This document shows, piece by piece, positions 1 to 64,000 of a stretch of DNA of 64,000 nt. The position numbers were made by a program, and so were the translations under genes. The notes beneath the pieces are model-generated. The model did no database searches, was not told where the DNA came from, and worked only from the letters and a program-made list of their open reading frames with translations. Source of the DNA: Pseudomonadota bacterium. Its GTDB lineage: Bacteria; Pseudomonadota; Alphaproteobacteria; Micavibrionales; CSBR16-224. The number at the start of each line of letters is the position of its first letter. Within the stretch, counting starts at the first letter, position 1. The stretch spans positions 318,870 through 382,869 of the forward strand of contig CP053449.1 in NCBI GenBank assembly GCA_013285465.1. The letters are read 5' to 3'.

Positions 1-1
1 T

Positions 2-190
2 TTCAAAATTAAAGCGCATGTGGACAACCCGGCGCAGGCTCCGCTTAAAGACGGTCTGATCCGTCTTGCCGTCGGTGGTGCTCTGCTCGCGTTCCCGCTC
101 TTGACCAACTTGATGGTCTCTCTGATCGGTCAGGACAACGCAGGCGGTCACTTGGTGCACACGCAAATGGGTAACGTTACGTATCCGTAA
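2..190 (+). CDS. icmD: IcmD/DotP-like type IVB secretion protein, C-terminal part
   Basis: This reading frame enters from the left edge and ends with TAA at 188-190, giving the last 62 residues of a protein. It begins with a basic stretch followed by Asp-Asn-Pro-Ala-Gln and then a hydrophobic segment (residues about 22-42), ending in a Gly/Asn-rich tail. A short 'FK.K.H.DNP.Q.PL' run just before the last membrane helix is what I recall from the small IcmC/IcmD/DotV inner-membrane proteins of Dot/Icm secretion systems. The next gene, 23 bp on, is an icmJ homologue, and in Legionella icmD directly precedes icmJ, so order supports the call. IcmC and IcmD are alike, so the exact subfamily is uncertain. 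Confidence 0.6.
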   Translation, partial: FKIKAHVDNPAQAPLKDGLIRLAVGGALLAFPLLTNLMVSLIGQDNAGGHLVHTQMGNVTYP

Positions 191-213
191 AAAGAAAAAA
201 GGTATACGAACAG

Positions 214-921
214 TTGAAGTATCTTAATATCGTGCCCGGGGTTAGTGTTTATTCTGACGCCGGGCGCGTCTTTTCATATAACGTCCTTGATATAGATGAA
301 GCGTTGCAGCAAAAAGTGATGCAGCGCGACAAGGGCGTTTGCCAGTATTGCGGCTTTGAATCGGCCAAGCACCAGACTGTCCATTACACAGGACAGGATC
401 CTGATAAGCCGGGCGAAATGAAAAGAATCGAAAACTTTGTCACCTCCTGTCATTATTGCCAGCAATGTTTCTATCTTGATCAGGTGGCGATGATGCAATC
501 CGGCGCACTGATCTGGTTGCCGGAAATCGGGCAGGCGGCTTTGAATCATATCTGCCGTGCCGTTTATATTGCACGGATTACACAGGGTCCTATTGCCGAT
601 GCGGCCCGCGAAACGCTGGATGTTCTGTTGTCACGCAAAGAAGAGGCCAAAAACCGTATCGGGACGGATGATGTGATGCAGTTGGCAACGGTTCTTCAGG
701 ATTTTCTTGAAAATACGGAATACAAACACCGCCACGCAAAACTCAAACATTTGCGTATCCTGCCGCTTGACCGCCGCATTGTCCGCGAAGGAGATCTGGA
801 ATTTAATCAGTTCCCGCAAATTCTGGCTTATTGGCGTTCGAAAGACGGCCCCTTCGGCGAAATGCCGCCGCGTGTCTGGGCTGAAAAATTCCTGCTGGCA
901 AAAGAGCAGTTGTCTGCTTAA
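214..921 (+). CDS. icmJ: IcmJ/DotN, type IVB secretion coupling-complex protein
   Basis: This 235-residue protein resembles IcmJ (DotN), a component of the Dot/Icm type IV coupling complex that recruits effectors at the inner membrane. Visible hallmarks are a zinc-binding HNH-like core with Cys43-x2-Cys46 (CQYCGF) and Cys79-x2-Cys82 plus Cys85 (CHYCQQC), followed by 'LIWLPE', as in Legionella IcmJ. The family is usually a little over 200 residues, so the length fits. The start is TTG at 214, with a purine-rich AAAAAAGG stretch upstream; no ATG offers a better fit. It follows the icmD-like gene, but icmB/dotO, which usually comes next, is absent: the following gene is on the other strand. The HNH-like fold in this family is structural; nuclease activity is not expected. 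Confidence 0.85.
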   Translation: MKYLNIVPGVSVYSDAGRVFSYNVLDIDEALQQKVMQRDKGVCQYCGFESAKHQTVHYTGQDPDKPGEMKRIENFVTSCHYCQQCFYLDQVAMMQSGALIWLPEIGQAALNHICRAVYIARITQGPIADAARETLDVLLSRKEEAKNRIGTDDVMQLATVLQDFLENTEYKHRHAKLKHLRILPLDRRIVREGDLEFNQFPQILAYWRSKDGPFGEMPPRVWAEKFLLAKEQLSA

Positions 922-939
922 AGGCCGGCGGCTCTCTCT

Positions 940-1938
940 TCAGACATATTTCTCACATATTTTTGTAATGATTTGCTGCAAAGTAATACCGCGCGTCCGC
1001 GCCGGGAAAGACAGCGCCATACGGTGCTGCAGGATAGGCTCGGCAAGCGCAATCACATCATCCATGGAAGGAGCATGACGACCGTCAACAAGTGCGCGGG
1101 CACGGGCGGCCAGCATAAAGGCCTGTCCGGCCCGCGGACCGGGCCCCCATGAAACGAAGTCCTGTACCTCGGCCAGATCGCTTTGCTCGGGACGTCCGCG
1201 GCGGACAATATCCAAAATCGCATCCACGACATTTTCACCGATCGGCATTTGTCGGACAAGTGCCTGCGCCTTGATCAGCTCTTGCGGTTTGGTAAGGGTT
1301 TTCGGGCTTTTCTCAGACGCGGTTGTTGTCTTGGCGATAATATCCTTTTCATCGGCCAATGTCGGATAGGTGACATTGATTTGCATCAGGAAACGGTCAA
1401 GCTGTGCCTCGGGAAGCGGGTAAGTTCCTTCCTGTTCCAGAGGGTTTTGCGTGGCCATAACATGGAAAGGCTGCGGCAGTGCATGGTTATGTCCGCCGAC
1501 AGTGACAGTATATTCCTGCATCGCTTGCAGCAGGGCGGATTGTGTCCGCGGACTGGCGCGGTTAATCTCGTCGGCCATCAGAAACTGGCAAAAAACCGGC
1601 CCTTCGACAAATTTGAAATGGCGGTTGCCGTCTTCATCCTGTGCCAGAATTTCCGAGCCGGTAATATCTGCAGGCATAAGATCCGGCGTACATTGGATAC
1701 GGCCTGTTTCCAGACCAAGAACGGTTCCCATGACACTAACCAGACGGGTTTTCCCCAGCCCCGGCAGACCGACAAGCAGCATATGCCCGCCTGACAGCAG
1801 CGTCGTTAAAGACAAATCGACAACCTGCTCCTGCCCCCATATGAAATTATGGATTTCGTCACGGATATCGGCAATCCAGCGATAGGTCGTGTCAAAGGCT
1901 TCGCTCATATCTCCGGTTTTTGCTTTTGCATTGGCCAT
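940..1938 (-). CDS. MoxR-family AAA+ ATPase
   Basis: A 332-residue MoxR-type AAA+ ATPase. Walker A is GLPGLGKT at residues 57-64, Walker B is the FLMADEIN stretch near 119-126, and the 'NRASPRTQSALLQAMQE' segment after it is diagnostic of MoxR proteins. C-terminal lid residues are present, so the protein looks complete. MoxR ATPases act as chaperones that help assemble or activate partner proteins, usually encoded beside DUF58 and VWA-domain proteins. Here those usual partners are missing; the only apparent operon partner is the membrane protein gene 33 bp upstream. It converges on icmJ with 18 bp between the stops. Family call is secure; substrate is unknown. Confidence 0.93.
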   Translation of the reverse strand: MANAKAKTGDMSEAFDTTYRWIADIRDEIHNFIWGQEQVVDLSLTTLLSGGHMLLVGLPGLGKTRLVSVMGTVLGLETGRIQCTPDLMPADITGSEILAQDEDGNRHFKFVEGPVFCQFLMADEINRASPRTQSALLQAMQEYTVTVGGHNHALPQPFHVMATQNPLEQEGTYPLPEAQLDRFLMQINVTYPTLADEKDIIAKTTTASEKSPKTLTKPQELIKAQALVRQMPIGENVVDAILDIVRRGRPEQSDLAEVQDFVSWGPGPRAGQAFMLAARARALVDGRHAPSMDDVIALAEPILQHRMALSFPARTRGITLQQIITKICEKYV

Positions 1939-1971
1939 GTTTTTTTGTCCTTTAAAATAAAAATAGTGTGC

Positions 1972-3420
1972 CTAAAAGAGTTTGGTTTGCGTCTCGGCTT
2001 TGTACCGTATGCGGAATGCAAACAGGACTGCGATAAAGATCATTGTGAACAAAAGCAGTAATCGCATGGGGTTCGGTGTGCTGAGATCTTGGAATTGTGT
2101 GAATTCCACCAGCTCGATAATCACGGAAATCATGCCGAGTACCGTGAAAATCAGGATAAAGGCCCCCAGTTTCTTTTCATGAACCTGATGCAGATCCTGT
2201 ACAAGCCTGTCATGGATGTTTTTCGCCAGATCCAGTTGATTTTTCAGCGCATAGATACGGTCAGCCGTTTCCCATGTTTCCTCAATCGTACGTAAAATTT
2301 TCAGGCTCTGCGGATCCAGATGGTTGTCGTAATCATCATAGACACCGCGCAGGAATTCCGTGCGGGCATGGTATTCAACAAGAATGCGCGCTTTTTCTTC
2401 CAGCAGGGCGGGATTGGGATGGGCATCGTCAAGATTGATGCTGCTGTTGATATGAATCAGGTTTTCACAAATCTCTTCAAACATCGTGTAAAAGACGTTC
2501 TTGACCTGTAAAACACGGCGCAGCAGAGAACGCTGCCATTGCGAAGAATATCCTTCTTTGTAAATGACGATATGATTGGCATGACCGATGAAAACGGCCA
2601 TATTTTCGTCCAGAGAGGCATCCTCCGTGTATTTTTCATCGCGGATAAAAATTTGCGAGGTATAAAGCTCTTTGGCTTTTTGAAAGCTTTCCTCGTCTTT
2701 GCAGGGAATTTCATACACACAGACCGCGCTGATAATTTTGCCGATTTCTTTCTGATGTCCCAAATATTGGTTGTTTTGTTGCGCTTTGATATTGCTGACA
2801 AAGGCCGTATTGGACATGATGTCTTGCGGTGTATTGATCCAGACGGTCTCAAATGTTTTTGAAAACAGTTCTGAATAATCATTTAACTGCTTGCCGATGG
2901 ATTTGCAGACTTCTTTAAATTCCAAAATGGTCAAATCCTGCTGCGCCCGGATGGCTCCTGTAAAAATCACGGAGCCGTAACCGAAATCATTCATGCGTAT
3001 TTCGATACTGGAAATCAGGAAGGTCGCCGGAGACACTTCCGGCTCTTCCGTTTCCTCTTCAAAAGTCGGCGGCGCGTTTTCATCGCGGAAAGCTGCGGCA
3101 TCTATCTGGGGTTTAAGCCCGAGTTCTTTCAATTTTTCCAGCAGGTCGCTGTCTTTCAGGATACGCGTGATAAAAAATTGCGGGATAATCGGAAAGCCGC
3201 GCGTCGTGTCAGGCTGTATCTCGCCGCCGTCACTGTAAGTCAGGAAGTTCGAGGCGCCCCATGTGCCATGCGCGACATTGGATAATGTGTTCATAAATTC
3301 TTTTTGGAATTCATGGTAGCCGATGCCCAGAAACCGTTTTGATTCAAGAAATAGTCCGGTACGGATCGGACCGTTGAAAGAAACGGGGTGCGTGTGGTCT
3401 TTGCTGAGAAATAGTGTCAT
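1972..3420 (-). CDS. Membrane-anchored protein of unknown function
   Basis: I do not recognise this 482-residue protein. The first 400 residues look soluble, with acidic and helix-rich stretches (for example around residues 340-400, where heptad-like spacing suggests coiled coil). Two hydrophobic helices lie near the C-terminus (about residues 418-440 and 452-470), followed by a short basic tail, so it is probably tail-anchored in the inner membrane with a large cytoplasmic body. The gene lies 33 bp upstream of the MoxR gene on the same strand, so it is a plausible MoxR client. The ATG at 3420 is the only reasonable start. The two-helix tail recalls DUF3422 proteins, but the N-terminal half does not look like that family. 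Confidence 0.7.
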   Translation of the reverse strand: MTLFLSKDHTHPVSFNGPIRTGLFLESKRFLGIGYHEFQKEFMNTLSNVAHGTWGASNFLTYSDGGEIQPDTTRGFPIIPQFFITRILKDSDLLEKLKELGLKPQIDAAAFRDENAPPTFEEETEEPEVSPATFLISSIEIRMNDFGYGSVIFTGAIRAQQDLTILEFKEVCKSIGKQLNDYSELFSKTFETVWINTPQDIMSNTAFVSNIKAQQNNQYLGHQKEIGKIISAVCVYEIPCKDEESFQKAKELYTSQIFIRDEKYTEDASLDENMAVFIGHANHIVIYKEGYSSQWQRSLLRRVLQVKNVFYTMFEEICENLIHINSSINLDDAHPNPALLEEKARILVEYHARTEFLRGVYDDYDNHLDPQSLKILRTIEETWETADRIYALKNQLDLAKNIHDRLVQDLHQVHEKKLGAFILIFTVLGMISVIIELVEFTQFQDLSTPNPMRLLLLFTMIFIAVLFAFRIRYKAETQTKLF

Positions 3421-3542
3421 TTGTATGATTTTAAAAGTTGGTTGAAAGAACCGTCCTTCCTATCCTAAAAACAAATCCTTTATTTTGTCTAAATATTTCT
3501 ACTTTTTTGCCGGAAAAAGAGCGGTAAGAGCCATGGGAAAAG

Positions 3543-3570
3543 AAAAAAAGCCGGGACTAGAAGTCCCGGC
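3543..3570 (-). terminator. Rho-independent terminator after ftsZ
   Basis: A perfect 9-bp stem (GCCGGGACT / AGTCCCGGC) with a 3-base loop spans 3550-3570. Read on the minus strand it is followed by seven T residues (complement of 3543-3549). It sits 29 bp past the ftsZ stop and closes the long minus-strand cell-wall and division train. Confidence 0.93.
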
Positions 3571-3598
3571 AAAAAAGTTAAAGGCAATAAGAACTTGT

Positions 3599-5458
3599 TT
3601 AATTCGCTTGTCGGCGCAGGAAGGCCGGGATATCCAGCTCATCATCATCACCGCTTTTCTTGACATCGCTGCCTGCGGCGCGTGATGTTTCGGAAACCGG
3701 GGCTTTTCTTTGCCCTGTCAAACGCTCAAAGAACGAGGGCTTCTCTTCTTTCTGCGTTGCGGCTTGCTGTGCCGGTGCTGTTGGGCGAACCGGAACACTG
3801 GTCTGTTGCGGTGCTGTCAGCGGTGTTTTCAGGGCATCCGTATTTTGCTGCGGTGCGGCGGATTGCGCGGAGGCGGCGGTTTCGTCACCCTCTACTAACA
3901 ATTCCTCATCCGTCACAGTGCGCGGATCGACAGGTTTCGGCGGAATAAAGCTGTTTCCGCAGGCGCTGCGCTGAGGTTGCGGCCAGTTTGTATCGAAAGC
4001 CGGGCTGCGTTTTTGGCTGACAGGCGTTTGCGTGCGCGTTTGTGTCGCGGAAACGTCAAAGCTGCTTTCATCCAGTTTTACAGCGGCGGCTGTTTGGCCG
4101 TTGCTCATCGTGCCGAGCGTTGTTTCCGCATGGCCTGTTTCATAGCTTTGCGCCGGTTGCGCAGGCTTGGAAACGGGGGCGGGGCTTTTTGCCTGTGCGG
4201 CATAGCCTGCACCCGTATTGCCGGCATTCTGCGCTGCCAGCGATGCCGGCAGTTTCGGAATATCGGAGCGGAAGCCCGTATTCATCGGTGCGGCAGCGCG
4301 GGGGGCGGGTGCCCATCCGGCGGTGCTTTGCGATGTGCCGTAGTCAGTATCGCCGGAGCCTGTTTCCGTAGATGTTTTAACAGCTTCGGGTTCTGCAACA
4401 GGTGTTTTCGGTGCCGCAGGCTGTTCAACAACGGGTTTATTGTAACCTTGCGTTTTTACAGCTTGGTCGTGACGGAAAACTTTCTTCTGCAGTTCCGCAT
4501 CGATGCCTGTGGCAACAACGGAAACGCGCATTTTACCTTCCAGATTGGCATCAAAGGTCGAACCGAAGATGATATTGGCTTCGGAATCCACCTCGTCACG
4601 AATACGGTTGGCGGCTTCGTCAACTTCATACAGCGTCATATCCATGCCGCCGGTGATGTTGATCAGCACACCGCGTGCGCCTTTCATCGAGATATCGTCC
4701 AGAAGCGGGTTCGAAATGGCAGCTTCCGCAGCTTCAAGAGCGCGGCGCTCGCCTTCCGCTTCGCCCGTTCCCATCATGGCTTTGCCCATTTCGGCCATAA
4801 CGGCGCGGATATCGGCAAAGTCCAGATTAATCAGGCCCGGCATCACCATCAGATCGGTCACACCGCGAACGCCGGATTGCAGAACTTCATCTGCCAGACA
4901 GAAAGCATCAGCGAAGGTGGTTTTTTCATTGGCGATGCGGAACAGGTTCTGGTTGGGGATGACGATCAGCGTATCGACATATTGCTGCATGTCTTCAATG
5001 CCGTTTTCGGCCAGTTTCATGCGGTGCGTGCCTTCGAAGTGGAAAGGTTTGGTCACAACGCCGACAGTCAGCGTGCCGCGCTCGCGCGCCGCACGTGCAA
5101 TCACCGGTGCTGCGCCGGTTCCTGTGCCGCCGCCCATTCCGGCAGTAACAAAAACCATATTCGCGCCATCAAGATAGCTGAGAATTTCGTCAATGCTTTC
5201 TTCCGCCGCGGCTGCGCCGATTTCCGGATTTGCACCCGCGCCAAGTCCGCGTGTTACATTCGGGCCAAGTTGTATTTTTTGTTCAGCGATATTGCTGTCA
5301 AGGGCCTGTGCATCGGTGTTACAGACCAGGAATTCGCAGCCTTCAAGGCCGGAACTGATCATGTTATTGACGGCGTTGCCTCCTGCGCCGCCGACTCCGA
5401 TCACAGTTATCTTCGGACGCAGGCGCGTGTCCTGCGAGTGCATTCTGATGTTCAACAT
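3599..5458 (-). CDS. ftsZ: Cell division GTPase FtsZ
   Basis: FtsZ, the tubulin-like GTPase that forms the division ring. The tubulin signature GGGTGTG lies at residues 109-115. The GTPase core runs to about residue 330 and is followed by a long Pro/Ala/Gln-rich linker. The conserved C-terminal peptide that binds FtsA ([12 protein letters not shown]) closes the protein. At 619 residues it is longer than E. coli FtsZ because of this linker, as is common in Alphaproteobacteria. I place the start at the ATG at 5458, seven bases after GGAGG, rather than at an upstream in-frame codon at 5497 that lacks a site. It is the last gene of the cluster, separated from ftsA by a 304-bp control region and followed by a terminator. 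Confidence 0.98.
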
Positions 5459-5528
5459 TTTAGTCCTCCGCTTCGAATGTATTCCTATCTTAAGCACAGT
5501 TTTTCTTCATTTCCAGAGTCTGATTTTT

Positions 5529-5602
5529 CTTTTTTTGGAATTTTGTTACTTTTTTTGGACTCTGTGTGAAATAAAACCTGTGTTGTTTTCTTAAAACCTG
5601 TG
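5529..5602. repeat. Two pairs of 20-bp-spaced direct repeats upstream of ftsZ
   Basis: CTTTTTTTGGA occurs at 5529-5539 and again at 5549-5559. AAAACCTGTG occurs at 5573-5582 and again at 5593-5602. Both pairs have a period of exactly 20 bp, about two turns of the helix, as expected for a protein binding one DNA face. Confidence 0.7.
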
Positions 5603-5677
5603 GAAAAAGAACCTATCAGATTGATGCGGCTCTATTCTTTTAGGATACTTGTTTTGTGTAGAAACGCAAAGGAATTC

Positions 5678-5692
5678 TTAAAAATCTATTAA
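5678..5692. promoter_or_regulatory. CtrA-type binding site, TTAA-N7-TTAA
   Basis: TTAA at 5678-5681 and TTAA at 5689-5692 are separated by exactly seven bases, which is the consensus for the response regulator CtrA. It lies about 220 bp upstream of the ftsZ start and 71 bp past the ftsA stop codon. Confidence 0.6.
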
Positions 5693-5762
5693 GAAAAAGC
5701 GTCTTTTTCTGCAACTTATACGAAAAAGCACTTATTTATAGTCATAATGCGGTGGTTTTGTT

Positions 5763-7163
5763 CTACCAGTTTTCACGAAACCAGCTGGCGGCTTTTTTCA
5801 GCAGATTATCGGGCAGACCCAAAGACGGCAATCCGATCGCCGGAATGCCGAGCGCGGGGATGCGTTGCGGTGTGCGCGGACGCGCTGTCTGGCCTGCGAA
5901 TTCGGCAGCATGGGCCAGCAATCCCAAAGTCGTGGCAAAGCCGGGTCCGCCGGTGGATTCCGGCAATCCGCTGATTTGCTCGGGACTGCCCAGACGAACC
6001 TGTTTGTCCAGCACATGACGCGCCAGCTCGGAAATGCCGGCCAATTGGCTTGCGCCGCCCGTTAACACGACGCGGCGTCCGGCAATCTGCCCTAAGCCGT
6101 CATCATTGAGTTTTGCGCGTACCAGTTCAAAAGTCTCTTCCAGCCGCGGCTGGATAATGCCGGTCAAAAGCGAGCGCGGCACTTTATTTCCGGCAATTCC
6201 GCCGCTTTCGCCGACGGCGGGGACATCAATACTGTCATGGTCGCTATGGGCAACGCCGGAGGCGCAACCGTAAAGAATTTTGATGCGCTCGGCATCCATG
6301 ACCGATGTCGTCAAGCCGCGGGCGATATCATTGGTGACATGCTGCCCGCCAACGGGAATGGCGCCTGTATATATAAGTGCGCCGTCAAAGAATACGGCGA
6401 TCTGTGTCGTGCCCGCGCCCATATCAATAATGGTGCAGCCCAGATCACGTTCGTCGGGAACAAGGCAGGACAGACCGGAGGCATAAGGGGAGGCGCAGAA
6501 GCCGGAGACATCAAGATGATTGGCGGTAACGGCGCTGGCAAAATTTTTCAGCGCGGAAACGGGGGCGCTGATAATACTGAGATCAACCCCCAGCTCATGC
6601 CCGTACATACCGACAGGGGTGCGGATGCCGGTCTGATTGTCAACGCTGTAGGAAACGGGAATAACATGGACGATTTCCTCATGTCCCGGTGCGGCAATGT
6701 TGCGTGCCTGATAAAGGGCGGCGTCAATATCCTTCTCGGTGATCTGATGGCCGGAGATGCGGACATCGACGGAAAAGTGATGCGGGGTTGTAAACAGGGC
6801 GGGAATATTGACAAAGACGCTTTCCAGTGTTTCGCCGTTCATTTTCGGGCGCGCCATATTTTCGGCGGCTTGTACCGCGCTGCCGACGGCATTTTCCACC
6901 GCTTTCAAATCAATGATATTGCCGTTCTTCATTCCGGCCGAAGCATGGTGACCGATACCGATAACCTCGACAAGCTTGCGGGTTTCGGTATCTGCCAGCG
7001 CAATCATGCAGCAGATTTTGCTGGTGCCGATATCGACAATGGCGACAGGAGCAGTCTGCGTCTTTTTCCGCTGCGGAAGATTGATATTTTTATCTTCCGT
7101 ATCCTTGCCGTTTTGCAGCGGTTTCATTTTGTCGAAGTCGAATAATGACTGTGCAAAGCGCAT
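5763..7163 (-). CDS. ftsA: Cell division protein FtsA
   Basis: FtsA, the actin-like protein that tethers FtsZ to the membrane. The phosphate-1 motif (VDIGTSKI) lies near residues 43-50, the phosphate-2 region reads 'IIDMGAGTTQIAVF', and the adenosine motif reads 'VVLTGGASQLAGI'. The C-terminus ends in an amphipathic basic/aromatic helix (KKAASWFRENW) suited to membrane binding. Its 466 residues include an N-terminal extension of about 35 residues relative to E. coli FtsA. The ATG at 7163 has AGGAGA nine bases upstream. It follows ftsQ by 88 bp and precedes the ftsZ control region. Confidence 0.97.
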   Translation of the reverse strand: MRFAQSLFDFDKMKPLQNGKDTEDKNINLPQRKKTQTAPVAIVDIGTSKICCMIALADTETRKLVEVIGIGHHASAGMKNGNIIDLKAVENAVGSAVQAAENMARPKMNGETLESVFVNIPALFTTPHHFSVDVRISGHQITEKDIDAALYQARNIAAPGHEEIVHVIPVSYSVDNQTGIRTPVGMYGHELGVDLSIISAPVSALKNFASAVTANHLDVSGFCASPYASGLSCLVPDERDLGCTIIDMGAGTTQIAVFFDGALIYTGAIPVGGQHVTNDIARGLTTSVMDAERIKILYGCASGVAHSDHDSIDVPAVGESGGIAGNKVPRSLLTGIIQPRLEETFELVRAKLNDDGLGQIAGRRVVLTGGASQLAGISELARHVLDKQVRLGSPEQISGLPESTGGPGFATTLGLLAHAAEFAGQTARPRTPQRIPALGIPAIGLPSLGLPDNLLKKAASWFRENW

Positions 7164-7251
7164 GGCTGTTGTCTCCTGTTTCGTGTTCTTTATTTTTATT
7201 GTCTTCTTGGATGCCCGATAGAAAGGCTTTTCGATGTCGTCTTTTTTTATT

Positions 7252-8136
7252 TTAGTTCTTTACGTCTTTGTTGCCGTGTCCGGCGGAGGCGGTCGTAGTC
7301 GTATTTATTGCCGCGCGTTCCGGACGGAACACGGCGCGGTTTTCGACGCGCAGGTCGATAGAAATCCATTGATGGTCGAGAATTTTCTCGTCCTTGTGCA
7401 TTTTCATCAGTGCGGCCAGCGCAAATTCGGGCGCATGTTCCGGCAGTTTGACGCGGGTGCCGCCTGTCAGAAGCAGATCCCAGCGCCTTTCACCGATGCG
7501 TACGGCGCTTTCCAGATATTTTGTCAGTTCCGGTTCGGCGTTCAGCATGACGCTGAGCGCGGCGATATGTTTATGGGCGTCTTTGCCGATAATCAGGGGC
7601 AGATAGGAAAATTCCTCAAGATTATCGCGGGTCAGCACGCGGCCTTCGCGGTCAATGACGGCAAGGCTGCCGTCATTCTGCCACATCGCCACCGGAACGC
7701 GTTCCGTCAGATTGACAGTGATTTTATCAGGCAGACTGCGGCGGATGCGGACATCCTCCACCCAGGAAATAGAGGCAATCCGTGTGGCGGCCATTGCGGG
7801 ATCAAAACCGAAAATCGGTGCGCCCTCTTCAACATTTAGCAGACGGCGCAGCTCTTCAGGGTCGGTACGGGACCGTCCGGCAACGCTTACTTCGCGAATG
7901 GCAAAACCTGTCTGGGCCGTTGCTTGCAAACTCTTCTCACTTATCCATGTCGTCATTTGAGAGACCAGCCCTGCGGATGCAAGACCGGAAAGAAGCCACA
8001 ACCCGAAAGCCGCGACTGTTCCCAGTATAGCAAATTTTGCGAAATCATGCGCGGGTGAATTGCGCATTTTTATTTCTTTTTTACGCTTGCTGCTTTTCTT
8101 CGCTGTTTTGCGCGTTGTTTTTTTGGCTTTCGCCAT
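7252..8136 (-). CDS. ftsQ: Cell division protein FtsQ
   Basis: FtsQ, the bitopic divisome protein that links early and late division proteins. A very Lys/Arg-rich cytoplasmic N-terminus (about 30 residues) precedes one membrane helix. A POTRA domain follows ('IREVSVAGRSRTDPEELRR' start), then the beta domain with 'RRWDLLLTGGTRVKLPE'. I choose the ATG at 8136 because AAGGGGA lies six bases upstream. The alternative ATG at 8067 would avoid overlapping ddl but has no clear site. With the chosen start the first 56 bp overlap the end of ddl in another frame, so the basic tail of FtsQ and the polar tail of Ddl share DNA. Confidence 0.93.
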   Translation of the reverse strand: MAKAKKTTRKTAKKSSKRKKEIKMRNSPAHDFAKFAILGTVAAFGLWLLSGLASAGLVSQMTTWISEKSLQATAQTGFAIREVSVAGRSRTDPEELRRLLNVEEGAPIFGFDPAMAATRIASISWVEDVRIRRSLPDKITVNLTERVPVAMWQNDGSLAVIDREGRVLTRDNLEEFSYLPLIIGKDAHKHIAALSVMLNAEPELTKYLESAVRIGERRWDLLLTGGTRVKLPEHAPEFALAALMKMHKDEKILDHQWISIDLRVENRAVFRPERAAINTTTTASAGHGNKDVKN

Positions 8137-9112
8137 TTGTTTCCCCTTCACGCGTCCCCTGTTTGACCATGCTGCGGAACAGCGCGTCTTCGATCATCCA
8201 GACAACCAGTTCTTCAAAACTCAGACCCAGATAAGCAGCCTGTTCAGGAACCAGAGATGTCGGCGTCATGCCAGGCTGGGTGTTGATTTCAAGGAAGAAC
8301 AGACCTTTGCGGCCTTCCTCCGTGTCGTTATAGCGGAAGTCACTGCGCGTCACGCCCTGACAGCCCAATTCCCGATGTACGGTTTCCGCATATTGCAGGG
8401 CGGCATCGAAAATATCTTGCGGAATATCGGCGGGCAGGACATGTGTTGACCCGCCATCGGCATATTTAGCCTCGTAATCATAGAAATTTGTTTGCGGCAA
8501 AATTTCGGTAACGGTCATCGCATTTCCGCCCATCACAGCAACGGTCAGTTCGCGCCCGGGGATATATTCCTCGACCAGTACCTGTTTATCGGCATTGCCC
8601 AGTGTCCAGATTTCCGGATCTTCCAGCGGGCAGCGGTTTGCGCCTTTGGGCACAATATGCACGCCAAAGGAAGAGCCTTCCGCATTTGGTTTGGCAACAT
8701 AAGGCGCAGGAATTTTGATGCCATGCAAGGCGTAATCGCCGCGCGACAGCAGTTGGCTTTCGGGAACCGGCACACCGTGTAAGGCTGCGATTTCCTTGGT
8801 TTTGCTTTTATCCATCGCAAGGGAGGAGGCCAGCACGCCGGAATGGCTGTAAGGCAGTTCCAGAAGTTCAAGCAGACCCTGCATCGTGCCGTCTTCGCCG
8901 AAAGGGCCGTGCAGCATGTTCAAAACGGCATCGGGCGCGGCCTTATCCAGCTTTTCCAGCAAGGCTTTGATATCGCGCGTCACGTCAATGCGGCTGACTT
9001 TAAAGCCGTTTGCTTCCAGCGCATCGGCACAAAATTTGCCGCTAACCAGAGAGACGGGGCGTTCCGCAGACCAGCCGCCAAGTAAAACGGCTACATGGGG
9101 TGTTTCTGTCAT
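8081..9112 (-). CDS. ddl: D-alanine--D-alanine ligase
   Basis: An ATP-grasp D-Ala-D-Ala ligase that makes the dipeptide added by MurF to the peptidoglycan precursor. Visible motifs are the N-terminal 'LLGGWSAERPVSL', the ATP-grasp lid 'NAEGSSFGVHIV', and the catalytic end 'FLEINTQPGMTPTSLVPEQA'. The length of 343 is about 30 residues more than usual. The extra residues are a polar Gln/Glu/Asn-rich tail that coincides with the overlap with ftsQ. The ATG at 9112 has AAAGGAT upstream. It lies between murB and ftsQ, the usual order in Alphaproteobacteria. Confidence 0.97.
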   Translation of the reverse strand: MTETPHVAVLLGGWSAERPVSLVSGKFCADALEANGFKVSRIDVTRDIKALLEKLDKAAPDAVLNMLHGPFGEDGTMQGLLELLELPYSHSGVLASSLAMDKSKTKEIAALHGVPVPESQLLSRGDYALHGIKIPAPYVAKPNAEGSSFGVHIVPKGANRCPLEDPEIWTLGNADKQVLVEEYIPGRELTVAVMGGNAMTVTEILPQTNFYDYEAKYADGGSTHVLPADIPQDIFDAALQYAETVHRELGCQGVTRSDFRYNDTEEGRKGLFFLEINTQPGMTPTSLVPEQAAYLGLSFEELVVWMIEDALFRSMVKQGTREGETNGESQKNNAQNSEEKQQA

Positions 9113-9220
9113 CTGTCACTATATCCTTTTATTTTGCGCCGCAGAGAAGCCGTCGGGCGTGTATGAATAACTCACCTACCATAACATATAAGAGGGTCTC
9201 TGGCGAGAGGGGTTTTGGGA

Positions 9221-10183
9221 TTATTCAGCCAGCGGCACGCCGATACGGCGGATCTCCCAGCGCAGGGAAATGCCGGATTGTTCCAGTACGCGGGCGCGGA
9301 CGGTTTCTCCCAGTTTTTCAATATCGGCGGCTGTGGCATCGCCTGTGTTAATCATAAAATTGCAATGTTTTTCCGAGATTTGCGCGCCGCCGATTTTCAA
9401 GCCGCGGCAGCCTGCCGCATCCACCAGCTGCCAGGCATGTTTGTCACAGTCGGGATTGTCGCGGAACGGATTGGCAAAGGTGGAGCCACCGGTTTTCTCG
9501 CGGATGGGCTGGCTTTCCTCGCGCTTGTTTTTGATCTCTTCCATGGCGGCAAGGATTTCCGCTTCGTTTCCTGCGCCGGTTTTAAATGCCGCGCCGGTAA
9601 AGACTGCGCCTTCCGGCACCGTGCTGTGACGGTAACGCATTTCGAGATCACCGGGGGTTAGTTGCAAGAGCGTGCCGTCGCGGGCAACCGCATCGGCATA
9701 TAGCAGCACATCCTTGAACTCGCCGCCGTAAGCGCCTGCATTCATGGTTAACCCGCCGCCGATTGCGCCCGGAATGCCGGAGAGAAAGGCCAGCCCTGCG
9801 CGGCTGTTGGCTGCAGCGAATTTGGCAACGCTGACATCAAGTGCGGCAGCACCTGCATAAATCACACCGTCATCCTGCAATGCCGTTTTGGCGAATTCCC
9901 CGCCCAGACGGATGACAACACCGGGAATGCCGCCGTCACGCACCAGTAAATTCGACGTCGCGCCAATGACTGTTAAGGGAATATCGGCGGGACAGTTTTT
10001 CAGGAAGGCGGCAAGGTCATCCGTATCGGCGGGGCGGAACAGCACTTCGGCGGGCCCGCCGACGCGAAACCATGTCAGCGGTGCCAGCGGCACATTCTCG
10101 CGCAGCTTGCCGCGCGTTTCCGGCAGGCGGTCAATCAAAGCCATTGTATTAGACGGCCTGGCGTTGTGTGGCTGTGTCGTCAT
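9221..10183 (-). CDS. murB: UDP-N-acetylenolpyruvoylglucosamine reductase MurB
   Basis: MurB reduces UDP-GlcNAc-enolpyruvate to UDP-MurNAc with FAD and NADPH. The FAD-binding stretch includes 'GGPAEVLFRP' and 'GIPGAIGGGLTMNAGAYG'. The catalytic region has 'GSTFANPFRDN', whose serine is the expected proton donor. The short loop between the domains marks a type II enzyme. I choose ATG 10183 (320 residues) because AGGAC lies eight bases upstream, although this overlaps the end of murC by 35 bp. ATG 10144 would avoid the overlap but has no good site. A 108-bp gap separates it from ddl. Confidence 0.95.
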   Translation of the reverse strand: MTTQPHNARPSNTMALIDRLPETRGKLRENVPLAPLTWFRVGGPAEVLFRPADTDDLAAFLKNCPADIPLTVIGATSNLLVRDGGIPGVVIRLGGEFAKTALQDDGVIYAGAAALDVSVAKFAAANSRAGLAFLSGIPGAIGGGLTMNAGAYGGEFKDVLLYADAVARDGTLLQLTPGDLEMRYRHSTVPEGAVFTGAAFKTGAGNEAEILAAMEEIKNKREESQPIREKTGGSTFANPFRDNPDCDKHAWQLVDAAGCRGLKIGGAQISEKHCNFMINTGDATAADIEKLGETVRARVLEQSGISLRWEIRRIGVPLAE

Positions 10184-11612
10184 TATTTTTGTCCTGTTCG
10201 GAAAGCTGGCTCGGCAAGGCATAGGCCCATTGCGTGACATCGCCTGCACCAAGGAACAGCACCATATCATGCGGTTTGGCGCTTTTGCCGACCAGACGCG
10301 GAATGTCCTGCGGGCCGACAATGGCCTGCACATTTTTATGGCCGCTATTGCGGATGCCCTGTACCAGCGTATTTTTATCCGCACCGGCAATCGGCGTTTC
10401 ACCCGCCGTGTAAACATCGGCGACCAGAACCTCATCGGCGGCATCAAAGCATTTGCAGAAATCATCAAATAAACCGGAGAGTCGGCTGTAGCGGTGCGGC
10501 TGCATCACGGCAATCACGCGTCCGCCTTTGCTTTCGCGGCGTACAATATCACGCGCGGTGCTCAGGACGGCTTTGATTTCTTCGGGGTGATGGGCGTAAT
10601 CATCAATAATACGAATGTTATTGACCACACCTGTGGTGGTAAAGCGGCGTTTGACACCTGTGAAATCGGCCAGCCCTTTACGCATATCATCTGCGGAAAT
10701 CCCAAGCTTGTAGGCGGTTGCAATACAGGCCAGTGCGTTCAGGATATTGTGTTCGCCGAACATCGGCAGCAGAAAATCATTCATCACGATCTTATTGCCG
10801 AAGACGCTGACATCAAACAACATGCCGTCGGCGGTGTTGCGGATATTGGTGGCGCGAATATCGCTGCCTTCTTTAAAGCCGTAGGTGACGACCTTGCGGC
10901 GCACATCCTGCACGAGTTTTTTTACCGTGTCATTATCGGTGCAGGCAATCACAAAGCCGTAGAAAGGCAGACGTGCCGCGAATTTTTTATACGCCTCTTT
11001 CACATCGTTAAAAGACCCGTAATGATCCATATGTTCGGGGTCGATATTGGTGATAATGCCGATACTGCAGGGCAGCAGGGTAAAGCTGCCGTCGCTTTCA
11101 TCCACTTCAACAACCATCCAGTCGCTTTCGCCGATGCGGATATTGGTGCCATAGGCATTGACGATGCCGCCATTGACGACAGTCGGATCCAGCCCCGCCT
11201 TTTCCAGCATATGGCCGATCAGCGAGGTTGTCGTGGTTTTGCCATGTGTTCCGGCAATGGCGATGCTGTTTTTGAAACGCATCAGCTCCGCCAGCATTTC
11301 GGCGCGGCGGATAATCGGAATATTGCGCTCATTGGCGGCAACCAGTTCCGGATTATCGGCATGTACGGCGGAGGAGTAGACCACGACCTCAACAGGGCTG
11401 CCGCCCGGCGGTTTTAAAACATTATCGGCATCATGGCCGATGGCAACATGGATACCTTTATCGCGCAGACGCTGGACATTTGCGCTTTCCTTGGCATCCG
11501 ATCCCTGCACCTTGTAACCCAGACGGTGCAGGATTTCGGCAATACCGCTCATGCCGATGCCGCCGATACCGACAAAATGCAGAATACCTGTTTCAAGAGG
11601 CCAGTTCTTCAT
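10149..11612 (-). CDS. murC: UDP-N-acetylmuramate--L-alanine ligase MurC
   Basis: MurC adds L-alanine to UDP-MurNAc, the first amino-acid step in the precursor. The N-terminal Rossmann motif GIGGIGMSGIAEIL, the ATP loop AGTHGKTTTTS and the 'DDYAHHPEEI' motif of Mur ligases are all present. The length of 487 is normal. Its start (ATG 11612) overlaps the murG stop by four bases (ATGA), indicating translational coupling, and its end overlaps murB. Confidence 0.98.
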   Translation of the reverse strand: MKNWPLETGILHFVGIGGIGMSGIAEILHRLGYKVQGSDAKESANVQRLRDKGIHVAIGHDADNVLKPPGGSPVEVVVYSSAVHADNPELVAANERNIPIIRRAEMLAELMRFKNSIAIAGTHGKTTTTSLIGHMLEKAGLDPTVVNGGIVNAYGTNIRIGESDWMVVEVDESDGSFTLLPCSIGIITNIDPEHMDHYGSFNDVKEAYKKFAARLPFYGFVIACTDNDTVKKLVQDVRRKVVTYGFKEGSDIRATNIRNTADGMLFDVSVFGNKIVMNDFLLPMFGEHNILNALACIATAYKLGISADDMRKGLADFTGVKRRFTTTGVVNNIRIIDDYAHHPEEIKAVLSTARDIVRRESKGGRVIAVMQPHRYSRLSGLFDDFCKCFDAADEVLVADVYTAGETPIAGADKNTLVQGIRNSGHKNVQAIVGPQDIPRLVGKSAKPHDMVLFLGAGDVTQWAYALPSQLSEQDKNNDDTATQRQAV

Positions 11613-12787
11613 GCTGCAAGGTCCTTCTCTTTTTCCTGATCTTTGTGAAGCGAGGCATTTTGGCCGCCGCCACCGCCGCCTATATCATAAACCAGACGGG
11701 CAAGACGTCCGGTTGCACCCGGTTTACCGCAGCTTTTGGCCGCTTCTGCGGCTTTGAGCAGCATATCCGGTTTTTCAAAAAATTCTTTCAACAACTCGCC
11801 TAGCGCCTGCGGTGTGAAGTTTTCATCTTCCATCACCCATGCGCCGCCGGCCTCGGCAATGGCTTCGGCATTGCGGCGCTGCTGCCCGTCACTGTGTTTC
11901 AACGGCACGAACAGCGCGGGGCGCCCGACCACGGCGACCTCGGCAACAGTTGAAGCGCCGGAACGCCCGATAAAGACATGGCAACGCACCAGCTGTTTGG
12001 CAACATCATTGAAAAACGGGCGGATATCGGCGCTGGCATTGGTTTCCTCGAACCGTTTGAGAACGGTGTCGATTTCTTCGGGACGGCATTGTTCGCGGAT
12101 AGAGATGCGGTGTTGTAAATCACCGGGCAGGGATTTGATGGCGGCGGGGATGACTTCGCCGAAAATACGCGCGCCCTGACTACCACCCATGACAAAAATA
12201 TTTAATGTGTCATTATCGTCAAAAGCGGGAAGCGCCGCCCCCTGTTGCGCCAGTATATCGGCGCGGACGGGATTGCCGACCAATATGGTTTTACGGACAA
12301 AATGAATAACGCCTTCCGTATCGGGCAGGGAGATCGCGATTTTTTTCGCTTTCTTCGCCAGCCTTGCATTGGCTTTGCCCAAAACGGCATTTTGTTCATG
12401 CAAAATGGTCGGCACATTTAAAAGCTGTGCCGCGAATACGGCCGGAAAAGACGGATAGCCGCCGAAACCGACCACGCAATCCGGTTTGGTTTTTTTAATC
12501 AGCAGCAATGCCTTCAGGATGCCCATCCCCATGGTAAAAAGGGCGGTGATTTTTCCCAGCAGACCGCTGCCCATCGTGGCGGAGGGTAGCACTTTGACAT
12601 CAATGCTGCTTTTTTGCGCCCAGGCGCTTTTTTCATGAAAAGCAAGCCCGCGGCTGTCTGTCGCCAGAATGATGCGGTTACCGTGTTTTAAAATCTCTGT
12701 TGCCAGCGCCTGCGCCGGAAACAAATGTCCGCCGGTACCGCCGGCGGACAGCAAGATCGTGTGCTGTTTATTCTGTGTATTTTCCAT
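11609..12787 (-). CDS. murG: UDP-GlcNAc transferase MurG (lipid II synthase)
   Basis: MurG transfers GlcNAc to lipid I on the inner face of the membrane, making lipid II. The N-terminal GGTGGHLFPAQALA loop and the C-terminal donor-site motifs 'GGSQGARIFGE' and 'GRSGASTVAEVAVVGRPALFVP...DGQQRRNA' are clear. The ATG at 12787 gives 392 residues; an upstream TTG at 12817 would add ten residues that do not belong to the family. A Gly/His-rich short tail is present at the C-terminus. It lies between ftsW and murC, as usual. Confidence 0.97.
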   Translation of the reverse strand: MENTQNKQHTILLSAGGTGGHLFPAQALATEILKHGNRIILATDSRGLAFHEKSAWAQKSSIDVKVLPSATMGSGLLGKITALFTMGMGILKALLLIKKTKPDCVVGFGGYPSFPAVFAAQLLNVPTILHEQNAVLGKANARLAKKAKKIAISLPDTEGVIHFVRKTILVGNPVRADILAQQGAALPAFDDNDTLNIFVMGGSQGARIFGEVIPAAIKSLPGDLQHRISIREQCRPEEIDTVLKRFEETNASADIRPFFNDVAKQLVRCHVFIGRSGASTVAEVAVVGRPALFVPLKHSDGQQRRNAEAIAEAGGAWVMEDENFTPQALGELLKEFFEKPDMLLKAAEAAKSCGKPGATGRLARLVYDIGGGGGGQNASLHKDQEKEKDLAA

Positions 12788-12837
12788 GCGCACATTATAG
12801 TGCCTGTTTTTTTGCAAGAACAGCGAAAAACGCAGCT

Positions 12838-14016
12838 TTATTTAAAGAAAGGACGCGCTGCGCGAATGGTCGGTGCGGGCAACGGGCGGACAGCGGAAAA
12901 CATGTCGCGCGTCTGTTCTTTGCGGGTTAGCGCCAAGACAAATCCCATGGCAATTCCTAAAGATAACAGGGAAGAGCCGCCATAAGAAACGAATGGCAGC
13001 GTCATGCCCTTGGCAGGGATCAACTGCAGGGATGACCCCATATGAATCAAAGCCTGCGCACCGAATTGCACCAAAATACCGGTCACGGCCAGAATGCGGA
13101 AAGTATCGCCGCTTTCCCAGACACGTGCCATGCCGCGGATAACGATGAAGGCAAAAATACCGATCAGCAGCAATGTCAGGATAAGCCCGAATTCTTCCCC
13201 GGCGACGGCGAAAATAAAATCGGCATGGGCATCAGGCAGATACAGCTTGATATGACCTTCACCGGGGCCGGTGCCGAATAATCCGCCTTCATGGAAAGAA
13301 TCCAGTGATTTTTGTACCTGATAATTATCGCCCGCGGCGGGGTTTAAAAAACGGTCAATCCGGCTTTGCACATGCGGAAAAACGAAATAGGCACCGATAA
13401 TGCCGCCGATCCCCAGAATACCCAGTAAAGCAATCAGCGCGAAAGACAGCCCTGCCAGAAAAATCTGCACACCCCATATCAGGGACAACACGATAGACAT
13501 ACCCAGATCAGGTTGCAGCAGCAGCATAGCAAGCAATACCAGATACACACCGGTGGCGGCCATCATGCCGGGGAAATGCGGATCGGCCTGTTGGCGGGCA
13601 ATCAGCCATGCGGCAGTTACGGCAAAGGCGGGTTTAATGAATTCGGAAGGCTGCAGGGAGAAGCCGAATAAATGAATCCAGCGCGTTGCGCCTTTGATAT
13701 CCGATCCGAAAACAAGTGTGCCGATCAATAATACAAAAAAGCCTGCCAGCAGCGCCGATGCCGCGCGCCAGATGTTGCGCATCTGCATCATTGACAGCGC
13801 CATCATCATCCCCAGCGCCGGAATCAGGAAAATAATATGCCGGATGACGAAATGGAAAGGCGGCAGTCCGATCCGGTCGGCAACAGCGGGGCTGGCCGCC
13901 ATCACCAGAATAATCCCTGCGAGAACTAATCCGAAAAGCGCCCCTATTAACCAGCGGTCAACCGTCCACCACCAGCGGCCCAGAATAGATTTATCGGTGC
14001 GTTCAATGGACAGCAT
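12838..14016 (-). CDS. ftsW: Peptidoglycan glycosyltransferase FtsW
   Basis: FtsW is the SEDS-family polymerase of septal peptidoglycan. The protein has about ten hydrophobic helices, and the region 'GSDIKGATRWIHL...LQPSEFIKPAF' is the SEDS signature. The C-terminal part has 'PFVSYGGSSLL', also conserved. The length of 392 is typical. The ATG at 14016 lies inside the end of murD (14-bp overlap). Its partner transpeptidase FtsI is not encoded in this window. Confidence 0.97.
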   Translation of the reverse strand: MLSIERTDKSILGRWWWTVDRWLIGALFGLVLAGIILVMAASPAVADRIGLPPFHFVIRHIIFLIPALGMMMALSMMQMRNIWRAASALLAGFFVLLIGTLVFGSDIKGATRWIHLFGFSLQPSEFIKPAFAVTAAWLIARQQADPHFPGMMAATGVYLVLLAMLLLQPDLGMSIVLSLIWGVQIFLAGLSFALIALLGILGIGGIIGAYFVFPHVQSRIDRFLNPAAGDNYQVQKSLDSFHEGGLFGTGPGEGHIKLYLPDAHADFIFAVAGEEFGLILTLLLIGIFAFIVIRGMARVWESGDTFRILAVTGILVQFGAQALIHMGSSLQLIPAKGMTLPFVSYGGSSLLSLGIAMGFVLALTRKEQTRDMFSAVRPLPAPTIRAARPFFK

Positions 14017-15352
14017 GGGTTCGCCCCCCCTCTGCTGCGGTAATGCGTTGCGCTAATTGCCGGAAAATATCGCCGCGCTGTTCAAAATTTTTGAACTGGT
14101 CGAAACTGGCGCAGGCCGGTGACAGCAGCACATGCGATTTTTCATCCGGCATGGCGGCGGCCATTTGATAGGCTTCATATACGGCGGTGTCCAGCGTTTC
14201 GGAATAGTGATAGGGGATTTTGTGTTTTTGCAGATATTCGGCAATGCCGCTGGCGGCTTCCCCGATCAGAAAGACATGGGCGATGTTCCTGCCGTGTTTG
14301 GTCAGCAGCGGGTCAAATTCGCTGATTTTTTTGGCGATGCCGCCGGCAATCCAGTAGATATTGCCGTAAGTATCCAATGCAGGTGCGGTGGCATCGGGAT
14401 TTGTCGCTTTGCTGTCATTGATAAAGACGACATGCCCGACAGAGGCGGCAATTTCCTGACGGTGCGGCAATCCGGGGAATGTTTCCAGCGCGTGGCGGAA
14501 CTGCGCATCTTTCATATCGGGCAACAAACGGCGGCAGACCGCATAGGCGGCGGCAATGTTCTGCGTGTTATGTTTTCCGGCAAGGCAGGGTAATCCGTCC
14601 GTCGGGACAGGAAGGTCGCGGATGATGGCGGTACCAAGTTTTGCCGCCAGTTCTTTGCAGTAATGATCTTCTCCTGTGATGACGGCGAAACGCGCATCAT
14701 CAAATAATTTTGCTTTGACGGCGGCATAGCCTTCCATACTGCCATGGCGGTCGATATGGTCAGGCGTAATATTCAGTAAAACGGCGATATCAGGGCGGAA
14801 ACGCGGGCAAAGGTCGATCTGGAAGGAGGATATCTCAATCACATAAGTGCCTTTGCCGTCTTCATATTGCGGCAGATCGAGTGCGTTTTTGCCGATATTT
14901 CCCCCGGCAACTGCCGTCATACCCAGCTGGTTTAATATATGGGCGATCAGTGCTGTCGTGGTTGATTTGCCATTGGTGCCGGTAATGGCGACAATCGGAT
15001 TATGCCCTGTTTGCGCCAATCCGAATAGTTCAATATCTGAAATCAACGGGCAGCCGGCGGCAACGGCAAGGTTGCAAACCGGATGCGGGACAGGAAAATG
15101 CAGCGGAATACCGGGTGCCAGAACAACCGCAGACAGGGTTTTATAATCAAATTCCAGCGGATCACTGACCCATTTTGCGCCGGATTTTTCCGTTTCTTCT
15201 CGGCGCTCCTGATTGTCATCACCGGCAAAAACTTCGAACCCTGCGGCATGCAGCGCCCTGACAGCGGCAAGGCCGGATGAGCCGATGCCAAAGACCATGA
15301 TCGGTTTTCCTTGAAAAGACTTTTCTGTCAGAAGACGGCTGAGATCAATCAT
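14003..15352 (-). CDS. murD: UDP-MurNAc-L-alanine--D-glutamate ligase MurD
   Basis: MurD adds D-glutamate to UDP-MurNAc-L-Ala. The Rossmann-like N-terminus 'VFGIGSSGLAAVRAL', the ATP loop 'GTNGKSTTTALIAHIL' and 'INDSKATNPDAT' are present. I place the start at ATG 15352 (449 residues), since the family begins with this domain and upstream in-frame sequence looks non-coding. The ribosome-binding site there is weak. The gene lies 62 bp after mraY and overlaps ftsW by 14 bp. Confidence 0.97.
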   Translation of the reverse strand: MIDLSRLLTEKSFQGKPIMVFGIGSSGLAAVRALHAAGFEVFAGDDNQERREETEKSGAKWVSDPLEFDYKTLSAVVLAPGIPLHFPVPHPVCNLAVAAGCPLISDIELFGLAQTGHNPIVAITGTNGKSTTTALIAHILNQLGMTAVAGGNIGKNALDLPQYEDGKGTYVIEISSFQIDLCPRFRPDIAVLLNITPDHIDRHGSMEGYAAVKAKLFDDARFAVITGEDHYCKELAAKLGTAIIRDLPVPTDGLPCLAGKHNTQNIAAAYAVCRRLLPDMKDAQFRHALETFPGLPHRQEIAASVGHVVFINDSKATNPDATAPALDTYGNIYWIAGGIAKKISEFDPLLTKHGRNIAHVFLIGEAASGIAEYLQKHKIPYHYSETLDTAVYEAYQMAAAMPDEKSHVLLSPACASFDQFKNFEQRGDIFRQLAQRITAAEGGRTHAVH

Positions 15353-15414
15353 GAAGCGGCATCGCCCTAAAGAAAAAGAACGGTTGAAACTGGCGGGCGA
15401 AGAAAAAGAAGCCC

Positions 15415-16500
15415 TTACCGTAATTTTAATGTGGCAAGGCCCAGCAATGCAAGAACAATAGCGATAATCCAGAAACGGATAACAACGGTTGTTTCCTGCC
15501 ACCCCATTTTTTCAAAATGGTGATGAATCGGTGCCATGCGGAAAATACGCTTACCTGTTATTTTGAAAGAGGCAACCTGCAGGATCACGGAAATCGTTTC
15601 CATTACGAATAATCCGCCGATAATCGCCAGTACCAGCTCATGCTTTGTCATCACCGCCAGCGCACCGAGTGCGCCGCCGGAAGCCAGTGATCCGGTATCA
15701 CCCATAAAGACCATGGCGGGCGGGGCGTTATACCACAGGAAACCCAGCCCTGCGCCGATTAATGCGCCGCAGAAAACGGCCAGTTCGCCCGTACCGGGAA
15801 CGTAATGAATTTGCAGATATTCGGCGAAAACGGCATGGCCTGCCAGATAGGAAATAATCCCGAAACAGCCGAAGGCAATCATCAAAGGCCCGATGGCAAG
15901 ACCGTCCAGCCCGTCTGTCAGATTAACGGCATTGGCCGTGCCGACAATGACGATGATGGCAAAAGGCAAAAAGAACCAGCCGAGATTCAGCAGAATATCT
16001 TTGAAAAACGGAATGGCCAGACCGGTGCTCATCGGTGTGCCGGCAAAATGCATAAAGGCGCATGTTGCGGCAAAAGCGATGGAACCTTCCAGAAACAGGC
16101 GCAATTTTCCGGGCAGCCCCAGATGGGTGCGTCCTGTCAGTTTCAGGTAGTCATCGACAAAGCCGATGGCGGCGAAACCGACAAAACATCCCAGCGCAAT
16201 CCAGATATAAGGGTTCAGCACATTCGCCCATAACAGCGTTGCCACCCCTGCGGCGAGCAGGATCATAATGCCGCCCATGGTCGGCGTGCCTTTTTTCTTG
16301 AAATGGGTCTCGGGGCCGTCTTCACGGATCGGCTGGCCTTCCCCCTGTTTTTTCTTCAGCCAGCGGATAATCGCCGGGCCGCTGAGGAAGCTGATAATCA
16401 GCGCCGTCATCAAAGCGCCGCCGGTGCGGAAAGTAATATAGCGGAACAGGTTAAAGGCCTGAAAATTATCAGCCTGATCGGCCAGCAGGTTATACAGCAT
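15415..16500 (-). CDS. mraY: Phospho-N-acetylmuramoyl-pentapeptide transferase MraY
   Basis: MraY transfers phospho-MurNAc-pentapeptide to undecaprenyl phosphate, making lipid I. About ten membrane helices carry the family motifs: 'GFVDDYLKL' (catalytic Asp pair), '[10 protein letters not shown]', '[15 protein letters not shown]' and the cytoplasmic '[11 protein letters not shown]'. The 361 residues match the family length. The start at 16500 overlaps the murF stop by 11 bp. Confidence 0.98.
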
Positions 16501-17998
16501 GTTCGCGTGCCTTTTCTATTCCCGTTTCGCAGCTTTTGCTGCCGTCATCGCTTCCGCTGCAGCGTCCGGGAACGTGCAGATCCTGCAGAGCCTGCACGAC
16601 ATAAGCCATGCGGCTGCCCAGAGACCCTTTCACCAGTATCACATCACCGGGGCGTATGATTGCCGTCAGTAATTGCGCCAGCGTTTTGCTGTCTTCGGCA
16701 TAGCCGCCCTGCCATGCGGGGGGCACGATATTGTAAAGCGCCTCCATCAAGGGGCCGCAGGCAAAAACCAGATCAGTCTTGGCTTTCAGGACGGGATTGA
16801 CCAGCTCGATATGCAGGCGTGCGCCGTCTGCGCCCAGTTCCAGCATATCGCCGAGTACGGCAATACGGCGGCCCTCTGCTGCGGGGACGGACATTTCCAG
16901 TACGCGCAATGCGGCCTGCATTGAAACAGGGCTGGCATTATAGCTTTCATCAATCACGGTGACGGGAATATCGCCGTCACCTAGAAAAACGGGGATGTGA
17001 TTGCCGCGTCCTTCGACGGGGGTGATATGTTCCAGCGATTTTACGGCTTTCTTCATATCACAGCCCAGCAGTTTTACGACCAGTAAGATAGGCAGGGAGT
17101 TCAGAACAAAATGTTTTCCCGGTACGGGCAGGTGATATTTATATTTATCGCCGAGAATTTTAACGGAAACACGGCTGCCATCCGACAACAGCGTACAGTC
17201 GCGCAGACGGGAATCCGCGCCGGAGCTTTCTCCGAATGTCACAATATGTTCCACGCCGTAATCTTCTGCGGCTTTTTGCAGGATCGGTGCGTAGGGATTA
17301 TCGGCGTTCAAAACCGCGATGCCGCCTTTTTCAATACCGTCTTCCATGGCCGAGAAAATTTCGGATTTTGCCCGGGCGATCTCTTCAATCGAATTGAAGT
17401 TACCGATATGGGCAGGTTCGATATTGGTAATGACGGCGATGTCGGGCGCAACCATCCGTGCCAGCGCCCCCATTTCTCCGACATGGTTGATCCCCATTTC
17501 AATAACGGCGAAATCGGCATCTTTCGGCAGATTTGCCAGCGTTAGCGGCACACCCCAATGATTGTTAAAGCTTTTTTTATTGGCGTGACATTTGCCTTGA
17601 TCAGACAGGATTGTGGCCAGAAATTCCTTGGTGCTGGTTTTGCCGACCGACCCCGTAATGCCGATAACGCGTGCGATGCTGCGGGCACGGGCGGAGGCTG
17701 CCAGATTGACCAGCCCTTCCAGCGTGTCATCAACAATAATGAAATTACCTTCAGGAAAGTTTTTTTCGCCGGTTTCCTGCCACCAGACGCGGCTGACCAT
17801 GGCGGTGCCGGCACCTTTTTCCAGGACTTCGCCGACAAATTTATGCGCATCGTGATTGGGGCCTTTCAGGGCAATAAAAAGACTGTCCGCCGGAACATCA
17901 CGGCTGTCATGGATAACCGCGGAAATCTCCGTACGGTCATTGCCTTGCCGTTTTTCGCCTTTGGCAGCGGCGGCCGCCTCGTCAAGTGTCCAGAGCAT
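16490..17998 (-). CDS. murF: UDP-MurNAc-tripeptide--D-Ala-D-Ala ligase MurF
   Basis: MurF adds D-Ala-D-Ala to the UDP-MurNAc tripeptide. The N-terminal domain has '[17 protein letters not shown]', the ATP loop is '[16 protein letters not shown]', and the C-terminal part has '[15 protein letters not shown]'. The 502 residues include a Cys/Ser-rich tail of about 30 residues beyond the usual end, reaching into the mraY overlap. In most relatives murE precedes murF; here the next upstream gene, 46 bp away, is ruvB. Confidence 0.97.
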
Positions 17999-18044
17999 GG
18001 GCTTTTCTTCGCCTGTTTTCTTGTTCTTTTATATTGCGCTCAAC

Positions 18045-19130
18045 TTATATCGCCAAGCCTGTATCGCCGTCAAGGGCGGAAAGCAGATCGCTGTCGCGCG
18101 TTTTCGGCGCATCAAGACCCAGATGGCGGTAACCTTTATCAGCAATCACCCGTCCGCGCGGTGTGCGCTGGATAAAACCCTGTTGCAGCAGGAAGGGTTC
18201 AATGACTTCCTCGATCACATCACGCTGTTCGGACAGGGCAGCGGAGAGCGTATCGGCGCCGACCGGGCCGCCGCCGTAAAAATCGACGATACACTGCATA
18301 TAGCGGCGGTCCATACCGTCCAGACCTTCATGATCGACATCCATCTGCGACAATGCGGCATCAGCCTCTTTCTTGCCGATAACGGTTTTACCGCCGCTGC
18401 TAACCAGCGCGAAATCACGCACACGGCGGGTCAGGCGTACGGCAATCCGCGGTGTACCGCGACTGCGGCGGGCGATTTCAAACGCGCCGTCTTCGCTGAT
18501 TTCGGTATCCAGCAGAGCGGCATTGCGCAGGACAATCTGTTTGAGATGTTCCGCACCGTAAAATTCCAGACGCAGCGGAATGCCGAAACGCTCACGCAAG
18601 GGGGTGGTTAAAAGGCCGCTGCGTGTTGTGGCGGCAACCAGCGTAAAAGGCGGCAGGTCAATTCTGACCGTGCGGGCGGCAGGGCCTTCACCGATAATCA
18701 GGTCAAGATGCCCGTCTTCCATCGCAGGGTAGAGAATTTCTTCAACGGCGGAGCTGAGGCGGTGGATTTCATCAATGAATAACACATCATGCGGCTGCAG
18801 ATTGGTCAGAATGGCGGCAAGGTCGCCGGATTTGCTGATAACAGGGCCTGCGGTGCCGCGAAAGCCGACGCCAAGCTCGCGGCTGATAATTTGTGCCAAT
18901 GTGGTTTTCCCCAGACCGGGCGGGCCGGAAAACAGCACATGATCCATCGGTTCACCACGCTGTTTGGCCGCTGCGATAAAGACGTTCAGATTTTTGCGCA
19001 AATCATCTTGTCCGATAAATTCGGTCAGGGCGAGTGGGCGGTTGGCCATGCCTTTGGCGCTGTTATTTTCCATCAACCCGTCTTCTGCGGTTTTTTGCGG
19101 GCTGATGCTGCGTTCGGGCTGTGTATTCAT
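18045..19130 (-). CDS. ruvB: Holliday junction branch migration ATPase RuvB
   Basis: RuvB is the hexameric AAA+ motor that drives branch migration together with RuvA. Walker A is '[12 protein letters not shown]', Walker B 'LFIDEIHRL', sensor 1 '[10 protein letters not shown]', and the winged-helix C-terminus reads '[13 protein letters not shown]'. The 361 residues include an N-terminal extension of about 20 residues. The ATG at 19130 has AGGACA upstream. It is the third gene of a ruvC-ruvA-ruvB group. Confidence 0.98.
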
Positions 19131-19154
19131 ATGTTTGTCCTGTCTTTTTTTAAA

Positions 19155-19784
19155 TTAGACGGCGATGCTGAGAGATTTCAGCCCGTACCCGATCAGTTCT
19201 TCCAATGTGGCTTCTGCGCCAAGCGCGCCGCTTGCCTCGGATACGGCGCGGAAAGCATCGCTGCGTCCGTAACCCAGATTAACCAGAGCGGAAACGGCAT
19301 CTTGCGCATGAGATGATTTTTGCGCAGGCAACGGACTTCCGGCTTTTGCGGCGGGTGCGGCTTTTGTACCGCCCAGATCAAAATTGGCAACCTTGTCTTT
19401 CAATTCGGTGATGATACGTGTTGCCAGTTTCGGGCCGACACCGTCGGCGCGGCTGAAGACGGTTTTATCCTGCGCGGCTATCGCCAGCGGCAGTTGTTCG
19501 GGCGGGGAAACGGACAGAATTGCCAGTGCAACACGAGCCCCAACGCCTTGAACGGTGCAAAGCTGTTTGAACCAGTCTTTTTCTTCCTGATCAATAAAAC
19601 CGTACAGGCTGATATTGTCTTCACGGACATTGGTCTCAATCAGCAATGTGATGAATTCTCCCATACTGCCCAGATGTGACAATGTGCGTGACGAGGCCGA
19701 GACCAGATAGCCGACGCCGTTCACATCAATAATCATGTCATTCAGTCCGATATGGGCGATTTTTCCCGAAAGCCGTGCGATCAT
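19155..19784 (-). CDS. ruvA: Holliday junction DNA helicase subunit RuvA
   Basis: RuvA binds four-way junctions and loads RuvB. The N-terminal OB fold ('MIARLSGKIAHIG'), the tandem helix-hairpin-helix region ('VQGVGARVALAIL', 'ADGVGPKLATRIITEL') and the C-terminal RuvB-binding domain ('DAVSALVNLGYGRSDAFRAV') are in order. The 209 residues are normal. Its start overlaps the ruvC stop by four bases. Confidence 0.97.
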   Translation of the reverse strand: MIARLSGKIAHIGLNDMIIDVNGVGYLVSASSRTLSHLGSMGEFITLLIETNVREDNISLYGFIDQEEKDWFKQLCTVQGVGARVALAILSVSPPEQLPLAIAAQDKTVFSRADGVGPKLATRIITELKDKVANFDLGGTKAAPAAKAGSPLPAQKSSHAQDAVSALVNLGYGRSDAFRAVSEASGALGAEATLEELIGYGLKSLSIAV

Positions 19785-20284
19785 TTTAAAACTCTTCCTT
19801 GCGTGTAAAGGGCAGCGGTGCTGCCGTGATGGGCGTGACAGACGGCAACGGCAAGCGCATCCGCCGCATCCTCCGATTTGATTTCAATACCGGGCAGCAG
19901 CGTGCCGATCATCATCTGTACCTGTCCTTTTGCGGCATGGCCTGTGCCGACCAGTGATTTTTTCACCAGATTGGCGGCATATTCCGCGACATCCAATCCG
20001 GCCTCTGCCGGGGCAAGGAAACAGGCGCCGCGTGCCATGCCAAGCTTTAAGGTTGAGGCACCGTTCTTATTGACAAAAACTTCTTCAATCGCCGCCTGTT
20101 CGGGGGCATGTTCACGGATAACGCGGACAAGCCCTTCGCGGATTGCCAATAGACGCTGAGAGAGCGGCAGTGACGGGGAAGGGGAAATCACGCCATGCGC
20201 GATATGGGATAAATGCCCGCTTTGAAAACGGATGATACCCCATCCGGTATGGCGCAGGCCGGGGTCTATGCCGAGAATTCGCAT
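19781..20284 (-). CDS. ruvC: Holliday junction resolvase RuvC
   Basis: RuvC cleaves Holliday junctions. The first catalytic Asp lies in 'GIDPGLRHTGWG' (Asp7), the Glu in 'AAIEEVFVNKN', and the C-terminal acidic pair in 'KSEDAADALAVAVCHAHH'. The 167 residues match the family. It follows yebC by 46 bp and couples to ruvA by an ATGA overlap; yebC-ruvC-ruvA-ruvB is a common order in Proteobacteria. Confidence 0.97.
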   Translation of the reverse strand: MRILGIDPGLRHTGWGIIRFQSGHLSHIAHGVISPSPSLPLSQRLLAIREGLVRVIREHAPEQAAIEEVFVNKNGASTLKLGMARGACFLAPAEAGLDVAEYAANLVKKSLVGTGHAAKGQVQMMIGTLLPGIEIKSEDAADALAVAVCHAHHGSTAALYTQGRVLK

Positions 20285-20330
20285 GGCTTCGCTTCCTAAA
20301 GATATTATAAGGCGGCCGTTCTTATAATTA

Positions 20331-21089
20331 TTATCCGGCAGCCATCAGTTTTTCCATGATCGCATCATCAATTTCAAAATTTGCGGATACGGATTGCACA
20401 TCATCGCTGTCTTCCAGCGCATCGATCAGTTTCAGCAGCGTTGCGGCCTGCGCTTCGCTCAGGGAGACGGTATTTTGCGGCAGCCATGTCAGCCCCGCCG
20501 ATTCCGGCGCACCGAGTTTTTCCTCCAGCGCATCGCGTGCGGCGGCAAAACCGTCGGGCGCGGTGGTGATTTCATAAAATTCGCCGTCATTATCGACATT
20601 GGCTGCGCCGGCTTCGACGGCGATTTCAAACATCTGGTCTTCTTCGGCGGCGGCAAGGGGGTAAGTAATCAACCCGACACGGTCAAACATAAAATTCACG
20701 GATCCGGTTTCGCCAAGCGCTCCGCCGTTTTTGCTGAAGGCGGTGCGCACTTCGGAGGCGGTACGGTTGCGGTTGTCAGTCAGCGCATCAACGATAATGG
20801 CCACGCCGCCCGGCCCGTAGCCTTCATAGCGGATATCTTCGTAATTATTGGCATCGTCGCCGCCGGGGCTGCCGCTTTTAACGGCGCGGGCAATGCGGTC
20901 ATTGGGCATATTGGCCGATTTTGCCGCAGAAATTGCTGCGCGCAGCCGCGGGTTCATGTCAGGGTCGGGCATACCCAGCTTTGCGGCGACGGTAATTTCC
21001 CGCGCCAGTTTATTGAACGCCTTGGCGCGTTTTTTGTCCTGTGCGCCTTTACGGTGCTGAATATTTTTGAATTTGGAATGTCCGGCCAT
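20331..21089 (-). CDS. yebC: YebC/PmpR family protein (TACO1-like)
   Basis: A full YebC-family protein of 252 residues, starting with the strictly conserved '[20 protein letters not shown]' and continuing with '[13 protein letters not shown]' and '[19 protein letters not shown]'. Members act as transcription regulators or as factors that help ribosomes through proline stretches. It is the first gene of the minus-strand train and faces a divergent outer-membrane protein gene across 174 bp, which must hold its promoter. One point of interest is that PleD in this window carries a long polyproline-rich tail, a sequence type that can stall ribosomes; any link is speculation. Confidence 0.97.
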
Positions 21090-21236
21090 TTTTTTACTTT
21101 TTAGAACTTGTTTGAGGGTTTTAATACGCGCCTATCATAGCATTCCTGCGGCAGGACGGGCAAGGCTGAAAATATTCGCATATAGAAGAACGGGAGGGCT
21201 TGTATAAAATTTTTGTCTGCGCCATAATGATGAAAG

Positions 21237-21251
21237 TTAAGAAATAGTTAA
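21237..21251. promoter_or_regulatory. CtrA-type binding site, TTAA-N7-TTAA
   Basis: TTAA at 21237-21240 and TTAA at 21248-21251 are seven bases apart. The box ends 12 bp before the start codon of the PagL-like gene, so it would overlap the transcription start or leader and act as a repressor site there. It could also serve the divergent yebC promoter. Confidence 0.55.
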
Positions 21252-21263
21252 CGTGAAAATAAT

Positions 21264-22061
21264 ATGAGCCTGCGCAGGAAAAATAAAACATCCGTCTTCC
21301 GCACCGGTCTCGTCTGCGCTGCGGCGTTGACGGTCTTTTTGGCGGGTGCTCCCGTTTTTGCGGACGGTATGCCGCCCGGCTATACGGAAGAGATGACGCC
21401 GCTGGATCGCGCTTTGATGGATATCAACGGTATTGAGCCGGATGGCGATAATACGCCGGTGCCGCTGACGCCGCAGGAGAAGAAAGTCGAACCCGTACAG
21501 GCAACGCCGCCTGCGCCGGAAGCCGATGCAACAGCTGAAAAAGCACCTGTCCCACAAACCGCCGCGCCGGAAAACCGGATCGTGCAGGTACAGGAAGGCA
21601 CGTCCTTCTTTGGCCTTAGCCTGGGTGTTTATGATGCCTTTACCAATGGTCAATTGGCGGGCGCGTTTAATTTTGAATTCCAGCCCGGTGTACGCATTAT
21701 CGGTAAATTGCAGCCAATCTTCGGTGCGATGCTGGCCTCCAACGGTGCGATGTTCGGTTATGCCGGTGTCGGTCTGCCGCTGGATATGACGGAAAAAATC
21801 TTCTTTATGCCGTCGCTGGCTGTCGGTGCCTATAAAGACGGCGCAGGCGTTGATCTGAAAAAGACGATTGCCTACCGCCTTGGCGCGGAGATCGGTACGA
21901 AACTGGCCAATGGCGCGCGGCTTAGCCTTGATGCGCACATGATTACCAATGGCAGATCGTTGAATCACAACGACCGCACTGAATTCATCGGCATCAAATA
22001 CACGATGCCGCTCCAAAATTTCGGCAAGAAGAAAAAGCAAAAGCTGGAACGCCCTTATTAA
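21264..22061 (+). CDS. Outer-membrane protein, PagL (lipid A 3-O-deacylase)-like barrel
   Basis: A 265-residue exported protein. A basic start and hydrophobic stretch (residues 12-31) end at a likely signal-peptidase site after Val-Phe-Ala. A Pro/Glu-rich linker of about 80 residues follows, then about 150 residues of alternating polar/apolar strands typical of a small outer-membrane barrel. The last strands resemble PagL-type lipid A deacylases: '.N...ND..E....KY.MPL' at the C-terminus. PagL enzymes use a His-x-Ser dyad just before the Asn; here I read His-Met-Ile-Thr-Asn, so the catalytic pair seems shifted or lost. It may be an inactive relative or a structural barrel. A CtrA-type box sits directly upstream, and a terminator follows. 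Confidence 0.6.
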   Translation: MSLRRKNKTSVFRTGLVCAAALTVFLAGAPVFADGMPPGYTEEMTPLDRALMDINGIEPDGDNTPVPLTPQEKKVEPVQATPPAPEADATAEKAPVPQTAAPENRIVQVQEGTSFFGLSLGVYDAFTNGQLAGAFNFEFQPGVRIIGKLQPIFGAMLASNGAMFGYAGVGLPLDMTEKIFFMPSLAVGAYKDGAGVDLKKTIAYRLGAEIGTKLANGARLSLDAHMITNGRSLNHNDRTEFIGIKYTMPLQNFGKKKKQKLERPY

Positions 22062-22115
22062 TCGTTCACTCTGTGACGCGTAGCTGATTGTCTTTGAAGA
22101 ATATTCCGCAGATGT

Positions 22116-22150
22116 AAAAAAACGCCCCCGTTTTGCGAGGGCGTTTTTCA
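22116..22150. terminator. Bidirectional Rho-independent terminator
   Basis: A GC-rich stem (ACGCCC with GGGCGT, extended by flanking A and T runs) surrounds a CCGTTTTGCGA loop, with an A run on the left and TTTTT on the right. It lies between two convergent genes, the PagL-like gene and ppiC, so it can end both. Confidence 0.9.
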
Positions 22151-22168
22151 ATAGCTGTGCTGCGCTGT

Positions 22169-23026
22169 TTAGTTCAGCGGCTCACCGTCAAAGGTGAAGC
22201 GTTTGATCTCAGCGGTTTTGCGCAGATTTTGCACATATTGTTCCAGCACTTTCTGGCCCAGCTTGCCTTTGATCTGGTCGGCAACGTCTTCCAGTTTCGG
22301 TGCGGCGCGTTTGCGCAGATCTTCGGCCTTTACGATATGCCAGCCGAATTGTGTTTTAATCGGCTCTTTTGAATAAGCGCCTTTTTTTAGGGCAAATGCG
22401 GCTGTGCTGAATTCGGGAACCATTTCCTCTTTGGTGAAGTAACCCAGATCGCCGCCATTGGCTGCGCCGGGGTCTTTGGAATGTTCTTTTGCCAGCTCTG
22501 CAAAATCGCCGCCGGCATCCAGCTGTTTGATCAGCTCGACAGCCTTATCCTTGGATTCAACCAGAATATGACGGGCATGCATTTCCATTTTATCGCCCAG
22601 CTCTTTTTTCAGCTTGGCATATTCGGCTTTCACCTCTTTGTCGCTGACGCCTGACTTCACCTTGCGCTCAAGATAAACCGCTTTCAGAATCTGGTCATGG
22701 GCGCTGGCCAGACGTTCTTTCACTTCGGGGTCGTTATCCAGTTTCGCTTTTGATACTTCCGCTTTCAGCAGGCGGTCTGTAATCATCTGGTCAATCAGCA
22801 TCGGGAAAATCTGCTCAGCTGAAACCGGCATATTCGGCGGCAGGTCTTTCATAATATGCATGACGTCGCTGCGCTTGATTTCGTCACCATTGACGATGGC
22901 AACAGTCGGGTTTTCTTTGCCGGCATCCGCTTTTTCGGCGGAGGCGTGATGGGCGGTAAAAGCAAGGCCCAGAACCGCAACGGAAAAAATGGCGGCAAAG
23001 GTAAAGCGTTTGATACGTGCTGACAT
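22169..23026 (-). CDS. Periplasmic PpiC-type peptidyl-prolyl isomerase
   Basis: A 285-residue parvulin-type foldase. An N-terminal signal peptide (hydrophobic residues about 9-28, Ala-Ser-Ala cleavage site) is followed by a SurA_N-like helical region. A rotamase domain then runs from about residue 147 to 240, with 'ARHILVESKDKAVELI', 'HSKDPGAANGGDLGYF' and 'TQFGWHIVKAED'. A C-terminal helix completes the chaperone part. It probably helps fold exported proteins in the periplasm. AAGGAG precedes the ATG at 23026. It is divergent from secA, a suggestive pairing since SecA delivers its clients. Confidence 0.93.
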   Translation of the reverse strand: MSARIKRFTFAAIFSVAVLGLAFTAHHASAEKADAGKENPTVAIVNGDEIKRSDVMHIMKDLPPNMPVSAEQIFPMLIDQMITDRLLKAEVSKAKLDNDPEVKERLASAHDQILKAVYLERKVKSGVSDKEVKAEYAKLKKELGDKMEMHARHILVESKDKAVELIKQLDAGGDFAELAKEHSKDPGAANGGDLGYFTKEEMVPEFSTAAFALKKGAYSKEPIKTQFGWHIVKAEDLRKRAAPKLEDVADQIKGKLGQKVLEQYVQNLRKTAEIKRFTFDGEPLN

Positions 23027-23060
23027 AAGACTTCTCCTTAAAAATTCTTGTCTTTATGGG

Positions 23061-23078
23061 ATTAATGCAGACATTAAT
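23061..23078. promoter_or_regulatory. Operator-like palindrome between ppiC and secA
   Basis: ATTAATG and CATTAAT form a perfect 7-bp inverted repeat around CAGA in the 166-bp divergent region. It lies 35 bp upstream of the ppiC start and about 115 bp upstream of secA. It could be an operator; the spacing between its TTAA cores is eight bases, so it is not a standard CtrA box. Confidence 0.35.
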
Positions 23079-23192
23079 GGCAGGGTTTTACGGCAATTGC
23101 AAGGGAGAATTTTGCGCGATAATGAGAGAGTAAATGCTTGTAACGCGCGGCTTGGAGGTGTATAAAACACAGATATACAGGATGATGATGAT

Positions 23193-25922
23193 ATGAGGAA
23201 GTTTATCGATATGTTTGGCGCACTCGCTTACAAAATTTTCGGCAGCAGTAATGACCGCGCTTTGCGCAGCTTGCACAAGCCCGTGGATCAGATCAACAGC
23301 CTTGAACCCGAGATGGAAAAACTCTCGGATGAGGAACTGAAAGCCCAGACGGCAAAGCTGAAGAAAAAGCTGGAAGACGGCGCAACGCTGGATGATATTC
23401 TGCCGGAAGCTTTTGCAACGGTGCGCGAGGCCGCGAAGCGCGCGATTAATCACCGCCCCTTTGATGTCCAGTTGATGGGCGGTATCGTTCTGCACCAGGG
23501 TAAGATCGCCGAGATGCGCACGGGTGAGGGTAAAACCCTTGTGGCCACGCTTCCCTCTTATCTGCACGCGCTGACCGGAAAAGGCGCGCATGTCGTGACC
23601 GTGAATGATTATCTGGCACATCGTGATGCGGATTGGATGCGCCCGGTTTTTGCTGCGCTGGATATGACGGTCGGCTCCATTGTTGCCAATCTCTCTGACG
23701 CCGAGCGCCGTGCGGCTTATAATTGCGACATCACTTACGGAACCAATAACGAATTCGGCTTTGATTATCTGCGCGATAATATGAAGATGCGTCTGGAAGA
23801 TATGGTGCAGCGCGAATTTAATTTCGCCCTTGTCGATGAGGTCGACTCGATCCTGATTGATGAGGCGCGGACGCCGCTGATTATTTCCGGTGCGGTCGAA
23901 GATGTCGCAGAGCTATATATTGCGGTGGATAAAATTATCCCGCATATGGTGAAAGAAGATTACGAGATTGATGAAAAAGTCAAAAACCTGACCATGACCG
24001 AACAGGGGATCGATCATGTGGAAGAGCTGCTGCGCGATGCGGGGCTATTGACCGATGGTAATCTGTATGACCCGCAGAATGTCAGCCTTGTTCACCATGT
24101 GAATCAGGCATTGCGTGCGCATAAGCTGTTCAACCATGATGACCATTATATTGTGAAAGACGGCGAAGTTGTGCTGATCGATGAATTCACAGGCCGCATG
24201 ATGGATGGCCGCCGCCTGTCCGAAGGTCTGCATCAGGCGATTGAAGCCAAGGAAGGCGTGCATGTTCAGAATGAGAATCAGGTTCTGGCCTCCATTACCT
24301 TCCAGAATTATTTCCGCCTTTATCCGACCCTGTCCGGTATGACCGGTACGGCTATGACCGAGGCGGCGGAATTTGAAGATATTTACGGGCTGCAAGTCGT
24401 CGACATCCCGACCAATCTGCCGCAGGTGCGTATCGATCACCATGACGAGATTTACCGTACGGCGGAAGAAAAATACGAAGCCATCGTAGAGGTGATTGCT
24501 GATTGTTACGACCGCCGACAGCCTGTTCTGGTTGGTACGACCTCAATCGAGCGCTCGGAATTCCTGTCAAAAACACTGAAAAAGGCCAAAATACCGCATA
24601 ATGTCCTGAATGCCCGCTATCACGAACAGGAGGCGCATATTATCTCCAAAGCCGGTGAGCCGGGCGCCGTCACGATTGCCACCAATATGGCCGGTCGCGG
24701 AACGGATATTAAACTGGGCGGCAATTTTGATATGCGCTGCGAAGATGAAATTCCGGAAGATGCGGATGATCTGAAGCGCAAGAAAATCAAAGACAAAATC
24801 CGCGCGGAAATTGACGAGGCGGCAATCCGCGTCAAGGAACAGGGCGGCTTATATGTGGTCGGTACTGAGCGGCATGAATCCCGCCGGATTGATAACCAGC
24901 TCCGCGGACGTTCCGGCCGTCAGGGTGACCCCGGTGCCAGTAAATTCTTTATCTCGCTGGAAGATGATCTGATGCGGATTTTCGGCTCCGAACGTATGGA
25001 TGTTTTTCTGCGCAAAATGGGCTTGCCGCACGGGCAGCCGATTGTACATCCGCTGATTAATAAATCGCTGGAACGCGCACAGAAAAAAGTCGAGGCACAG
25101 CATTACGATATCCGTAAAAACCTGCTGAAATTCGATAATGTGATGAATGACCAGCGTAAAGTCATTTACGAACAGCGCAAGGAAGTCATGTCATCGGATG
25201 ATGTTTCCGATATCGTGCGCGATATGCGGCATGAACTGATCGAAGATCTTGTTGCGACACATATGCCGCCGGGAACTTATGCCGAACATTGGAATGTCGA
25301 GACGCTAAAACATGAAGCACTTCGTCTGCTGGGGCTGGATGAACCGCTGGAGGAATGGGCAAAGGAAGAAGGGATTGCACAGGAAGAAATTCTTGAAAAG
25401 CTGACCGACCATTCCGACAAACGTATGGCGGAAAAAGCGGCCAGCTTTACGCCTCCGGTGATGCGTATGGTGGAAAAAAGCGTCTTGCTGCAATTGCTGG
25501 ATCAAAGCTGGCGCGACCATTTGCAAAATCTGGAACATCTGCGTCAGGGAATTTTCCTGCGCGCCTATGGCCAGAAAGACCCGCTGAACGAATATAAATC
25601 CGAAGCCTTTGCGATGTTCGAGGAAATGCTCGACCATATGCGTGAGAATGTTACGATGGCGTTGAGTCTGATCGAGGCCGGTCCGGAATCGCGTATTCCG
25701 CCGATGCCGTCCAGCGGTACGATCCGCACGATGGAAGGCCGCGGCGAGGGCTTGATGCCGGAACAGGGAAGAAACGACAGTGACGGCGATGCGGCAGGCA
25801 CTTACGTGAAGCCCGAATTTGATGCGAATGACCCGACAACATGGGAAGATACCCCGCGTAACGCGCCTTGTCCTTGCGGCAGCAAGCTGAAATACAAACA
25901 TTGCCACGGCAAGAAAAAGTAA
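23193..25922 (+). CDS. secA: Preprotein translocase ATPase SecA
   Basis: SecA drives proteins through the SecYEG channel. The 909 residues carry NBD1 with Walker A 'MRTGEGKT' and '[16 protein letters not shown]', the preprotein cross-linking domain, NBD2 ('[13 protein letters not shown]', '[12 protein letters not shown]'), the helical scaffold and wing domains, and a C-terminal SEC-C zinc motif (CPCGS...KHCHG) for SecB and lipid binding. The start ATG at 23193 has AGGAT upstream. It is followed after 35 bp by the ALDH gene on the same strand. Confidence 0.99.
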
Positions 25923-25957
25923 TTTTTTAAGAGACATATTTTAAAAAGGAGCAGAAC

Positions 25958-28384
25958 ATGACCGCAAGTACAAATTCCACGGCGACGATCAAGGAAATCT
26001 ACGAGACGATGGAATACGGCCCTGCTCCTGAAAGTGCGGATCATGCTATGGCATGGCTTGCCGATCACAAACAGAAATTCGGCCATTATATTGACGGGAA
26101 ATGGGTTCTGCCGAAAGACGGAAAATTCATGAAAACCGTCAATCCCGCCACCGGTGAAAAACTGGCGGATGTGCTGGACGGTACAGCAAAAGATGTTGAT
26201 ACGGCTGTGAAAGCTGCGCGTAAAGCTTTACCGGCATGGCAGGCGCTGTCTCCTTTCCGCCGCGCCAAACATCTTTACGCCTTGGCACGTCTGCTGCAAA
26301 AACATGCACGGTTATTCGCTGTTGTTGAAACGCTGGATAACGGCAAGCCGATCCGCGAAACACGTGATATTGATGTGCCGCTGGCGGCGCGTCACTTCTA
26401 TTACCATGCCGGTTGGGCGCAGCTGTTGGAGACGGAGTTTCCGGGCTATGAGGCGCATGGTGTTGTCGGTCAGATCATTCCGTGGAATTTCCCGCTGCTG
26501 ATGCTGGCATGGAAAATCGCCCCTGCATTGGCGGCCGGAAATACGGTTGTTTTGAAACCGGCGGAGTTTACGCCGCTGTCAGCAGCACTGTTTGCAGAAA
26601 TCTGTATTGAAGCAGGACTTCCCGATGGTGTCGTGAACATCGTTCAGGGCGCAGGAAAAACCGGCGCGGCGCTGGTTGCGCATGACGGTGTGGATAAAAT
26701 CGCTTTCACCGGCTCGACGGAAGTCGGCCGCATTATCCGTGCTGCAACTGCCGGAACGGGGAAAGCCCTGACACTGGAACTGGGCGGGAAATCTCCGATG
26801 ATTGTTTTTGATGATGCCGATCTGGACAGTGCGGTTGAAGGCGTTGTTGACGGTATCTGGTTCAATCAAGGCGAAGTTTGCTGTGCCGGTTCACGTTTGC
26901 TGGTGCAGGAAGGCGTTGCCGAAAAAATGCATAAAAAACTTGCGGCACGGATGGAGAATTTCCGCGTTGGCAACCCGCTTGATAAATCCATTGATATGGG
27001 TGCGGTGGTTGATAAAACACAATACGACAATATTACGGCCATGATTAAACAGGGCGTAAAAGAAGGCGCAACACTGATGCAGCCGTCTTGCGCGATGCCG
27101 AAAAACGGCTGGTTCGTACCGCCGACCGTATTGGCGAATGTGTCGCCTTCGGCAACCGTTGCGGAAAAAGAGATTTTTGGCCCCGTCCTGTCCACAATGA
27201 CATTCCGTACACCGGAAGAAGCCGTCGCATTGGCCAATAATACGCGTTACGGTCTGGCGGCAGGTATCTGGAGCGAGAATATTAATCTGGCGCTGGATCT
27301 TGCTCCGAAACTGAAGGCGGGCGTGGTCTGGCTCAATTCCGCCAATCTGTTTGATGCGGCTTGCGGTTTTGGCGGCTACCGCGAATCCGGTTTCGGGCGC
27401 GAAGGCGGACGTGAAGGCATGTATGCTTACCTCAAGAAAAGCGTTGTCAAAAAACTGAAACCCTATGCCGCTTCCGAGGGTAAGGGGATTACCAAAAAAC
27501 GCGGTTTGAAACCGGCGGCATCCGCCAGCGGCTTTATTGACCAGACGCCGAAATTCTTTATCGGCGGCAAGCAGACGCGCCCTGACGGTAATTACAATCT
27601 GTCGGTTCTGTCACCGGCAGGGGAATTTGTCGGTCAGGTTGGTGAAGGTAACCGCAAAGATATTCGTAATGCGGTTGAGGCCGCGCGCAAAGCGGAAGGC
27701 TGGAGCAAGGCCGCGCATCATCTTCGTGCGCAGATTTTGTATTTCATTGCTGAAAATCTGGAGCGCCGCAAATCAGAATTTGCAGCCCGTATCATGTCCA
27801 TGACGGGCGCAAGTAAAGCAAAAGCGACGGAAGAGGTCGAATTGTCTTTACAGCGTCTGTTCACCTATGGCGCATGGTGCGATAAATATGAAGGCACGGT
27901 ACATACGCCGCCGCTGCGCACGGTGTCCGTTGCGATGAAAGAGCCGGTCGGCATTATGGGCGTGATCTGCCCTGATGAAGCGCCGCTTTTGGGCTTTATT
28001 TCATTGATTGCTCCGGCGATTGCGATGGGGAACCGCGTGATTGTACTCCCCTCCGAACAACATCCGCTTGCGGCGGTTGATTTCTATCAGGTGCTGGAAA
28101 CCTCCGATTTGCCCGCAGGTGTTGTCAATATTGTCACTGGATGGCGTCAGGAACTGACAAAAACGCTGGCGGAACATGACAATGTTGATGCGCTGTGGTA
28201 TTTCGGCCCTGATATGACAGGATCGGCCTTTGTTGAAAAATCATCCGTGACCAATCTGAAACGGACATGGTGTGCGGACGGTCTGAAGCGTGACTGGTTC
28301 AACGCCGATCAGGCGGAAGGCGAAGAATTCCTGCGCCATGCAACGGAAGTCAAAAATATCTGGGTTCCTTACGGGGAAGCGTAA
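25958..28384 (+). CDS. ALDH16-type two-domain aldehyde dehydrogenase
   Basis: An 808-residue protein with two aldehyde dehydrogenase domains. The first (about residues 45-500) is complete: 'GQIIPWNFPLLMLAWKIAPA', 'FTGSTEVG', 'LELGGKSP' with the general-base Glu, and catalytic Cys in 'NQGEVCCAGSR' (Cys308/309). The second (about 520-800) resembles an ALDH fold but lacks the LELGG Glu and a proper catalytic Cys loop, so it is a degenerate domain. This arrangement is the hallmark of the ALDH16 family, in which the C-terminal domain packs against the active one. The natural aldehyde is unknown. AAGGAG precedes the ATG; secA lies 35 bp upstream, so co-transcription is possible. Confidence 0.9.
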   Translation: MTASTNSTATIKEIYETMEYGPAPESADHAMAWLADHKQKFGHYIDGKWVLPKDGKFMKTVNPATGEKLADVLDGTAKDVDTAVKAARKALPAWQALSPFRRAKHLYALARLLQKHARLFAVVETLDNGKPIRETRDIDVPLAARHFYYHAGWAQLLETEFPGYEAHGVVGQIIPWNFPLLMLAWKIAPALAAGNTVVLKPAEFTPLSAALFAEICIEAGLPDGVVNIVQGAGKTGAALVAHDGVDKIAFTGSTEVGRIIRAATAGTGKALTLELGGKSPMIVFDDADLDSAVEGVVDGIWFNQGEVCCAGSRLLVQEGVAEKMHKKLAARMENFRVGNPLDKSIDMGAVVDKTQYDNITAMIKQGVKEGATLMQPSCAMPKNGWFVPPTVLANVSPSATVAEKEIFGPVLSTMTFRTPEEAVALANNTRYGLAAGIWSENINLALDLAPKLKAGVVWLNSANLFDAACGFGGYRESGFGREGGREGMYAYLKKSVVKKLKPYAASEGKGITKKRGLKPAASASGFIDQTPKFFIGGKQTRPDGNYNLSVLSPAGEFVGQVGEGNRKDIRNAVEAARKAEGWSKAAHHLRAQILYFIAENLERRKSEFAARIMSMTGASKAKATEEVELSLQRLFTYGAWCDKYEGTVHTPPLRTVSVAMKEPVGIMGVICPDEAPLLGFISLIAPAIAMGNRVIVLPSEQHPLAAVDFYQVLETSDLPAGVVNIVTGWRQELTKTLAEHDNVDALWYFGPDMTGSAFVEKSSVTNLKRTWCADGLKRDWFNADQAEGEEFLRHATEVKNIWVPYGEA

Positions 28385-28419
28385 GAGCGGCGAAACATAA
28401 AGAAAAAGTGTAGAGTTTT

Positions 28420-29001
28420 TTAAGGCGCGCCGGGTGCCATCGTGTTTTGCTGCACAGAGCCGCGACGCGGTTTATTGCTATCCACATTGTCATTACTGCC
28501 CGTCTTATTATCAGTGGTCAGTGTTTCACCGATAACCTGTCCGGCATGCTGCGCCTGTTCGACAATTTCATGTGCAAGTCCTTCGGCGACTTTGGCAGGA
28601 GCAATTCCGGCAGTTTGCAGGGCTTCCCGCGCCGTTTCCGACGTTTCCCGGTATTGTGCCGCAGCTTTATCATAGACGCAATCGGTAATGGCCTGTGCCA
28701 TCTCTTGCGGTGTTGCTGTTTTAGAAAATTCCGATGTCAGATACTGGTTACGGCATCCGTCCAGATATTGGGCGGTATCCCCGCGGGTGAAATAACCGCG
28801 GCGGCGCAATTCATCCGCACCGATGGCGGGGTTTAAAATATCTTTCGTCAGCTGGTCAACAACTTCTTGCCCCGGTTTTTCGGGGTTCATCTCATGGATG
28901 CCATAAGAAACGACTGCGGCAAAACCGCCGATTGCGCCGACAAATATCAGCGCAATTGCTCCTGCGGGATCTTTGATAAATTCTTTCAGAGCCTTAAACA
29001 T
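28420..29001 (-). CDS. Membrane-anchored protein of unknown function
   Basis: I do not recognise this 193-residue protein. One hydrophobic helix (residues about 15-37) follows a short cytoplasmic start, so the rest is probably periplasmic. Two cysteines (in 'LDGCRNQ' and 'ITDCVYD') could form a disulfide. A mid region of helices is followed by a polar, disordered tail. It converges on the ALDH gene and lies 121 bp downstream of nothing co-directional except itself, so it is likely a single-gene unit. Confidence 0.65.
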   Translation of the reverse strand: MFKALKEFIKDPAGAIALIFVGAIGGFAAVVSYGIHEMNPEKPGQEVVDQLTKDILNPAIGADELRRRGYFTRGDTAQYLDGCRNQYLTSEFSKTATPQEMAQAITDCVYDKAAAQYRETSETAREALQTAGIAPAKVAEGLAHEIVEQAQHAGQVIGETLTTDNKTGSNDNVDSNKPRRGSVQQNTMAPGAP

Positions 29002-29122
29002 GCCATGTCCTTGGTAACAATAAAAAATACTCTTCCGAGATATCGGAAAAGTATACGCGAAAAGAGAAAAAAATGGAAGGGGAAAGAGGATTTTTCTACA
29101 TTTTAGAATGGTTTAGAAGGGG

Positions 29123-31273
29123 TTAACTTCCTGCGGCGCTGGTGCTGCCATGCGTGTTTTCACTGTCTTCTTCCTCTTTTTTGTTCTCCTCTTCCGTCCG
29201 CGGCGGTTGTTGCGGCGGCGGAGCGGGTTGCGCCGTTTGCTGCGGCTGCGGCGGTTGTTGCGGTGGCGGAGCGGGTTGCGCTGTTTGCTGCGGCTGTGGC
29301 GGTTGTTGCGGCGGCGGAGCGGGTTGCGCTGTTTGTTCCGGCTGTGGCGGTTGTTGCGGCGGCGGTGCGGGTTGCGCCGTTTGCTGCGGCTGTGGCGGTT
29401 GTTGCGGCGGCGGTGCAGGTTGCGCCGTTTGTTCCGGCTGCGGCGGTTGTTGCGGCGGCGGTGCAGGTTGTGCTGTTTGCGCCGGTTGCGGCGGCACGGG
29501 TGGTGCTGCCTGTTGCGGCGCAGGCGATGACCCCATAGGATCTGTCAGGGATGGATCGACAAAAAAGCCGTCATCAGGAATGATTGTGGTTTTCCCGGGT
29601 GAAGGCGGTGGCGGTGCTGCAATCGGTGTAGGATGTTTCTCATCTGTTATGGATGGTTTTTGTGCCTGCGGGGCTTCATCTTCATCCGGTTCATCAAAGA
29701 AACCGCTATCTGCAGGGGATGGTGTTCTGGCGGGTTGTTGCGGCGTCGCTGTGCCGGGAGCTGTGGCGGCAGTATCCGCATTGCCGGTTGCTTGTGGCGG
29801 CGGTGCGGTATTTCCTTCCGCGCCCGTATCGCCGTTATCGCCGCCTTCCTCGTTTTTAGGACGCCGTTGCGGTACGCTGGCAGGATCAATTTTACCGATG
29901 CCTTTGAAAACGCAACAGTTGCGGCCGCCCTCTTTCGCTTCGTAAAGCGCATCATCCGCTTCTTTCAAAGCGCGGTTCGGATCAATACCTGTTTCGGTCA
30001 GGACGAAGCCGCCGATACTGACGGTCACGGAAAGTTCACCGCCTTCGACCTGATCGCATTCAAAAACCTTGTCGCCGATCATCCTGCGCAGACGTTCGGC
30101 AACCATGATGGCGACTTCCTGCGTGGCATCGGGCAGGATGGCGACAAATTCCTCACCACCCATACGTGCGACCATATCAAGGCTACGCAGGCCTTTATTG
30201 ACGCGTTCGGAAAAAGTTTTCAGGACGAAATCCCCGATATCGTGACCATAGGTATCGTTAAAGGGTTTGAAATGGTCAATATCCAGCATCAGAATGCCGA
30301 CAGGCTTTTTATCGATTTCGTGTTTTGCCAGAATTTTTTCAAGGTGAACCATCAGATAGCGGCGGTTGTAAAGTCCGGTCAGCTCATCTGTCAGCGCCAT
30401 GGAAAGGCTCAGTTCATAATTTGTTTTCAGCCGGTCCTGATAACGCTTGCGGCGGATCTGTGTACGGACACGGGCGATAAATTCGTTCCGGTCAAGCGGG
30501 CGCAGAATATAGTCATGCGCACCGATTTCAAGCCCGCGGGCAATTCGCGGCATATCCTGTTCTTCGCCGACCATCAAAATCGGCACGGCACGGCTGCGCT
30601 CGTTCGAGCGGAAGAAGGAACACAGGCGCAGCCCGTCCTCATTCACCATGTTCAGGCTGACGACAATCAGGTCGAAATCCTTGAACTGGGCTTCGCCCAT
30701 GGCATCTTCACCCTGCCGGACGGCAACGACTTTTGCATTGTCGCGCTCCATGGTCTCCACCATTTTGCTGCTTTCCATCTGGTTGTCTTCCACCACCAGA
30801 ATATGGGCATTTTCAACCGACTCGGCCATAATGGTTTTATCACTGTCCATGGCGCCAAGCTGGTTTGCGGCTTTTTCGCGTACCTGCCATTCATCAACGA
30901 TCATTTTCAGACGTACAAGCGAACGTACACGTGCCATCAGTGCGGTATCATTCACGGGCTTACTCAAGAAATCATCCGCGCCTGCCTCCAATCCGCGTAC
31001 GCGGTCAGTGGCATCGGTCAAAGCAGTGACCATAACGACGGGAATATGGACAGTGGCGGGGTTTGCTTTCAGACGTTCGCAGACTTCGAATCCGTCCATG
31101 CCCGGCATCATAATATCCAGAAGCACGACATCGGGCTTTTCTTTTTCGGCAATTTCCAGCGCCTCCGGACCGCTTGTTGCGGTCAGAACATCATAATATT
31201 CCGCCTTCAGCTTGGCTTCGAGCAGCTTTACGTTTGGCAGGATATCGTCAACAACCAGAATACGTGCAGACAT
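29123..31273 (-). CDS. pleD: PleD-like diguanylate cyclase with Pro/Gln-rich repeat tail
   Basis: A PleD-type response regulator that makes cyclic di-GMP. Receiver 1 (residues 3-120) has the phospho-acceptor Asp53 in '[13 protein letters not shown]'. Receiver 2 (about 157-272) is a pseudo-receiver with Ser at the Asp position. The GGDEF domain (about 288-450) has active-site GGEEF at 372-376 and an inhibitory I-site RSLD at 363-366. All this matches Caulobacter PleD, which ends here. This protein goes on for about 260 more residues of Pro/Gln/Ala-rich sequence, with six 16-residue repeats, and ends in an acidic stretch. The tail is unlike PleD and may tether it or bind a partner. divK lies upstream on the same strand. 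Confidence 0.95.
29192..29479 (-). repeat. Six 48-bp tandem repeats inside pleD
   Basis: The DNA encodes six consecutive units of 16 residues of the form [15 protein letters not shown](E/Q); the last ends in PPRTE. They cover residues 599-694 of PleD. Units differ by a few silent and E/Q changes, so they are in-frame coding repeats that can expand or contract, not a CRISPR array. Confidence 0.92.
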
Positions 31274-31384
31274 TTTTTTTCATCAATCGCCGTTAATATT
31301 TTTACATTTGTAAGACAAAAAACAATGTGAAATTATTCTGCCTTACCCCTCTCTTCACCCTAAAGGATAAAGATAAACTCTTCC

Positions 31385-31750
31385 TTAATCCAAATATTTT
31401 TTTACCGTCTGAATAAATTGCGGAACCGAAATCGGCTTGGCGATATAGTCCTCGCAACCTCCGGCACGGATTTTTTCTTCATCACCTTTCATGGCAAAAG
31501 CTGTGACGGCAATAACCGGAATATGCTTCAATGCTTCTTCGGCTTTCAGCATTTGCGTGACTTCAATGCCGGAAATCTCCGGAAGCTGAATGTCCATAAC
31601 AATCAGATCAGGCATATGTTCGCGCACCAGATCAACGGCATCACGTCCGTCCCGTGTTTTGACGGTCTTGTAGCCGTGTGCGGAGAGCAGATCGTCGAAA
31701 AGCTTCATATTCAGCTCGTTATCTTCAACAATCAGAACGGTTTTGGACAT
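31385..31750 (-). CDS. divK: Single-domain response regulator DivK
   Basis: A 121-residue stand-alone receiver domain nearly identical in pattern to DivK. Acidic residues '[11 protein letters not shown]' open the site, Asp53 in '[13 protein letters not shown]' is the phosphate acceptor, and Thr/Lys residues in '[26 protein letters not shown]' complete it. DivK sets cell polarity and CtrA activity through DivJ, PleC and DivL. It lies 111 bp upstream of pleD on the same strand, the arrangement known from Caulobacter. A near-consensus CtrA box lies about 95 bp upstream. Confidence 0.96.
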
Positions 31751-31844
31751 ATATCACCTGTGTTTTGCCAGTATTTCGAAAGAGAAGGAAGGGCTTTGAA
31801 AAGACCGTATTCACCTGTCACATCACTTTATAACACGGTATTGG

Positions 31845-31859
31845 TTAATAAAATCTTTA
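31845..31859. promoter_or_regulatory. CtrA-like site upstream of divK
   Basis: TTAA at 31845-31848 and TTTA at 31856-31859 are seven bases apart, one mismatch from TTAA-N7-TTAA. It lies 95 bp upstream of the divK start. divK is a CtrA target in Caulobacter, so the position is sensible, but the mismatch and AT-rich setting make this tentative. Confidence 0.3.
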
Positions 31860-31894
31860 CCTTTTATTTCATAATTTCTTTAAAGGACGATATG

Positions 31895-32779
31895 TCAGCA
31901 GTCGTTCTTTTTCTTCGGACCCAGAGATTTCAGGGTTTCAAGAATGGTAAAACTGCCGAAATGTACGGCGGCTTCGCTGACAATGCCGTTATCATGCAGA
32001 ATAACATCCATTTCATGTGACGGTGTGCCGCCTTCGGTATCATCATTTTGGGAAAGCGGGAAAAAAGCCAGGCGCATCCGCCATGCGCGTTCCGTCAGCA
32101 TTTCGGCGGCGATTTCGGGGTTTTTTGCCAGTTTCAGGCGCAGGGCGATCATTTCTTCTTTTGTCAGCTCATCGCCGATAAAAGTGTTCACTTCGACCAG
32201 GCCGCTTTCATCCGCGCCGTCAAACCAGACCATGTTATAAAATTTTTCGCCTTTTTCGGCGCGTTTTAAAAGTTCCAGAATATACTGGTTGGGAAAGAGC
32301 GTTTTTTGCTCGAAATCAAAGGACAAGCCTTCGGGAACCTGAAATTCGGCATGGCCGTTGCCATTGCCGTTTATCTGTGTGGCGCTGCCGCGGAATTCAT
32401 CACTTAATTCGCCATTGACCATGCTTTTCGAGGCGAATTGGAAGCCGCTGCCGTCTTTGGCTTCCCAGTTTGTGAAGTGCTTTTTCTCGGAAAAGCCGCG
32501 CTGGTTACTGTAAAGATAATTCAAAGAAAAGCTTTGTGAAACCGTCCAGCCGTCACAGGTATCATCCAGATGATAGGACATTTCGCCGTTAATACTGACA
32601 AGAGGGCTGGCGGAATTGCGGTCGGTCATGCGCACGGAATAGCTTGATTCATGCGGCGCAAGAATATGCGGTGCGTTCAGGGCATAAGCGTCTGTCGCCG
32701 TAAAAGACAGCGCGGCAAGAAACCCCGCCGCAAAGAGCGATGCGCCGCGTTTTTTGAAAAATTTGTCCGTAAAACTCAT
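31895..32779 (-). CDS. EipB-family cell-envelope integrity protein (DUF1849)
   Basis: A 294-residue exported protein with a signal peptide (residues about 12-33, ending Ala-Tyr-Ala). The 'HESSYSVRM', 'NGEMSYHLDDTCDGWTV' and 'FTNWEAKDGSGFQFASK' stretches match the beta-spiral periplasmic EipB family of Alphaproteobacteria. EipB has a conserved disulfide between an N-terminal Cys and a Cys near the C-terminus; here Cys in 'DDTCDGW' and the very last residue Cys294 would form it. In Brucella EipB supports envelope integrity and virulence. It is divergent from dapB with 64 bp between the starts. Confidence 0.85.
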   Translation of the reverse strand: MSFTDKFFKKRGASLFAAGFLAALSFTATDAYALNAPHILAPHESSYSVRMTDRNSASPLVSINGEMSYHLDDTCDGWTVSQSFSLNYLYSNQRGFSEKKHFTNWEAKDGSGFQFASKSMVNGELSDEFRGSATQINGNGNGHAEFQVPEGLSFDFEQKTLFPNQYILELLKRAEKGEKFYNMVWFDGADESGLVEVNTFIGDELTKEEMIALRLKLAKNPEIAAEMLTERAWRMRLAFFPLSQNDDTEGGTPSHEMDVILHDNGIVSEAAVHFGSFTILETLKSLGPKKKNDC

Positions 32780-32843
32780 AGATAAGCCCTTTTGTATACC
32801 GCATTTTCAGCCTACACTAAAAACATTAAAAAAGGAGAAAAAA

Positions 32844-33641
32844 ATGCGCATAGCCGTACTCGGAGCAACAGGACGTATGGGGCAGGCCGTCATCCGCGCG
32901 GTGCTGGAAAAGGATAAGGAATTCTTGTCCGGCGGACATATCGGCAAGGATAAAAGCAAAATTGATAAGGATCTGGGCGTGATTGCCGGCGGCGAGCCCG
33001 TTGGCGCATTGGCAACAGACCGTATGCAGACGGTTTTCGCAGGCACGGATGTGGCGATTGACTTTACCTCCCCCGACTGTGTGGAGGAACATTGCCAATT
33101 TGCCAAAGCGGCCAAAACCGCTCTGGTTGTCGGTACGACCGGGCTGACGGAGGAACATCTGGATATGCTGCGCGATACGGCGGATACCGTGCCGGTCGTC
33201 TGGGCGCCGAATATGAGTCTGGGGGTGAATATCCTTTGCTCGCTGGTAAAAAAAGCCGCATCAATATTGGACGATGATTACGATATCGAAATCTTCGAAG
33301 CGCATCACAAATTTAAAAAAGACGCGCCCTCAGGCACGGCACTGGCACTGGCGGAATATGCGGCAAAAGGTCGGGAGATTGAAAATTATAAACCTGATTA
33401 CGACATTCGCGAAGGCGAACGTGAAAAGGGTGCAATCGGTTTTTCTGTGATGCGCGGCGGTGATATTGTCGGTGAACATGATGTGGTTTTTGCCGCTGGC
33501 GGCGAAAGACTGATTTTAAGCCATAAAGCCACTGACCGCTCTATCTTCGCACGCGGCGCTGTCACCGCCGCACTCTGGACCAAAGACAAAGCCCCCGGCT
33601 TTTATTCGATGCAGGATGTGCTGGGGTTGTCGAAGACATGA
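32844..33641 (+). CDS. dapB: 4-hydroxy-tetrahydrodipicolinate reductase DapB
   Basis: DapB reduces dihydrodipicolinate-type intermediates on the route to lysine and meso-diaminopimelate, the cross-linking amino acid of peptidoglycan. The dinucleotide motif 'AVLGATGRMGQAV', 'IDFTSPDC' and the catalytic 'EAHHKFKKDAPSGTAL' are all present. Start ATG 32844 with AAAGGAG upstream gives 265 residues, the family length; an upstream in-frame start would add unrelated residues. Confidence 0.97.
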   Translation: MRIAVLGATGRMGQAVIRAVLEKDKEFLSGGHIGKDKSKIDKDLGVIAGGEPVGALATDRMQTVFAGTDVAIDFTSPDCVEEHCQFAKAAKTALVVGTTGLTEEHLDMLRDTADTVPVVWAPNMSLGVNILCSLVKKAASILDDDYDIEIFEAHHKFKKDAPSGTALALAEYAAKGREIENYKPDYDIREGEREKGAIGFSVMRGGDIVGEHDVVFAAGGERLILSHKATDRSIFARGAVTAALWTKDKAPGFYSMQDVLGLSKT

Positions 33642-33703
33642 CGGGGAGATTGGCTAATTTATCTGACCCTTTTACTGCTCTTCATGCAGACTTCCCCAAA
33701 AAA

Positions 33704-33748
33704 TGTATTGCGTCCCGCTTTTTCGTGCGCTTTTTCCCGCTTTTTCCG
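33704..33748 (+). repeat. Left inverted repeat with GCTTTTT units
   Basis: The end sequence is followed by three spaced copies of (C)CGCTTTTT or GCGCTTTTT. It ends 12 bp before the orphan gene start and so also contains its leader. It pairs with the right repeat at 34335-34404. Confidence 0.7.
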
Positions 33749-33759
33749 GAACTAAAACT

Positions 33760-34269
33760 ATGACAAAAAAAATGCCTAATAAAGATGAATGCCTCTATAT
33801 TTATGAAATGCTAGATGCTGGCCTCATAAATTTTACCTATATCCACCCATGGGCAGATAAGTTGATAGGAGCAACGGAAGCTCTCCCTTCATGGTTATGT
33901 GATCTTTCTACAAAAAAATATCAGGGCGACTTAATCAAAGCGCTTGGAGAGTATGTATTTAGTGAACCATTTGAGCCTGTACCAGCAGATATAGAAAAAT
34001 TCCATGTTGCCTGTTTGTATTTGAGATATGAAAGGCATGAATTGTCTTGGGCTACATTTTTATCTGAAACAGGAAAGTACCTAGATGGTGTTAATGGCGG
34101 ACTAGACTGCGAGACTCCATACCATTATTTAAACATTGTTCAAGATTTCAACTTCTCTCTAGATGCAGAAGAACAAACAAAAAAGCAGTATCTTGAAGAC
34201 CATGAATTAGAACCATGGATAAAATTGGCCAAAGAAAAGTATAAGCCCTTTTTAGATTTAAAAATGTAA
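33760..34269 (+). CDS. AT-rich orphan gene, unknown function
   Basis: I do not recognise this 169-residue protein. It looks soluble, acidic and rich in aromatic residues (for example 'FTYIHPW', 'CLYLRYERHELSW', 'PYHYLNIVQDF'), with no signal peptide or membrane helix and no catalytic motif I can name. Base and codon use is clearly more AT-rich than the flanking genes (many AAA, ATA, TTA and TAT codons), a sign of transfer. The start ATG 33760 is favoured over an upstream codon at 33703 that would lie inside the inverted repeat. It could be an immunity or antitoxin-like cargo gene, but that is only a guess from size and context. Confidence 0.6.
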   Translation: MTKKMPNKDECLYIYEMLDAGLINFTYIHPWADKLIGATEALPSWLCDLSTKKYQGDLIKALGEYVFSEPFEPVPADIEKFHVACLYLRYERHELSWATFLSETGKYLDGVNGGLDCETPYHYLNIVQDFNFSLDAEEQTKKQYLEDHELEPWIKLAKEKYKPFLDLKM

Positions 34270-34334
34270 TGTCAGACTAAAACCAAACCGCTCTCCTGCG
34301 CTAGTTCGGAAACCCGTTCCATGTTGTGCTGTGT

Positions 34335-34404
34335 AAAAAAAGCGAAAAAAAGCGAAAAAAAGCGGGAAAAAAGCGGGACACGGAAAAAAGCGGGACACAA
34401 TACA
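34335..34404 (-). repeat. Right inverted repeat with AAAAAAGCG units
   Basis: A 70-bp array of AAAAAAAGCG, AAAAAAGCGGG and AAAAAAGCGGGACAC units whose outer 20 bases are the inverted copy of the left end. The right array has more units than the left, suggesting slippage. Confidence 0.7.
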
Positions 34405-34426
34405 ATTAATCTTTGACAAAAAAGTC

Positions 34427-34447
34427 ATCCTGAAATTGTTTCAGGAT
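34427..34447. repeat. Perfect palindrome ATCCTGAAA-TTG-TTTCAGGAT
   Basis: A 9-bp stem with a 3-base loop sits in GTCATCCTGAA...TTCAGGATCC, 23 bp outside the right inverted repeat and 83 bp past the ogt stop. No T run follows on either strand, so it is not a typical terminator. Its form resembles the dispersed palindromic repeats seen in some alphaproteobacterial genomes; only one copy is in this window. Confidence 0.5.
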
Positions 34448-34529
34448 CCACGCTTCCATAGGCGCATATCTTTCAGGCAGGGAAGTGGATTCCAAAACAA
34501 GCTTGGAACGACGAATATATTATCGTGCA

Positions 34530-35063
34530 TTAAAGCAGACTTTCGAAAGTCAGTAATTGCAGTTTGATCTCTGCGCCCCAGCCGTAATTGACTTTGCCGC
34601 CACTTGTATGGACAACGCGGTGACAGGGGACGAAGACGGAGAGCGGGTTTTTGCCAACGGCACTGCCAACGGCGCGGACGGCTTTCGGTTTTCCGATTTT
34701 TTCTGCGACATATTGATAGGTGACGGTTTTACCGCAGGGGATTTTCAGCAGTTCTTTCCAGACTTTTTGCTGGAATGCCGTGCCGTAAAGTGTCATCGCA
34801 GGCGCATCTTCGCCTGTCAGCAGCCAGTTTTTTGCGGCTTTTAGCTGTACATTCGTGGCGGGCGCTAAAGCGGATTGGGGGAAATGTTTTTGCAGATCGG
34901 CTTGCTGATCCGTCAATCCGAGGAAGCAGAGTTCTGCACCGTCAAAAGCAAACAGAACCGGGCCTTCATAGCCGATACCGTCTTTTTGAGTGATCGCCAT
35001 ACAGCCCCACGCAACGCTATGGGGTTGTTTTCTCTTATCCAGATATGTGATATTTGCTGTCAT
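34530..35063 (-). CDS. ogt: Methylated-DNA--protein-cysteine methyltransferase
   Basis: A 177-residue O6-alkylguanine repair protein. The active-site motif 'VPCHRVV' holds the acceptor Cys; 'GTAFQQKVWKELLKIPCGKTVTY' and 'AVRAVGSAVGKNPL' are the recognition helix and wing. The N-terminal domain lacks the zinc cysteines of Ada, so it is the simple Ogt type. The start ATG 35063 gives the family length; longer in-frame upstream sequence is Pro/Cys-rich and lies over nth. Only 23 bp separate its start from the divergent nth start. Confidence 0.95.
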   Translation of the reverse strand: MTANITYLDKRKQPHSVAWGCMAITQKDGIGYEGPVLFAFDGAELCFLGLTDQQADLQKHFPQSALAPATNVQLKAAKNWLLTGEDAPAMTLYGTAFQQKVWKELLKIPCGKTVTYQYVAEKIGKPKAVRAVGSAVGKNPLSVFVPCHRVVHTSGGKVNYGWGAEIKLQLLTFESLL

Positions 35064-35086
35064 GCGGTTTATATAGCAAGGAAACC

Positions 35087-35722
35087 ATGATGAATGCAAA
35101 GAAAATAGATGAATTTTTCGCCCGCTTGCAACAGCAAAACCCTGAACCAAAAGGGGAGCTGAATTACACCAATCCCTACACATTGCTGGTGGCGGTGGTG
35201 CTGTCGGCGCAGGCGACGGATACGGGCGTGAACAGGGCAACAGAAAAACTGTTCAAAATCGTGAAAACGCCTGAGGATATGGTCAAGCTGGGGCTGGACA
35301 AGCTGATTGACCATGTCAAAACCATCGGCCTTTATAATGCCAAGGCAAAAAACGTCATCGCGCTGTCGGAAATTCTAATTAAGGAGCATGGCAGTAAAGT
35401 GCCCGAAGATCGTGACGCGCTGGTGAAGCTGCCCGGCGTTGGCCGTAAAACCGCGAATGTTGTGCTGAATATTGCTTTCGGTCATCCGACCATTGCCGTG
35501 GATACGCATCTGTTTCGTCTGGGCAACCGTACAGGGCTTGCCCCGGGGAAAACGCCGGAAGCGGTGGAGCAGAAGCTTTTAAAAGTCGTGCCGAAAAAAT
35601 ATTTGCAGCATGCACATCATTGGCTGATTCTGCACGGCCGTTATGTCTGCAAAGCGCGCAAGCCTGATTGCGTCAACTGCATCGTCAATGATCTGTGTGA
35701 ATATAAGGAAAAGACCGTTTAG
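35087..35722 (+). CDS. nth: Endonuclease III
   Basis: Endonuclease III removes oxidised pyrimidines and cuts abasic sites. The helix-hairpin-helix 'LPGVGRKTANVV' carries the catalytic Lys, 'AVDTHLFRLGNR' the catalytic Asp, and four cysteines at the end (C-x6-C-x2-C-x5-C, from 'CKARKPDCVNC') bind a 4Fe-4S cluster. AAGGAAACC precedes the ATG at 35087; a second ATG follows at 35090. With ogt it forms a divergent DNA-repair pair. The stop overlaps the next convergent gene. Confidence 0.97.
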   Translation: MMNAKKIDEFFARLQQQNPEPKGELNYTNPYTLLVAVVLSAQATDTGVNRATEKLFKIVKTPEDMVKLGLDKLIDHVKTIGLYNAKAKNVIALSEILIKEHGSKVPEDRDALVKLPGVGRKTANVVLNIAFGHPTIAVDTHLFRLGNRTGLAPGKTPEAVEQKLLKVVPKKYLQHAHHWLILHGRYVCKARKPDCVNCIVNDLCEYKEKTV

Positions 35723-36492
35723 TCGAATTCCAGCACCATACCGTCATAGGCGGGGCGGATATTCTCGGGCAATTCGGCGCAGAGCGTATCGTAATCCATA
35801 AAATTGGTCAGTACCGTCAGATAGGTCATGCGCGGCTTTAACCGTTCGACCCATTCTTTCACCTGTTTCAAAGTGGCATGCGTGGCGGATTCTTCACGGT
35901 GATAGCCTGCGCAATCCACAATCCATGTATCAATGCCTTCCAGCGCCTTGAGTGAGGCTTCCGTGAAATCCTGCACATCGACGGAATAGGCGAAATCACC
36001 GAAACGGAAACCCAGTGAGGTACAGCTGCCGTGATCCTGCGGGAAAACATTGATTTTTGTGCCTTCGATTTTCAGTTCCGTTGTTTCGGGAATAACATTA
36101 GCCGCCAGAAACGGACGGTAAACACCGCCGTAACCGCCGCGGAAAGCATAGGCGAAATGACCGCCGAAATCATCCATCGTGGCCTGATTGGTATAAAGCG
36201 GAATCGGTTCGCCGCGGTGATAGCTGATGACGCGCAAATCATCAATGCCGCAAATATGGTCGGAATGGGCATGGCTCAGCAAGACGGCATCAATCCGGTT
36301 CTGTTTAGCGGCATTCAGCTGCATACGCAAATCATAAGTGGCATCGATCAGAATATCGGTGCCGTCATCCTGTACAAGCAGGGATGCGCGGCTGCGTGCA
36401 TTCTTCGGATTATCGGGATCACAGGTCCCCCAAAAACCGCCGGCAGCCGGTGTGCCGACTGAAGAACCGCTGCCGAGTACCGTAACCTTCAT
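35719..36492 (-). CDS. Metallo-beta-lactamase-fold phosphodiesterase, PhnP/RNase Z-like
   Basis: A 257-residue metallohydrolase. The N-terminal 'VLGSGSSVGTPA' and metal-binding 'LLSHAHSDHICGIDDLR' are typical of the PhnP and RNase Z branch, which cleaves phosphodiesters; later ligands are in 'PQDHGSCTS', 'YSVDVQDF' and 'THATLKQV'. A Cys in 'GGFWGTCDPDNPKNAR' recalls the structural site of PhnP. The substrate is unknown; it is often found next to tatD, as here. Start ATG 36492 has AGGAAG upstream. Its stop overlaps nth by four bases. Confidence 0.88.
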   Translation of the reverse strand: MKVTVLGSGSSVGTPAAGGFWGTCDPDNPKNARSRASLLVQDDGTDILIDATYDLRMQLNAAKQNRIDAVLLSHAHSDHICGIDDLRVISYHRGEPIPLYTNQATMDDFGGHFAYAFRGGYGGVYRPFLAANVIPETTELKIEGTKINVFPQDHGSCTSLGFRFGDFAYSVDVQDFTEASLKALEGIDTWIVDCAGYHREESATHATLKQVKEWVERLKPRMTYLTVLTNFMDYDTLCAELPENIRPAYDGMVLEFD

Positions 36493-36546
36493 TTTTATTG
36501 CTTCCTTTTTCTGCCGCCGTGCTTTCATTGAGGACGGGCGCACACT

Positions 36547-37338
36547 CTATAATCTTTTCACCTTTTTGAAAAGGCGGTAAAAATTTTCCGTCGTGATTTC
36601 TCCGATTTCCTCGGTGGAAACGTCTTTTATTTCCGCCAGTTTGGCTGCCGTATGGGCAACAAAGGCGGGTTCGTTTCTTCTTCCGCGCATCGGCACGGGC
36701 GCAAGATAGGGAGAATCGGTCTCGATCAGAATACGGTCCAGCGGCACGGTTTTGACAATTTCGCGCAAATCATCGGCTTTTTTAAAGGTGATGATGCCTG
36801 ACAGAGAAATGTAAAAACCCAGATCAAGCGCCTTCTTTGCCAGTTCCGCGCCGGAGCTGAAACAATGCATGACCCCTGTCAGTTTTCCGCCCGCATATTC
36901 TTCCTTCAGAATGGCGGCCGTATCATCATCGGCATCGCGGGTATGGACAATGACGGGCAGACCGGTTGCGGCGCAGGCTTTTAAATGGTGGCGGAAACTG
37001 TCCAGCTGCCGCTCACGCGGGGCGTTATCGTAATAATAATCCAGCCCTGTTTCACCGATACCGACGACTTTTTCGTGGCTGTCGGCCAAGGCAATAATGG
37101 CGTCACAATCATATGCCTCTTCCGCTTCTTCGCCGGCATTATGCGGATGTGTGCCGACGGTACAGAAAATATTGTCGAAACGTGCGGCAATATCGCGGAT
37201 TTGCGGAAATTTTGTAATATGCGTACAGATCGTGACCATTTGCCCGACCCCTGCATCGCTTGCGCGGGCGACGACGCTTTCAAGGCCGTCTTCTTCAAAA
37301 TCAGGGAAATCCAGATGGCAGTGGCTGTCGATGAACAT
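36547..37338 (-). CDS. tatD: TatD-family metal-dependent deoxyribonuclease
   Basis: A 263-residue TatD-type TIM-barrel hydrolase. Metal ligands are seen in 'DSHCHLDF', 'GETGLDYYY', 'IVHTRDADDD', 'MHCFSSGAEL' and 'ETDSPYLAP'. TatD proteins are 3'-5' exonucleases with roles in DNA repair and quality control. The ATG at 37338 has AAGGAAC upstream; longer in-frame starts lie outside the domain. It is 54 bp upstream of the PhnP-like gene on the same strand, a common pair. Confidence 0.94.
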   Translation of the reverse strand: MFIDSHCHLDFPDFEEDGLESVVARASDAGVGQMVTICTHITKFPQIRDIAARFDNIFCTVGTHPHNAGEEAEEAYDCDAIIALADSHEKVVGIGETGLDYYYDNAPRERQLDSFRHHLKACAATGLPVIVHTRDADDDTAAILKEEYAGGKLTGVMHCFSSGAELAKKALDLGFYISLSGIITFKKADDLREIVKTVPLDRILIETDSPYLAPVPMRGRRNEPAFVAHTAAKLAEIKDVSTEEIGEITTENFYRLFKKVKRL

Positions 37339-37589
37339 GATTTGTTCCTTTTCTTTCGGCTTTTTTACCATATGTGCAAGAAAAGTCAAATAATCAGCCG
37401 CATAGCCGTTATTTTTTGTTTTTTCCCTTGTACGTGACAAGGATTTTTGTAAATATGATTTGCCTCAGGAACAAGGCATTAAGCGAATATAAAGACGCAG
37501 GCGCGTCTGACGGCGGTGTGTAAGGAATGGAATCCGGTAAAACGGGTGCCGTATATTTTTGTTTGATTTTTAAGACGAGGTGACGAGAT

Positions 37590-38435
37590 ATGGCCGACGA
37601 TAATAAAAAACAGCCTGATAGCAAGCCGGAAGCACCGGCAGCTCCGAAAACGCCGAAAAAGTCTTTCTTGAAACGCATGAAACCCAATCTGCGTCTGTCA
37701 GAGCGCTTTAACTTCAAAGCAATGAAGCGCAAGGCCATTATCGGCGGCGTGACACTGGCGGTTGGCGCGGGTGCAATCGGCGGTGCGGTCGGCGGTAAAT
37801 ATCTTTATGATGAAACGGAGCGGACGGTACAGTTTCAGGTCGAAGCGCTGGACAGTAAGCGCACGATTGTCCGTGAAACCTGTGACGAAGTGAAAGTCGA
37901 AAAGCATTTTTCATGGAAAGAACCGGAAGTCTCCGTCAACCGTTCAGCCTGTGATCAGGAAGTGCTGGGACGCATTATCAGAACGCCGCAGGGTATTTTT
38001 GCCAATGACCCCTCCCGCATCGATTTGAAGAATCGTAATGAAGTTGAAACCATTGATGCCAATCTGAAACCGGGCGCATGGTATGAAGCGGTTGTGAAGG
38101 GCTGGGACTTTATGGGCCCGCCGAATATTATGTCCGTCGAGCGCCTGCCGAATAACTGGCGCGAAATCCGCGAGGCACGCGAGCAGGGGATTGAGCTGCA
38201 GGCTGAATTCAATAACGGTGCCGGACAGCAGCGTGATGCCGCAAAAACGACACCTGCGGTGACGACGCCGACAACAGGCGGTACATCCGCACAACCCAGT
38301 CTGGAAGATATTGAACGTCAATTGGAAATTCTGAAACTGCAAAAACAGCTGGAACAATTGCAAAATGGCAGCGGACAAAATAATGACCAGCCCGCACAGC
38401 GTACCGGCACGACCGGCCCGCGTCCGCAGCAGTAA
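37590..38435 (+). CDS. Membrane-anchored protein of unknown function
   Basis: I do not recognise this 281-residue protein. A charged Pro/Lys-rich cytoplasmic N-terminus (about 45 residues) is followed by one Gly/Ala-rich membrane helix (about 50-72) and a small extracytoplasmic domain with two cysteines (in 'RETCDEV' and 'RSACDQE') that may form a disulfide. The domain contains 'DANLKPGAWYEAVVKGW'. The C-terminus is a Leu/Gln heptad stretch (coiled coil, about 235-258) and a disordered tail. The next gene encodes a protein with the same layout and a similar 'VKPGSYY' stretch, so the two may be distant paralogues. Purine-rich GACGAGGTGACGAG precedes the start. Confidence 0.7.
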   Translation: MADDNKKQPDSKPEAPAAPKTPKKSFLKRMKPNLRLSERFNFKAMKRKAIIGGVTLAVGAGAIGGAVGGKYLYDETERTVQFQVEALDSKRTIVRETCDEVKVEKHFSWKEPEVSVNRSACDQEVLGRIIRTPQGIFANDPSRIDLKNRNEVETIDANLKPGAWYEAVVKGWDFMGPPNIMSVERLPNNWREIREAREQGIELQAEFNNGAGQQRDAAKTTPAVTTPTTGGTSAQPSLEDIERQLEILKLQKQLEQLQNGSGQNNDQPAQRTGTTGPRPQQ

Positions 38436-38468
38436 TTAGATCCCGTTTTTGAGGAAGGATAGAAAGAT

Positions 38469-39041
38469 ATGGCAGACAGAAAAAAAGATAACCGCGATCT
38501 TGAAGATAAAATCGCTGACTTTAAAGACAATGTCGTAAAAGGCACGAAAAGCCTGTTCAGCTTCAAAACGCGCCGTCAGAAAGTCACCAAACTCGGCCTT
38601 GCTGCCGTTTTCGCGGCGGTTGCGCTGCCGATCGGCGTGCAAAATATGACCGAGCAGGAGCTAAGCTATACCCGCGTTGCCGATAAACAGGTGATTACCG
38701 AGACCCAGTCCGTTGTGACAAAAGAGCTGTTCCGTCTGGAGGAAATGCGCGACCAGTTGCAGGATGGCAAAGTTGTCGGACAGGCGCCGGAAGTGGTTGA
38801 GGAATCGCGCCAGTTAAGCCGTGATTTCAACGAAAACACCCGCCATATTCTGGAACTGGGTGACGGCAACCGTTATGAAGTGCGCCCGACGCTGGGTGGC
38901 CTTTCCAAAGGTGAAATGGAAGAGCTGTGGGAAGATGTGAAACCGGGCAGCTATTACACCTTTACAACGGCGCGCACGATTACCGGTGACCGCGTGGTGA
39001 CCGGATATCAGAAACGCAGCAGCTATTGGTATGATTATTAA
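38469..39041 (+). CDS. Membrane-anchored protein of unknown function, related in layout to its neighbour
   Basis: A 190-residue protein that starts with a basic, charged cytoplasmic segment of about 40 residues, then one membrane helix (about 42-58) and an extracytoplasmic domain ending 'VKPGSYYTFTTARTITGDRV'. This matches the topology and the 'KPG.(W/Y)Y' motif of the protein encoded 33 bp upstream. No cysteines or enzymatic motifs are visible. The two genes and the phosphatase gene downstream appear to form an operon. Confidence 0.7.
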   Translation: MADRKKDNRDLEDKIADFKDNVVKGTKSLFSFKTRRQKVTKLGLAAVFAAVALPIGVQNMTEQELSYTRVADKQVITETQSVVTKELFRLEEMRDQLQDGKVVGQAPEVVEESRQLSRDFNENTRHILELGDGNRYEVRPTLGGLSKGEMEELWEDVKPGSYYTFTTARTITGDRVVTGYQKRSSYWYDY

Positions 39042-39074
39042 TAGCCGCAGGTTTTGAAAAAAGGGGCGATCGGA

Positions 39075-39890
39075 ATGCCCGCTGTTCTGAAATTGCCGAA
39101 AAATACCGAAGGCCGCGATTTTGTCGTCGGCGATATTCACGGCGCTTATGATCTGCTGGATCAAGCGCTGGAAGAGGTCAAATTCGATCCCGCAAAAGAC
39201 AGGCTGATTTCCGTCGGCGATCTGATTGATCGCGGCAGGGATTCCCGCCGTTGTCTGGAATATCTGGAGCAGCCGTGGTTTTATGCGCTGCGCGGCAATC
39301 ACGAAGATATTTTCATGGATATGTGCTACAAGGACGGGCGCATGAATTCCGTCAAGGCGGAATTCAATGCCCGCCGCAACGGTGCGGGCTGGCTGAAAAA
39401 AGAAAGCCCCGCCTTTCGCAAAAAACTGAAAGCCGCTTTTGAAAAACTGCCTTTGGCGATGGAGGTTGAAACCGACCGCGGCACGGTCGGCTTTGTTCAT
39501 GCCGAAGTACCGGAAAATATGGATTGGAAAACATTCCTGAAACAGCTGAAAGCGGGAGATCCGGATACGGTGGAAACCGCATTATGGGGCCGCCGCCGCG
39601 CCGAAGAAGGTGACAACAGTGAAATTGCAGGGATTGGCCGTATTTTTTCAGGCCATACCGTGAATGAAGGCGCTGCGTTAAGGCTTGGTAATTGCTTTAA
39701 TCTGGATACGGGCGCGGTGTACCGGGAAAAATACGGTGATAAGGCGGAAGGCTGCGGTATCACCATCGCCGATATTAAAGCTGCCGGGCGCGCATTGACA
39801 AAACCCGTGAGTAAAGCCGTGAATGCGGTATTGACTCTTCGGGATCCGCCGAACAGGCCGTTTTTTAAGCGCAAGCCGAAATCGTTATAA
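39075..39890 (+). CDS. PPP-family metallophosphatase (PrpA/lambda phosphatase-like)
   Basis: A 271-residue calcineurin-like phosphatase. All family motifs appear in order: 'VVGDIHGAYD', 'SVGDLIDRGRDS', 'ALRGNHED', 'FVHAEVP' and 'IFSGHTV'. Close relatives act on phospho-Ser/Thr/Tyr proteins, or on diadenosine tetraphosphate. The start ATG 39075 has AAGGGG upstream; a TTG at 39054 would add seven residues. A basic Pro/Arg-rich tail follows the domain. It is 33 bp downstream of the two unknown membrane proteins, which could be its substrates. Confidence 0.92.
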   Translation: MPAVLKLPKNTEGRDFVVGDIHGAYDLLDQALEEVKFDPAKDRLISVGDLIDRGRDSRRCLEYLEQPWFYALRGNHEDIFMDMCYKDGRMNSVKAEFNARRNGAGWLKKESPAFRKKLKAAFEKLPLAMEVETDRGTVGFVHAEVPENMDWKTFLKQLKAGDPDTVETALWGRRRAEEGDNSEIAGIGRIFSGHTVNEGAALRLGNCFNLDTGAVYREKYGDKAEGCGITIADIKAAGRALTKPVSKAVNAVLTLRDPPNRPFFKRKPKSL

Positions 39891-39902
39891 TAACCAAGGA
39901 GT

Positions 39903-39986
39903 AAGCATTCCCCTTTAAGCCCCGTATGGACTTGCCCGTTCAAGTAACGTAGCATGGGCATTGGACGTCAATTCGGGGGGATTGCC
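39903..39986 (+). promoter_or_regulatory. Leader with riboswitch-like complementarity before the EamA-like transporter gene
   Basis: The leader contains CCCC (39910-39913) and CCCCG (39920-39924), both able to pair with the G run at 39974-39980 that serves as the ribosome-binding site. Between them, ACTTG (39930-39934) and CAAGT (39941-39945) form a hairpin whose CCC loop can pair with GGG at 39956-39958, a pseudoknot-like layout. ATTG and CAAT (39960-39963, 39969-39972) can form another small stem. It matches no riboswitch class that I can name, and pairing by eye is weak evidence. Confidence 0.35.
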
Positions 39987-41654
39987 ATGGCCGTCATGTT
40001 TATGCTTATCGCTATATTTCTGTTTTCTTTATGGACACCTGTCATCACATTCTGCATTCAGCAGATCAATCTGTGGGAATTCATTTTTTGGACGGAGCTG
40101 ATCGGCTTTACGGTCTCTTTTTGTTTGCTGAAATTTTTGACGCGGCGCGACAAGGTAAAATATAAACGCCTGCGCGATTTAAATGCGCGCGAAATGATGA
40201 TTTTCTCCGCCTCCGGTTTTTTGCGCGTTCTGGCGATGGGTTGTTTATTCACCTCTTTTCTGCATCTGTCCGTGGCAGGGGCCATCAGCGTTTATGATTT
40301 CTGGCCGATTATGGCGTTATTTATATCGCCCGCCCTTGTGACCAAAGATTGGAGCAAGATCGGATTAAAAGAAATTTTCCTGTCACTTTTTGCTTTCGCA
40401 GGCGTGATGATGCTGCTTTATCCGGAGACTCGCGCACAGTTTTTCACTGCCGAACCGGATCCGTGGAAGCGTTGGGGAATTTTACTGCTGCCCTTTGCCG
40501 CGGGTTTTTCCAATGCGCTTTCCGGTGTTATCAAGGACGGGCTGATCCGTAAAATGCAGCTGGAAGACAGGCCGTTTTTATCTATTTTTGTCGTTGATAT
40601 TAATTACGGTTTTTTCTGCGTTATCTTCGCGGCGCTCGCCGTCTTTGCCGGACGTGAATTTTTGGCGGTTCCGCCCGGTACTTATACGCTGGAAGGCGTT
40701 TCAGCGCTTTTGTTCTTCAGTCTCGTGATTGTGGTGATGGGGCGGCTCAGTTTTACGCTCGGCCTTGCCCGCGCCAAGATGCAGAATATTTCCGTGCTTT
40801 GGTTCATTCTGCCGATTTTGACATTGTTCTGGCTGTGGCTGTTTGATATGTCGGCGATTACCGGAGAGATTATCCTTGGTGCGTCAATGATTACCGTGGC
40901 CAATCTTCTGATTACCTCTAAACCCGATGACCGTCTTTCCTATCCGGCGACAATCATCACTTTGCTGCTGGTCAGCATCTATTGCTACTTTTTTGAAGGG
41001 CTGGATGTTGACGATTATTATCAGGCCGCATCGGTGCCGCTGTTCTTTTATTCCATTCTGATTGCGTTTTTGATGGACAGGCTGATTCGCCGTGACCGTT
41101 TCGAAGAGGATCTGGTTGTCGAGATGATCCGCCATGTTGAAACCGACGGGCCGCGTCAGATAAAACAGAAAAAAACGCTGATCGATAAATTGACGGGAAT
41201 CGTCAAAACCAGTGATGTGGAAAAAATCGATGCCTATTATCAGGATTTGCGCAATGGCGGGCATAAATGTTTCCGCGATGTGACGGAAAAACTGGATGCG
41301 CTGGTTTTGTCGCGGATGCAGGGCGCGAATTTCGGCGAGGTACTGGTGCTGTTTCTGGTCGGCATGCTGGGGATTTTGATGTTGTCAGTCTACCGTCCGC
41401 CCTATTTTGCGGGAGATTGTTTCGCCATTGTGTTGGCGGCGGCGATTGCCTTTATGTTCTTTATGGTCGTGGATTTGATGCGTCTGCGCAGCCAGTTTTT
41501 TCTGGAGCTGGATGATAAAGGCAAATTCCGTATGTCACGTGATATTATGCGGGCAACATTGATCGATACGGTTGTGTCGGGTGTGCTGGTTTTGGTGGTT
41601 ATTCTGGCAACGCTCGGAGCCATGTGGCTGCGGCGCGGCACTGTCGGTTTTTAA
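39987..41654 (+). CDS. EamA/DMT-like transporter with extra C-terminal membrane domain
   Basis: A 555-residue membrane protein. The first 320 residues have about ten hydrophobic helices arranged as in drug/metabolite transporters ('FWTELIGFTVSF', 'GAISVYDFWPIMALF', then a second half with 'LARAKMQNISVLWFILPIL'). Usual DMT proteins end there at about 300. This one adds roughly 230 residues: two helices, a charged cytoplasmic stretch of about 75 residues, and three more helices. I choose ATG 39987, six bases after a GGGGGG ribosome-binding site, over ATG 39954, which lacks one. Substrate unknown; the C-terminal domain might be regulatory. Confidence 0.75.
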   Translation: MAVMFMLIAIFLFSLWTPVITFCIQQINLWEFIFWTELIGFTVSFCLLKFLTRRDKVKYKRLRDLNAREMMIFSASGFLRVLAMGCLFTSFLHLSVAGAISVYDFWPIMALFISPALVTKDWSKIGLKEIFLSLFAFAGVMMLLYPETRAQFFTAEPDPWKRWGILLLPFAAGFSNALSGVIKDGLIRKMQLEDRPFLSIFVVDINYGFFCVIFAALAVFAGREFLAVPPGTYTLEGVSALLFFSLVIVVMGRLSFTLGLARAKMQNISVLWFILPILTLFWLWLFDMSAITGEIILGASMITVANLLITSKPDDRLSYPATIITLLLVSIYCYFFEGLDVDDYYQAASVPLFFYSILIAFLMDRLIRRDRFEEDLVVEMIRHVETDGPRQIKQKKTLIDKLTGIVKTSDVEKIDAYYQDLRNGGHKCFRDVTEKLDALVLSRMQGANFGEVLVLFLVGMLGILMLSVYRPPYFAGDCFAIVLAAAIAFMFFMVVDLMRLRSQFFLELDDKGKFRMSRDIMRATLIDTVVSGVLVLVVILATLGAMWLRRGTVGF

Positions 41655-41688
41655 CGGTGGTTTTTAACAAGCGGAGAAGGAAAAGAAA

Positions 41689-42651
41689 ATGAAAAAAACA
41701 GCAGGTTTAAAACTGCGCGAGGCGATTGCCAAGGAACATCCGCTGCATATGGTTGGCGTTGCTGATGGCAGCGATGCGCTGGAGGCGGAAAAAGCAGGGT
41801 TTCGCGCGCTTTATATTTCCGGCAGTCAGGTTGCGGCATCGCGCGGCTGGGCTGATATCGGGCGTCTGGAGCTGCGGCATATGGTCGAGGCGGTGGTGCG
41901 TGTTCTGGACAGCGGCACACAGCTGCCCGTTCTGGTCGATGTTGATACGGGTTTTGAAGATGCGGCGGAAACAATCCGCGCTTTGGAAGCGGCGGGTGCC
42001 GCCGCCGTGCATATGGAAGACCAGCAGGATTTGAAAATGTGCGGACATCTGGACGGTAAACATGTCGTGACGACAGAGGAGATGGTCACACGTCTGAAAA
42101 AGGCTGTTGCCGCCAAACAGGACCCGCAATTTGTTGTTATGGCGCGCACGGATGCGCTGGCAGCAGAGGCGGATAAACTCTCCGCCAAAAGCGGTAAACC
42201 GAAATCTGATCCGGTCATTCAGGCCGAGGCGCTGCAACTGACATTGGCGCGGATTACAGCCTATGCGGCGGCGGGGGCCGATATGATTTTTGCCGAAGCC
42301 TTTCCTGATTACGCCACTTACCGGCTGGTTAAGGAAGCGGCGGGCGGCTTGCCCGTTCTGGCCAATATGACGGAATTCGGTAAGGTTGATTTATTGTCAC
42401 CGGATGAACTGAACAAAGAATCCGACGGTGCGATTGATCTTGTCCTGAACCCGCTGCCTGTCTATCGTGCACAGCGCCAGACAGCCGCGGAGGCTTATCA
42501 GGAAATCCACAGAACAGGCTCGCAGAAAAATCTGGTTGCGGACGGAAAATTGCAGAAACGTGAAGATTTTAAATCGCTGGTCGATTATGACGGTCAGGTG
42601 GCAAAGCGCGCGGAAGATCTGGCGGATAAAAAAGAGGCCGTCGGCGAATAA
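41689..42651 (+). CDS. Isocitrate lyase/PEP mutase family protein, PrpB-like
   Basis: A 320-residue TIM-barrel lyase. 'ALYISGSQVAASRGWADIGRL', 'VLVDVDTGF', 'AVHMEDQ' and 'MARTDAL' are the metal and substrate motifs. The catalytic Cys loop reads 'KMCGHLDGK', where methylisocitrate lyases have 'K(R)CGH', so cleavage of 2-methylisocitrate or a similar acid is likely. The other genes of the methylcitrate cycle (prpC, prpD) are not nearby, so the exact substrate is uncertain. AAGGAAAAG precedes the start. Confidence 0.85.
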   Translation: MKKTAGLKLREAIAKEHPLHMVGVADGSDALEAEKAGFRALYISGSQVAASRGWADIGRLELRHMVEAVVRVLDSGTQLPVLVDVDTGFEDAAETIRALEAAGAAAVHMEDQQDLKMCGHLDGKHVVTTEEMVTRLKKAVAAKQDPQFVVMARTDALAAEADKLSAKSGKPKSDPVIQAEALQLTLARITAYAAAGADMIFAEAFPDYATYRLVKEAAGGLPVLANMTEFGKVDLLSPDELNKESDGAIDLVLNPLPVYRAQRQTAAEAYQEIHRTGSQKNLVADGKLQKREDFKSLVDYDGQVAKRAEDLADKKEAVGE

Positions 42652-42670
42652 CCCGGCGGCTGTCCGTTGC

Positions 42671-43189
42671 TTAGGCGTCTTTCTTTTCCGGCTCTTTCTT
42701 TTCCGGTTGTGCCATGCGGCGTTTGCGCAGGGCATGCAGCGCTAATCCGAACAGGAAACCCGCGGCGCCGACCGGCACAAAGCCGAAAAAGAAGAACTGG
42801 CTGGTGCGGTTCAACTGAAAAAATGTCGGCAGGGAAAGAATACTCCACAAAGAAATGGCGTAAAAAGGCATCAAAAAACGCGCCATCCAGATAATGCCGT
42901 CATCCTTGCTGTGCCGTTCTCTTGGGAGTGTGTAGGCATAGCGGCTCATCACGAAATTATTGAAATGTCCGGCAATCAGTTCCCAGCACAGCAGGGCAGC
43001 CAGACCGGAACGCACCCAGAAAATGACCGGGGAGTTACTGGTCAAATGAATAGGAAAAAACAGCATCACCAGATATAGTCCCGCAAGGCAGGAGGTAACG
43101 GGCCATGAATGCGGGCCGTCCGTTTTGCGGTAATTGATCTTTAGCCAAATGACAGCGATAAAAGCAACCGCCAGCAGAGTCCATTCCAT
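42671..43189 (-). CDS. Multi-helix inner-membrane protein, unknown function
   Basis: A 172-residue protein with about five hydrophobic helices and a highly charged Lys/Glu-rich C-terminal tail ('QPEKKEPEKKDA'). I cannot assign a family. The tail is probably cytoplasmic. It converges on the PrpB-like gene and is divergent from the first PuuA-like gene. Confidence 0.65.
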   Translation of the reverse strand: MEWTLLAVAFIAVIWLKINYRKTDGPHSWPVTSCLAGLYLVMLFFPIHLTSNSPVIFWVRSGLAALLCWELIAGHFNNFVMSRYAYTLPRERHSKDDGIIWMARFLMPFYAISLWSILSLPTFFQLNRTSQFFFFGFVPVGAAGFLFGLALHALRKRRMAQPEKKEPEKKDA

Positions 43190-43332
43190 ATCTTTACGTC
43201 CTCCATCGTTCTAAAAGAGTGTAACCGAAAAAATAAAAAGACGAAACGCCGTTCTTATCGCGATTGTGCCGTCATAGATATTTATTGTAAGCTATGAGGG
43301 TATTTTTTTTGAGGATTTTTCCTGAAACCCGT

Positions 43333-44709
43333 ATGACCCAAAAGAAACCTGCCGTAAAAACAGACGCCGCAAATTTTTTTGCGGAAAATCCCGACATTAC
43401 AACGGTCGAGGCATTTATCGTTGATGCAAACGGTGTGCTACGCGGCAAATGGCTGCCGGTCAAGGGCGCGCAGAAACTCTTTGAGAGCGGTTTGCGGATG
43501 GCGCGCTCCGTCTATGCGGTTGATATTTGGGGTAATGACGTGCTGGAGGCGGGATTGGTCACGGAAACGGGCGATACCGATGGCGTCTGTTTTGCCGTGC
43601 CGGGCAGTCTGAAACGCGTCCCGTGGCTGGAAACGCCGACGGCACAGGTCCTGTTGACCATGCAAATAGCGGAGGGCAGTCCTTTCTTTGGCGATCCCCG
43701 CCATATTCTGGAACGTATGGCGGCACGTTATAAAAAGCGCGGATTAAAAGCCGTGACGGCAACGGAGCTGGAATTTTATCTGTTCAGCCCCGATCAGAAC
43801 AGACAGGGCTATCCCTCGCCGCCCATATCACCGCGTACCGGACGCCGTCAGGATGCGGTACAGACTTACTCTCTGGGGGAAATGCGTGAATTTGAAGATG
43901 TGCTGGCGGGTATTCGTCAAGCTTGTGAGTTGCAGGCGGTTCCTGCCGATACGACGCTATCGGAGAACGGACCGGGGCAGTTCGAGGTCAATCTTGTCCA
44001 TACGGATGACATATTGGACGCGGCGGATCATGCCGTCATGCTGAAACGTATTGTAAAAGGGGTTGCGCGCCGTCACGGGCTGGATGCAACTTTTATGGCG
44101 AAACCTTATGCGGAGGAATCAGGAAACGGCCTGCACGCACATGTCTCGGTTCTGGATAAAAAGGGCAGGAATATTTTTGCCGGCAAAACAACGGAAGGAA
44201 CGCCCGCCTTGCGCCATGCAATCGGCGGTTTGCTGGCGGCTTTGCCGGGCAGTACGGCGGTGCTGGCGGCGAATGTCAATTCATACCGCCGCTTTGCCAA
44301 AGGATCGCATGCGCCGACAAAAATCACATGGGGTTATGATAACCGCAGCACGGCCATACGCGTACCGGACAGTGATCTTAACAATACCCGTATTGAACAT
44401 CGCGTTGCCGGCGCGGATGCCAATCCCTATCTGGTGATGACGGTTATTCTGGGCGGTATTCTGGCAGGCCTGGACGGCGAAACGGATCCGGGAGAGCCGG
44501 TCGCGGGAAATGCCTATGCCAGCCCTGCGGAAACGCTGCCGCTGACATGGGGGAAAGCGATTGCGCGTTTTCAAAGATCGGAATTTATCGGTAACTGCCT
44601 CGGTGCGGAGTACCGCAAACTTTATGCTGCCTGCAAGGCGCAGGAAAAAACACTATTCGACAGTATGATCAGTGATGTAGAATATAATACCTATTTAAGG
44701 GACATATAA
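43333..44709 (+). CDS. puuA: Glutamine synthetase family protein, gamma-glutamylputrescine synthetase-like (copy 1)
   Basis: A 458-residue member of the glutamine synthetase family. 'TATELEFYLF' and 'ENGPGQFEVNL' carry metal ligands, 'NGLHAHVSVLD' the ATP/metal His, 'GSHAPTKITWGYDNRS' and 'RIEHRVAGADANPYL' the glutamate site. These features, with the gene context, point to the PuuA group, which joins glutamate to putrescine or another amine. The start ATG 43333 is preferred; an upstream in-frame codon lies in AT-rich DNA. It is the first gene of a likely four-gene catabolic operon and lies 16 bp upstream of puuB. Confidence 0.85.
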   Translation: MTQKKPAVKTDAANFFAENPDITTVEAFIVDANGVLRGKWLPVKGAQKLFESGLRMARSVYAVDIWGNDVLEAGLVTETGDTDGVCFAVPGSLKRVPWLETPTAQVLLTMQIAEGSPFFGDPRHILERMAARYKKRGLKAVTATELEFYLFSPDQNRQGYPSPPISPRTGRRQDAVQTYSLGEMREFEDVLAGIRQACELQAVPADTTLSENGPGQFEVNLVHTDDILDAADHAVMLKRIVKGVARRHGLDATFMAKPYAEESGNGLHAHVSVLDKKGRNIFAGKTTEGTPALRHAIGGLLAALPGSTAVLAANVNSYRRFAKGSHAPTKITWGYDNRSTAIRVPDSDLNNTRIEHRVAGADANPYLVMTVILGGILAGLDGETDPGEPVAGNAYASPAETLPLTWGKAIARFQRSEFIGNCLGAEYRKLYAACKAQEKTLFDSMISDVEYNTYLRDI

Positions 44710-44725
44710 GGTTTAAACCGGAACC

Positions 44726-46021
44726 ATGACTGCAGAAACAACATATCCCGATTCTTATTATGCCGCGACGGCGAATGCCGCGCCGGAACGCCCGTCCTTG
44801 GCAGGCGATCACAGCTGTGATGTCTGTATCGTCGGTGCGGGATATGCCGGTCTTGTCACCGGACTGTTTCTGGCGGAAAAAGGCTATAAGGTTATGGTGG
44901 TCGAAGCGGCCAAAGTCGGTTTCGGCGCATCGGGGCGCAATGGCGGACAGCTGATAAACGGTTACAGCCGCGGCTTTGATCAGATTAAATCCTCCTATGG
45001 CGAGGATACGGCCAATGCGATTGTTGCGATGAGCTTTGACGGCGGCAATGTGATCCGCGACAAGGTCAAAACCTATGATATTGCCTGTGACTTGAAATCC
45101 GAAGGCAGCTTCTTTGCCGCCTATACTGCGGCGCAAATGAAAGATCTGGAGCATGAAAAACAGCTTTGGGAACGCTTTGGCCATACCGGGCTGGAACTGA
45201 TGGATAAAGAAGCGGTTGGTAAAGATGTTGTCGGGTCGGATGTTTATGTCGGCGGCATGGTTGACCGTTGGGGCGGTCATATGCACCCGTTGAATCTGGC
45301 ATTGGGCGAGGCGGCGGCGATTGAATCGCTGGGCGGAACGATTTTTGAAAACAGCAAAGTGACGAAAATCGAAAAAACCGCCAAGCCGGAAGTCCATACG
45401 GAAAACGGAAAAATTACGGCGGATTTTGTGGTGGTCTGCGGCGGCGGCTATATGGAAGAAAAGACCCTGCCGGAAATCACCAATAAGGTCATGCCGGTGT
45501 CCAGCCAGATCATCACGACGGAAGTTCTGGGCGATGATCTTTGCCGGCAGTTGATGCCTGCGGATTACTGTATCGAAGACTGCAATTATATTCTGGATTA
45601 TTACCGCATCACAGGTGATAAGCGTTTGCTGTTCGGCGGCGGCATTGTCTATGGCGGTGCGACCCCTGCCGATATCAAGGCAAAGCTGGGGCCGAATATG
45701 AAGAAAGTCTTTCCGCAGCTGAAAGATGTGAAAATCGATTTTGCATGGAGCGGCCAGATGTCTTTTACCTTCCGCCGCCTGCCGCATGTCGGGCGTTTGA
45801 CGGATAATATTTATTTTGTCCACGGTTTCAGCGGTCACGGCGTGACCCCGACTCATCTGATGGGCAAGCTGGTCGCCGAAGCGATTGCCGAACAATCCGC
45901 AGGATTTGATGTTTTTGCCTCTATCCGGCATTTCCCCTGGCCGGGCGGGCGGAGATTCCGCGTGCCGCTAACCGCTTTGGGCGCATGGTTTTACGCTCTG
46001 CGTGAAAAACTTGGTCTGTAG
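44726..46021 (+). CDS. puuB: FAD-dependent oxidase, gamma-glutamylputrescine oxidase-like
   Basis: A 431-residue DAO-type flavoprotein. The dinucleotide motif 'DVCIVGAGYAGLVTGLFLAE', the 'GFGASGRNGGQ' loop and the C-terminal 'FVHGFSGHGVTPTHLMGKL' are those of the PuuB/OrdL group, which oxidises gamma-glutamylputrescine to the aldehyde. It lies between two glutamine-synthetase-like genes, which fits this step. A 105-bp gap follows before the second synthetase, so a second promoter is possible. Confidence 0.9.
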   Translation: MTAETTYPDSYYAATANAAPERPSLAGDHSCDVCIVGAGYAGLVTGLFLAEKGYKVMVVEAAKVGFGASGRNGGQLINGYSRGFDQIKSSYGEDTANAIVAMSFDGGNVIRDKVKTYDIACDLKSEGSFFAAYTAAQMKDLEHEKQLWERFGHTGLELMDKEAVGKDVVGSDVYVGGMVDRWGGHMHPLNLALGEAAAIESLGGTIFENSKVTKIEKTAKPEVHTENGKITADFVVVCGGGYMEEKTLPEITNKVMPVSSQIITTEVLGDDLCRQLMPADYCIEDCNYILDYYRITGDKRLLFGGGIVYGGATPADIKAKLGPNMKKVFPQLKDVKIDFAWSGQMSFTFRRLPHVGRLTDNIYFVHGFSGHGVTPTHLMGKLVAEAIAEQSAGFDVFASIRHFPWPGGRRFRVPLTALGAWFYALREKLGL

Positions 46022-46126
46022 CGTCTTATCGGGCGCATTCTTTAATTATTATTCCGGCAGCGTTTCAAATCTGCTGTTAACACGCAAAGACAACATCACT
46101 TTATAAGAAATGGAATAGGTGTTTCT

Positions 46127-47491
46127 ATGAAATACGACAGTAAAAAAATCGACCATATCAAAAAATGGCTGGCCAAAAACAATATCGCAGATGTTGAAAT
46201 TCTGGTCAGCGACTTTGCCGGCATTAGCCGCGGTAAAGTCATGCCGACCGCAAAATTTGTTGAAGGGCTGCGCAGTTACGGCCACCGCGTACCCGAGGCC
46301 CTGTTCGGGCTGGGAATTAATTGTGACTTTACCTATAACCAGTTTGTCACCGAACAGGAAGTCGATCTGTTTCTGGTGCCTGATCTGCAAACCATGAGAA
46401 TTGTACCTTGGCATGAAACGCCGACGGCTTGTGTGATTTGCGATCCGGTGAAAGAAGGCGGAGAACAGACAAATATCGCGCCGCGGCAGGTGCTGAAACA
46501 TGTTGTCTCCCTCTATGAGAAAAAAGGCTGGATGCCGATTGTTGCGCCGGAATTTGAATTCTTTCTGCTGGCACGTCAGGAAACGATTGAACGCGAACCG
46601 ATGCCGCCGCGCGGTATCTCCGGTAAAATCGCATGGGATACGGGTGAATTGTCGATCACGGGTCTGGAAGAGTTTAAGGCGCTGTTCAGTGATATCAGCC
46701 GTTACTGCCGCGTGATGGGTATCCAGATCGATACGCTGACGCATGAGGCAGGCCCCGCGCAGTTTGAGGTGAATATCTCGCATGGCGAGCCGATCGGCAT
46801 TGCAGATCAGGCCTTCATGTTTAAACGCATCGTCAAGCGTGTGGCGATTCAGCACGGTATGTTCGCAAGCTTTATGGCGAAACCTTATCCCGATCAATAT
46901 GGCAGCGCGATGCATATGCACCAAAGCGTTATCGATACCAAGAGCGGCAAAAACATTTTCGCCGACAGTAAGGGCAATGATACGCCGCTATTCATGTCCT
47001 TTATCGCGGGCTTGCAGGAATATATTCCTGCGGTGATGCCGATGCTGGCACCCTACGCCAATTCCTATCTTAGAATTTGTGACCGTTTCGATGCGCCTGT
47101 GAATACGCATTGGGGGCGGGAAAACCGCTCGGCAGGCTTGCGTGTCCCCAGCGGCGGAAAATCCGCGCGGCGTGTTGAAAACCGCATTGCCGGCGCGGAT
47201 GTGAATCCGTATTTGGCCTTTGCGGCATCACTGGTGGCGGGGTATATCGGCATGGTTGAAAAACTTGTGCCTGATGATCCGACGGATGAACCCGCTTATA
47301 AAACGGATCGCCACAGATTGCCGCAGCATCTTTTCTCCAGCCTTGACGAGATGGAAGCTTGCGAGCCTTTGCGCAAATATCTCGGCGAAGCTTTTGTTCA
47401 GACCTATCTGGATGTGAAGCGCGAGGAATATATGGCGAATATCAACGCATTATCGCCATGGGAAATCCGTTATCTGATGTTGAATGTTTAA
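46127..47491 (+). CDS. puuA: Glutamine synthetase family protein, gamma-glutamylputrescine synthetase-like (copy 2)
   Basis: A 454-residue glutamine-synthetase-type ligase with 'VAPEFEFFLLARQE', 'HEAGPAQFEVNISHG', 'AMHMHQSVID' and 'NTHWGRENRSAGLRVP', close in pattern to PuuA. It differs clearly in sequence from copy 1 (for example the N-terminal half), so the two are not recent duplicates and may act on different amines or polyamines. The stop is 20 bp before puuC. Confidence 0.9.
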   Translation: MKYDSKKIDHIKKWLAKNNIADVEILVSDFAGISRGKVMPTAKFVEGLRSYGHRVPEALFGLGINCDFTYNQFVTEQEVDLFLVPDLQTMRIVPWHETPTACVICDPVKEGGEQTNIAPRQVLKHVVSLYEKKGWMPIVAPEFEFFLLARQETIEREPMPPRGISGKIAWDTGELSITGLEEFKALFSDISRYCRVMGIQIDTLTHEAGPAQFEVNISHGEPIGIADQAFMFKRIVKRVAIQHGMFASFMAKPYPDQYGSAMHMHQSVIDTKSGKNIFADSKGNDTPLFMSFIAGLQEYIPAVMPMLAPYANSYLRICDRFDAPVNTHWGRENRSAGLRVPSGGKSARRVENRIAGADVNPYLAFAASLVAGYIGMVEKLVPDDPTDEPAYKTDRHRLPQHLFSSLDEMEACEPLRKYLGEAFVQTYLDVKREEYMANINALSPWEIRYLMLNV

Positions 47492-47511
47492 TTACTTTAA
47501 GGAAGCCCCTC

Positions 47512-49008
47512 ATGCAGGCCGTTAAAACATTTGAAGACTGGCGTGAAAAGGCAAAGCGCCTGTCAATCCAAGGCAAAGCTTTTATCAACGGGCAGTTTAT
47601 CGCCTCTGCATCGGGAGATGTGTTCACCAGCATTAATCCTGCAACAGGCGAAGTGCTGGCCGATATTGCTAAAGGTGATTCTGCGGATATTGATGCCGCG
47701 GTCAAGGCCGCACGACACAGTTTTGAAAAGGGCGTGTGGAAAGATTTGCATCCTGCCAAACGCGGTGCGATTTTGGCAAAATGGGCGGAGCTTGTACGCG
47801 TACATCACGAGGAACTGGCGCTGCTGGAATCACTGGATGCCGGAAAACCGATTTCCGATGTGCTGGCGATTGATATGCAGGCGGCGGCAAAGACGCTGGA
47901 ATGGTATGGCGCGGCAATTGACAAGGTGAATGACGAAATTGCACCGACCGCACCCGATGCGCTGGCACTGGTCACACGGGAGCCGCTGGGTGTGATCGGC
48001 ATTGTCGTGCCGTGGAATTTCCCGTTGCTGATGGCCTGCTGGAAAATTGCACCGGCGCTGGCGGCGGGCAACAGTATTGTCGTCAAACCTGCCGAACAGT
48101 CACCTTTGTCAATTCTGCGTCTGGCGGAATTATCGCGGGAGGCAGGCATCCCTGACGGCGTCTTCAATGTTGTACCGGGTTTCGGTGAAACGGCGGGCAA
48201 AGCGCTTGGCCTGCATAATGATGTCGATATGATTGCCTTTACCGGATCAACGCAGGTCGGCAAGCTGTTCATGCAATATTCCGGTCAGTCGAATTTGAAA
48301 CGCGTCTCGCTGGAATGCGGCGGTAAATCGCCGCATATTATTATGCGCGACTGCCCTGATCTGGATAAAGCGGCCGCCAGCGCGGCATGGGGGATTTTCT
48401 TTAATCAGGGCGAAGTCTGCACGGCAGGGTCGCGTCTGTTGCTGGATGCGGAAATTAAAGACGCTTTCATGGAAAAATTGCTGGCAGCGGCGGAAGACCA
48501 CATCCCCGGCAATCCGCTGAACCCTGATACGACTGTCGGCCCGATGATTGAAGAGGCACATATGCAGCGCGTGCTGGCCTATATCGAAACGGCGAAAAAA
48601 GAAGGGGCTGCGGCTGTTTACGGCGGCGGCCGCATTGCAGATGCGCCCGGTTTTTTTGTTGAACCGACGATTTTCGACGGCGTGACGCCCGATATGACGA
48701 TTGCACGGGAGGAAATTTTCGGTCCGGTTCTGTCCGTTTTGACATTCAAGACAGAGGAAGAGGCGCTGAAAATCGCCAATGACAGTATCTACGGCCTTGC
48801 CGCGGCTGTCTGGACGCGTGATATCTCGCAGGCGCACCGCATGGCGCGGGCACTGCATGCCGGAACCGTCTGGGTGAATTGCTATGACCCTGCGGGGGAT
48901 TTGTCCGTGCCTTTCGGCGGCTTTAAACAATCGGGTTTCGGGCGGGATAAATCCCTGCATGCGCTGGACAAATACAGCGATCTGAAAACGACATGGATTC
49001 AGCTTTAA
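47512..49008 (+). CDS. puuC: Aldehyde dehydrogenase, PuuC-like
   Basis: A 498-residue NAD(P)-dependent aldehyde dehydrogenase. 'IVVPWNFPLLMACWKIAPALA', 'AFTGSTQVGK', 'LECGGKSPH' (general-base Glu) and 'NQGEVCTAGSRL' (catalytic Cys) are intact. In this context it would oxidise gamma-glutamyl-gamma-aminobutyraldehyde, the PuuC step. The start ATG 47512 has AAGGAAG upstream; a longer in-frame start overlaps the end of copy 2 of puuA and is not family-like. The next pathway enzyme, PuuD, is not in this window. Confidence 0.92.
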   Translation: MQAVKTFEDWREKAKRLSIQGKAFINGQFIASASGDVFTSINPATGEVLADIAKGDSADIDAAVKAARHSFEKGVWKDLHPAKRGAILAKWAELVRVHHEELALLESLDAGKPISDVLAIDMQAAAKTLEWYGAAIDKVNDEIAPTAPDALALVTREPLGVIGIVVPWNFPLLMACWKIAPALAAGNSIVVKPAEQSPLSILRLAELSREAGIPDGVFNVVPGFGETAGKALGLHNDVDMIAFTGSTQVGKLFMQYSGQSNLKRVSLECGGKSPHIIMRDCPDLDKAAASAAWGIFFNQGEVCTAGSRLLLDAEIKDAFMEKLLAAAEDHIPGNPLNPDTTVGPMIEEAHMQRVLAYIETAKKEGAAAVYGGGRIADAPGFFVEPTIFDGVTPDMTIAREEIFGPVLSVLTFKTEEEALKIANDSIYGLAAAVWTRDISQAHRMARALHAGTVWVNCYDPAGDLSVPFGGFKQSGFGRDKSLHALDKYSDLKTTWIQL

Positions 49009-49030
49009 AATATAAGATGTTTAAGTCGTC

Positions 49031-50296
49031 ATGACAGCGAGAGTTATTTTATATACTGCAATTCTTTTGATTTGTCTGATACTCGGCTCTTTCTTCCATT
49101 ACGTGTGGTCGGAAAGGGAAGATTTGTTCAAAAAAGAGTTTGATCCGCAGCGCGTTATCGAAGAAGAAATTTTAAAAAACGATCCCGTTGCCATCAAAGA
49201 GTGGAGAAAAATGCAGCGCGAAGATGCTGCATTAAAACAGAAACAGAAAGACTTCATCCTGTCGATAGGTGGTGAAAATCTTCCGCGTTCCGTTTTGATA
49301 GCGGATTTTCTGAATGTCGCTTTTTCATCAAAGCTTTGGAACGAAGATACGGGACAAGACTATGAAATGTTTCTGCGCACAAAGGAAACGCAGCCGCTTA
49401 GCTCCATCCTTGAAAAACGCTATCCATGGCTACGGCTTTTATACAGAAATGATAATCTGCCGAAACCTTATGCGCTGACAAAATGGGATCAAAAAATAAC
49501 CATTGGTCTGGACTGGCCGATGGGAGCTTTTTCACATGGCCGAGCAGTGGAAGAAAAATTTCCCGGCACATATAAAATGTTTGAAAAACAGATCAAGGAT
49601 ATAATACCTGATATTCAACGGTTAACCGGTCTTGACGTTGAGTTCATTGCGAAGAATGATCCGCGGGAAAAAACAGAAGAATTCGCCCGCATTCGTGTGA
49701 TACCGATCATACGGACACATTTACGCAATTATTTTCGCTTCCACCGGGAGAATATGTATGGGCGCGGCGGCGCGAGTTACAGCTGGCACATTGATGAACA
49801 TGAGTACCATTTTTGGGGGGCGGTTCAGTTTACACCGCTTAGCCGCACACAGGTTTACGGTTATCTGGTGCCGCAGGAAAATAATACGCTTTCGATGTCT
49901 GTTTGCCGGATTATCCCCGCCGTTGGCGAGAAATTAGCGAAGGCACTCATTACCGAATGTTTGTTGCGTTCTTTGGGGTTGCCGGAACTATCGAAACAAA
50001 AACCGAAAGATACTCTTGGGGAGTGGAACCTCTCACATACCCCTGATTCATTGTTACCCGCTCTTGACGGTAATGAAAAAGCCTTTCTTGCAAGAGGACC
50101 GTTTTACGGTATAGATGAGCGTACGGTTCATCCCTTTCGCAGTGAATTAACAGATGAAGATGTTTTGCCGAAAGGTTTTTCAGCTTATGATCAGGCAATG
50201 GTTTCTCTTCTCTATTGCCCGGAACTGCGCTCAGGTATGGATAAACACCAAGTGCTTGCAGTATTGTTATCCGATCGTAGCCGATGCTTTCGTTAA
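49031..50296 (+). CDS. Membrane-anchored DUF2927-like protein
   Basis: A 421-residue protein with a hydrophobic N-terminus (residues 5-26) that acts as signal anchor, followed by an extracytoplasmic part. The C-terminal third has 'LITECLLRSLGLPEL' and ends 'MVSLLYCPELRSGM', a pattern I know from DUF2927 proteins, some of which look like inactive or unusual metallopeptidases. No HExxH is visible. It is 22 bp after puuC, but no ribosome-binding site stands out. The stop overlaps the convergent gene by four bases. Confidence 0.55.
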   Translation: MTARVILYTAILLICLILGSFFHYVWSEREDLFKKEFDPQRVIEEEILKNDPVAIKEWRKMQREDAALKQKQKDFILSIGGENLPRSVLIADFLNVAFSSKLWNEDTGQDYEMFLRTKETQPLSSILEKRYPWLRLLYRNDNLPKPYALTKWDQKITIGLDWPMGAFSHGRAVEEKFPGTYKMFEKQIKDIIPDIQRLTGLDVEFIAKNDPREKTEEFARIRVIPIIRTHLRNYFRFHRENMYGRGGASYSWHIDEHEYHFWGAVQFTPLSRTQVYGYLVPQENNTLSMSVCRIIPAVGEKLAKALITECLLRSLGLPELSKQKPKDTLGEWNLSHTPDSLLPALDGNEKAFLARGPFYGIDERTVHPFRSELTDEDVLPKGFSAYDQAMVSLLYCPELRSGMDKHQVLAVLLSDRSRCFR

Positions 50297-51357
50297 GTGC
50301 GCATATTCAGCATCATTAGAAACGGAGACACCGGCATATCATCAATCCGGCCGTTACGCAGCTGCATGACATGTGAGTCGGGCGGCGGCGGTAATTTTGG
50401 TGCCTGTGCGGCAGCATCTTCAATAACGCGCTCGGAATATTGTGTGGATTGCAGGAATTCACGCTGCAAATCCTTGCCGCCAATCGCCGCCGGAGCCGTG
50501 ATTTCCTTTGGCACAATATTGGCCGTATCGTTGCGCGGAATTTGATAGGCATCTCCCGGATTGGGCAGGGATTTTCCGGCCGGGCCAAGCAGGTCTTGCA
50601 GGAAATGGAAGGCATTTTGAAAAATTTCCGTTTTGGCCAGCCACAAACCGAAGCCGCCGCCAAAAAATCCTGCGGCAAACGCACCGCCCAGTTTCAGCAT
50701 CCGCGCCTTGTTGAAAATCTTGCTGAGTTTTTGTTTTTTCTTGCGGTTTTTAATGCGTTCACCAATCACATCTTTGGCAAATGTATAGGCAACATTCGCC
50801 GCCCCGGTGGCAACCGCCAGTAAACCCAGCATGCCGTAAGTCGTCACGCCGCCGATAATACCCAGCACCCAGGTAATGGCAACAACGCGAAATGTCATGG
50901 AAACAATTCGTCCGGCCAGCATGTCGGCGGCTTTACTGCCCAGACTTTTGCTGACATTTTTAAAACGGCTGCCTTCCGGCTTTGTCCATGCGCGGCGTAC
51001 ACCGTTAAATCCGGCGATATCAATACTGGTTTCCAGCACCCGCCGTTTCAGGGATTTTTTACGCCGTTGCCGCTCGGCAGGGGTTTCAGGTTTATAATGC
51101 GGCTCATTCGCCGCGTCATTCTTTTGCGGAATGTCTGTGCTTTCCGTCGCGACAGCTTCGATAATCGGCTCCGGGGCGGGTTTTACAATCTCTTTTTGCT
51201 CCGGCTTGGGGGGCGGCTTTACGGGTTTTTTTGGCTTTTTTTGCGGTACGCTCTGTAGCGGCAGATTTTTCCACAAATCGTCATTCGCCGCAACGGGTTT
51301 CGCGGGCGGTGTTCCTGACTTTACTGTCTTTTTCGCATTTTTATGCGGTTTTGCCAT
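50293..51357 (-). CDS. Membrane protein of unknown function with Pro/Lys-rich N-terminus
   Basis: I do not recognise this 354-residue protein. About 110 residues of Lys/Pro/Glu-rich, presumably disordered sequence come first. They are followed by a basic amphipathic region and three Gly-rich hydrophobic segments (about 157-200 and 225-250). A polar, probably periplasmic tail with 'QREFLQSTQYSERVIEDAAA' closes it. The layout suggests an envelope scaffold. It is alone on the minus strand between two plus-strand genes. Confidence 0.65.
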   Translation of the reverse strand: MAKPHKNAKKTVKSGTPPAKPVAANDDLWKNLPLQSVPQKKPKKPVKPPPKPEQKEIVKPAPEPIIEAVATESTDIPQKNDAANEPHYKPETPAERQRRKKSLKRRVLETSIDIAGFNGVRRAWTKPEGSRFKNVSKSLGSKAADMLAGRIVSMTFRVVAITWVLGIIGGVTTYGMLGLLAVATGAANVAYTFAKDVIGERIKNRKKKQKLSKIFNKARMLKLGGAFAAGFFGGGFGLWLAKTEIFQNAFHFLQDLLGPAGKSLPNPGDAYQIPRNDTANIVPKEITAPAAIGGKDLQREFLQSTQYSERVIEDAAAQAPKLPPPPDSHVMQLRNGRIDDMPVSPFLMMLNMRT

Positions 51358-51514
51358 GTCTGCTTTTATGCCTTTTGCAGATGAAATATGTCTCTAACCC
51401 TAAAAAAACCGCCTATCTTTTATAGAGAAAACGGCGCAGAAACTCAAAACAAAAATGCTTGTCTTTGGTAATTCCTTATGTGAATATGATGTCTCATACA
51501 GGAAGAAATGAAAA

Positions 51515-52438
51515 ATGGCCTCAGAAAAAAAGCGTAAAACAGCCCGCATTGCTGTGAGCTTTATCACCGCAGCTGCGGCGATTGGCGGGGTTGTCAGCGT
51601 GAAATACCTGTCCGCCTGGCAGCAGGAAAATATGCAGGAAATTGCTGTTTCTGCCGAAACGCCCTCTGCCGCCTGCATTACGGCGCTGCAGGAGAATTTT
51701 TCAAAAAGCGCGGTGCGGCAGACAATTCCGCGCGGCAATAATGATCCCGTTATCGTGATTCCCGGTTTTTTGACGGGAGATGCTTATATGTCGTCACTGG
51801 CCGGTAAAATCAGCGACCACGGTTACAATGTTTACGAATGGGGCGGCGGCATGAATACCGGCGCCTCTGCCGAAGATGTCGCGGCGCTGGAGGCGGTGTT
51901 GGAAAAAGCCTATGCCGAAAACGGCAATAAGAAAGTGTCGCTGGTCGGTTACAGCCTTGGCGGTGTCTATGCACGGGAACTGGCGCGCAAATATCCGGAA
52001 AAAGTCGATAAAGTGATTACGCTGGCTGCGCCGATTTCCCCTGCGGCAGATGATGAAAAATCGCTGAGGCGTTTGGAAAATCTTTATACATTATTCCACG
52101 GGGACGAAAATCCGCAGGATGATGCCGTCTTTCGTGAGGCTTTGCGCACACCGCCGCCTGTACCGGTAACATCACTGTTATCGGCGATTGATATGTTTGT
52201 ACTGTGGCAGGAGGCGCTGCAACCTGATACAAAGCTGTCGGAAAATATCCCTATTGGCGGCGGGCATGTGTTTATGCCCTTCAGTACGGAAGTGGCCAAT
52301 ATCGTGTTGGACCGTCTGGCGCAGCCGCAGGATAATTGGCAGAAAATTTCCGCAACACCCTATTGCGGTGAAAAGCCGCAGCGCATTTCCGTGTCGCCAC
52401 CGGTTAAACCGCCGGCGACACCGCCTGCAAATCCTTGA
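51515..52438 (+). CDS. Exported alpha/beta hydrolase (lipase/esterase-like)
   Basis: A 307-residue hydrolase with an N-terminal hydrophobic helix (residues about 11-30), a likely signal sequence or anchor. 'IVIPGFLTGD' starts the fold, 'SLVGYSLGGVYAREL' holds the nucleophile Ser (GYSLG), and a candidate catalytic His lies in 'GGGHVFMPF'. The fold resembles triacylglycerol lipases and related acyl hydrolases. The C-terminus is a Pro-rich tail. AGGAAG precedes the ATG at 51515. Substrate unknown. Confidence 0.8.
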   Translation: MASEKKRKTARIAVSFITAAAAIGGVVSVKYLSAWQQENMQEIAVSAETPSAACITALQENFSKSAVRQTIPRGNNDPVIVIPGFLTGDAYMSSLAGKISDHGYNVYEWGGGMNTGASAEDVAALEAVLEKAYAENGNKKVSLVGYSLGGVYARELARKYPEKVDKVITLAAPISPAADDEKSLRRLENLYTLFHGDENPQDDAVFREALRTPPPVPVTSLLSAIDMFVLWQEALQPDTKLSENIPIGGGHVFMPFSTEVANIVLDRLAQPQDNWQKISATPYCGEKPQRISVSPPVKPPATPPANP

Positions 52439-52521
52439 TGACCCTTGCTTTGCGCGGGTTGTGATGATAGGCTGTTTTTTTATATTTTGAATATCTTCAT
52501 TTTGGAAAGGAATCGCAAAAG

Positions 52522-52875
52522 ATGTCCCAGACTAAAGTTCATGTGATTGAAGCTGATCTCACCGGTAATGTTCACGAGGTTGTGGAAAATCGCGATAGGC
52601 TGGGCCGTGACATTGCCGCATTGGCAAAAGCTGAAGGCGCGGAAATCCATTTCCATGATTTTAAAGAGGCTCTGGCCGGTGCCCCTGTGATTCTACTGGA
52701 ATGCGCGGATGATTTCCTGACCAAGGTTGAAAAACTCGACGGTTTTGTCAAGGCGCATGATGTCTGGCAGGATATGGAGACGGAGCGCAGTTCTTCATTG
52801 ACGGCTTATTTTACGTCAACACCCGCCCCCGCACAGCAAAAGCGCCAGCATAAGCCGCGTCGTCCGGGCATGTAA
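52522..52875 (+). CDS. Small soluble protein of unknown function
   Basis: A 117-residue protein with no signal peptide. The first 80 residues alternate predicted strands and helices ('KVHVIEADLTGNVHEVVENR', 'APVILLECADDF'), and the tail is basic and Pro/Gln/Arg-rich. Nothing in it identifies a family. GGAAAGGAAT lies upstream of the ATG. Confidence 0.6.
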   Translation: MSQTKVHVIEADLTGNVHEVVENRDRLGRDIAALAKAEGAEIHFHDFKEALAGAPVILLECADDFLTKVEKLDGFVKAHDVWQDMETERSSSLTAYFTSTPAPAQQKRQHKPRRPGM

Positions 52876-52883
52876 TCTGTTTT

Positions 52884-53789
52884 CTAGAATAATTCAAGAA
52901 TCAGGCAGCGCGCTGATCCGCCGCCGTAATTTTCCACAACCTCAAGCGGACTGTGAATGATGTCGACATAGTAACGCCGTAAAATGCGTTCCTGTTCCGA
53001 TGTCAGCGCGGCATAGGCGCGGGAGGACATGGTCAGATAGGCAATGCCGGCCTCACCGCGGACTTCCAGCGCATTGCCGCACATCTCGTTCATCTGTTCC
53101 ATACTGAATGAAACAATATCATGGGTCTCCGCCAGATGCTTGCGGAGGCGTCTACGTTGCGCCTCATCAGGAATACAGTCAAAACAGACCCCCGCAACAT
53201 CGCGTCCGATAAACATCATAAGATCGGTATGGTAAACCGGCATGCCTTGCGGCGTTATCGTGTCAAAACAAACCAGTTCGTAATTTAAATCCGTCGCCCA
53301 TTTTTCCGCCACGGTTTTATGGCTGCGCTCCGACAATGCCAGATAGGCAATGCGGTTAATGCGATCCAGAACGAAACTGCCTGTCCCTTCAAGAAATTTT
53401 CTTTCATCTGAAAAAGGCGCGTAATCATGAAAAATTTTGTATTGTTTCTCAAGAATGGCGCAGATTTCAGGGGTGCGTTCAGCGCGGCGGTTCTTTGCCA
53501 TCATCGGGTAATAGACGGCGGTGCGGTTCGGATGGGTGGAAACCCAGTTGCCGGGGAAAATATGATCGGGGCATTGCGGGCTGCCGGGCGCACGGGTGAT
53601 TTTGACGCCAAATGATTCCAGCAATGCGGTAAAACGGTCGATTTCCAGCCGTACGGCTGCCAGCAGGGCGGCGGGATCTGTTTTTTCTTCTGTGTTTTGA
53701 TAAGGATTGGTGGCGCTGGTTTCCGGATTGGCAAAAAACACCGCAGGTTCAATAAACAGAAGATGATTGGCGGATTGTTCTACAAGCAT
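52884..53789 (-). CDS. ctlX: CtlX-type citrulline hydrolase (amidinotransferase fold)
   Basis: A 301-residue enzyme of the guanidino-group-modifying superfamily. 'FLEGTGSFVLDR' holds a substrate carboxylate-binding Glu region, 'VYHTDLMMFIG' the catalytic His, 'CGNALEVRG' a conserved loop and 'GGGSARCLILELF' the nucleophile Cys near the C-terminus. These match citrulline/arginine deiminase-like hydrolases of the CtlX group. The chosen start is ATG 53789, which lies one base after the ABC-exporter stop, with AGGA inside the exporter end as binding site, so translation is coupled. Confidence 0.85.
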   Translation of the reverse strand: MLVEQSANHLLFIEPAVFFANPETSATNPYQNTEEKTDPAALLAAVRLEIDRFTALLESFGVKITRAPGSPQCPDHIFPGNWVSTHPNRTAVYYPMMAKNRRAERTPEICAILEKQYKIFHDYAPFSDERKFLEGTGSFVLDRINRIAYLALSERSHKTVAEKWATDLNYELVCFDTITPQGMPVYHTDLMMFIGRDVAGVCFDCIPDEAQRRRLRKHLAETHDIVSFSMEQMNEMCGNALEVRGEAGIAYLTMSSRAYAALTSEQERILRRYYVDIIHSPLEVVENYGGGSARCLILELF

Positions 53790-53790
53790 G

Positions 53791-55686
53791 TTATTTTTTT
53801 CCTGCCCGTTTCTTTTTTGCTTTTTTCTTTGGCGCAGCATCTTCTTCCGGCTGTTCAATCGTGATAAATCCGCCGGATTGTTTTTTCCACAGCTGCGCAT
53901 ACAGCCCGTCTTTTTTCAACAGGCTGCGATGTGTGCCGTCTTCGGCGATTTTTCCCGCATCCAGAACAACCAGACGATCCATATGGGCGATGGTGGATAA
54001 GCGGTGCGCAATGGCGATGACGGTGCGGCCTTCCATCAGTTTTTCAAGGCTTTCCTGAATCAGCTGTTCGGATTCGGTATCAAGGGCGGAGGTCGCCTCG
54101 TCCAGCACCAGTATCGGTGCGGCTTTGAGGATGGCGCGGGCGATGGCGATACGCTGGCGCTGCCCGCCGGAAAGTTTCACACCGCGCTCGCCGACCATGG
54201 AGTTATAGCCTTCCGTCGTCTCCATGATAAAATCATGGCAATTGGCTTTTTTTGCGGCGGCGATGACATCTTTATCTGTGGCATCAAGCTTGCCGAAACG
54301 GATATTCTCCATCAGCGTGTCTTCAAACAGTGTCGTATCTTGCGGAATAACGGCGATATGTTCACGCAGGCTTTTGGTGGAAATCTCGCGGATGTCCTGA
54401 CCGTCAATCGTGATACGGCAATCAGGGGCTTCGTAAAAACGCAGCAACAAATTCACCAGCGTTGATTTTCCTGCGCCGGAACGTCCGATAATACCGATTT
54501 TTTGTCTGGCACCGATATTCAGGTCAAAACCGCTGAACACTGCGGCCGCTTTTTTATAGGCAAAGCTAATATGGTCGTAGTGGATCTCGCCTTTTTTGAC
54601 TTTTAAGACGGGCAGATGGTCATCACGGATGCCGATATCTTCGAAACTTTTGACGATATTCCCAACCGCGTAAACATTGGTATGAGTCTGCACCAGATCG
54701 GCATATTTTTGGGCGACGGCGGCAAAAACACCGTCCAGCCGCAGCATATACTGGAAAATGGCAACAACGGTTCCCAGTGCCAAAACTTCACCTGCGCCGA
54801 TTTTCATGTGATGGGCGATATAAAGATACAGAACCAGAAAATGGCTGAGCACAATCAGCATCGACATTAAGAACCATTTCCACTCCACCAGAACAACAGC
54901 GCGGGCAAAGGGAGCCCACCATGATTGGATCGCACCGGAAAGATGTTTTTCCGTTGTCTGCGACAGATTGAACATGATGACATTCTGGATATTGCTGACA
55001 TAATCGAACAGCGCGGCAGAGAAAACATGTTCGCGCTCATTGATGCGGTGATTCAGGCGCATGATGATTTTGTCAAAATAAGTCAGCAGGTAAAAAATCA
55101 GGCAGGAAATCACGAATAATGCCAGACTGACATAAACATCAATAAAGGCCAGACCGACAAAAACGCCGGTGAAACGGACGATGGATTGCAGATAGATAAA
55201 CTGGGTTTCGGCAAATCCCGATAGTGCATTGGCGGCCTTATTGACACGGTTGATGGTTGCGCCGCTGTGATGGTCGTGATGCCAGTGCAGCGGCAGGCGC
55301 GTTATATAGTCATAGAATTTCAGGTTAAAATTCTTTTTGATCGTATAGGCGGTCATGCGCTCGATGCAGCGCCCCGGTCCGTGGAACAGCCAGAATCCGA
55401 ATGTTCCGAGCACATAAAGCGTCAACCAGAACAGGGATTGCTTTAAAATTTCATCGCCGCCGGCTTGCAAGGCGTTAATCAGCTCACCCAATACGTAAGG
55501 CTGGGTCATAAAAATCGCATTAGCCAGAATGAACATCACGTAATATTGCACAACGCGTTTTCTCTCGTCCCCCGCATAGGTCCAGCAACCGGAAATCAGC
55601 CGCCAGTATTGCGCCAGAATGCCGTAACTGCCAAGATCGTCATGGTCGGTCTTTGACTGTTTCTTATTATTTTTGTGTTTTGCCAC
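53791..55686 (-). CDS. ABC exporter, fused membrane and ATPase domains
   Basis: A 631-residue type IV ABC exporter subunit. Six hydrophobic helices lie between about residues 40 and 320. The ATPase domain has Walker A 'GRSGAGKSTLVN', the Q-loop 'VIPQDTTLF', signature 'LSGGQRQRIAIARA', Walker B 'ILVLDEATS' and the H-loop 'AIAHRLSTI', all intact, so it should work as a homodimer. A Lys-rich tail ends the protein. The substrate is unknown; its tight coupling to ctlX hints at a related amine or peptide, which is inference only. Confidence 0.95.
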   Translation of the reverse strand: MAKHKNNKKQSKTDHDDLGSYGILAQYWRLISGCWTYAGDERKRVVQYYVMFILANAIFMTQPYVLGELINALQAGGDEILKQSLFWLTLYVLGTFGFWLFHGPGRCIERMTAYTIKKNFNLKFYDYITRLPLHWHHDHHSGATINRVNKAANALSGFAETQFIYLQSIVRFTGVFVGLAFIDVYVSLALFVISCLIFYLLTYFDKIIMRLNHRINEREHVFSAALFDYVSNIQNVIMFNLSQTTEKHLSGAIQSWWAPFARAVVLVEWKWFLMSMLIVLSHFLVLYLYIAHHMKIGAGEVLALGTVVAIFQYMLRLDGVFAAVAQKYADLVQTHTNVYAVGNIVKSFEDIGIRDDHLPVLKVKKGEIHYDHISFAYKKAAAVFSGFDLNIGARQKIGIIGRSGAGKSTLVNLLLRFYEAPDCRITIDGQDIREISTKSLREHIAVIPQDTTLFEDTLMENIRFGKLDATDKDVIAAAKKANCHDFIMETTEGYNSMVGERGVKLSGGQRQRIAIARAILKAAPILVLDEATSALDTESEQLIQESLEKLMEGRTVIAIAHRLSTIAHMDRLVVLDAGKIAEDGTHRSLLKKDGLYAQLWKKQSGGFITIEQPEEDAAPKKKAKKKRAGKK

Positions 55687-55732
55687 GACAGCCTTCTTTC
55701 TCTTAAAATGAAATATATGTTATAATAAAATA

Positions 55733-56110
55733 ATGAAGCTTTGGAAAAAATATCTCGGTGTTTTTGCCGTTTTGTCATTCCTGATGGCGGGGGTTCCCGG
55801 CATGGGTTATGCTTCGGCTGTCTGCGACTATGATGAAAACGCCGGAAAAACTGTGATGACACAGCAAAAAGACATGTCATCCGGTTGCCATGATATATCT
55901 TCCTCCTCCGAGATAGAAAAAACGGCGGAAACCAAGCAGGGTTGTTGTGAACCCTTCTGTGACGGTGTCGGTTGCGGTAAAATGCCGCTGGTGGCCCCTG
56001 CGGAAATGACTGATTTCAGAATGCCGCCCTTATCCGGTTATGAAGTATTTGACCTGACCTCCAATGGCACCCGTTTGGAACGATTGATGCGTCCGCCGAT
56101 CTTCCGCTGA
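55733..56110 (+). CDS. Small secreted Cys-rich protein, possible metal binder
   Basis: A 125-residue protein with a signal peptide (hydrophobic residues about 8-27, Ala-Ser-Ala site). The mature part has a Cys/His cluster: Cys in 'AVCDYDE', 'GCHDIS', and 'GCCEPFCDGVGCGKM', seven in total with a Met close by. The tail ends 'LMRPPIFR'. This recalls the small CopL/DUF2946-like proteins found beside copper-resistance genes, but similarity is only in pattern. It is divergent from the ABC exporter (46 bp) and 54 bp upstream of another secreted Cys protein. Confidence 0.6.
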   Translation: MKLWKKYLGVFAVLSFLMAGVPGMGYASAVCDYDENAGKTVMTQQKDMSSGCHDISSSSEIEKTAETKQGCCEPFCDGVGCGKMPLVAPAEMTDFRMPPLSGYEVFDLTSNGTRLERLMRPPIFR

Positions 56111-56164
56111 TAAATTCTGTAACCTGTTTTTGACAGGCAACGAAATATTATCAGGAGAAAAAAC

Positions 56165-56536
56165 ATGAAAAAAATTATTTTTACTTTTGCAGCATTCGTG
56201 CTGCTGTTATCCACCCCTGTTTTTGCACAGGATGCTGCCGCAGAAGCGGAAAATCCGTTCCCGTCTTTGCACAAGGTTGAGGCAAAATATGTCTGTATGG
56301 TGAATAACCGCGTCTTTCCTATTGTACAAATCCCCGTTGAAGTGGAAGGAAAGACCTATTACGGATGCTGTGCGATGTGTGAAGCGCGGCTTCAAAAAGA
56401 CGCCAGCCTACGCAAGGGGGTCGACCCGGTTAGCGGCGCGGAGGTGGATAAAGCCGATGCGGTGATCGGGGCAAAACGTGACGGTTCCGTTTATTACTTC
56501 GAAAATGAGGAAAATTACGAAGCCTTTCAGGAGTAA
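56165..56536 (+). CDS. Secreted TRASH/YHS-like metal-binding protein
   Basis: A 123-residue exported protein with a clear signal peptide (Phe-Ala-Gln site, about residue 21). The mature domain has 'AKYVCMVNNRVFP', 'TYYGCCAMCEARL' and 'VDPVSGAEVDKADAVIG', the spacing of TRASH/YHS-like domains that bind heavy metals through cysteines. TCAGGAG lies seven bases before the ATG. It most likely buffers or senses metal in the periplasm and precedes the efflux genes by 118 bp. Confidence 0.7.
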   Translation: MKKIIFTFAAFVLLLSTPVFAQDAAAEAENPFPSLHKVEAKYVCMVNNRVFPIVQIPVEVEGKTYYGCCAMCEARLQKDASLRKGVDPVSGAEVDKADAVIGAKRDGSVYYFENEENYEAFQE

Positions 56537-56654
56537 AAGAACCGCCTGCCGCGGCAGATTATCTTGTTATTGATTTTTTTCGAGGGTTTTTCCGCTGTAA
56601 CTGCGTATATAGTGGATAAAGCAAAAAACCGATCAGGAAAACGGCGGAAAACCT

Positions 56655-58121
56655 TTGAAAAGAAAATACAAACATTCACTCCATGCAAAAGGCTTGGCCT
56701 TGCTGCTGCCGTCGCTGATGCTATTGCAGGCGGGTTGTACCGCTGTGCCGGATGGGCGCGATCCGCTACAAATGTCGTCTTCCTATAGCCGTTCCCTGGA
56801 TAGCGCAGCGGGTTATGATGCTGTGCGCGGACAATATTGGCGGGAATTCGGTGATGATGCTTTGAATAAGCTGGTGGAAGAGGCGCTGAAAGACAATCCC
56901 AATCTCGAACGTGTACGGCAAAGATTATTGCAGGCCGAGGCTGTGGCAAAAAAAAGCGGTGCGGATTTATACCCCTCTGTCACCGTCACGGGCGGTCGCG
57001 ATTTGGGGCGTGGAACGGCGGCAGGCAGTGGTGATTTGAGCCTCAGCGGCGCCGCATCTTATGAGCTGGATATCTGGGGGAAGAATCGCGCATCTGCAAA
57101 ATCAGGCAAGCTTGACGCTTTTGGCGCTGCAGAAGATTTGCGCGCGGCAGCAGTAACATTGGCGGCGGAAATCATACAGGATTGGCTAAGATTGGCCGCT
57201 CTGCGTGAGGAAGAAGCATTGTTAAACCGCCAGATCAGCATTAATGAAAATGTGATGGAGCTGCAGCAGGCGCGTTTTTCAGGCGGTATTGCCTCGGCGC
57301 TGGATGTGTTGCAGCAAAAAGAAGTCCTTGCACGCGTACGGGCGCAATTGCCGGACGTACAGGCGGGGCAGGCGCTGGCCCTGAACCGTTTGGCGGTGCT
57401 GGCAGGGCGTAGCCCGGCGGAATTCATACCGCCTGATCAAGCGGCATTGCCGGCGTTGTTGCCCCTGCCCGGAGCCGGGTTGCCCAGCCTGTTGCTGGAG
57501 GAGCGGCCTGATATCCGTGCGGCATGGCTGCGGGTTTCTGCCGCCGATTGGGCAAAAGAAGCGGCCGCGGCTGACCGTTTGCCCGGCGTTAATCTGACGG
57601 CAAATTATGCAACAATGGGGGCGGCATTCGGTAATTTATTCACGAATTGGGCGCTGACACTGGCGGCATCGCTGGTTGCGCCGGTTATGGATGGCGGGAC
57701 GCGGGTTGCGGAAACCGCACGGCAGCAGGCTGTCGCGGATGAGCGGTTTCAAACCTACCGTGAAACCGTTTTAAACGCGCTGAAAGAAGTTGAAGATGCA
57801 CTGGCGCAGAACAAATATCAGGCCGATAAAATCACAGCGGTTGAGGAACAGCTTGAAGCCGCGCGTAATGCGCTGGCGCAGGCGCAGATCAGCTATACAA
57901 ATGGCAGTACGGATTATTTATCTGTTTTAAACGGGCTTTTAAATGTGCAAAGCCTTGAGAGACAGATGGTGCAGGCGCGGCGTGATTTATCGCTGTACCG
58001 TGTGATGTTGTACCGCGCGCTGGGCGGCCGCGGCTGGACGGATACCGTCATGGCAGATTCTGCGGAAAAACAGACTGAAACGGAAAACGGAGAGGAACAG
58101 GATGTTCGCGAAGCTCTTTAA
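56655..58121 (+). CDS. Outer-membrane efflux lipoprotein, NodT/OprM type
   Basis: The outer-membrane channel of the RND pump encoded next. A signal peptide ends in the lipobox 'LLQAGC', so it is a lipoprotein. Two TolC-type repeats follow, with 'WREFGDDALNKLVEEALKDNPNL' and 'ASYELDIWGKNRASAKSG' in the first and 'YETVLNALKEVEDALAQNKYQ'-like helix in the second. The 488 residues match the family. The start is a TTG at 56655; no suitable ATG lies before the signal peptide. It overlaps the adaptor gene by 20 bp. Confidence 0.92.
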   Translation: MKRKYKHSLHAKGLALLLPSLMLLQAGCTAVPDGRDPLQMSSSYSRSLDSAAGYDAVRGQYWREFGDDALNKLVEEALKDNPNLERVRQRLLQAEAVAKKSGADLYPSVTVTGGRDLGRGTAAGSGDLSLSGAASYELDIWGKNRASAKSGKLDAFGAAEDLRAAAVTLAAEIIQDWLRLAALREEEALLNRQISINENVMELQQARFSGGIASALDVLQQKEVLARVRAQLPDVQAGQALALNRLAVLAGRSPAEFIPPDQAALPALLPLPGAGLPSLLLEERPDIRAAWLRVSAADWAKEAAAADRLPGVNLTANYATMGAAFGNLFTNWALTLAASLVAPVMDGGTRVAETARQQAVADERFQTYRETVLNALKEVEDALAQNKYQADKITAVEEQLEAARNALAQAQISYTNGSTDYLSVLNGLLNVQSLERQMVQARRDLSLYRVMLYRALGGRGWTDTVMADSAEKQTETENGEEQDVREAL

Positions 58122-59301
58122 AATTATTCTGCCGGTAGCGGTGGTTGCGGGCGGCGTCTTTGTCGCCTTGTGGTATGTCGAAAATCCGGCAACGGTCGAG
58201 CGCCGCCCTGCGCCGCCGCCGATGGCGCTGCCTGTGGAAACTGCTGTGGCGGAAAGCGGTGATTATACCGTCGTGGTCGAGGCGATGGGACAGGTCATTC
58301 CTGCGACCAGCGCACAGATCAGACCGCAGGTCGGCGGTGAAATTATCACAACGGCGGATGGTTTTGTTCCGGGCGGTTTTTTTGTGCAGGATGCCGTCAT
58401 GTTGCAGATTGAGCCCGCCGATTATGAGCTGGCTGTCAAAAAACAACAGGCATTATTCCAGCAGGCGGAGGCGGCATACCGTTTGGAAATGGGGCGGCAG
58501 GAAGTTGCAAAAAACGAATTGGAGATGCTGGAAAGAACGACAGGAAAAAAACCGGCCAATACCGCACTTGCTTTGCGTCGCCCGCAACTGGATCAGGCGC
58601 GGGCGGAAATGGAAAAAGTGAAGGCTGATCTTGATACGGCGCAGCTGGCTTTGTCACGCACGGCTGTAAAAGCACCGTTCAACGCCTTGGTGACGGAGCG
58701 GCGCGCCGTGCGCGGCGACCGTGTGGCAGCGCAGGAGATTGTGGCGACATTGGCGGGAACGGATGAATACTGGGTTGAATTATCGGTTCCCTTAAGTGAT
58801 TTGCGCTGGCTGCATTTTCCGGCACCGGCGGAAATTGTACTGGATGGAAAGCGCGGCACACGACAGGCGCAGCTGGTACGTATGACCGGAAAACTTGATG
58901 AAGCCAGCCGTCTTGCCGGTGTGCTGGTGGCGGTGGCTGATCCGATGCTGTTGGCGGAAGATGCGTCAGTCACAGATTTTCCAATGATGCTGGGGGATTA
59001 CGTGCGGGTGCGGATCAAAGGTGAAAAACTGACAAACACCGTACGCGTACCGCTGGCATGGTTGCGTGACGGCAGCATTGTCTGGACGGCGCAGGACGGT
59101 TTGTTGAAATTTAATGCCGTGCAGATTTTACGGGAAGACCGCGATTACGCCTATATTGCCGAGGGATTGACAGCAGGGGACATGCTGGTGACATCCGATA
59201 TCTCCGTTCCTGTAGAAGGAATGAAAATCCGTACGGATGCGGAAGCCGTGAAAGAAAATGTGACATCCGGTGCAATCCTTCCTGAAGGAGGTACTGAATG
59301 A
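58102..59301 (+). CDS. RND efflux periplasmic adaptor
   Basis: A 399-residue membrane fusion protein. One N-terminal helix (residues 5-25) anchors it. Next come the split lipoyl/barrel-sandwich halves ('GQVIPATSAQIRPQVGGEI' and 'LSRTAVKAPFNALVTERRAVRGDRV') around a coiled-coil hairpin (about 110-180), then beta-barrel and membrane-proximal domains. No His- or Met-rich metal-binding extension of the CusB/CzcB kind is visible. It overlaps the pump gene by four bases (ATGA). Confidence 0.95.
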   Translation: MFAKLFKIILPVAVVAGGVFVALWYVENPATVERRPAPPPMALPVETAVAESGDYTVVVEAMGQVIPATSAQIRPQVGGEIITTADGFVPGGFFVQDAVMLQIEPADYELAVKKQQALFQQAEAAYRLEMGRQEVAKNELEMLERTTGKKPANTALALRRPQLDQARAEMEKVKADLDTAQLALSRTAVKAPFNALVTERRAVRGDRVAAQEIVATLAGTDEYWVELSVPLSDLRWLHFPAPAEIVLDGKRGTRQAQLVRMTGKLDEASRLAGVLVAVADPMLLAEDASVTDFPMMLGDYVRVRIKGEKLTNTVRVPLAWLRDGSIVWTAQDGLLKFNAVQILREDRDYAYIAEGLTAGDMLVTSDISVPVEGMKIRTDAEAVKENVTSGAILPEGGTE

Positions 59302-62300
59302 GCGCAAACAAGACAGATCACCCGGACGAGATTGAAAACGGTCCGATCAAATGGATGGCGGCGCATCCTGTGGCCGCTAATCTGTTGATGGTGATTTGCC
59401 TGTTGGGCGGGCTTTTTATTTTTACGCAATCAACGCAGGAGGTCTTTCCCGAATTTGCGCTGGATACGGTCACAGTACGCATGTCTTACCCCGGTGCCAG
59501 CCCCGAAGAGGTGGAACAGGGGATTGTGCTGGCCGTGGAGGATGCGGTGCGTGATATTGAAGGGCTGGGAGAAATCACCTCCCGCGCGACAGAGGGGGCG
59601 GCATCGGTTTCTGTCGAGGTTCTTGATACTGAAAATATGATGCGGGTTTTGCAGGATGTGCAATCCGCCGTGGACCGTGTAACGACCTTTCCGGTTGATG
59701 CGGAAAATCTGACAGTGGCAATCAACAGCCGCCGCCGTGATGTGGTGACATTAGCATTATTCGGCGATGCGGATGAACGCGTTTTGCGCAATGCGGCGGA
59801 ACAAGTGCAGGCGGTGCTGGAACAGGATCCGGATATCGGCCCGGTTGAGCTCGGCGGCGTGCGCGATTACGAAATCCATATCGAAGTGTCGCAGGATAAT
59901 CTGCGCCGTTATAATCTTAGCCTGCCGCAGATTGCGCAGCGTGTGCGGCAGACAGCGCTGGAGCTGGGCGGCGGTGCGTTGGATACGACCAGCGGCGAAA
60001 TTCTTGTCCGTATGACGGAGAGGCGCGATACGGCAAAGCAATTCCGTGACGTGCCGGTGATTATCCAGCCCAATGGCAGTCAGGTTTTACTGGGGGATAT
60101 TGCGCATATCCGTGAAGCTTTTGCCGACAGCAATAATTATGCGGTTTATAACGGCCATCAGGCGGTATTTCTGGATGTATACCGTATCGGTGACCAAACA
60201 CCGGTCGGTGTTTCCTCCCGCGTGAAAGCGCATATCGCAACGCTGAATGAAACACTGCCGCCGGGGATTGATATCATCGTGCTGGATGACCGTTCCAAAA
60301 TCTTTCAGCAACGTGCGGCGTTGCTGGTCAAGAACGGGTTATGGGGGCTGGGTCTGGTTGTGCTGCTATTGACCTTTTTTCTGGAAACGCGGCTGGCTTT
60401 CTGGGTGAGTATGGGGATACCGATTGCTTTTATGGGCGCGTTCCTGACTTTTCCGGCGACAGATTTTACGGTCAATATCGTGAGCATGTTCGCCTTTATC
60501 ATCGCATTGGGGCTGGTGGTGGATGATGCCATCGTATCGGGGGAAAATATTTACAGCTACCGTCAGAAAGGCATGTCGCCGCTGATGGCAGCCGTCACCG
60601 GTGCGCGCGAGATTGCCTATCCCGTCACGGTCAGCGTATTGACCAATATTGTTGCCTTCCTGCCGCTGTTTTTCATGCCGGGGACAATCGGCAAAATTTT
60701 CAGTGTTATTCCGGTCGTTGTTTGTGCCGTCTTTCTGTTTTCCCTGATTGAATGCCTGTTTGTGCTGCCGGCGCATCTGGCCTTTACGCGCAGTAAAAAA
60801 GAGCCGGGCAAGGTCATGAAATTTCTGGGCACACCGAAAAGAAAATTCCAGCGCGGTTTTCAGTATTTTGTGAAACGGTATTTTCGCCGTTTTATCGGCA
60901 TGACGGTGCGCCACCGCTATTTTGTCGTTGCACTGTTTATGGCTTTTCTCGCCGGAGTCGGCGGCTATGTCGGCAGCGGGCGTATGGGGATGGAGATGTT
61001 CCCGCGGGTGGAATCCGATTATGCTTTTGCCTCCGTGACATTGCCGGTCGGCACGCCGATGGAGCGTGTTATGACGGTGCAGAAACATATGCTGGATGCG
61101 GCGAAAAAAGTGGTGGAGGAAAACGGCGGTGACAGGCTTGCAACCGGTGTTTACGGTAAAATCGCCGAAAATGTGATTGAGGCGCGGATTTACCTGACGG
61201 ATCCCGATATCCGTCCGGTCAGTACGCGCGAGACAGTGGCCCTGTGGCGTGACGAAGTCGGTGTGATAACCGGTCTGGAATCCTCCTCCTTTCTGTCGAA
61301 TAGGGGCGGGCCGGGATCGGGCGCGGCTTTGACGGTGGAATTAAGCCATACCGATACGGCCGTGCTGGATGCGGCAGCGCAGCGTTTGGCTGTGGCATTG
61401 GCGGATTTCCCGAATACGAAAGATATTGATGACGGATCGGCGCAGGGGAAAAAGCAGTTTAATTTCCGCATGACCACGCTGGGCTATACGCTGGGGATGA
61501 CGACGGAAAATGTTGCGCGGCAGGTGCGGGCGGCTTTCTATGGCAGCGAGGTTTTTAAACAGCAGCGCGGGCGTGATGAAGTCCGTATATTGGTGCGTTT
61601 GCCCGAAGCGCAACGCTCGTCACAATATGATTTATACAATCTGATGCTGCGTGCGCCGGACGGGTCGGATGTGATGCTGCGCGATGTGGTCACGATGGAA
61701 GAAGGCCGCGCCTATACCTCGATTTACCGCCGCGACGGACGCCGTGTTGTGCAGGTGGCTGCAGATGTGGACCCGCCTTCGCAGGCGGGACGCATTATCA
61801 ATGTTATTACGCAGGATGCGTTGCCGGAATTGCAGCGCCGCTATCCAGGATTAACCTATTCTTTTGAAGGGCGGCAGGCGGAAATTCGCGACAGTATTAT
61901 GAGCCTTCTTTGGGGGCTGTTTGCCGTGCTGTTTGTGATTTATGCCTTGCTGGCTTTGCAATTCGGCAGCTACAGTCAGCCTTTGATGGTGCTGTTGGCC
62001 ATTCCTTTCGGCGCAATCGGTGCGGTTTTCGGCCATATGATTATGGGCTATTCCTTAAGTGTGATGAGCCTCTTGGGGATGATGGCACTGTCAGGGGTTG
62101 TGGTGAACGGATCGCTGATTTTGGTCGATTTTGCCAATCGCCGCCGCGCAAAGGGAATGACGATAAAAAGCGCGATTACCGATGCCTCCGTACTGCGTTT
62201 TCGTCCGATTTTGCTGACGACTCTGACGACGTTTATCGGACTGGCACCGATGATTTTTGAAACCTCGCGGCAGGCGCGGTTCTTGATTCCGATGGCGATT

Positions 62301-62480
62301 TCACTAGGTTTTGGAATTTTGTTTGCGGCGCTTATCACGCTGGTGCTTATTCCGGCTTTCTATGTCATTATAGTGGATATCAGAGGCTTTTTTGGCGCAC
62401 GCAAAGCAAGGAAAGAACAGCGAAGTGAAAAACCGCAAGGACAGACCGGACAAGAACAGTCAGAAGGAGGGGCGGGATGA
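59298..62480 (+). CDS. RND efflux pump, HAE type
   Basis: A 1060-residue inner-membrane RND transporter. Twelve membrane helices and two large periplasmic loops are in place. The first helix starts after 'IKWMAAHPVAANLL', and helix 4 has 'LGLVVDDAIVSGENIY' with the two proton-relay Asp residues. This DD form is typical of pumps for organic compounds (HAE), not of heavy-metal pumps, which usually have a single Asp there. The tail is polar (Lys/Gln/Gly-rich) and overlaps the sigma-factor gene. Likely substrates are drugs, detergents or envelope lipids. Confidence 0.95.
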   Translation: MSANKTDHPDEIENGPIKWMAAHPVAANLLMVICLLGGLFIFTQSTQEVFPEFALDTVTVRMSYPGASPEEVEQGIVLAVEDAVRDIEGLGEITSRATEGAASVSVEVLDTENMMRVLQDVQSAVDRVTTFPVDAENLTVAINSRRRDVVTLALFGDADERVLRNAAEQVQAVLEQDPDIGPVELGGVRDYEIHIEVSQDNLRRYNLSLPQIAQRVRQTALELGGGALDTTSGEILVRMTERRDTAKQFRDVPVIIQPNGSQVLLGDIAHIREAFADSNNYAVYNGHQAVFLDVYRIGDQTPVGVSSRVKAHIATLNETLPPGIDIIVLDDRSKIFQQRAALLVKNGLWGLGLVVLLLTFFLETRLAFWVSMGIPIAFMGAFLTFPATDFTVNIVSMFAFIIALGLVVDDAIVSGENIYSYRQKGMSPLMAAVTGAREIAYPVTVSVLTNIVAFLPLFFMPGTIGKIFSVIPVVVCAVFLFSLIECLFVLPAHLAFTRSKKEPGKVMKFLGTPKRKFQRGFQYFVKRYFRRFIGMTVRHRYFVVALFMAFLAGVGGYVGSGRMGMEMFPRVESDYAFASVTLPVGTPMERVMTVQKHMLDAAKKVVEENGGDRLATGVYGKIAENVIEARIYLTDPDIRPVSTRETVALWRDEVGVITGLESSSFLSNRGGPGSGAALTVELSHTDTAVLDAAAQRLAVALADFPNTKDIDDGSAQGKKQFNFRMTTLGYTLGMTTENVARQVRAAFYGSEVFKQQRGRDEVRILVRLPEAQRSSQYDLYNLMLRAPDGSDVMLRDVVTMEEGRAYTSIYRRDGRRVVQVAADVDPPSQAGRIINVITQDALPELQRRYPGLTYSFEGRQAEIRDSIMSLLWGLFAVLFVIYALLALQFGSYSQPLMVLLAIPFGAIGAVFGHMIMGYSLSVMSLLGMMALSGVVVNGSLILVDFANRRRAKGMTIKSAITDASVLRFRPILLTTLTTFIGLAPMIFETSRQARFLIPMAISLGFGILFAALITLVLIPAFYVIIVDIRGFFGARKARKEQRSEKPQGQTGQEQSEGGAG

Positions 62481-63072
62481 GGAAAAACGCCTGGCCTATT
62501 TCCCTGACCGGAAACGGGAAGACCCTGTATTCTCGGAACTGTCGGATGAAACACTGGCGGCAATGGTGCGGGATGGCGATCAACGGGCTTTCGCAGAGAT
62601 TGTGCACCGTTACGCCCGTAAATGTTACGGCTTTGCTTTTAAATATGTTGCAGACCGGGAAGATGCGGAGGATGTCGTGCAAACCGCTTTGATGAAATTC
62701 TGGCAGCGCCCGCATATGTGGGATCCGGAGCGCAAGACGCGTTTCGCAACATGGTTTTACCGTGTTGTGCTGAATGCCTGCCGCGATGCGCTGCGCGCCC
62801 GTAAAACCGTGCTGCCGCTTTTCGAAGAAGCCGTTCCGGCGGAGGGTATCGCAAGCGGGGAAGAGGCTTTGATAAAACAGGATGTGCTGCAGGCGCTGTC
62901 ACGTTTACCGGAACGCCAGCATCAGGCAATCCTGCTGTGTTTTTATGAGGGGATGACCCATACCGAGGCGGCGGCTGTGATGGAGACAACGCCAAAATCA
63001 GTCGAGTTGCTGGTACGCCGTGCGAAAACGGCGCTGAAACAGAAGATGGAAAAAGAAGGAGGCTGGACATGA
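62425..63072 (+). CDS. ECF-type RNA polymerase sigma factor
   Basis: A 215-residue sigma-70 family protein with region 2 ('DQRAFAEIVHRYARKCYGFA', 'DREDAEDVVQTALMKFWQR') and region 4 ('ALSRLPERQHQAILLCFYEG', 'THTEAAAVMETTPKSVELLV') and no regions 1 or 3, the ECF layout. About 45 basic, polar residues precede region 2. I favour the GTG at 62425, nine bases after AAGGAAAG; TTG 62392 is the alternative. Either way the start lies inside the pump gene (56 or 89 bp overlap). The next gene, overlapped by four bases, should be its inhibitor. Confidence 0.92.
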   Translation: MKNRKDRPDKNSQKEGRDEEKRLAYFPDRKREDPVFSELSDETLAAMVRDGDQRAFAEIVHRYARKCYGFAFKYVADREDAEDVVQTALMKFWQRPHMWDPERKTRFATWFYRVVLNACRDALRARKTVLPLFEEAVPAEGIASGEEALIKQDVLQALSRLPERQHQAILLCFYEGMTHTEAAAVMETTPKSVELLVRRAKTALKQKMEKEGGWT

Positions 63073-63482
63073 CGGAACGGGAATTTCGCGATTATCTGGA
63101 CTCCTATGGTGCGGCGCTGGAAAAATGGCCGCAGCATCTGCGCGTCAAGGCAGAGAAAGCACTCGTGGAAGATGCGGCACTGCGCGATGTACTGACGGCT
63201 GAAAAAGAATTTTCCCGCGCCTTTGCGGTGGATGTTCCCGCGCCTGACGGGGAGTTTGAAAACCGTATTCTGGCGGCATCATATGCCTTGCCGCAAAAAG
63301 CGGTGTTGCAGGACGACACCCTGCCGCGTTTGATATCATGGCGTATTGCGGCATCCGTTTTGCTGTTTGCGGCAGGTATTGCGCTGGGCAGTTTGCAACA
63401 AGCTGCCCGGACAGATGGTTATGCAGTGCAAGCTGACACGCTGATGAGCTATTACGCCTATAGTGAAGACGGGGGGATGTAA
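63069..63482 (+). CDS. Putative membrane anti-sigma factor
   Basis: A 137-residue protein with an N-terminal soluble region of about 95 residues, one membrane helix (about 97-113) and a short periplasmic tail. It lacks the HxxxCxxC zinc motif of ZAS-type anti-sigma factors, but topology and a four-base overlap with the ECF sigma gene are typical of anti-sigma factors. It should hold the sigma factor at the membrane until the periplasmic partner signals. No sequence motif alone proves the role. Confidence 0.7.
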   Translation: MTEREFRDYLDSYGAALEKWPQHLRVKAEKALVEDAALRDVLTAEKEFSRAFAVDVPAPDGEFENRILAASYALPQKAVLQDDTLPRLISWRIAASVLLFAAGIALGSLQQAARTDGYAVQADTLMSYYAYSEDGGM

Positions 63483-63937
63483 TGAAACGCTTGAAAACCG
63501 CATTGCTGATTTCCGTAGCCCTGAATATTTTTCTGGGCGGGCTTTTTCTGGGCGGGAAAATCTCGTCTTTACAGCCGCCTGCTGCCAGCCCTGTCAGTCA
63601 GGTTCTGACAGCCGAAAAGCAGAGTCGTTATCAGGCGGAAATGGAAAAAGCGCGGCAGCGCTTCCGCGAAGGGCGTGAAAAATATGACGCACTCCATACG
63701 GCTTTAATGGCGGCGATGGAGGCAGAGAATTTTGATCGCGCCGCTTTCGATACAATTGCGGCGGATATGCTGACAGAGCGGACATCTCCTTTATCCTCAT
63801 TCCTGACCACGGCGGCGGAACTGGCGGCGGATATGGATTTCGAAGAACGTAAAGCCATGGCCGCTGATATCAGATTGCGTTACAAAGCATATCGTGCGCG
63901 TCAAAACTGTCCTGATGCGGCGGAGAAAAAGGAATAA
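63482..63937 (+). CDS. Periplasmic sensor, CnrX/ZraP/CpxP-like
   Basis: A 151-residue protein anchored by one N-terminal helix (residues 7-25), followed by an all-helical periplasmic domain with 'YQAEMEKARQRFREGREKYDALHTALMAAMEAENFDRAAFD'-type long helices (the stretch lies at residues 50-90). This hairpin resembles the heavy-metal-sensor/CpxP-like fold of CnrX and ZraP. One late Cys ('QNCPDAA') and few His/Met residues make metal binding uncertain. It starts at the last base of the preceding stop, so the three genes are translationally coupled. Confidence 0.7.
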   Translation: MKRLKTALLISVALNIFLGGLFLGGKISSLQPPAASPVSQVLTAEKQSRYQAEMEKARQRFREGREKYDALHTALMAAMEAENFDRAAFDTIAADMLTERTSPLSSFLTTAAELAADMDFEERKAMAADIRLRYKAYRARQNCPDAAEKKE

Positions 63938-64000
63938 GCGTAAAAAAAATTACAATTTTACGTTATTTTTGACTCGGTGTTTCCCGTAACTTATGATAAT
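63938..64000. other. Right edge, non-coding
   Basis: An AT-rich stretch after the sensor gene. CGTAAAA and TTTTACG form a 7-bp inverted repeat around AAAATTACAA (about 63939-63962), which could be a weak terminator. GTAAC follows near the edge, but no promoter can be judged from so short a piece. Confidence 0.4.

Follow-up and report, generated by a model that had tools for sequence, protein, structure and literature searches.

The locus considered here, from a relative of Micavibrio, encodes, on one strand, two exported Cys proteins, the three components of an RND efflux pump, an ECF sigma factor, an anti-sigma factor and a CnrX-like periplasmic protein, and raises the question of how many of these genes form one unit and whether the pump is governed by the regulators encoded behind it. 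The usual descriptions of drug-type RND pumps place them under one- or two-component regulators; to our knowledge, control by a dedicated ECF sigma factor together with a CnrX-fold sensor has been described for metal pumps. The sequence points to a likely answer, namely a six-gene, positively autoregulated efflux operon covering positions 56582-63937 of the window, i.e. of the whole 64,000-nucleotide stretch of DNA that was analysed (Table 1).

Extent of the operon and its Cys-protein neighbours

All eight open reading frames were confirmed in their places on the + strand between 55733 and 63937, and the preliminary description of eight genes on one strand, the last six of them overlapping, is borne out by the coordinates: the overlaps amount to 20 bp between the channel (OMF) and adaptor (MFP) genes, 4 bp between those of the adaptor and the permease, 56 bp between those of the permease and the sigma factor (89 bp if the sigma factor starts at the upstream TTG), 4 bp between sigma and anti-sigma and 1 bp between anti-sigma and sensor. 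The first two genes are separate, with a gap of 54 bp between CysA and YHS protein genes and of 118 bp between the latter and the channel gene. The pump and the sigma trio are kept together in 3/3 members of the genus examined (G000, G001 and G002), and among 142 genomes of the order the sigma factor was found at E<=1e-45 only in the three genus members, the orthologues in the other two being 86% and 60% identical; because of this joint conservation and confinement, the arrangement is judged not to be a matter of chance. A PADLOC run returned nothing.

Table 1. Features of the pump locus, in window coordinates.
Feature	Position	Strand	Basis and remarks
Exported Cys protein CysA (125 aa), weakly CopL-like; neighbour outside the six-gene operon	55733..56110	+	NF033807
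Exported YHS/TRASH-like Cys protein (123 aa); neighbour outside the six-gene operon	56165..56536	+	YHS, TRASH, sub-threshold
Promoter-like element GAGGGTTTTT-N12-CGTATA, which the ECF sigma factor encoded in the operon may recognise	56582..56609	+	Sequence conservation
Outer-membrane channel (OEP, NodT-type), TTG start	56655..58121	+	PF02321, E 6e-41; TIGR01845 above cut-off
Periplasmic adaptor (membrane fusion protein)	58102..59301	+	TIGR01730, 117.7 bits, above cut-off; HlyD_D23/HlyD_3
RND permease, scoring higher on HAE1 than on heavy-metal models	59298..62480	+	ACR_tran, E 5e-164
ECF sigma factor	62425..63072	+	Sigma70_r2, Sigma70_r4_2; GTG taken as start after the orthologue in G001, with TTG at 62392 as an alternative
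Putative anti-sigma factor with helices at the N-terminus, a single transmembrane helix and a short tail at the C-terminus	63069..63482	+	Position, conservation with sigma
Putative membrane-anchored periplasmic sensor, a helical hairpin of the CnrX/ZraP/Spy/CpxP kind lacking the metal ligands of CnrX	63482..63937	+	PF13801

The further claim that all eight genes form one module has to be given up. The promoter-like element separates the Cys genes from the pump, which it immediately precedes. The predicted operon therefore has six genes, those of the outer-membrane channel, the adaptor, the HAE1-like RND pump, the ECF sigma factor, the anti-sigma factor and the periplasmic sensor; the eight-gene unit is rejected because of the position of this motif and because of the pump locus of G002, from which the Cys pair is missing, an unlinking in relatives that the preliminary description had itself named as evidence against the module and that is found here for its Cys-pair part. 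In G002 the pair is located not at the pump but beside CusBA, and the homologues of the YHS protein have copper-resistance genes within about 7 kb in 20 of 25 places. Both Cys proteins have signal-like N-termini. CysA (6 Cys) is 64% identical in G001 and matches the CopL model NF033807 of NCBIfam at E 0.005 (17.5 bits, below the cut-off of 40); the YHS protein (4 Cys) fails the gathering cut-offs of both YHS (E 6e-5, 23.3 bits against 30.3) and TRASH (E 7e-4, 20 bits against 27), and is therefore distantly related at most to these families. The pair looks like copper-resistance genes that now adjoin the operon from outside. Transcription may run on from them into the pump genes; a scan of the interval from the Cys pair to the pump gave no clear terminator, and the matches of a sigma-70 promoter scan were at chance level.

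The pump and its regulatory trio

By its profile-model scores the pump appears to be HAE1-like, of the drug type, and is not of the CzcA/CusA type: the best subfamily model of the permease is RND_permease_2 (479 bits, below its cut-off of 1250), the CusA/CzcA heavy-metal (HME) model TIGR00914 is failed (269.7 bits, cut-off 701.5), and the nearest solved relative is MdtB. The adjacent Asp-Asp pair of TM4 (D409-D410) is invariant in eight orthologues; the position of Asn937, going by the AcrB motif, is presumably that of Lys940 in AcrB.

Downstream of the permease, an ECF sigma factor, a membrane anti-sigma factor (recognised by position and topology) and a membrane-anchored periplasmic sensor are encoded together, as in CnrYXH-type systems. 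The putative anti-sigma factor gave no match in Pfam and NCBIfam searches; its AlphaFold model (helices 3-15, 22-51, 61-73 and 86-133) is weak (pTM 0.33), and the fold search with this low-confidence model, including the question of a class II (CnrY-like) fold, gave no match. The candidate sensor passes PF13801 (Metal_resist; 37.4 bits against a gathering cut-off of 29.2), and its model (pLDDT 88) matches the folds of CpxP, ZraP, Spy and CnrX. The metal ligands of CnrX (HxxxH, HxxxM), a nickel/cobalt sensor, are lost: no His is conserved among the three orthologues, and the ligand columns hold gaps or T/L/M. Searched against CnrX/NccX, the sensor gave no match at E<=10; a paralogue in L033, at about 113 kb, matches them at 4e-11 and has the ligands. 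CnrX-type metal sensing by the operon's sensor is rejected because of the missing ligands; metal may be bound at another site, for instance at Asp/Glu/Met or at the conserved Cys143.

The likeness to CnrYXH-CnrCBA of Cupriavidus metallidurans (and to NccYXH) lies in the combination of an ECF sigma factor, a membrane anti-sigma factor, a periplasmic sensor, membrane-anchored and alike in fold class, and a tripartite RND pump; in the CnrYXH mechanism, the Cnr sigma factor directs transcription of the regulators as well as of the pump (PMC4803752, PMC7689651). Unlike in CnrYXH/NccYXH, the trio follows the pump instead of preceding it, and its order is sigma-anti-sensor instead of anti-sensor-sigma; in addition, the sensor is devoid of H42/H46/H119/M123, the pump is HAE1-like and not of the heavy-metal type of CnrCBA, and the anti-sigma factor is not recognisably CnrY-like. 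The parallel with CnrH-CnrY-CnrX drawn in the preliminary description holds for fold and layout and breaks down at the metal ligands and the class of the pump; a plausible view of the trio is that of a CnrYXH-like switch that has lost the metal site of CnrX and acts on a drug-type pump.

By their published descriptions, two other operons share the order seen here. SigAb-AabA-AabB of Acinetobacter baumannii comprises overlapping genes for an ECF sigma factor, a small transmembrane anti-sigma factor and a periplasmic protein with anti-sigma activity, is positively autoregulated and answers copper (PMC12153292), but contains no pump; the alphaproteobacterium Azospirillum brasilense has an operon of RpoE8, a hypothetical protein and a 'periplasmic heavy metal sensor' (PMC12826043), a trio itself uncharacterised and with no pump reported.

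The copper response of SigAb, together with the PF13801 membership of the sensor, the copper clusters around YHS homologues and the adjacency and co-orientation of the Cys pair with the pump in G000 and G001, would suit a single eight-gene metal (copper) resistance module, in which the Cys proteins bind periplasmic copper, the sensor detects metal in the manner of CnrX and the pump exports the metal or its complexes. Such a module is unlikely, given the G002 pump locus without the pair, the motif placed after the pair, the lower score of the pump on the heavy-metal than on the HAE1 model, the missing CnrX ligands and the occurrence, elsewhere in the same genome, of a separate CnrYXH-like set that has the metal ligands and lies beside a heavy-metal RND pump.

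The promoter-like element and the proposed switch

The element GAGGGTTTTT-N12-CGTATA is identical in G000, G001 and G002, occurs in its full form only before the pump in the genome, and was not found before eight pump orthologues that are without the trio. Between the motif regions of G000 and G002 the ungapped score is 19, compared with a shuffle mean of 8.7 and 0/500 shuffles as high, statistics that are post hoc because the motif was found by looking. The form AGGGTTTT-N12/13-CGTRT has five matches genome-wide (reversed control, 0), before the present pump, the operon that encodes the paralogue sigma2 (about 815 kb), the divergent DUF3106 gene of that operon, a FecR-domain gene and a RED-repeat gene; apart from sigma2, the genes behind these sites all have signal-like N-termini. 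Some of the matches may be served by sigma2 and not by sigma1, the sigma factor of the pump operon, which we infer to read the full motif.

Self-regulation of the pump operon by its own sigma factor, anti-sigma factor and CnrX-fold sensor, as the preliminary description had proposed, is very probable, with a conserved promoter-like motif right before the pump. The ECF sigma factor would transcribe from the element just upstream of the channel gene, so that channel, adaptor, RND pump, sigma factor, anti-sigma factor and sensor would all be produced; at rest, the sigma factor would be kept at the inner membrane by the single-pass anti-sigma factor, in a complex that the hairpin sensor, anchored in the membrane and facing the periplasm, would stabilise or gate in the way CnrX acts with CnrY; once a periplasmic signal altered the sensor, the sigma factor would be released and pump output would rise. 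The signal is more likely to be an envelope-active compound or envelope damage than Ni, Co, Zn or Cu at a CnrX-type site.

Two other assignments of the regulators have to be weighed. Pump-less sigma-anti-sensor trios are widespread in the order, and other genes of the genome that encode exported proteins have the same promoter-like motif in front of them, as expected if the trio were a general envelope-stress switch of the sigma2 type, with the pump one of several targets and its linkage incidental; this is improbable for a sigma factor confined to the genus, accompanying the pump in 3/3 members, and for a full motif found nowhere else. Less probable still is that the pump promoter is read by sigma2, the linked trio being a secondary or decaying copy: AGGGTTTT-N12-CGT elements do flank the sigma2 operon too, but spacer and -10 differ slightly between those sites and that of the pump, and sigma1 (60% identity), anti-sigma factor and sensor (38-48% and 44-45%) are all intact and conserved in G002.

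Pump-trio pairs in other bacteria

The impression that this make-up is new stands for a pump operon with this trio at its 3' end, which was not found outside the genus in the genomes searched; the same RND clade (50-55% identical) is accompanied by the same three kinds of regulators and by ECF-like promoter motifs in Thermodesulfobacteriota, among them Desulfosarcina widdelii, Desulfobacter vibrioformis and Desulfoluna spongiiphila. Unlike here, the anti-sigma, sensor and sigma genes lie there in Cnr order upstream of OMF/MFP/RND, the anti-sigma factor is of the zinc-finger type (zf-HC2) and the sigma factor belongs to a separate branch; GCAGG-N16-CGTT precedes the trio in 5/6 and also the pump genes in two. 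A common origin of the two associations is disfavoured by the sigma tree, in which the groups are separated with 100/99 support; the AU test does not reject their union (p 0.28), and independence is therefore likely, not proven. The RND tree places pumps without a trio between this genus and the trio-bearing Thermodesulfobacteriota, and the trio was probably recruited by the pump independently in the two groups.

Tentatively, and with slightly less than even confidence, the trios of the order may be regarded as a widespread branch of CnrYXH-type signalling that has no metal site and senses the state of the envelope or the presence of amphiphilic compounds, such switches having been recruited at least twice independently by one HAE1-like RND pump clade, at the 3' end here and at the 5' end in Thermodesulfobacteriota. 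Should the sensor prove not to read metals, many PF13801 proteins carry a misleading label in 'periplasmic heavy metal sensor', and the operon, with its defined promoter-like element, offers a compact system for finding what these proteins sense; the parallel in sulfate-reducing bacteria provides culturable species for testing.

A class-wide search for the same pump or sigma factor gave no further pump-trio pair among 385 genomes sampled at strict cut-offs. The flanks of 80 relatives of the pump from named genomes were also checked, several contigs being too short to judge; in one of them, L168 (Phycisphaerae), where no PF13801-like gene was seen in the pump flank, an unrelated ECF sigma factor and a putative zinc-finger-type partner are encoded about 220 bp downstream of the pump.

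The pump operon and its Cys-rich neighbours

The pump operon in the window is real, conserved and self-contained, equipped with a Cnr-like switch and devoid of both the Cys pair and the CnrX-type metal site; anatomy, conservation and motif are what comparison of the sequences establishes for it. The preliminary description had claimed an eight-gene self-regulating module of Cys-rich proteins, an RND pump and a trio resembling CnrH-CnrY-CnrX. ORF calls on the source genome (G000; a single contig of 2.67 Mb) place all eight reading frames where it had put them, and the overlap of the last six genes is present at every junction, measuring, from channel through adaptor, RND permease, sigma factor (sigma1) and anti-sigma to sensor, 20, 4, 56, 4 and 1 bp (the 56-bp value assumes that sigma1 starts at the GTG at 62425, backed by the orthologue in the related genome G001). 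As a unit of eight the module survives only in part, the six genes being chained and the two Cys genes, weakly CopL-like CysA and the YHS gene, lying outside the chain with gaps of 54 and 118 bp. Pfam and NCBIfam profiles assign an OEP channel, an HlyD-type adaptor, an ACR_tran permease, an ECF sigma factor and, for the sensor, PF13801; to the protein at the anti-sigma position they assign no family.

Within the genus, G001 has all eight genes, spread over two contigs; in the third member, G002, pump and trio are present, the channel gene and an ABC transporter gene are immediate neighbours, the Cys pair being absent from between them, and the YHS and CopL-like genes adjoin CusB/CusA instead of the pump. 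Of 25 loci with a homologue of the YHS protein, 20 have a gene for a multicopper oxidase, a CopB-like protein, a Cu-ATPase or CusAB no more than about 7 kb away (two of the remaining five sit at contig ends). Eight genomes of other genera hold a pump orthologue, 53-65% identical, without trio and without Cys genes; among 142 genomes of the order, sigma1 is found at E<=1e-45 in the three genus members only. At six loci of other genera (L079, L080, L082, L083, L085, L092) the trio-less pump adjoins genes for a ~590-aa protein and a large single-span protein, TamA/TamB-looking by eye.

The permease scores 479 bits against the HAE1-type model and 270 bits against the CusA/CzcA model, each below its own cut-off; the closest solved structure by sequence is MdtB, and D409-D410 in TM4 is retained in eight permease orthologues. 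Judged by its sequence, the permease appears HAE1-like and is probably not a metal exporter.

Sensor, anti-sigma and proposed switch

The genome carries four sigma/anti-sigma/PF13801-like sets. One of them (L033, near 113 kb), in the order anti-sigma, sensor, sigma, adjoins heavy-metal CzcA/CusA-type RND genes. The sensor of this set matches CnrX at 4e-11 and retains both HxxxH and HxxxM. Two further trios are listed in the table; the trio of the paralogous sigma2 comes with a AGGGTTTT promoter-like element of its own, and the divergent DUF3106 gene carries another. The sensor of the pump operon has no relevant PDB match and, in an alignment of its three orthologues, no conserved His, the CnrX ligand columns being occupied by other residues or gaps; conserved across the three are a single Cys143, near the C-terminus, and several Met. 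Its AlphaFold model (pLDDT 88) has structural matches in CpxP, ZraP, Spy and CnrX; since the Foldseek E-values are weak (~0.1) and Z reaches a modest 9-10 for a helical hairpin, the sensor likely, though not with certainty, belongs to a CnrX/CpxP/ZraP/Spy-like fold class. Pump-less trios in the order sigma, anti-sigma, sensor are common across the order, and their sensors likewise lack the CnrX ligand pattern. The signal read by the sensor is probably not a metal.

Members of the anti-sigma family have in common an R-I-(I/L) motif at the N-terminus and a transmembrane segment, and many of them end in a C-terminal GG(W/M) or WL; the GG(W/M)L or WL tail recurring across the order's anti-sigmas is possibly a contact for the sensor.

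In CnrYXH, the sigma factor is freed from a membrane anti-sigma/sensor complex and then transcribes regulators and pump (PMC4803752, PMC7689651); SigAb-AabA-AabB, which has the same sigma, anti-sigma, periplasmic-protein order as the trio studied here, operates likewise in another bacterium (PMC12153292). A Cnr-like switch on a pump is common to CnrYXH and the present operon, whereas the metal site is absent here. By analogy with CnrYXH, anti-sigma and sensor would play the corresponding roles; a periplasmic signal probably turns the operon on, and the operon, once on, probably amplifies its own expression.

A promoter-like element shared by three genus members

The 118-bp gap between the YHS and channel genes holds GAGGGTTTTT-N12-CGTATA, with the same letters in all three species despite diverged flanks in G002; the element occurs once in the genome, and the regions ahead of the eight trio-less pump orthologues yielded no copy. 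Compared without insertions or deletions, the gap sequences of G000 and G002 reach a best score of 19, against a mean of 8.7 and a maximum of 18 in shuffles, the statistic being post hoc. The element is placed after the Cys pair and separates it from the operon. Relaxed to AGGGTTTT-N12/13-CGTRT, it turns up at five sites across the genome and at none in a reversed control, again a post hoc count. Because these sites precede the pump operon, the sigma2 operon and the DUF3106, FecR-domain and RED-repeat genes, sigma factors of the sigma1/sigma2 type would be expected to read such elements, the pump being a candidate target; the five sites are the strongest evidence for this putative promoter recognition and for the pump as a target. 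The RED-repeat protein has a signal-like N-terminus, consists mostly of REDVRDR-type repeats and matched no Pfam family.

Coordinates of the operon features, relaxed-element sites and related loci
Feature	Sequence or locus	Position	Place in source genome
Full GAGGGTTTTT-N12-CGTATA element, including relaxed-element site 1, before RND pump operon	window	56582-56609	
Anti-sigma gene	window	63069-63482	
Sensor gene	window	63482-63937	
Relaxed-element site 2, before sigma2 operon			
Relaxed-element site 3, before divergent DUF3106 gene at sigma2 locus			
Relaxed-element site 4: FecR-domain gene, signal-like N-terminus, start codon ~24 nt past element	L205	1501-2499	~499 kb
Relaxed-element site 5: RED-repeat gene	L206	1501-2361	~524.8 kb
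Sigma2 trio	L032	9484-12304	~815 kb
Set beside CzcA/CusA-type genes	L033		~112-115 kb
Further trio	L034	6455-8025	~190 kb
Trio-bearing relatives, anti-sigma/sensor/sigma/OMF/MFP/RND	L112, L114, L120, L124, L138, L166		
Phycisphaerae pump	L168	12278-14091	

A parallel in Thermodesulfobacteriota

Searching named genomes gave 80 pump relatives at 50% identity or higher. Six of these are immediately preceded, in Cnr order, by genes for an anti-sigma, for a 153-163-aa periplasmic protein and for an ECF sigma. Five of these loci are Thermodesulfobacteriota by name and L114 is titled Proteobacteria; the species include Desulfosarcina widdelii, Desulfobacter vibrioformis and Desulfoluna spongiiphila. 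Among the six periplasmic proteins, four have a PF13801 match, which exceeds the cut-off in two and falls short of it in two; of the others, one weakly resembles LTXXQ, and for one the profile search gave no family match that convinces. The promoter-like element GCAGG-N16-CGTT stands before the trio in five loci; the sixth has a near-match there, and in two loci the element is also found before the channel gene; with a background of 0.02 per kb, P is ~6e-11 for five loci, calculated post hoc.

In the sigma tree these upstream-trio sigmas form a clade apart from sigma1 (support 100/99), uniting them being not rejected (p 0.28); in the tree of RND pumps the groups that bear a trio lie far apart, with trio-less pumps in between. 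Independent recruitment of the trio in the two groups is the simpler reading. At the Phycisphaerae locus L168, whose pump belongs to the same clade, the genes downstream encode an ECF sigma that is unrelated and a putative anti-sigma of the zinc-finger type.
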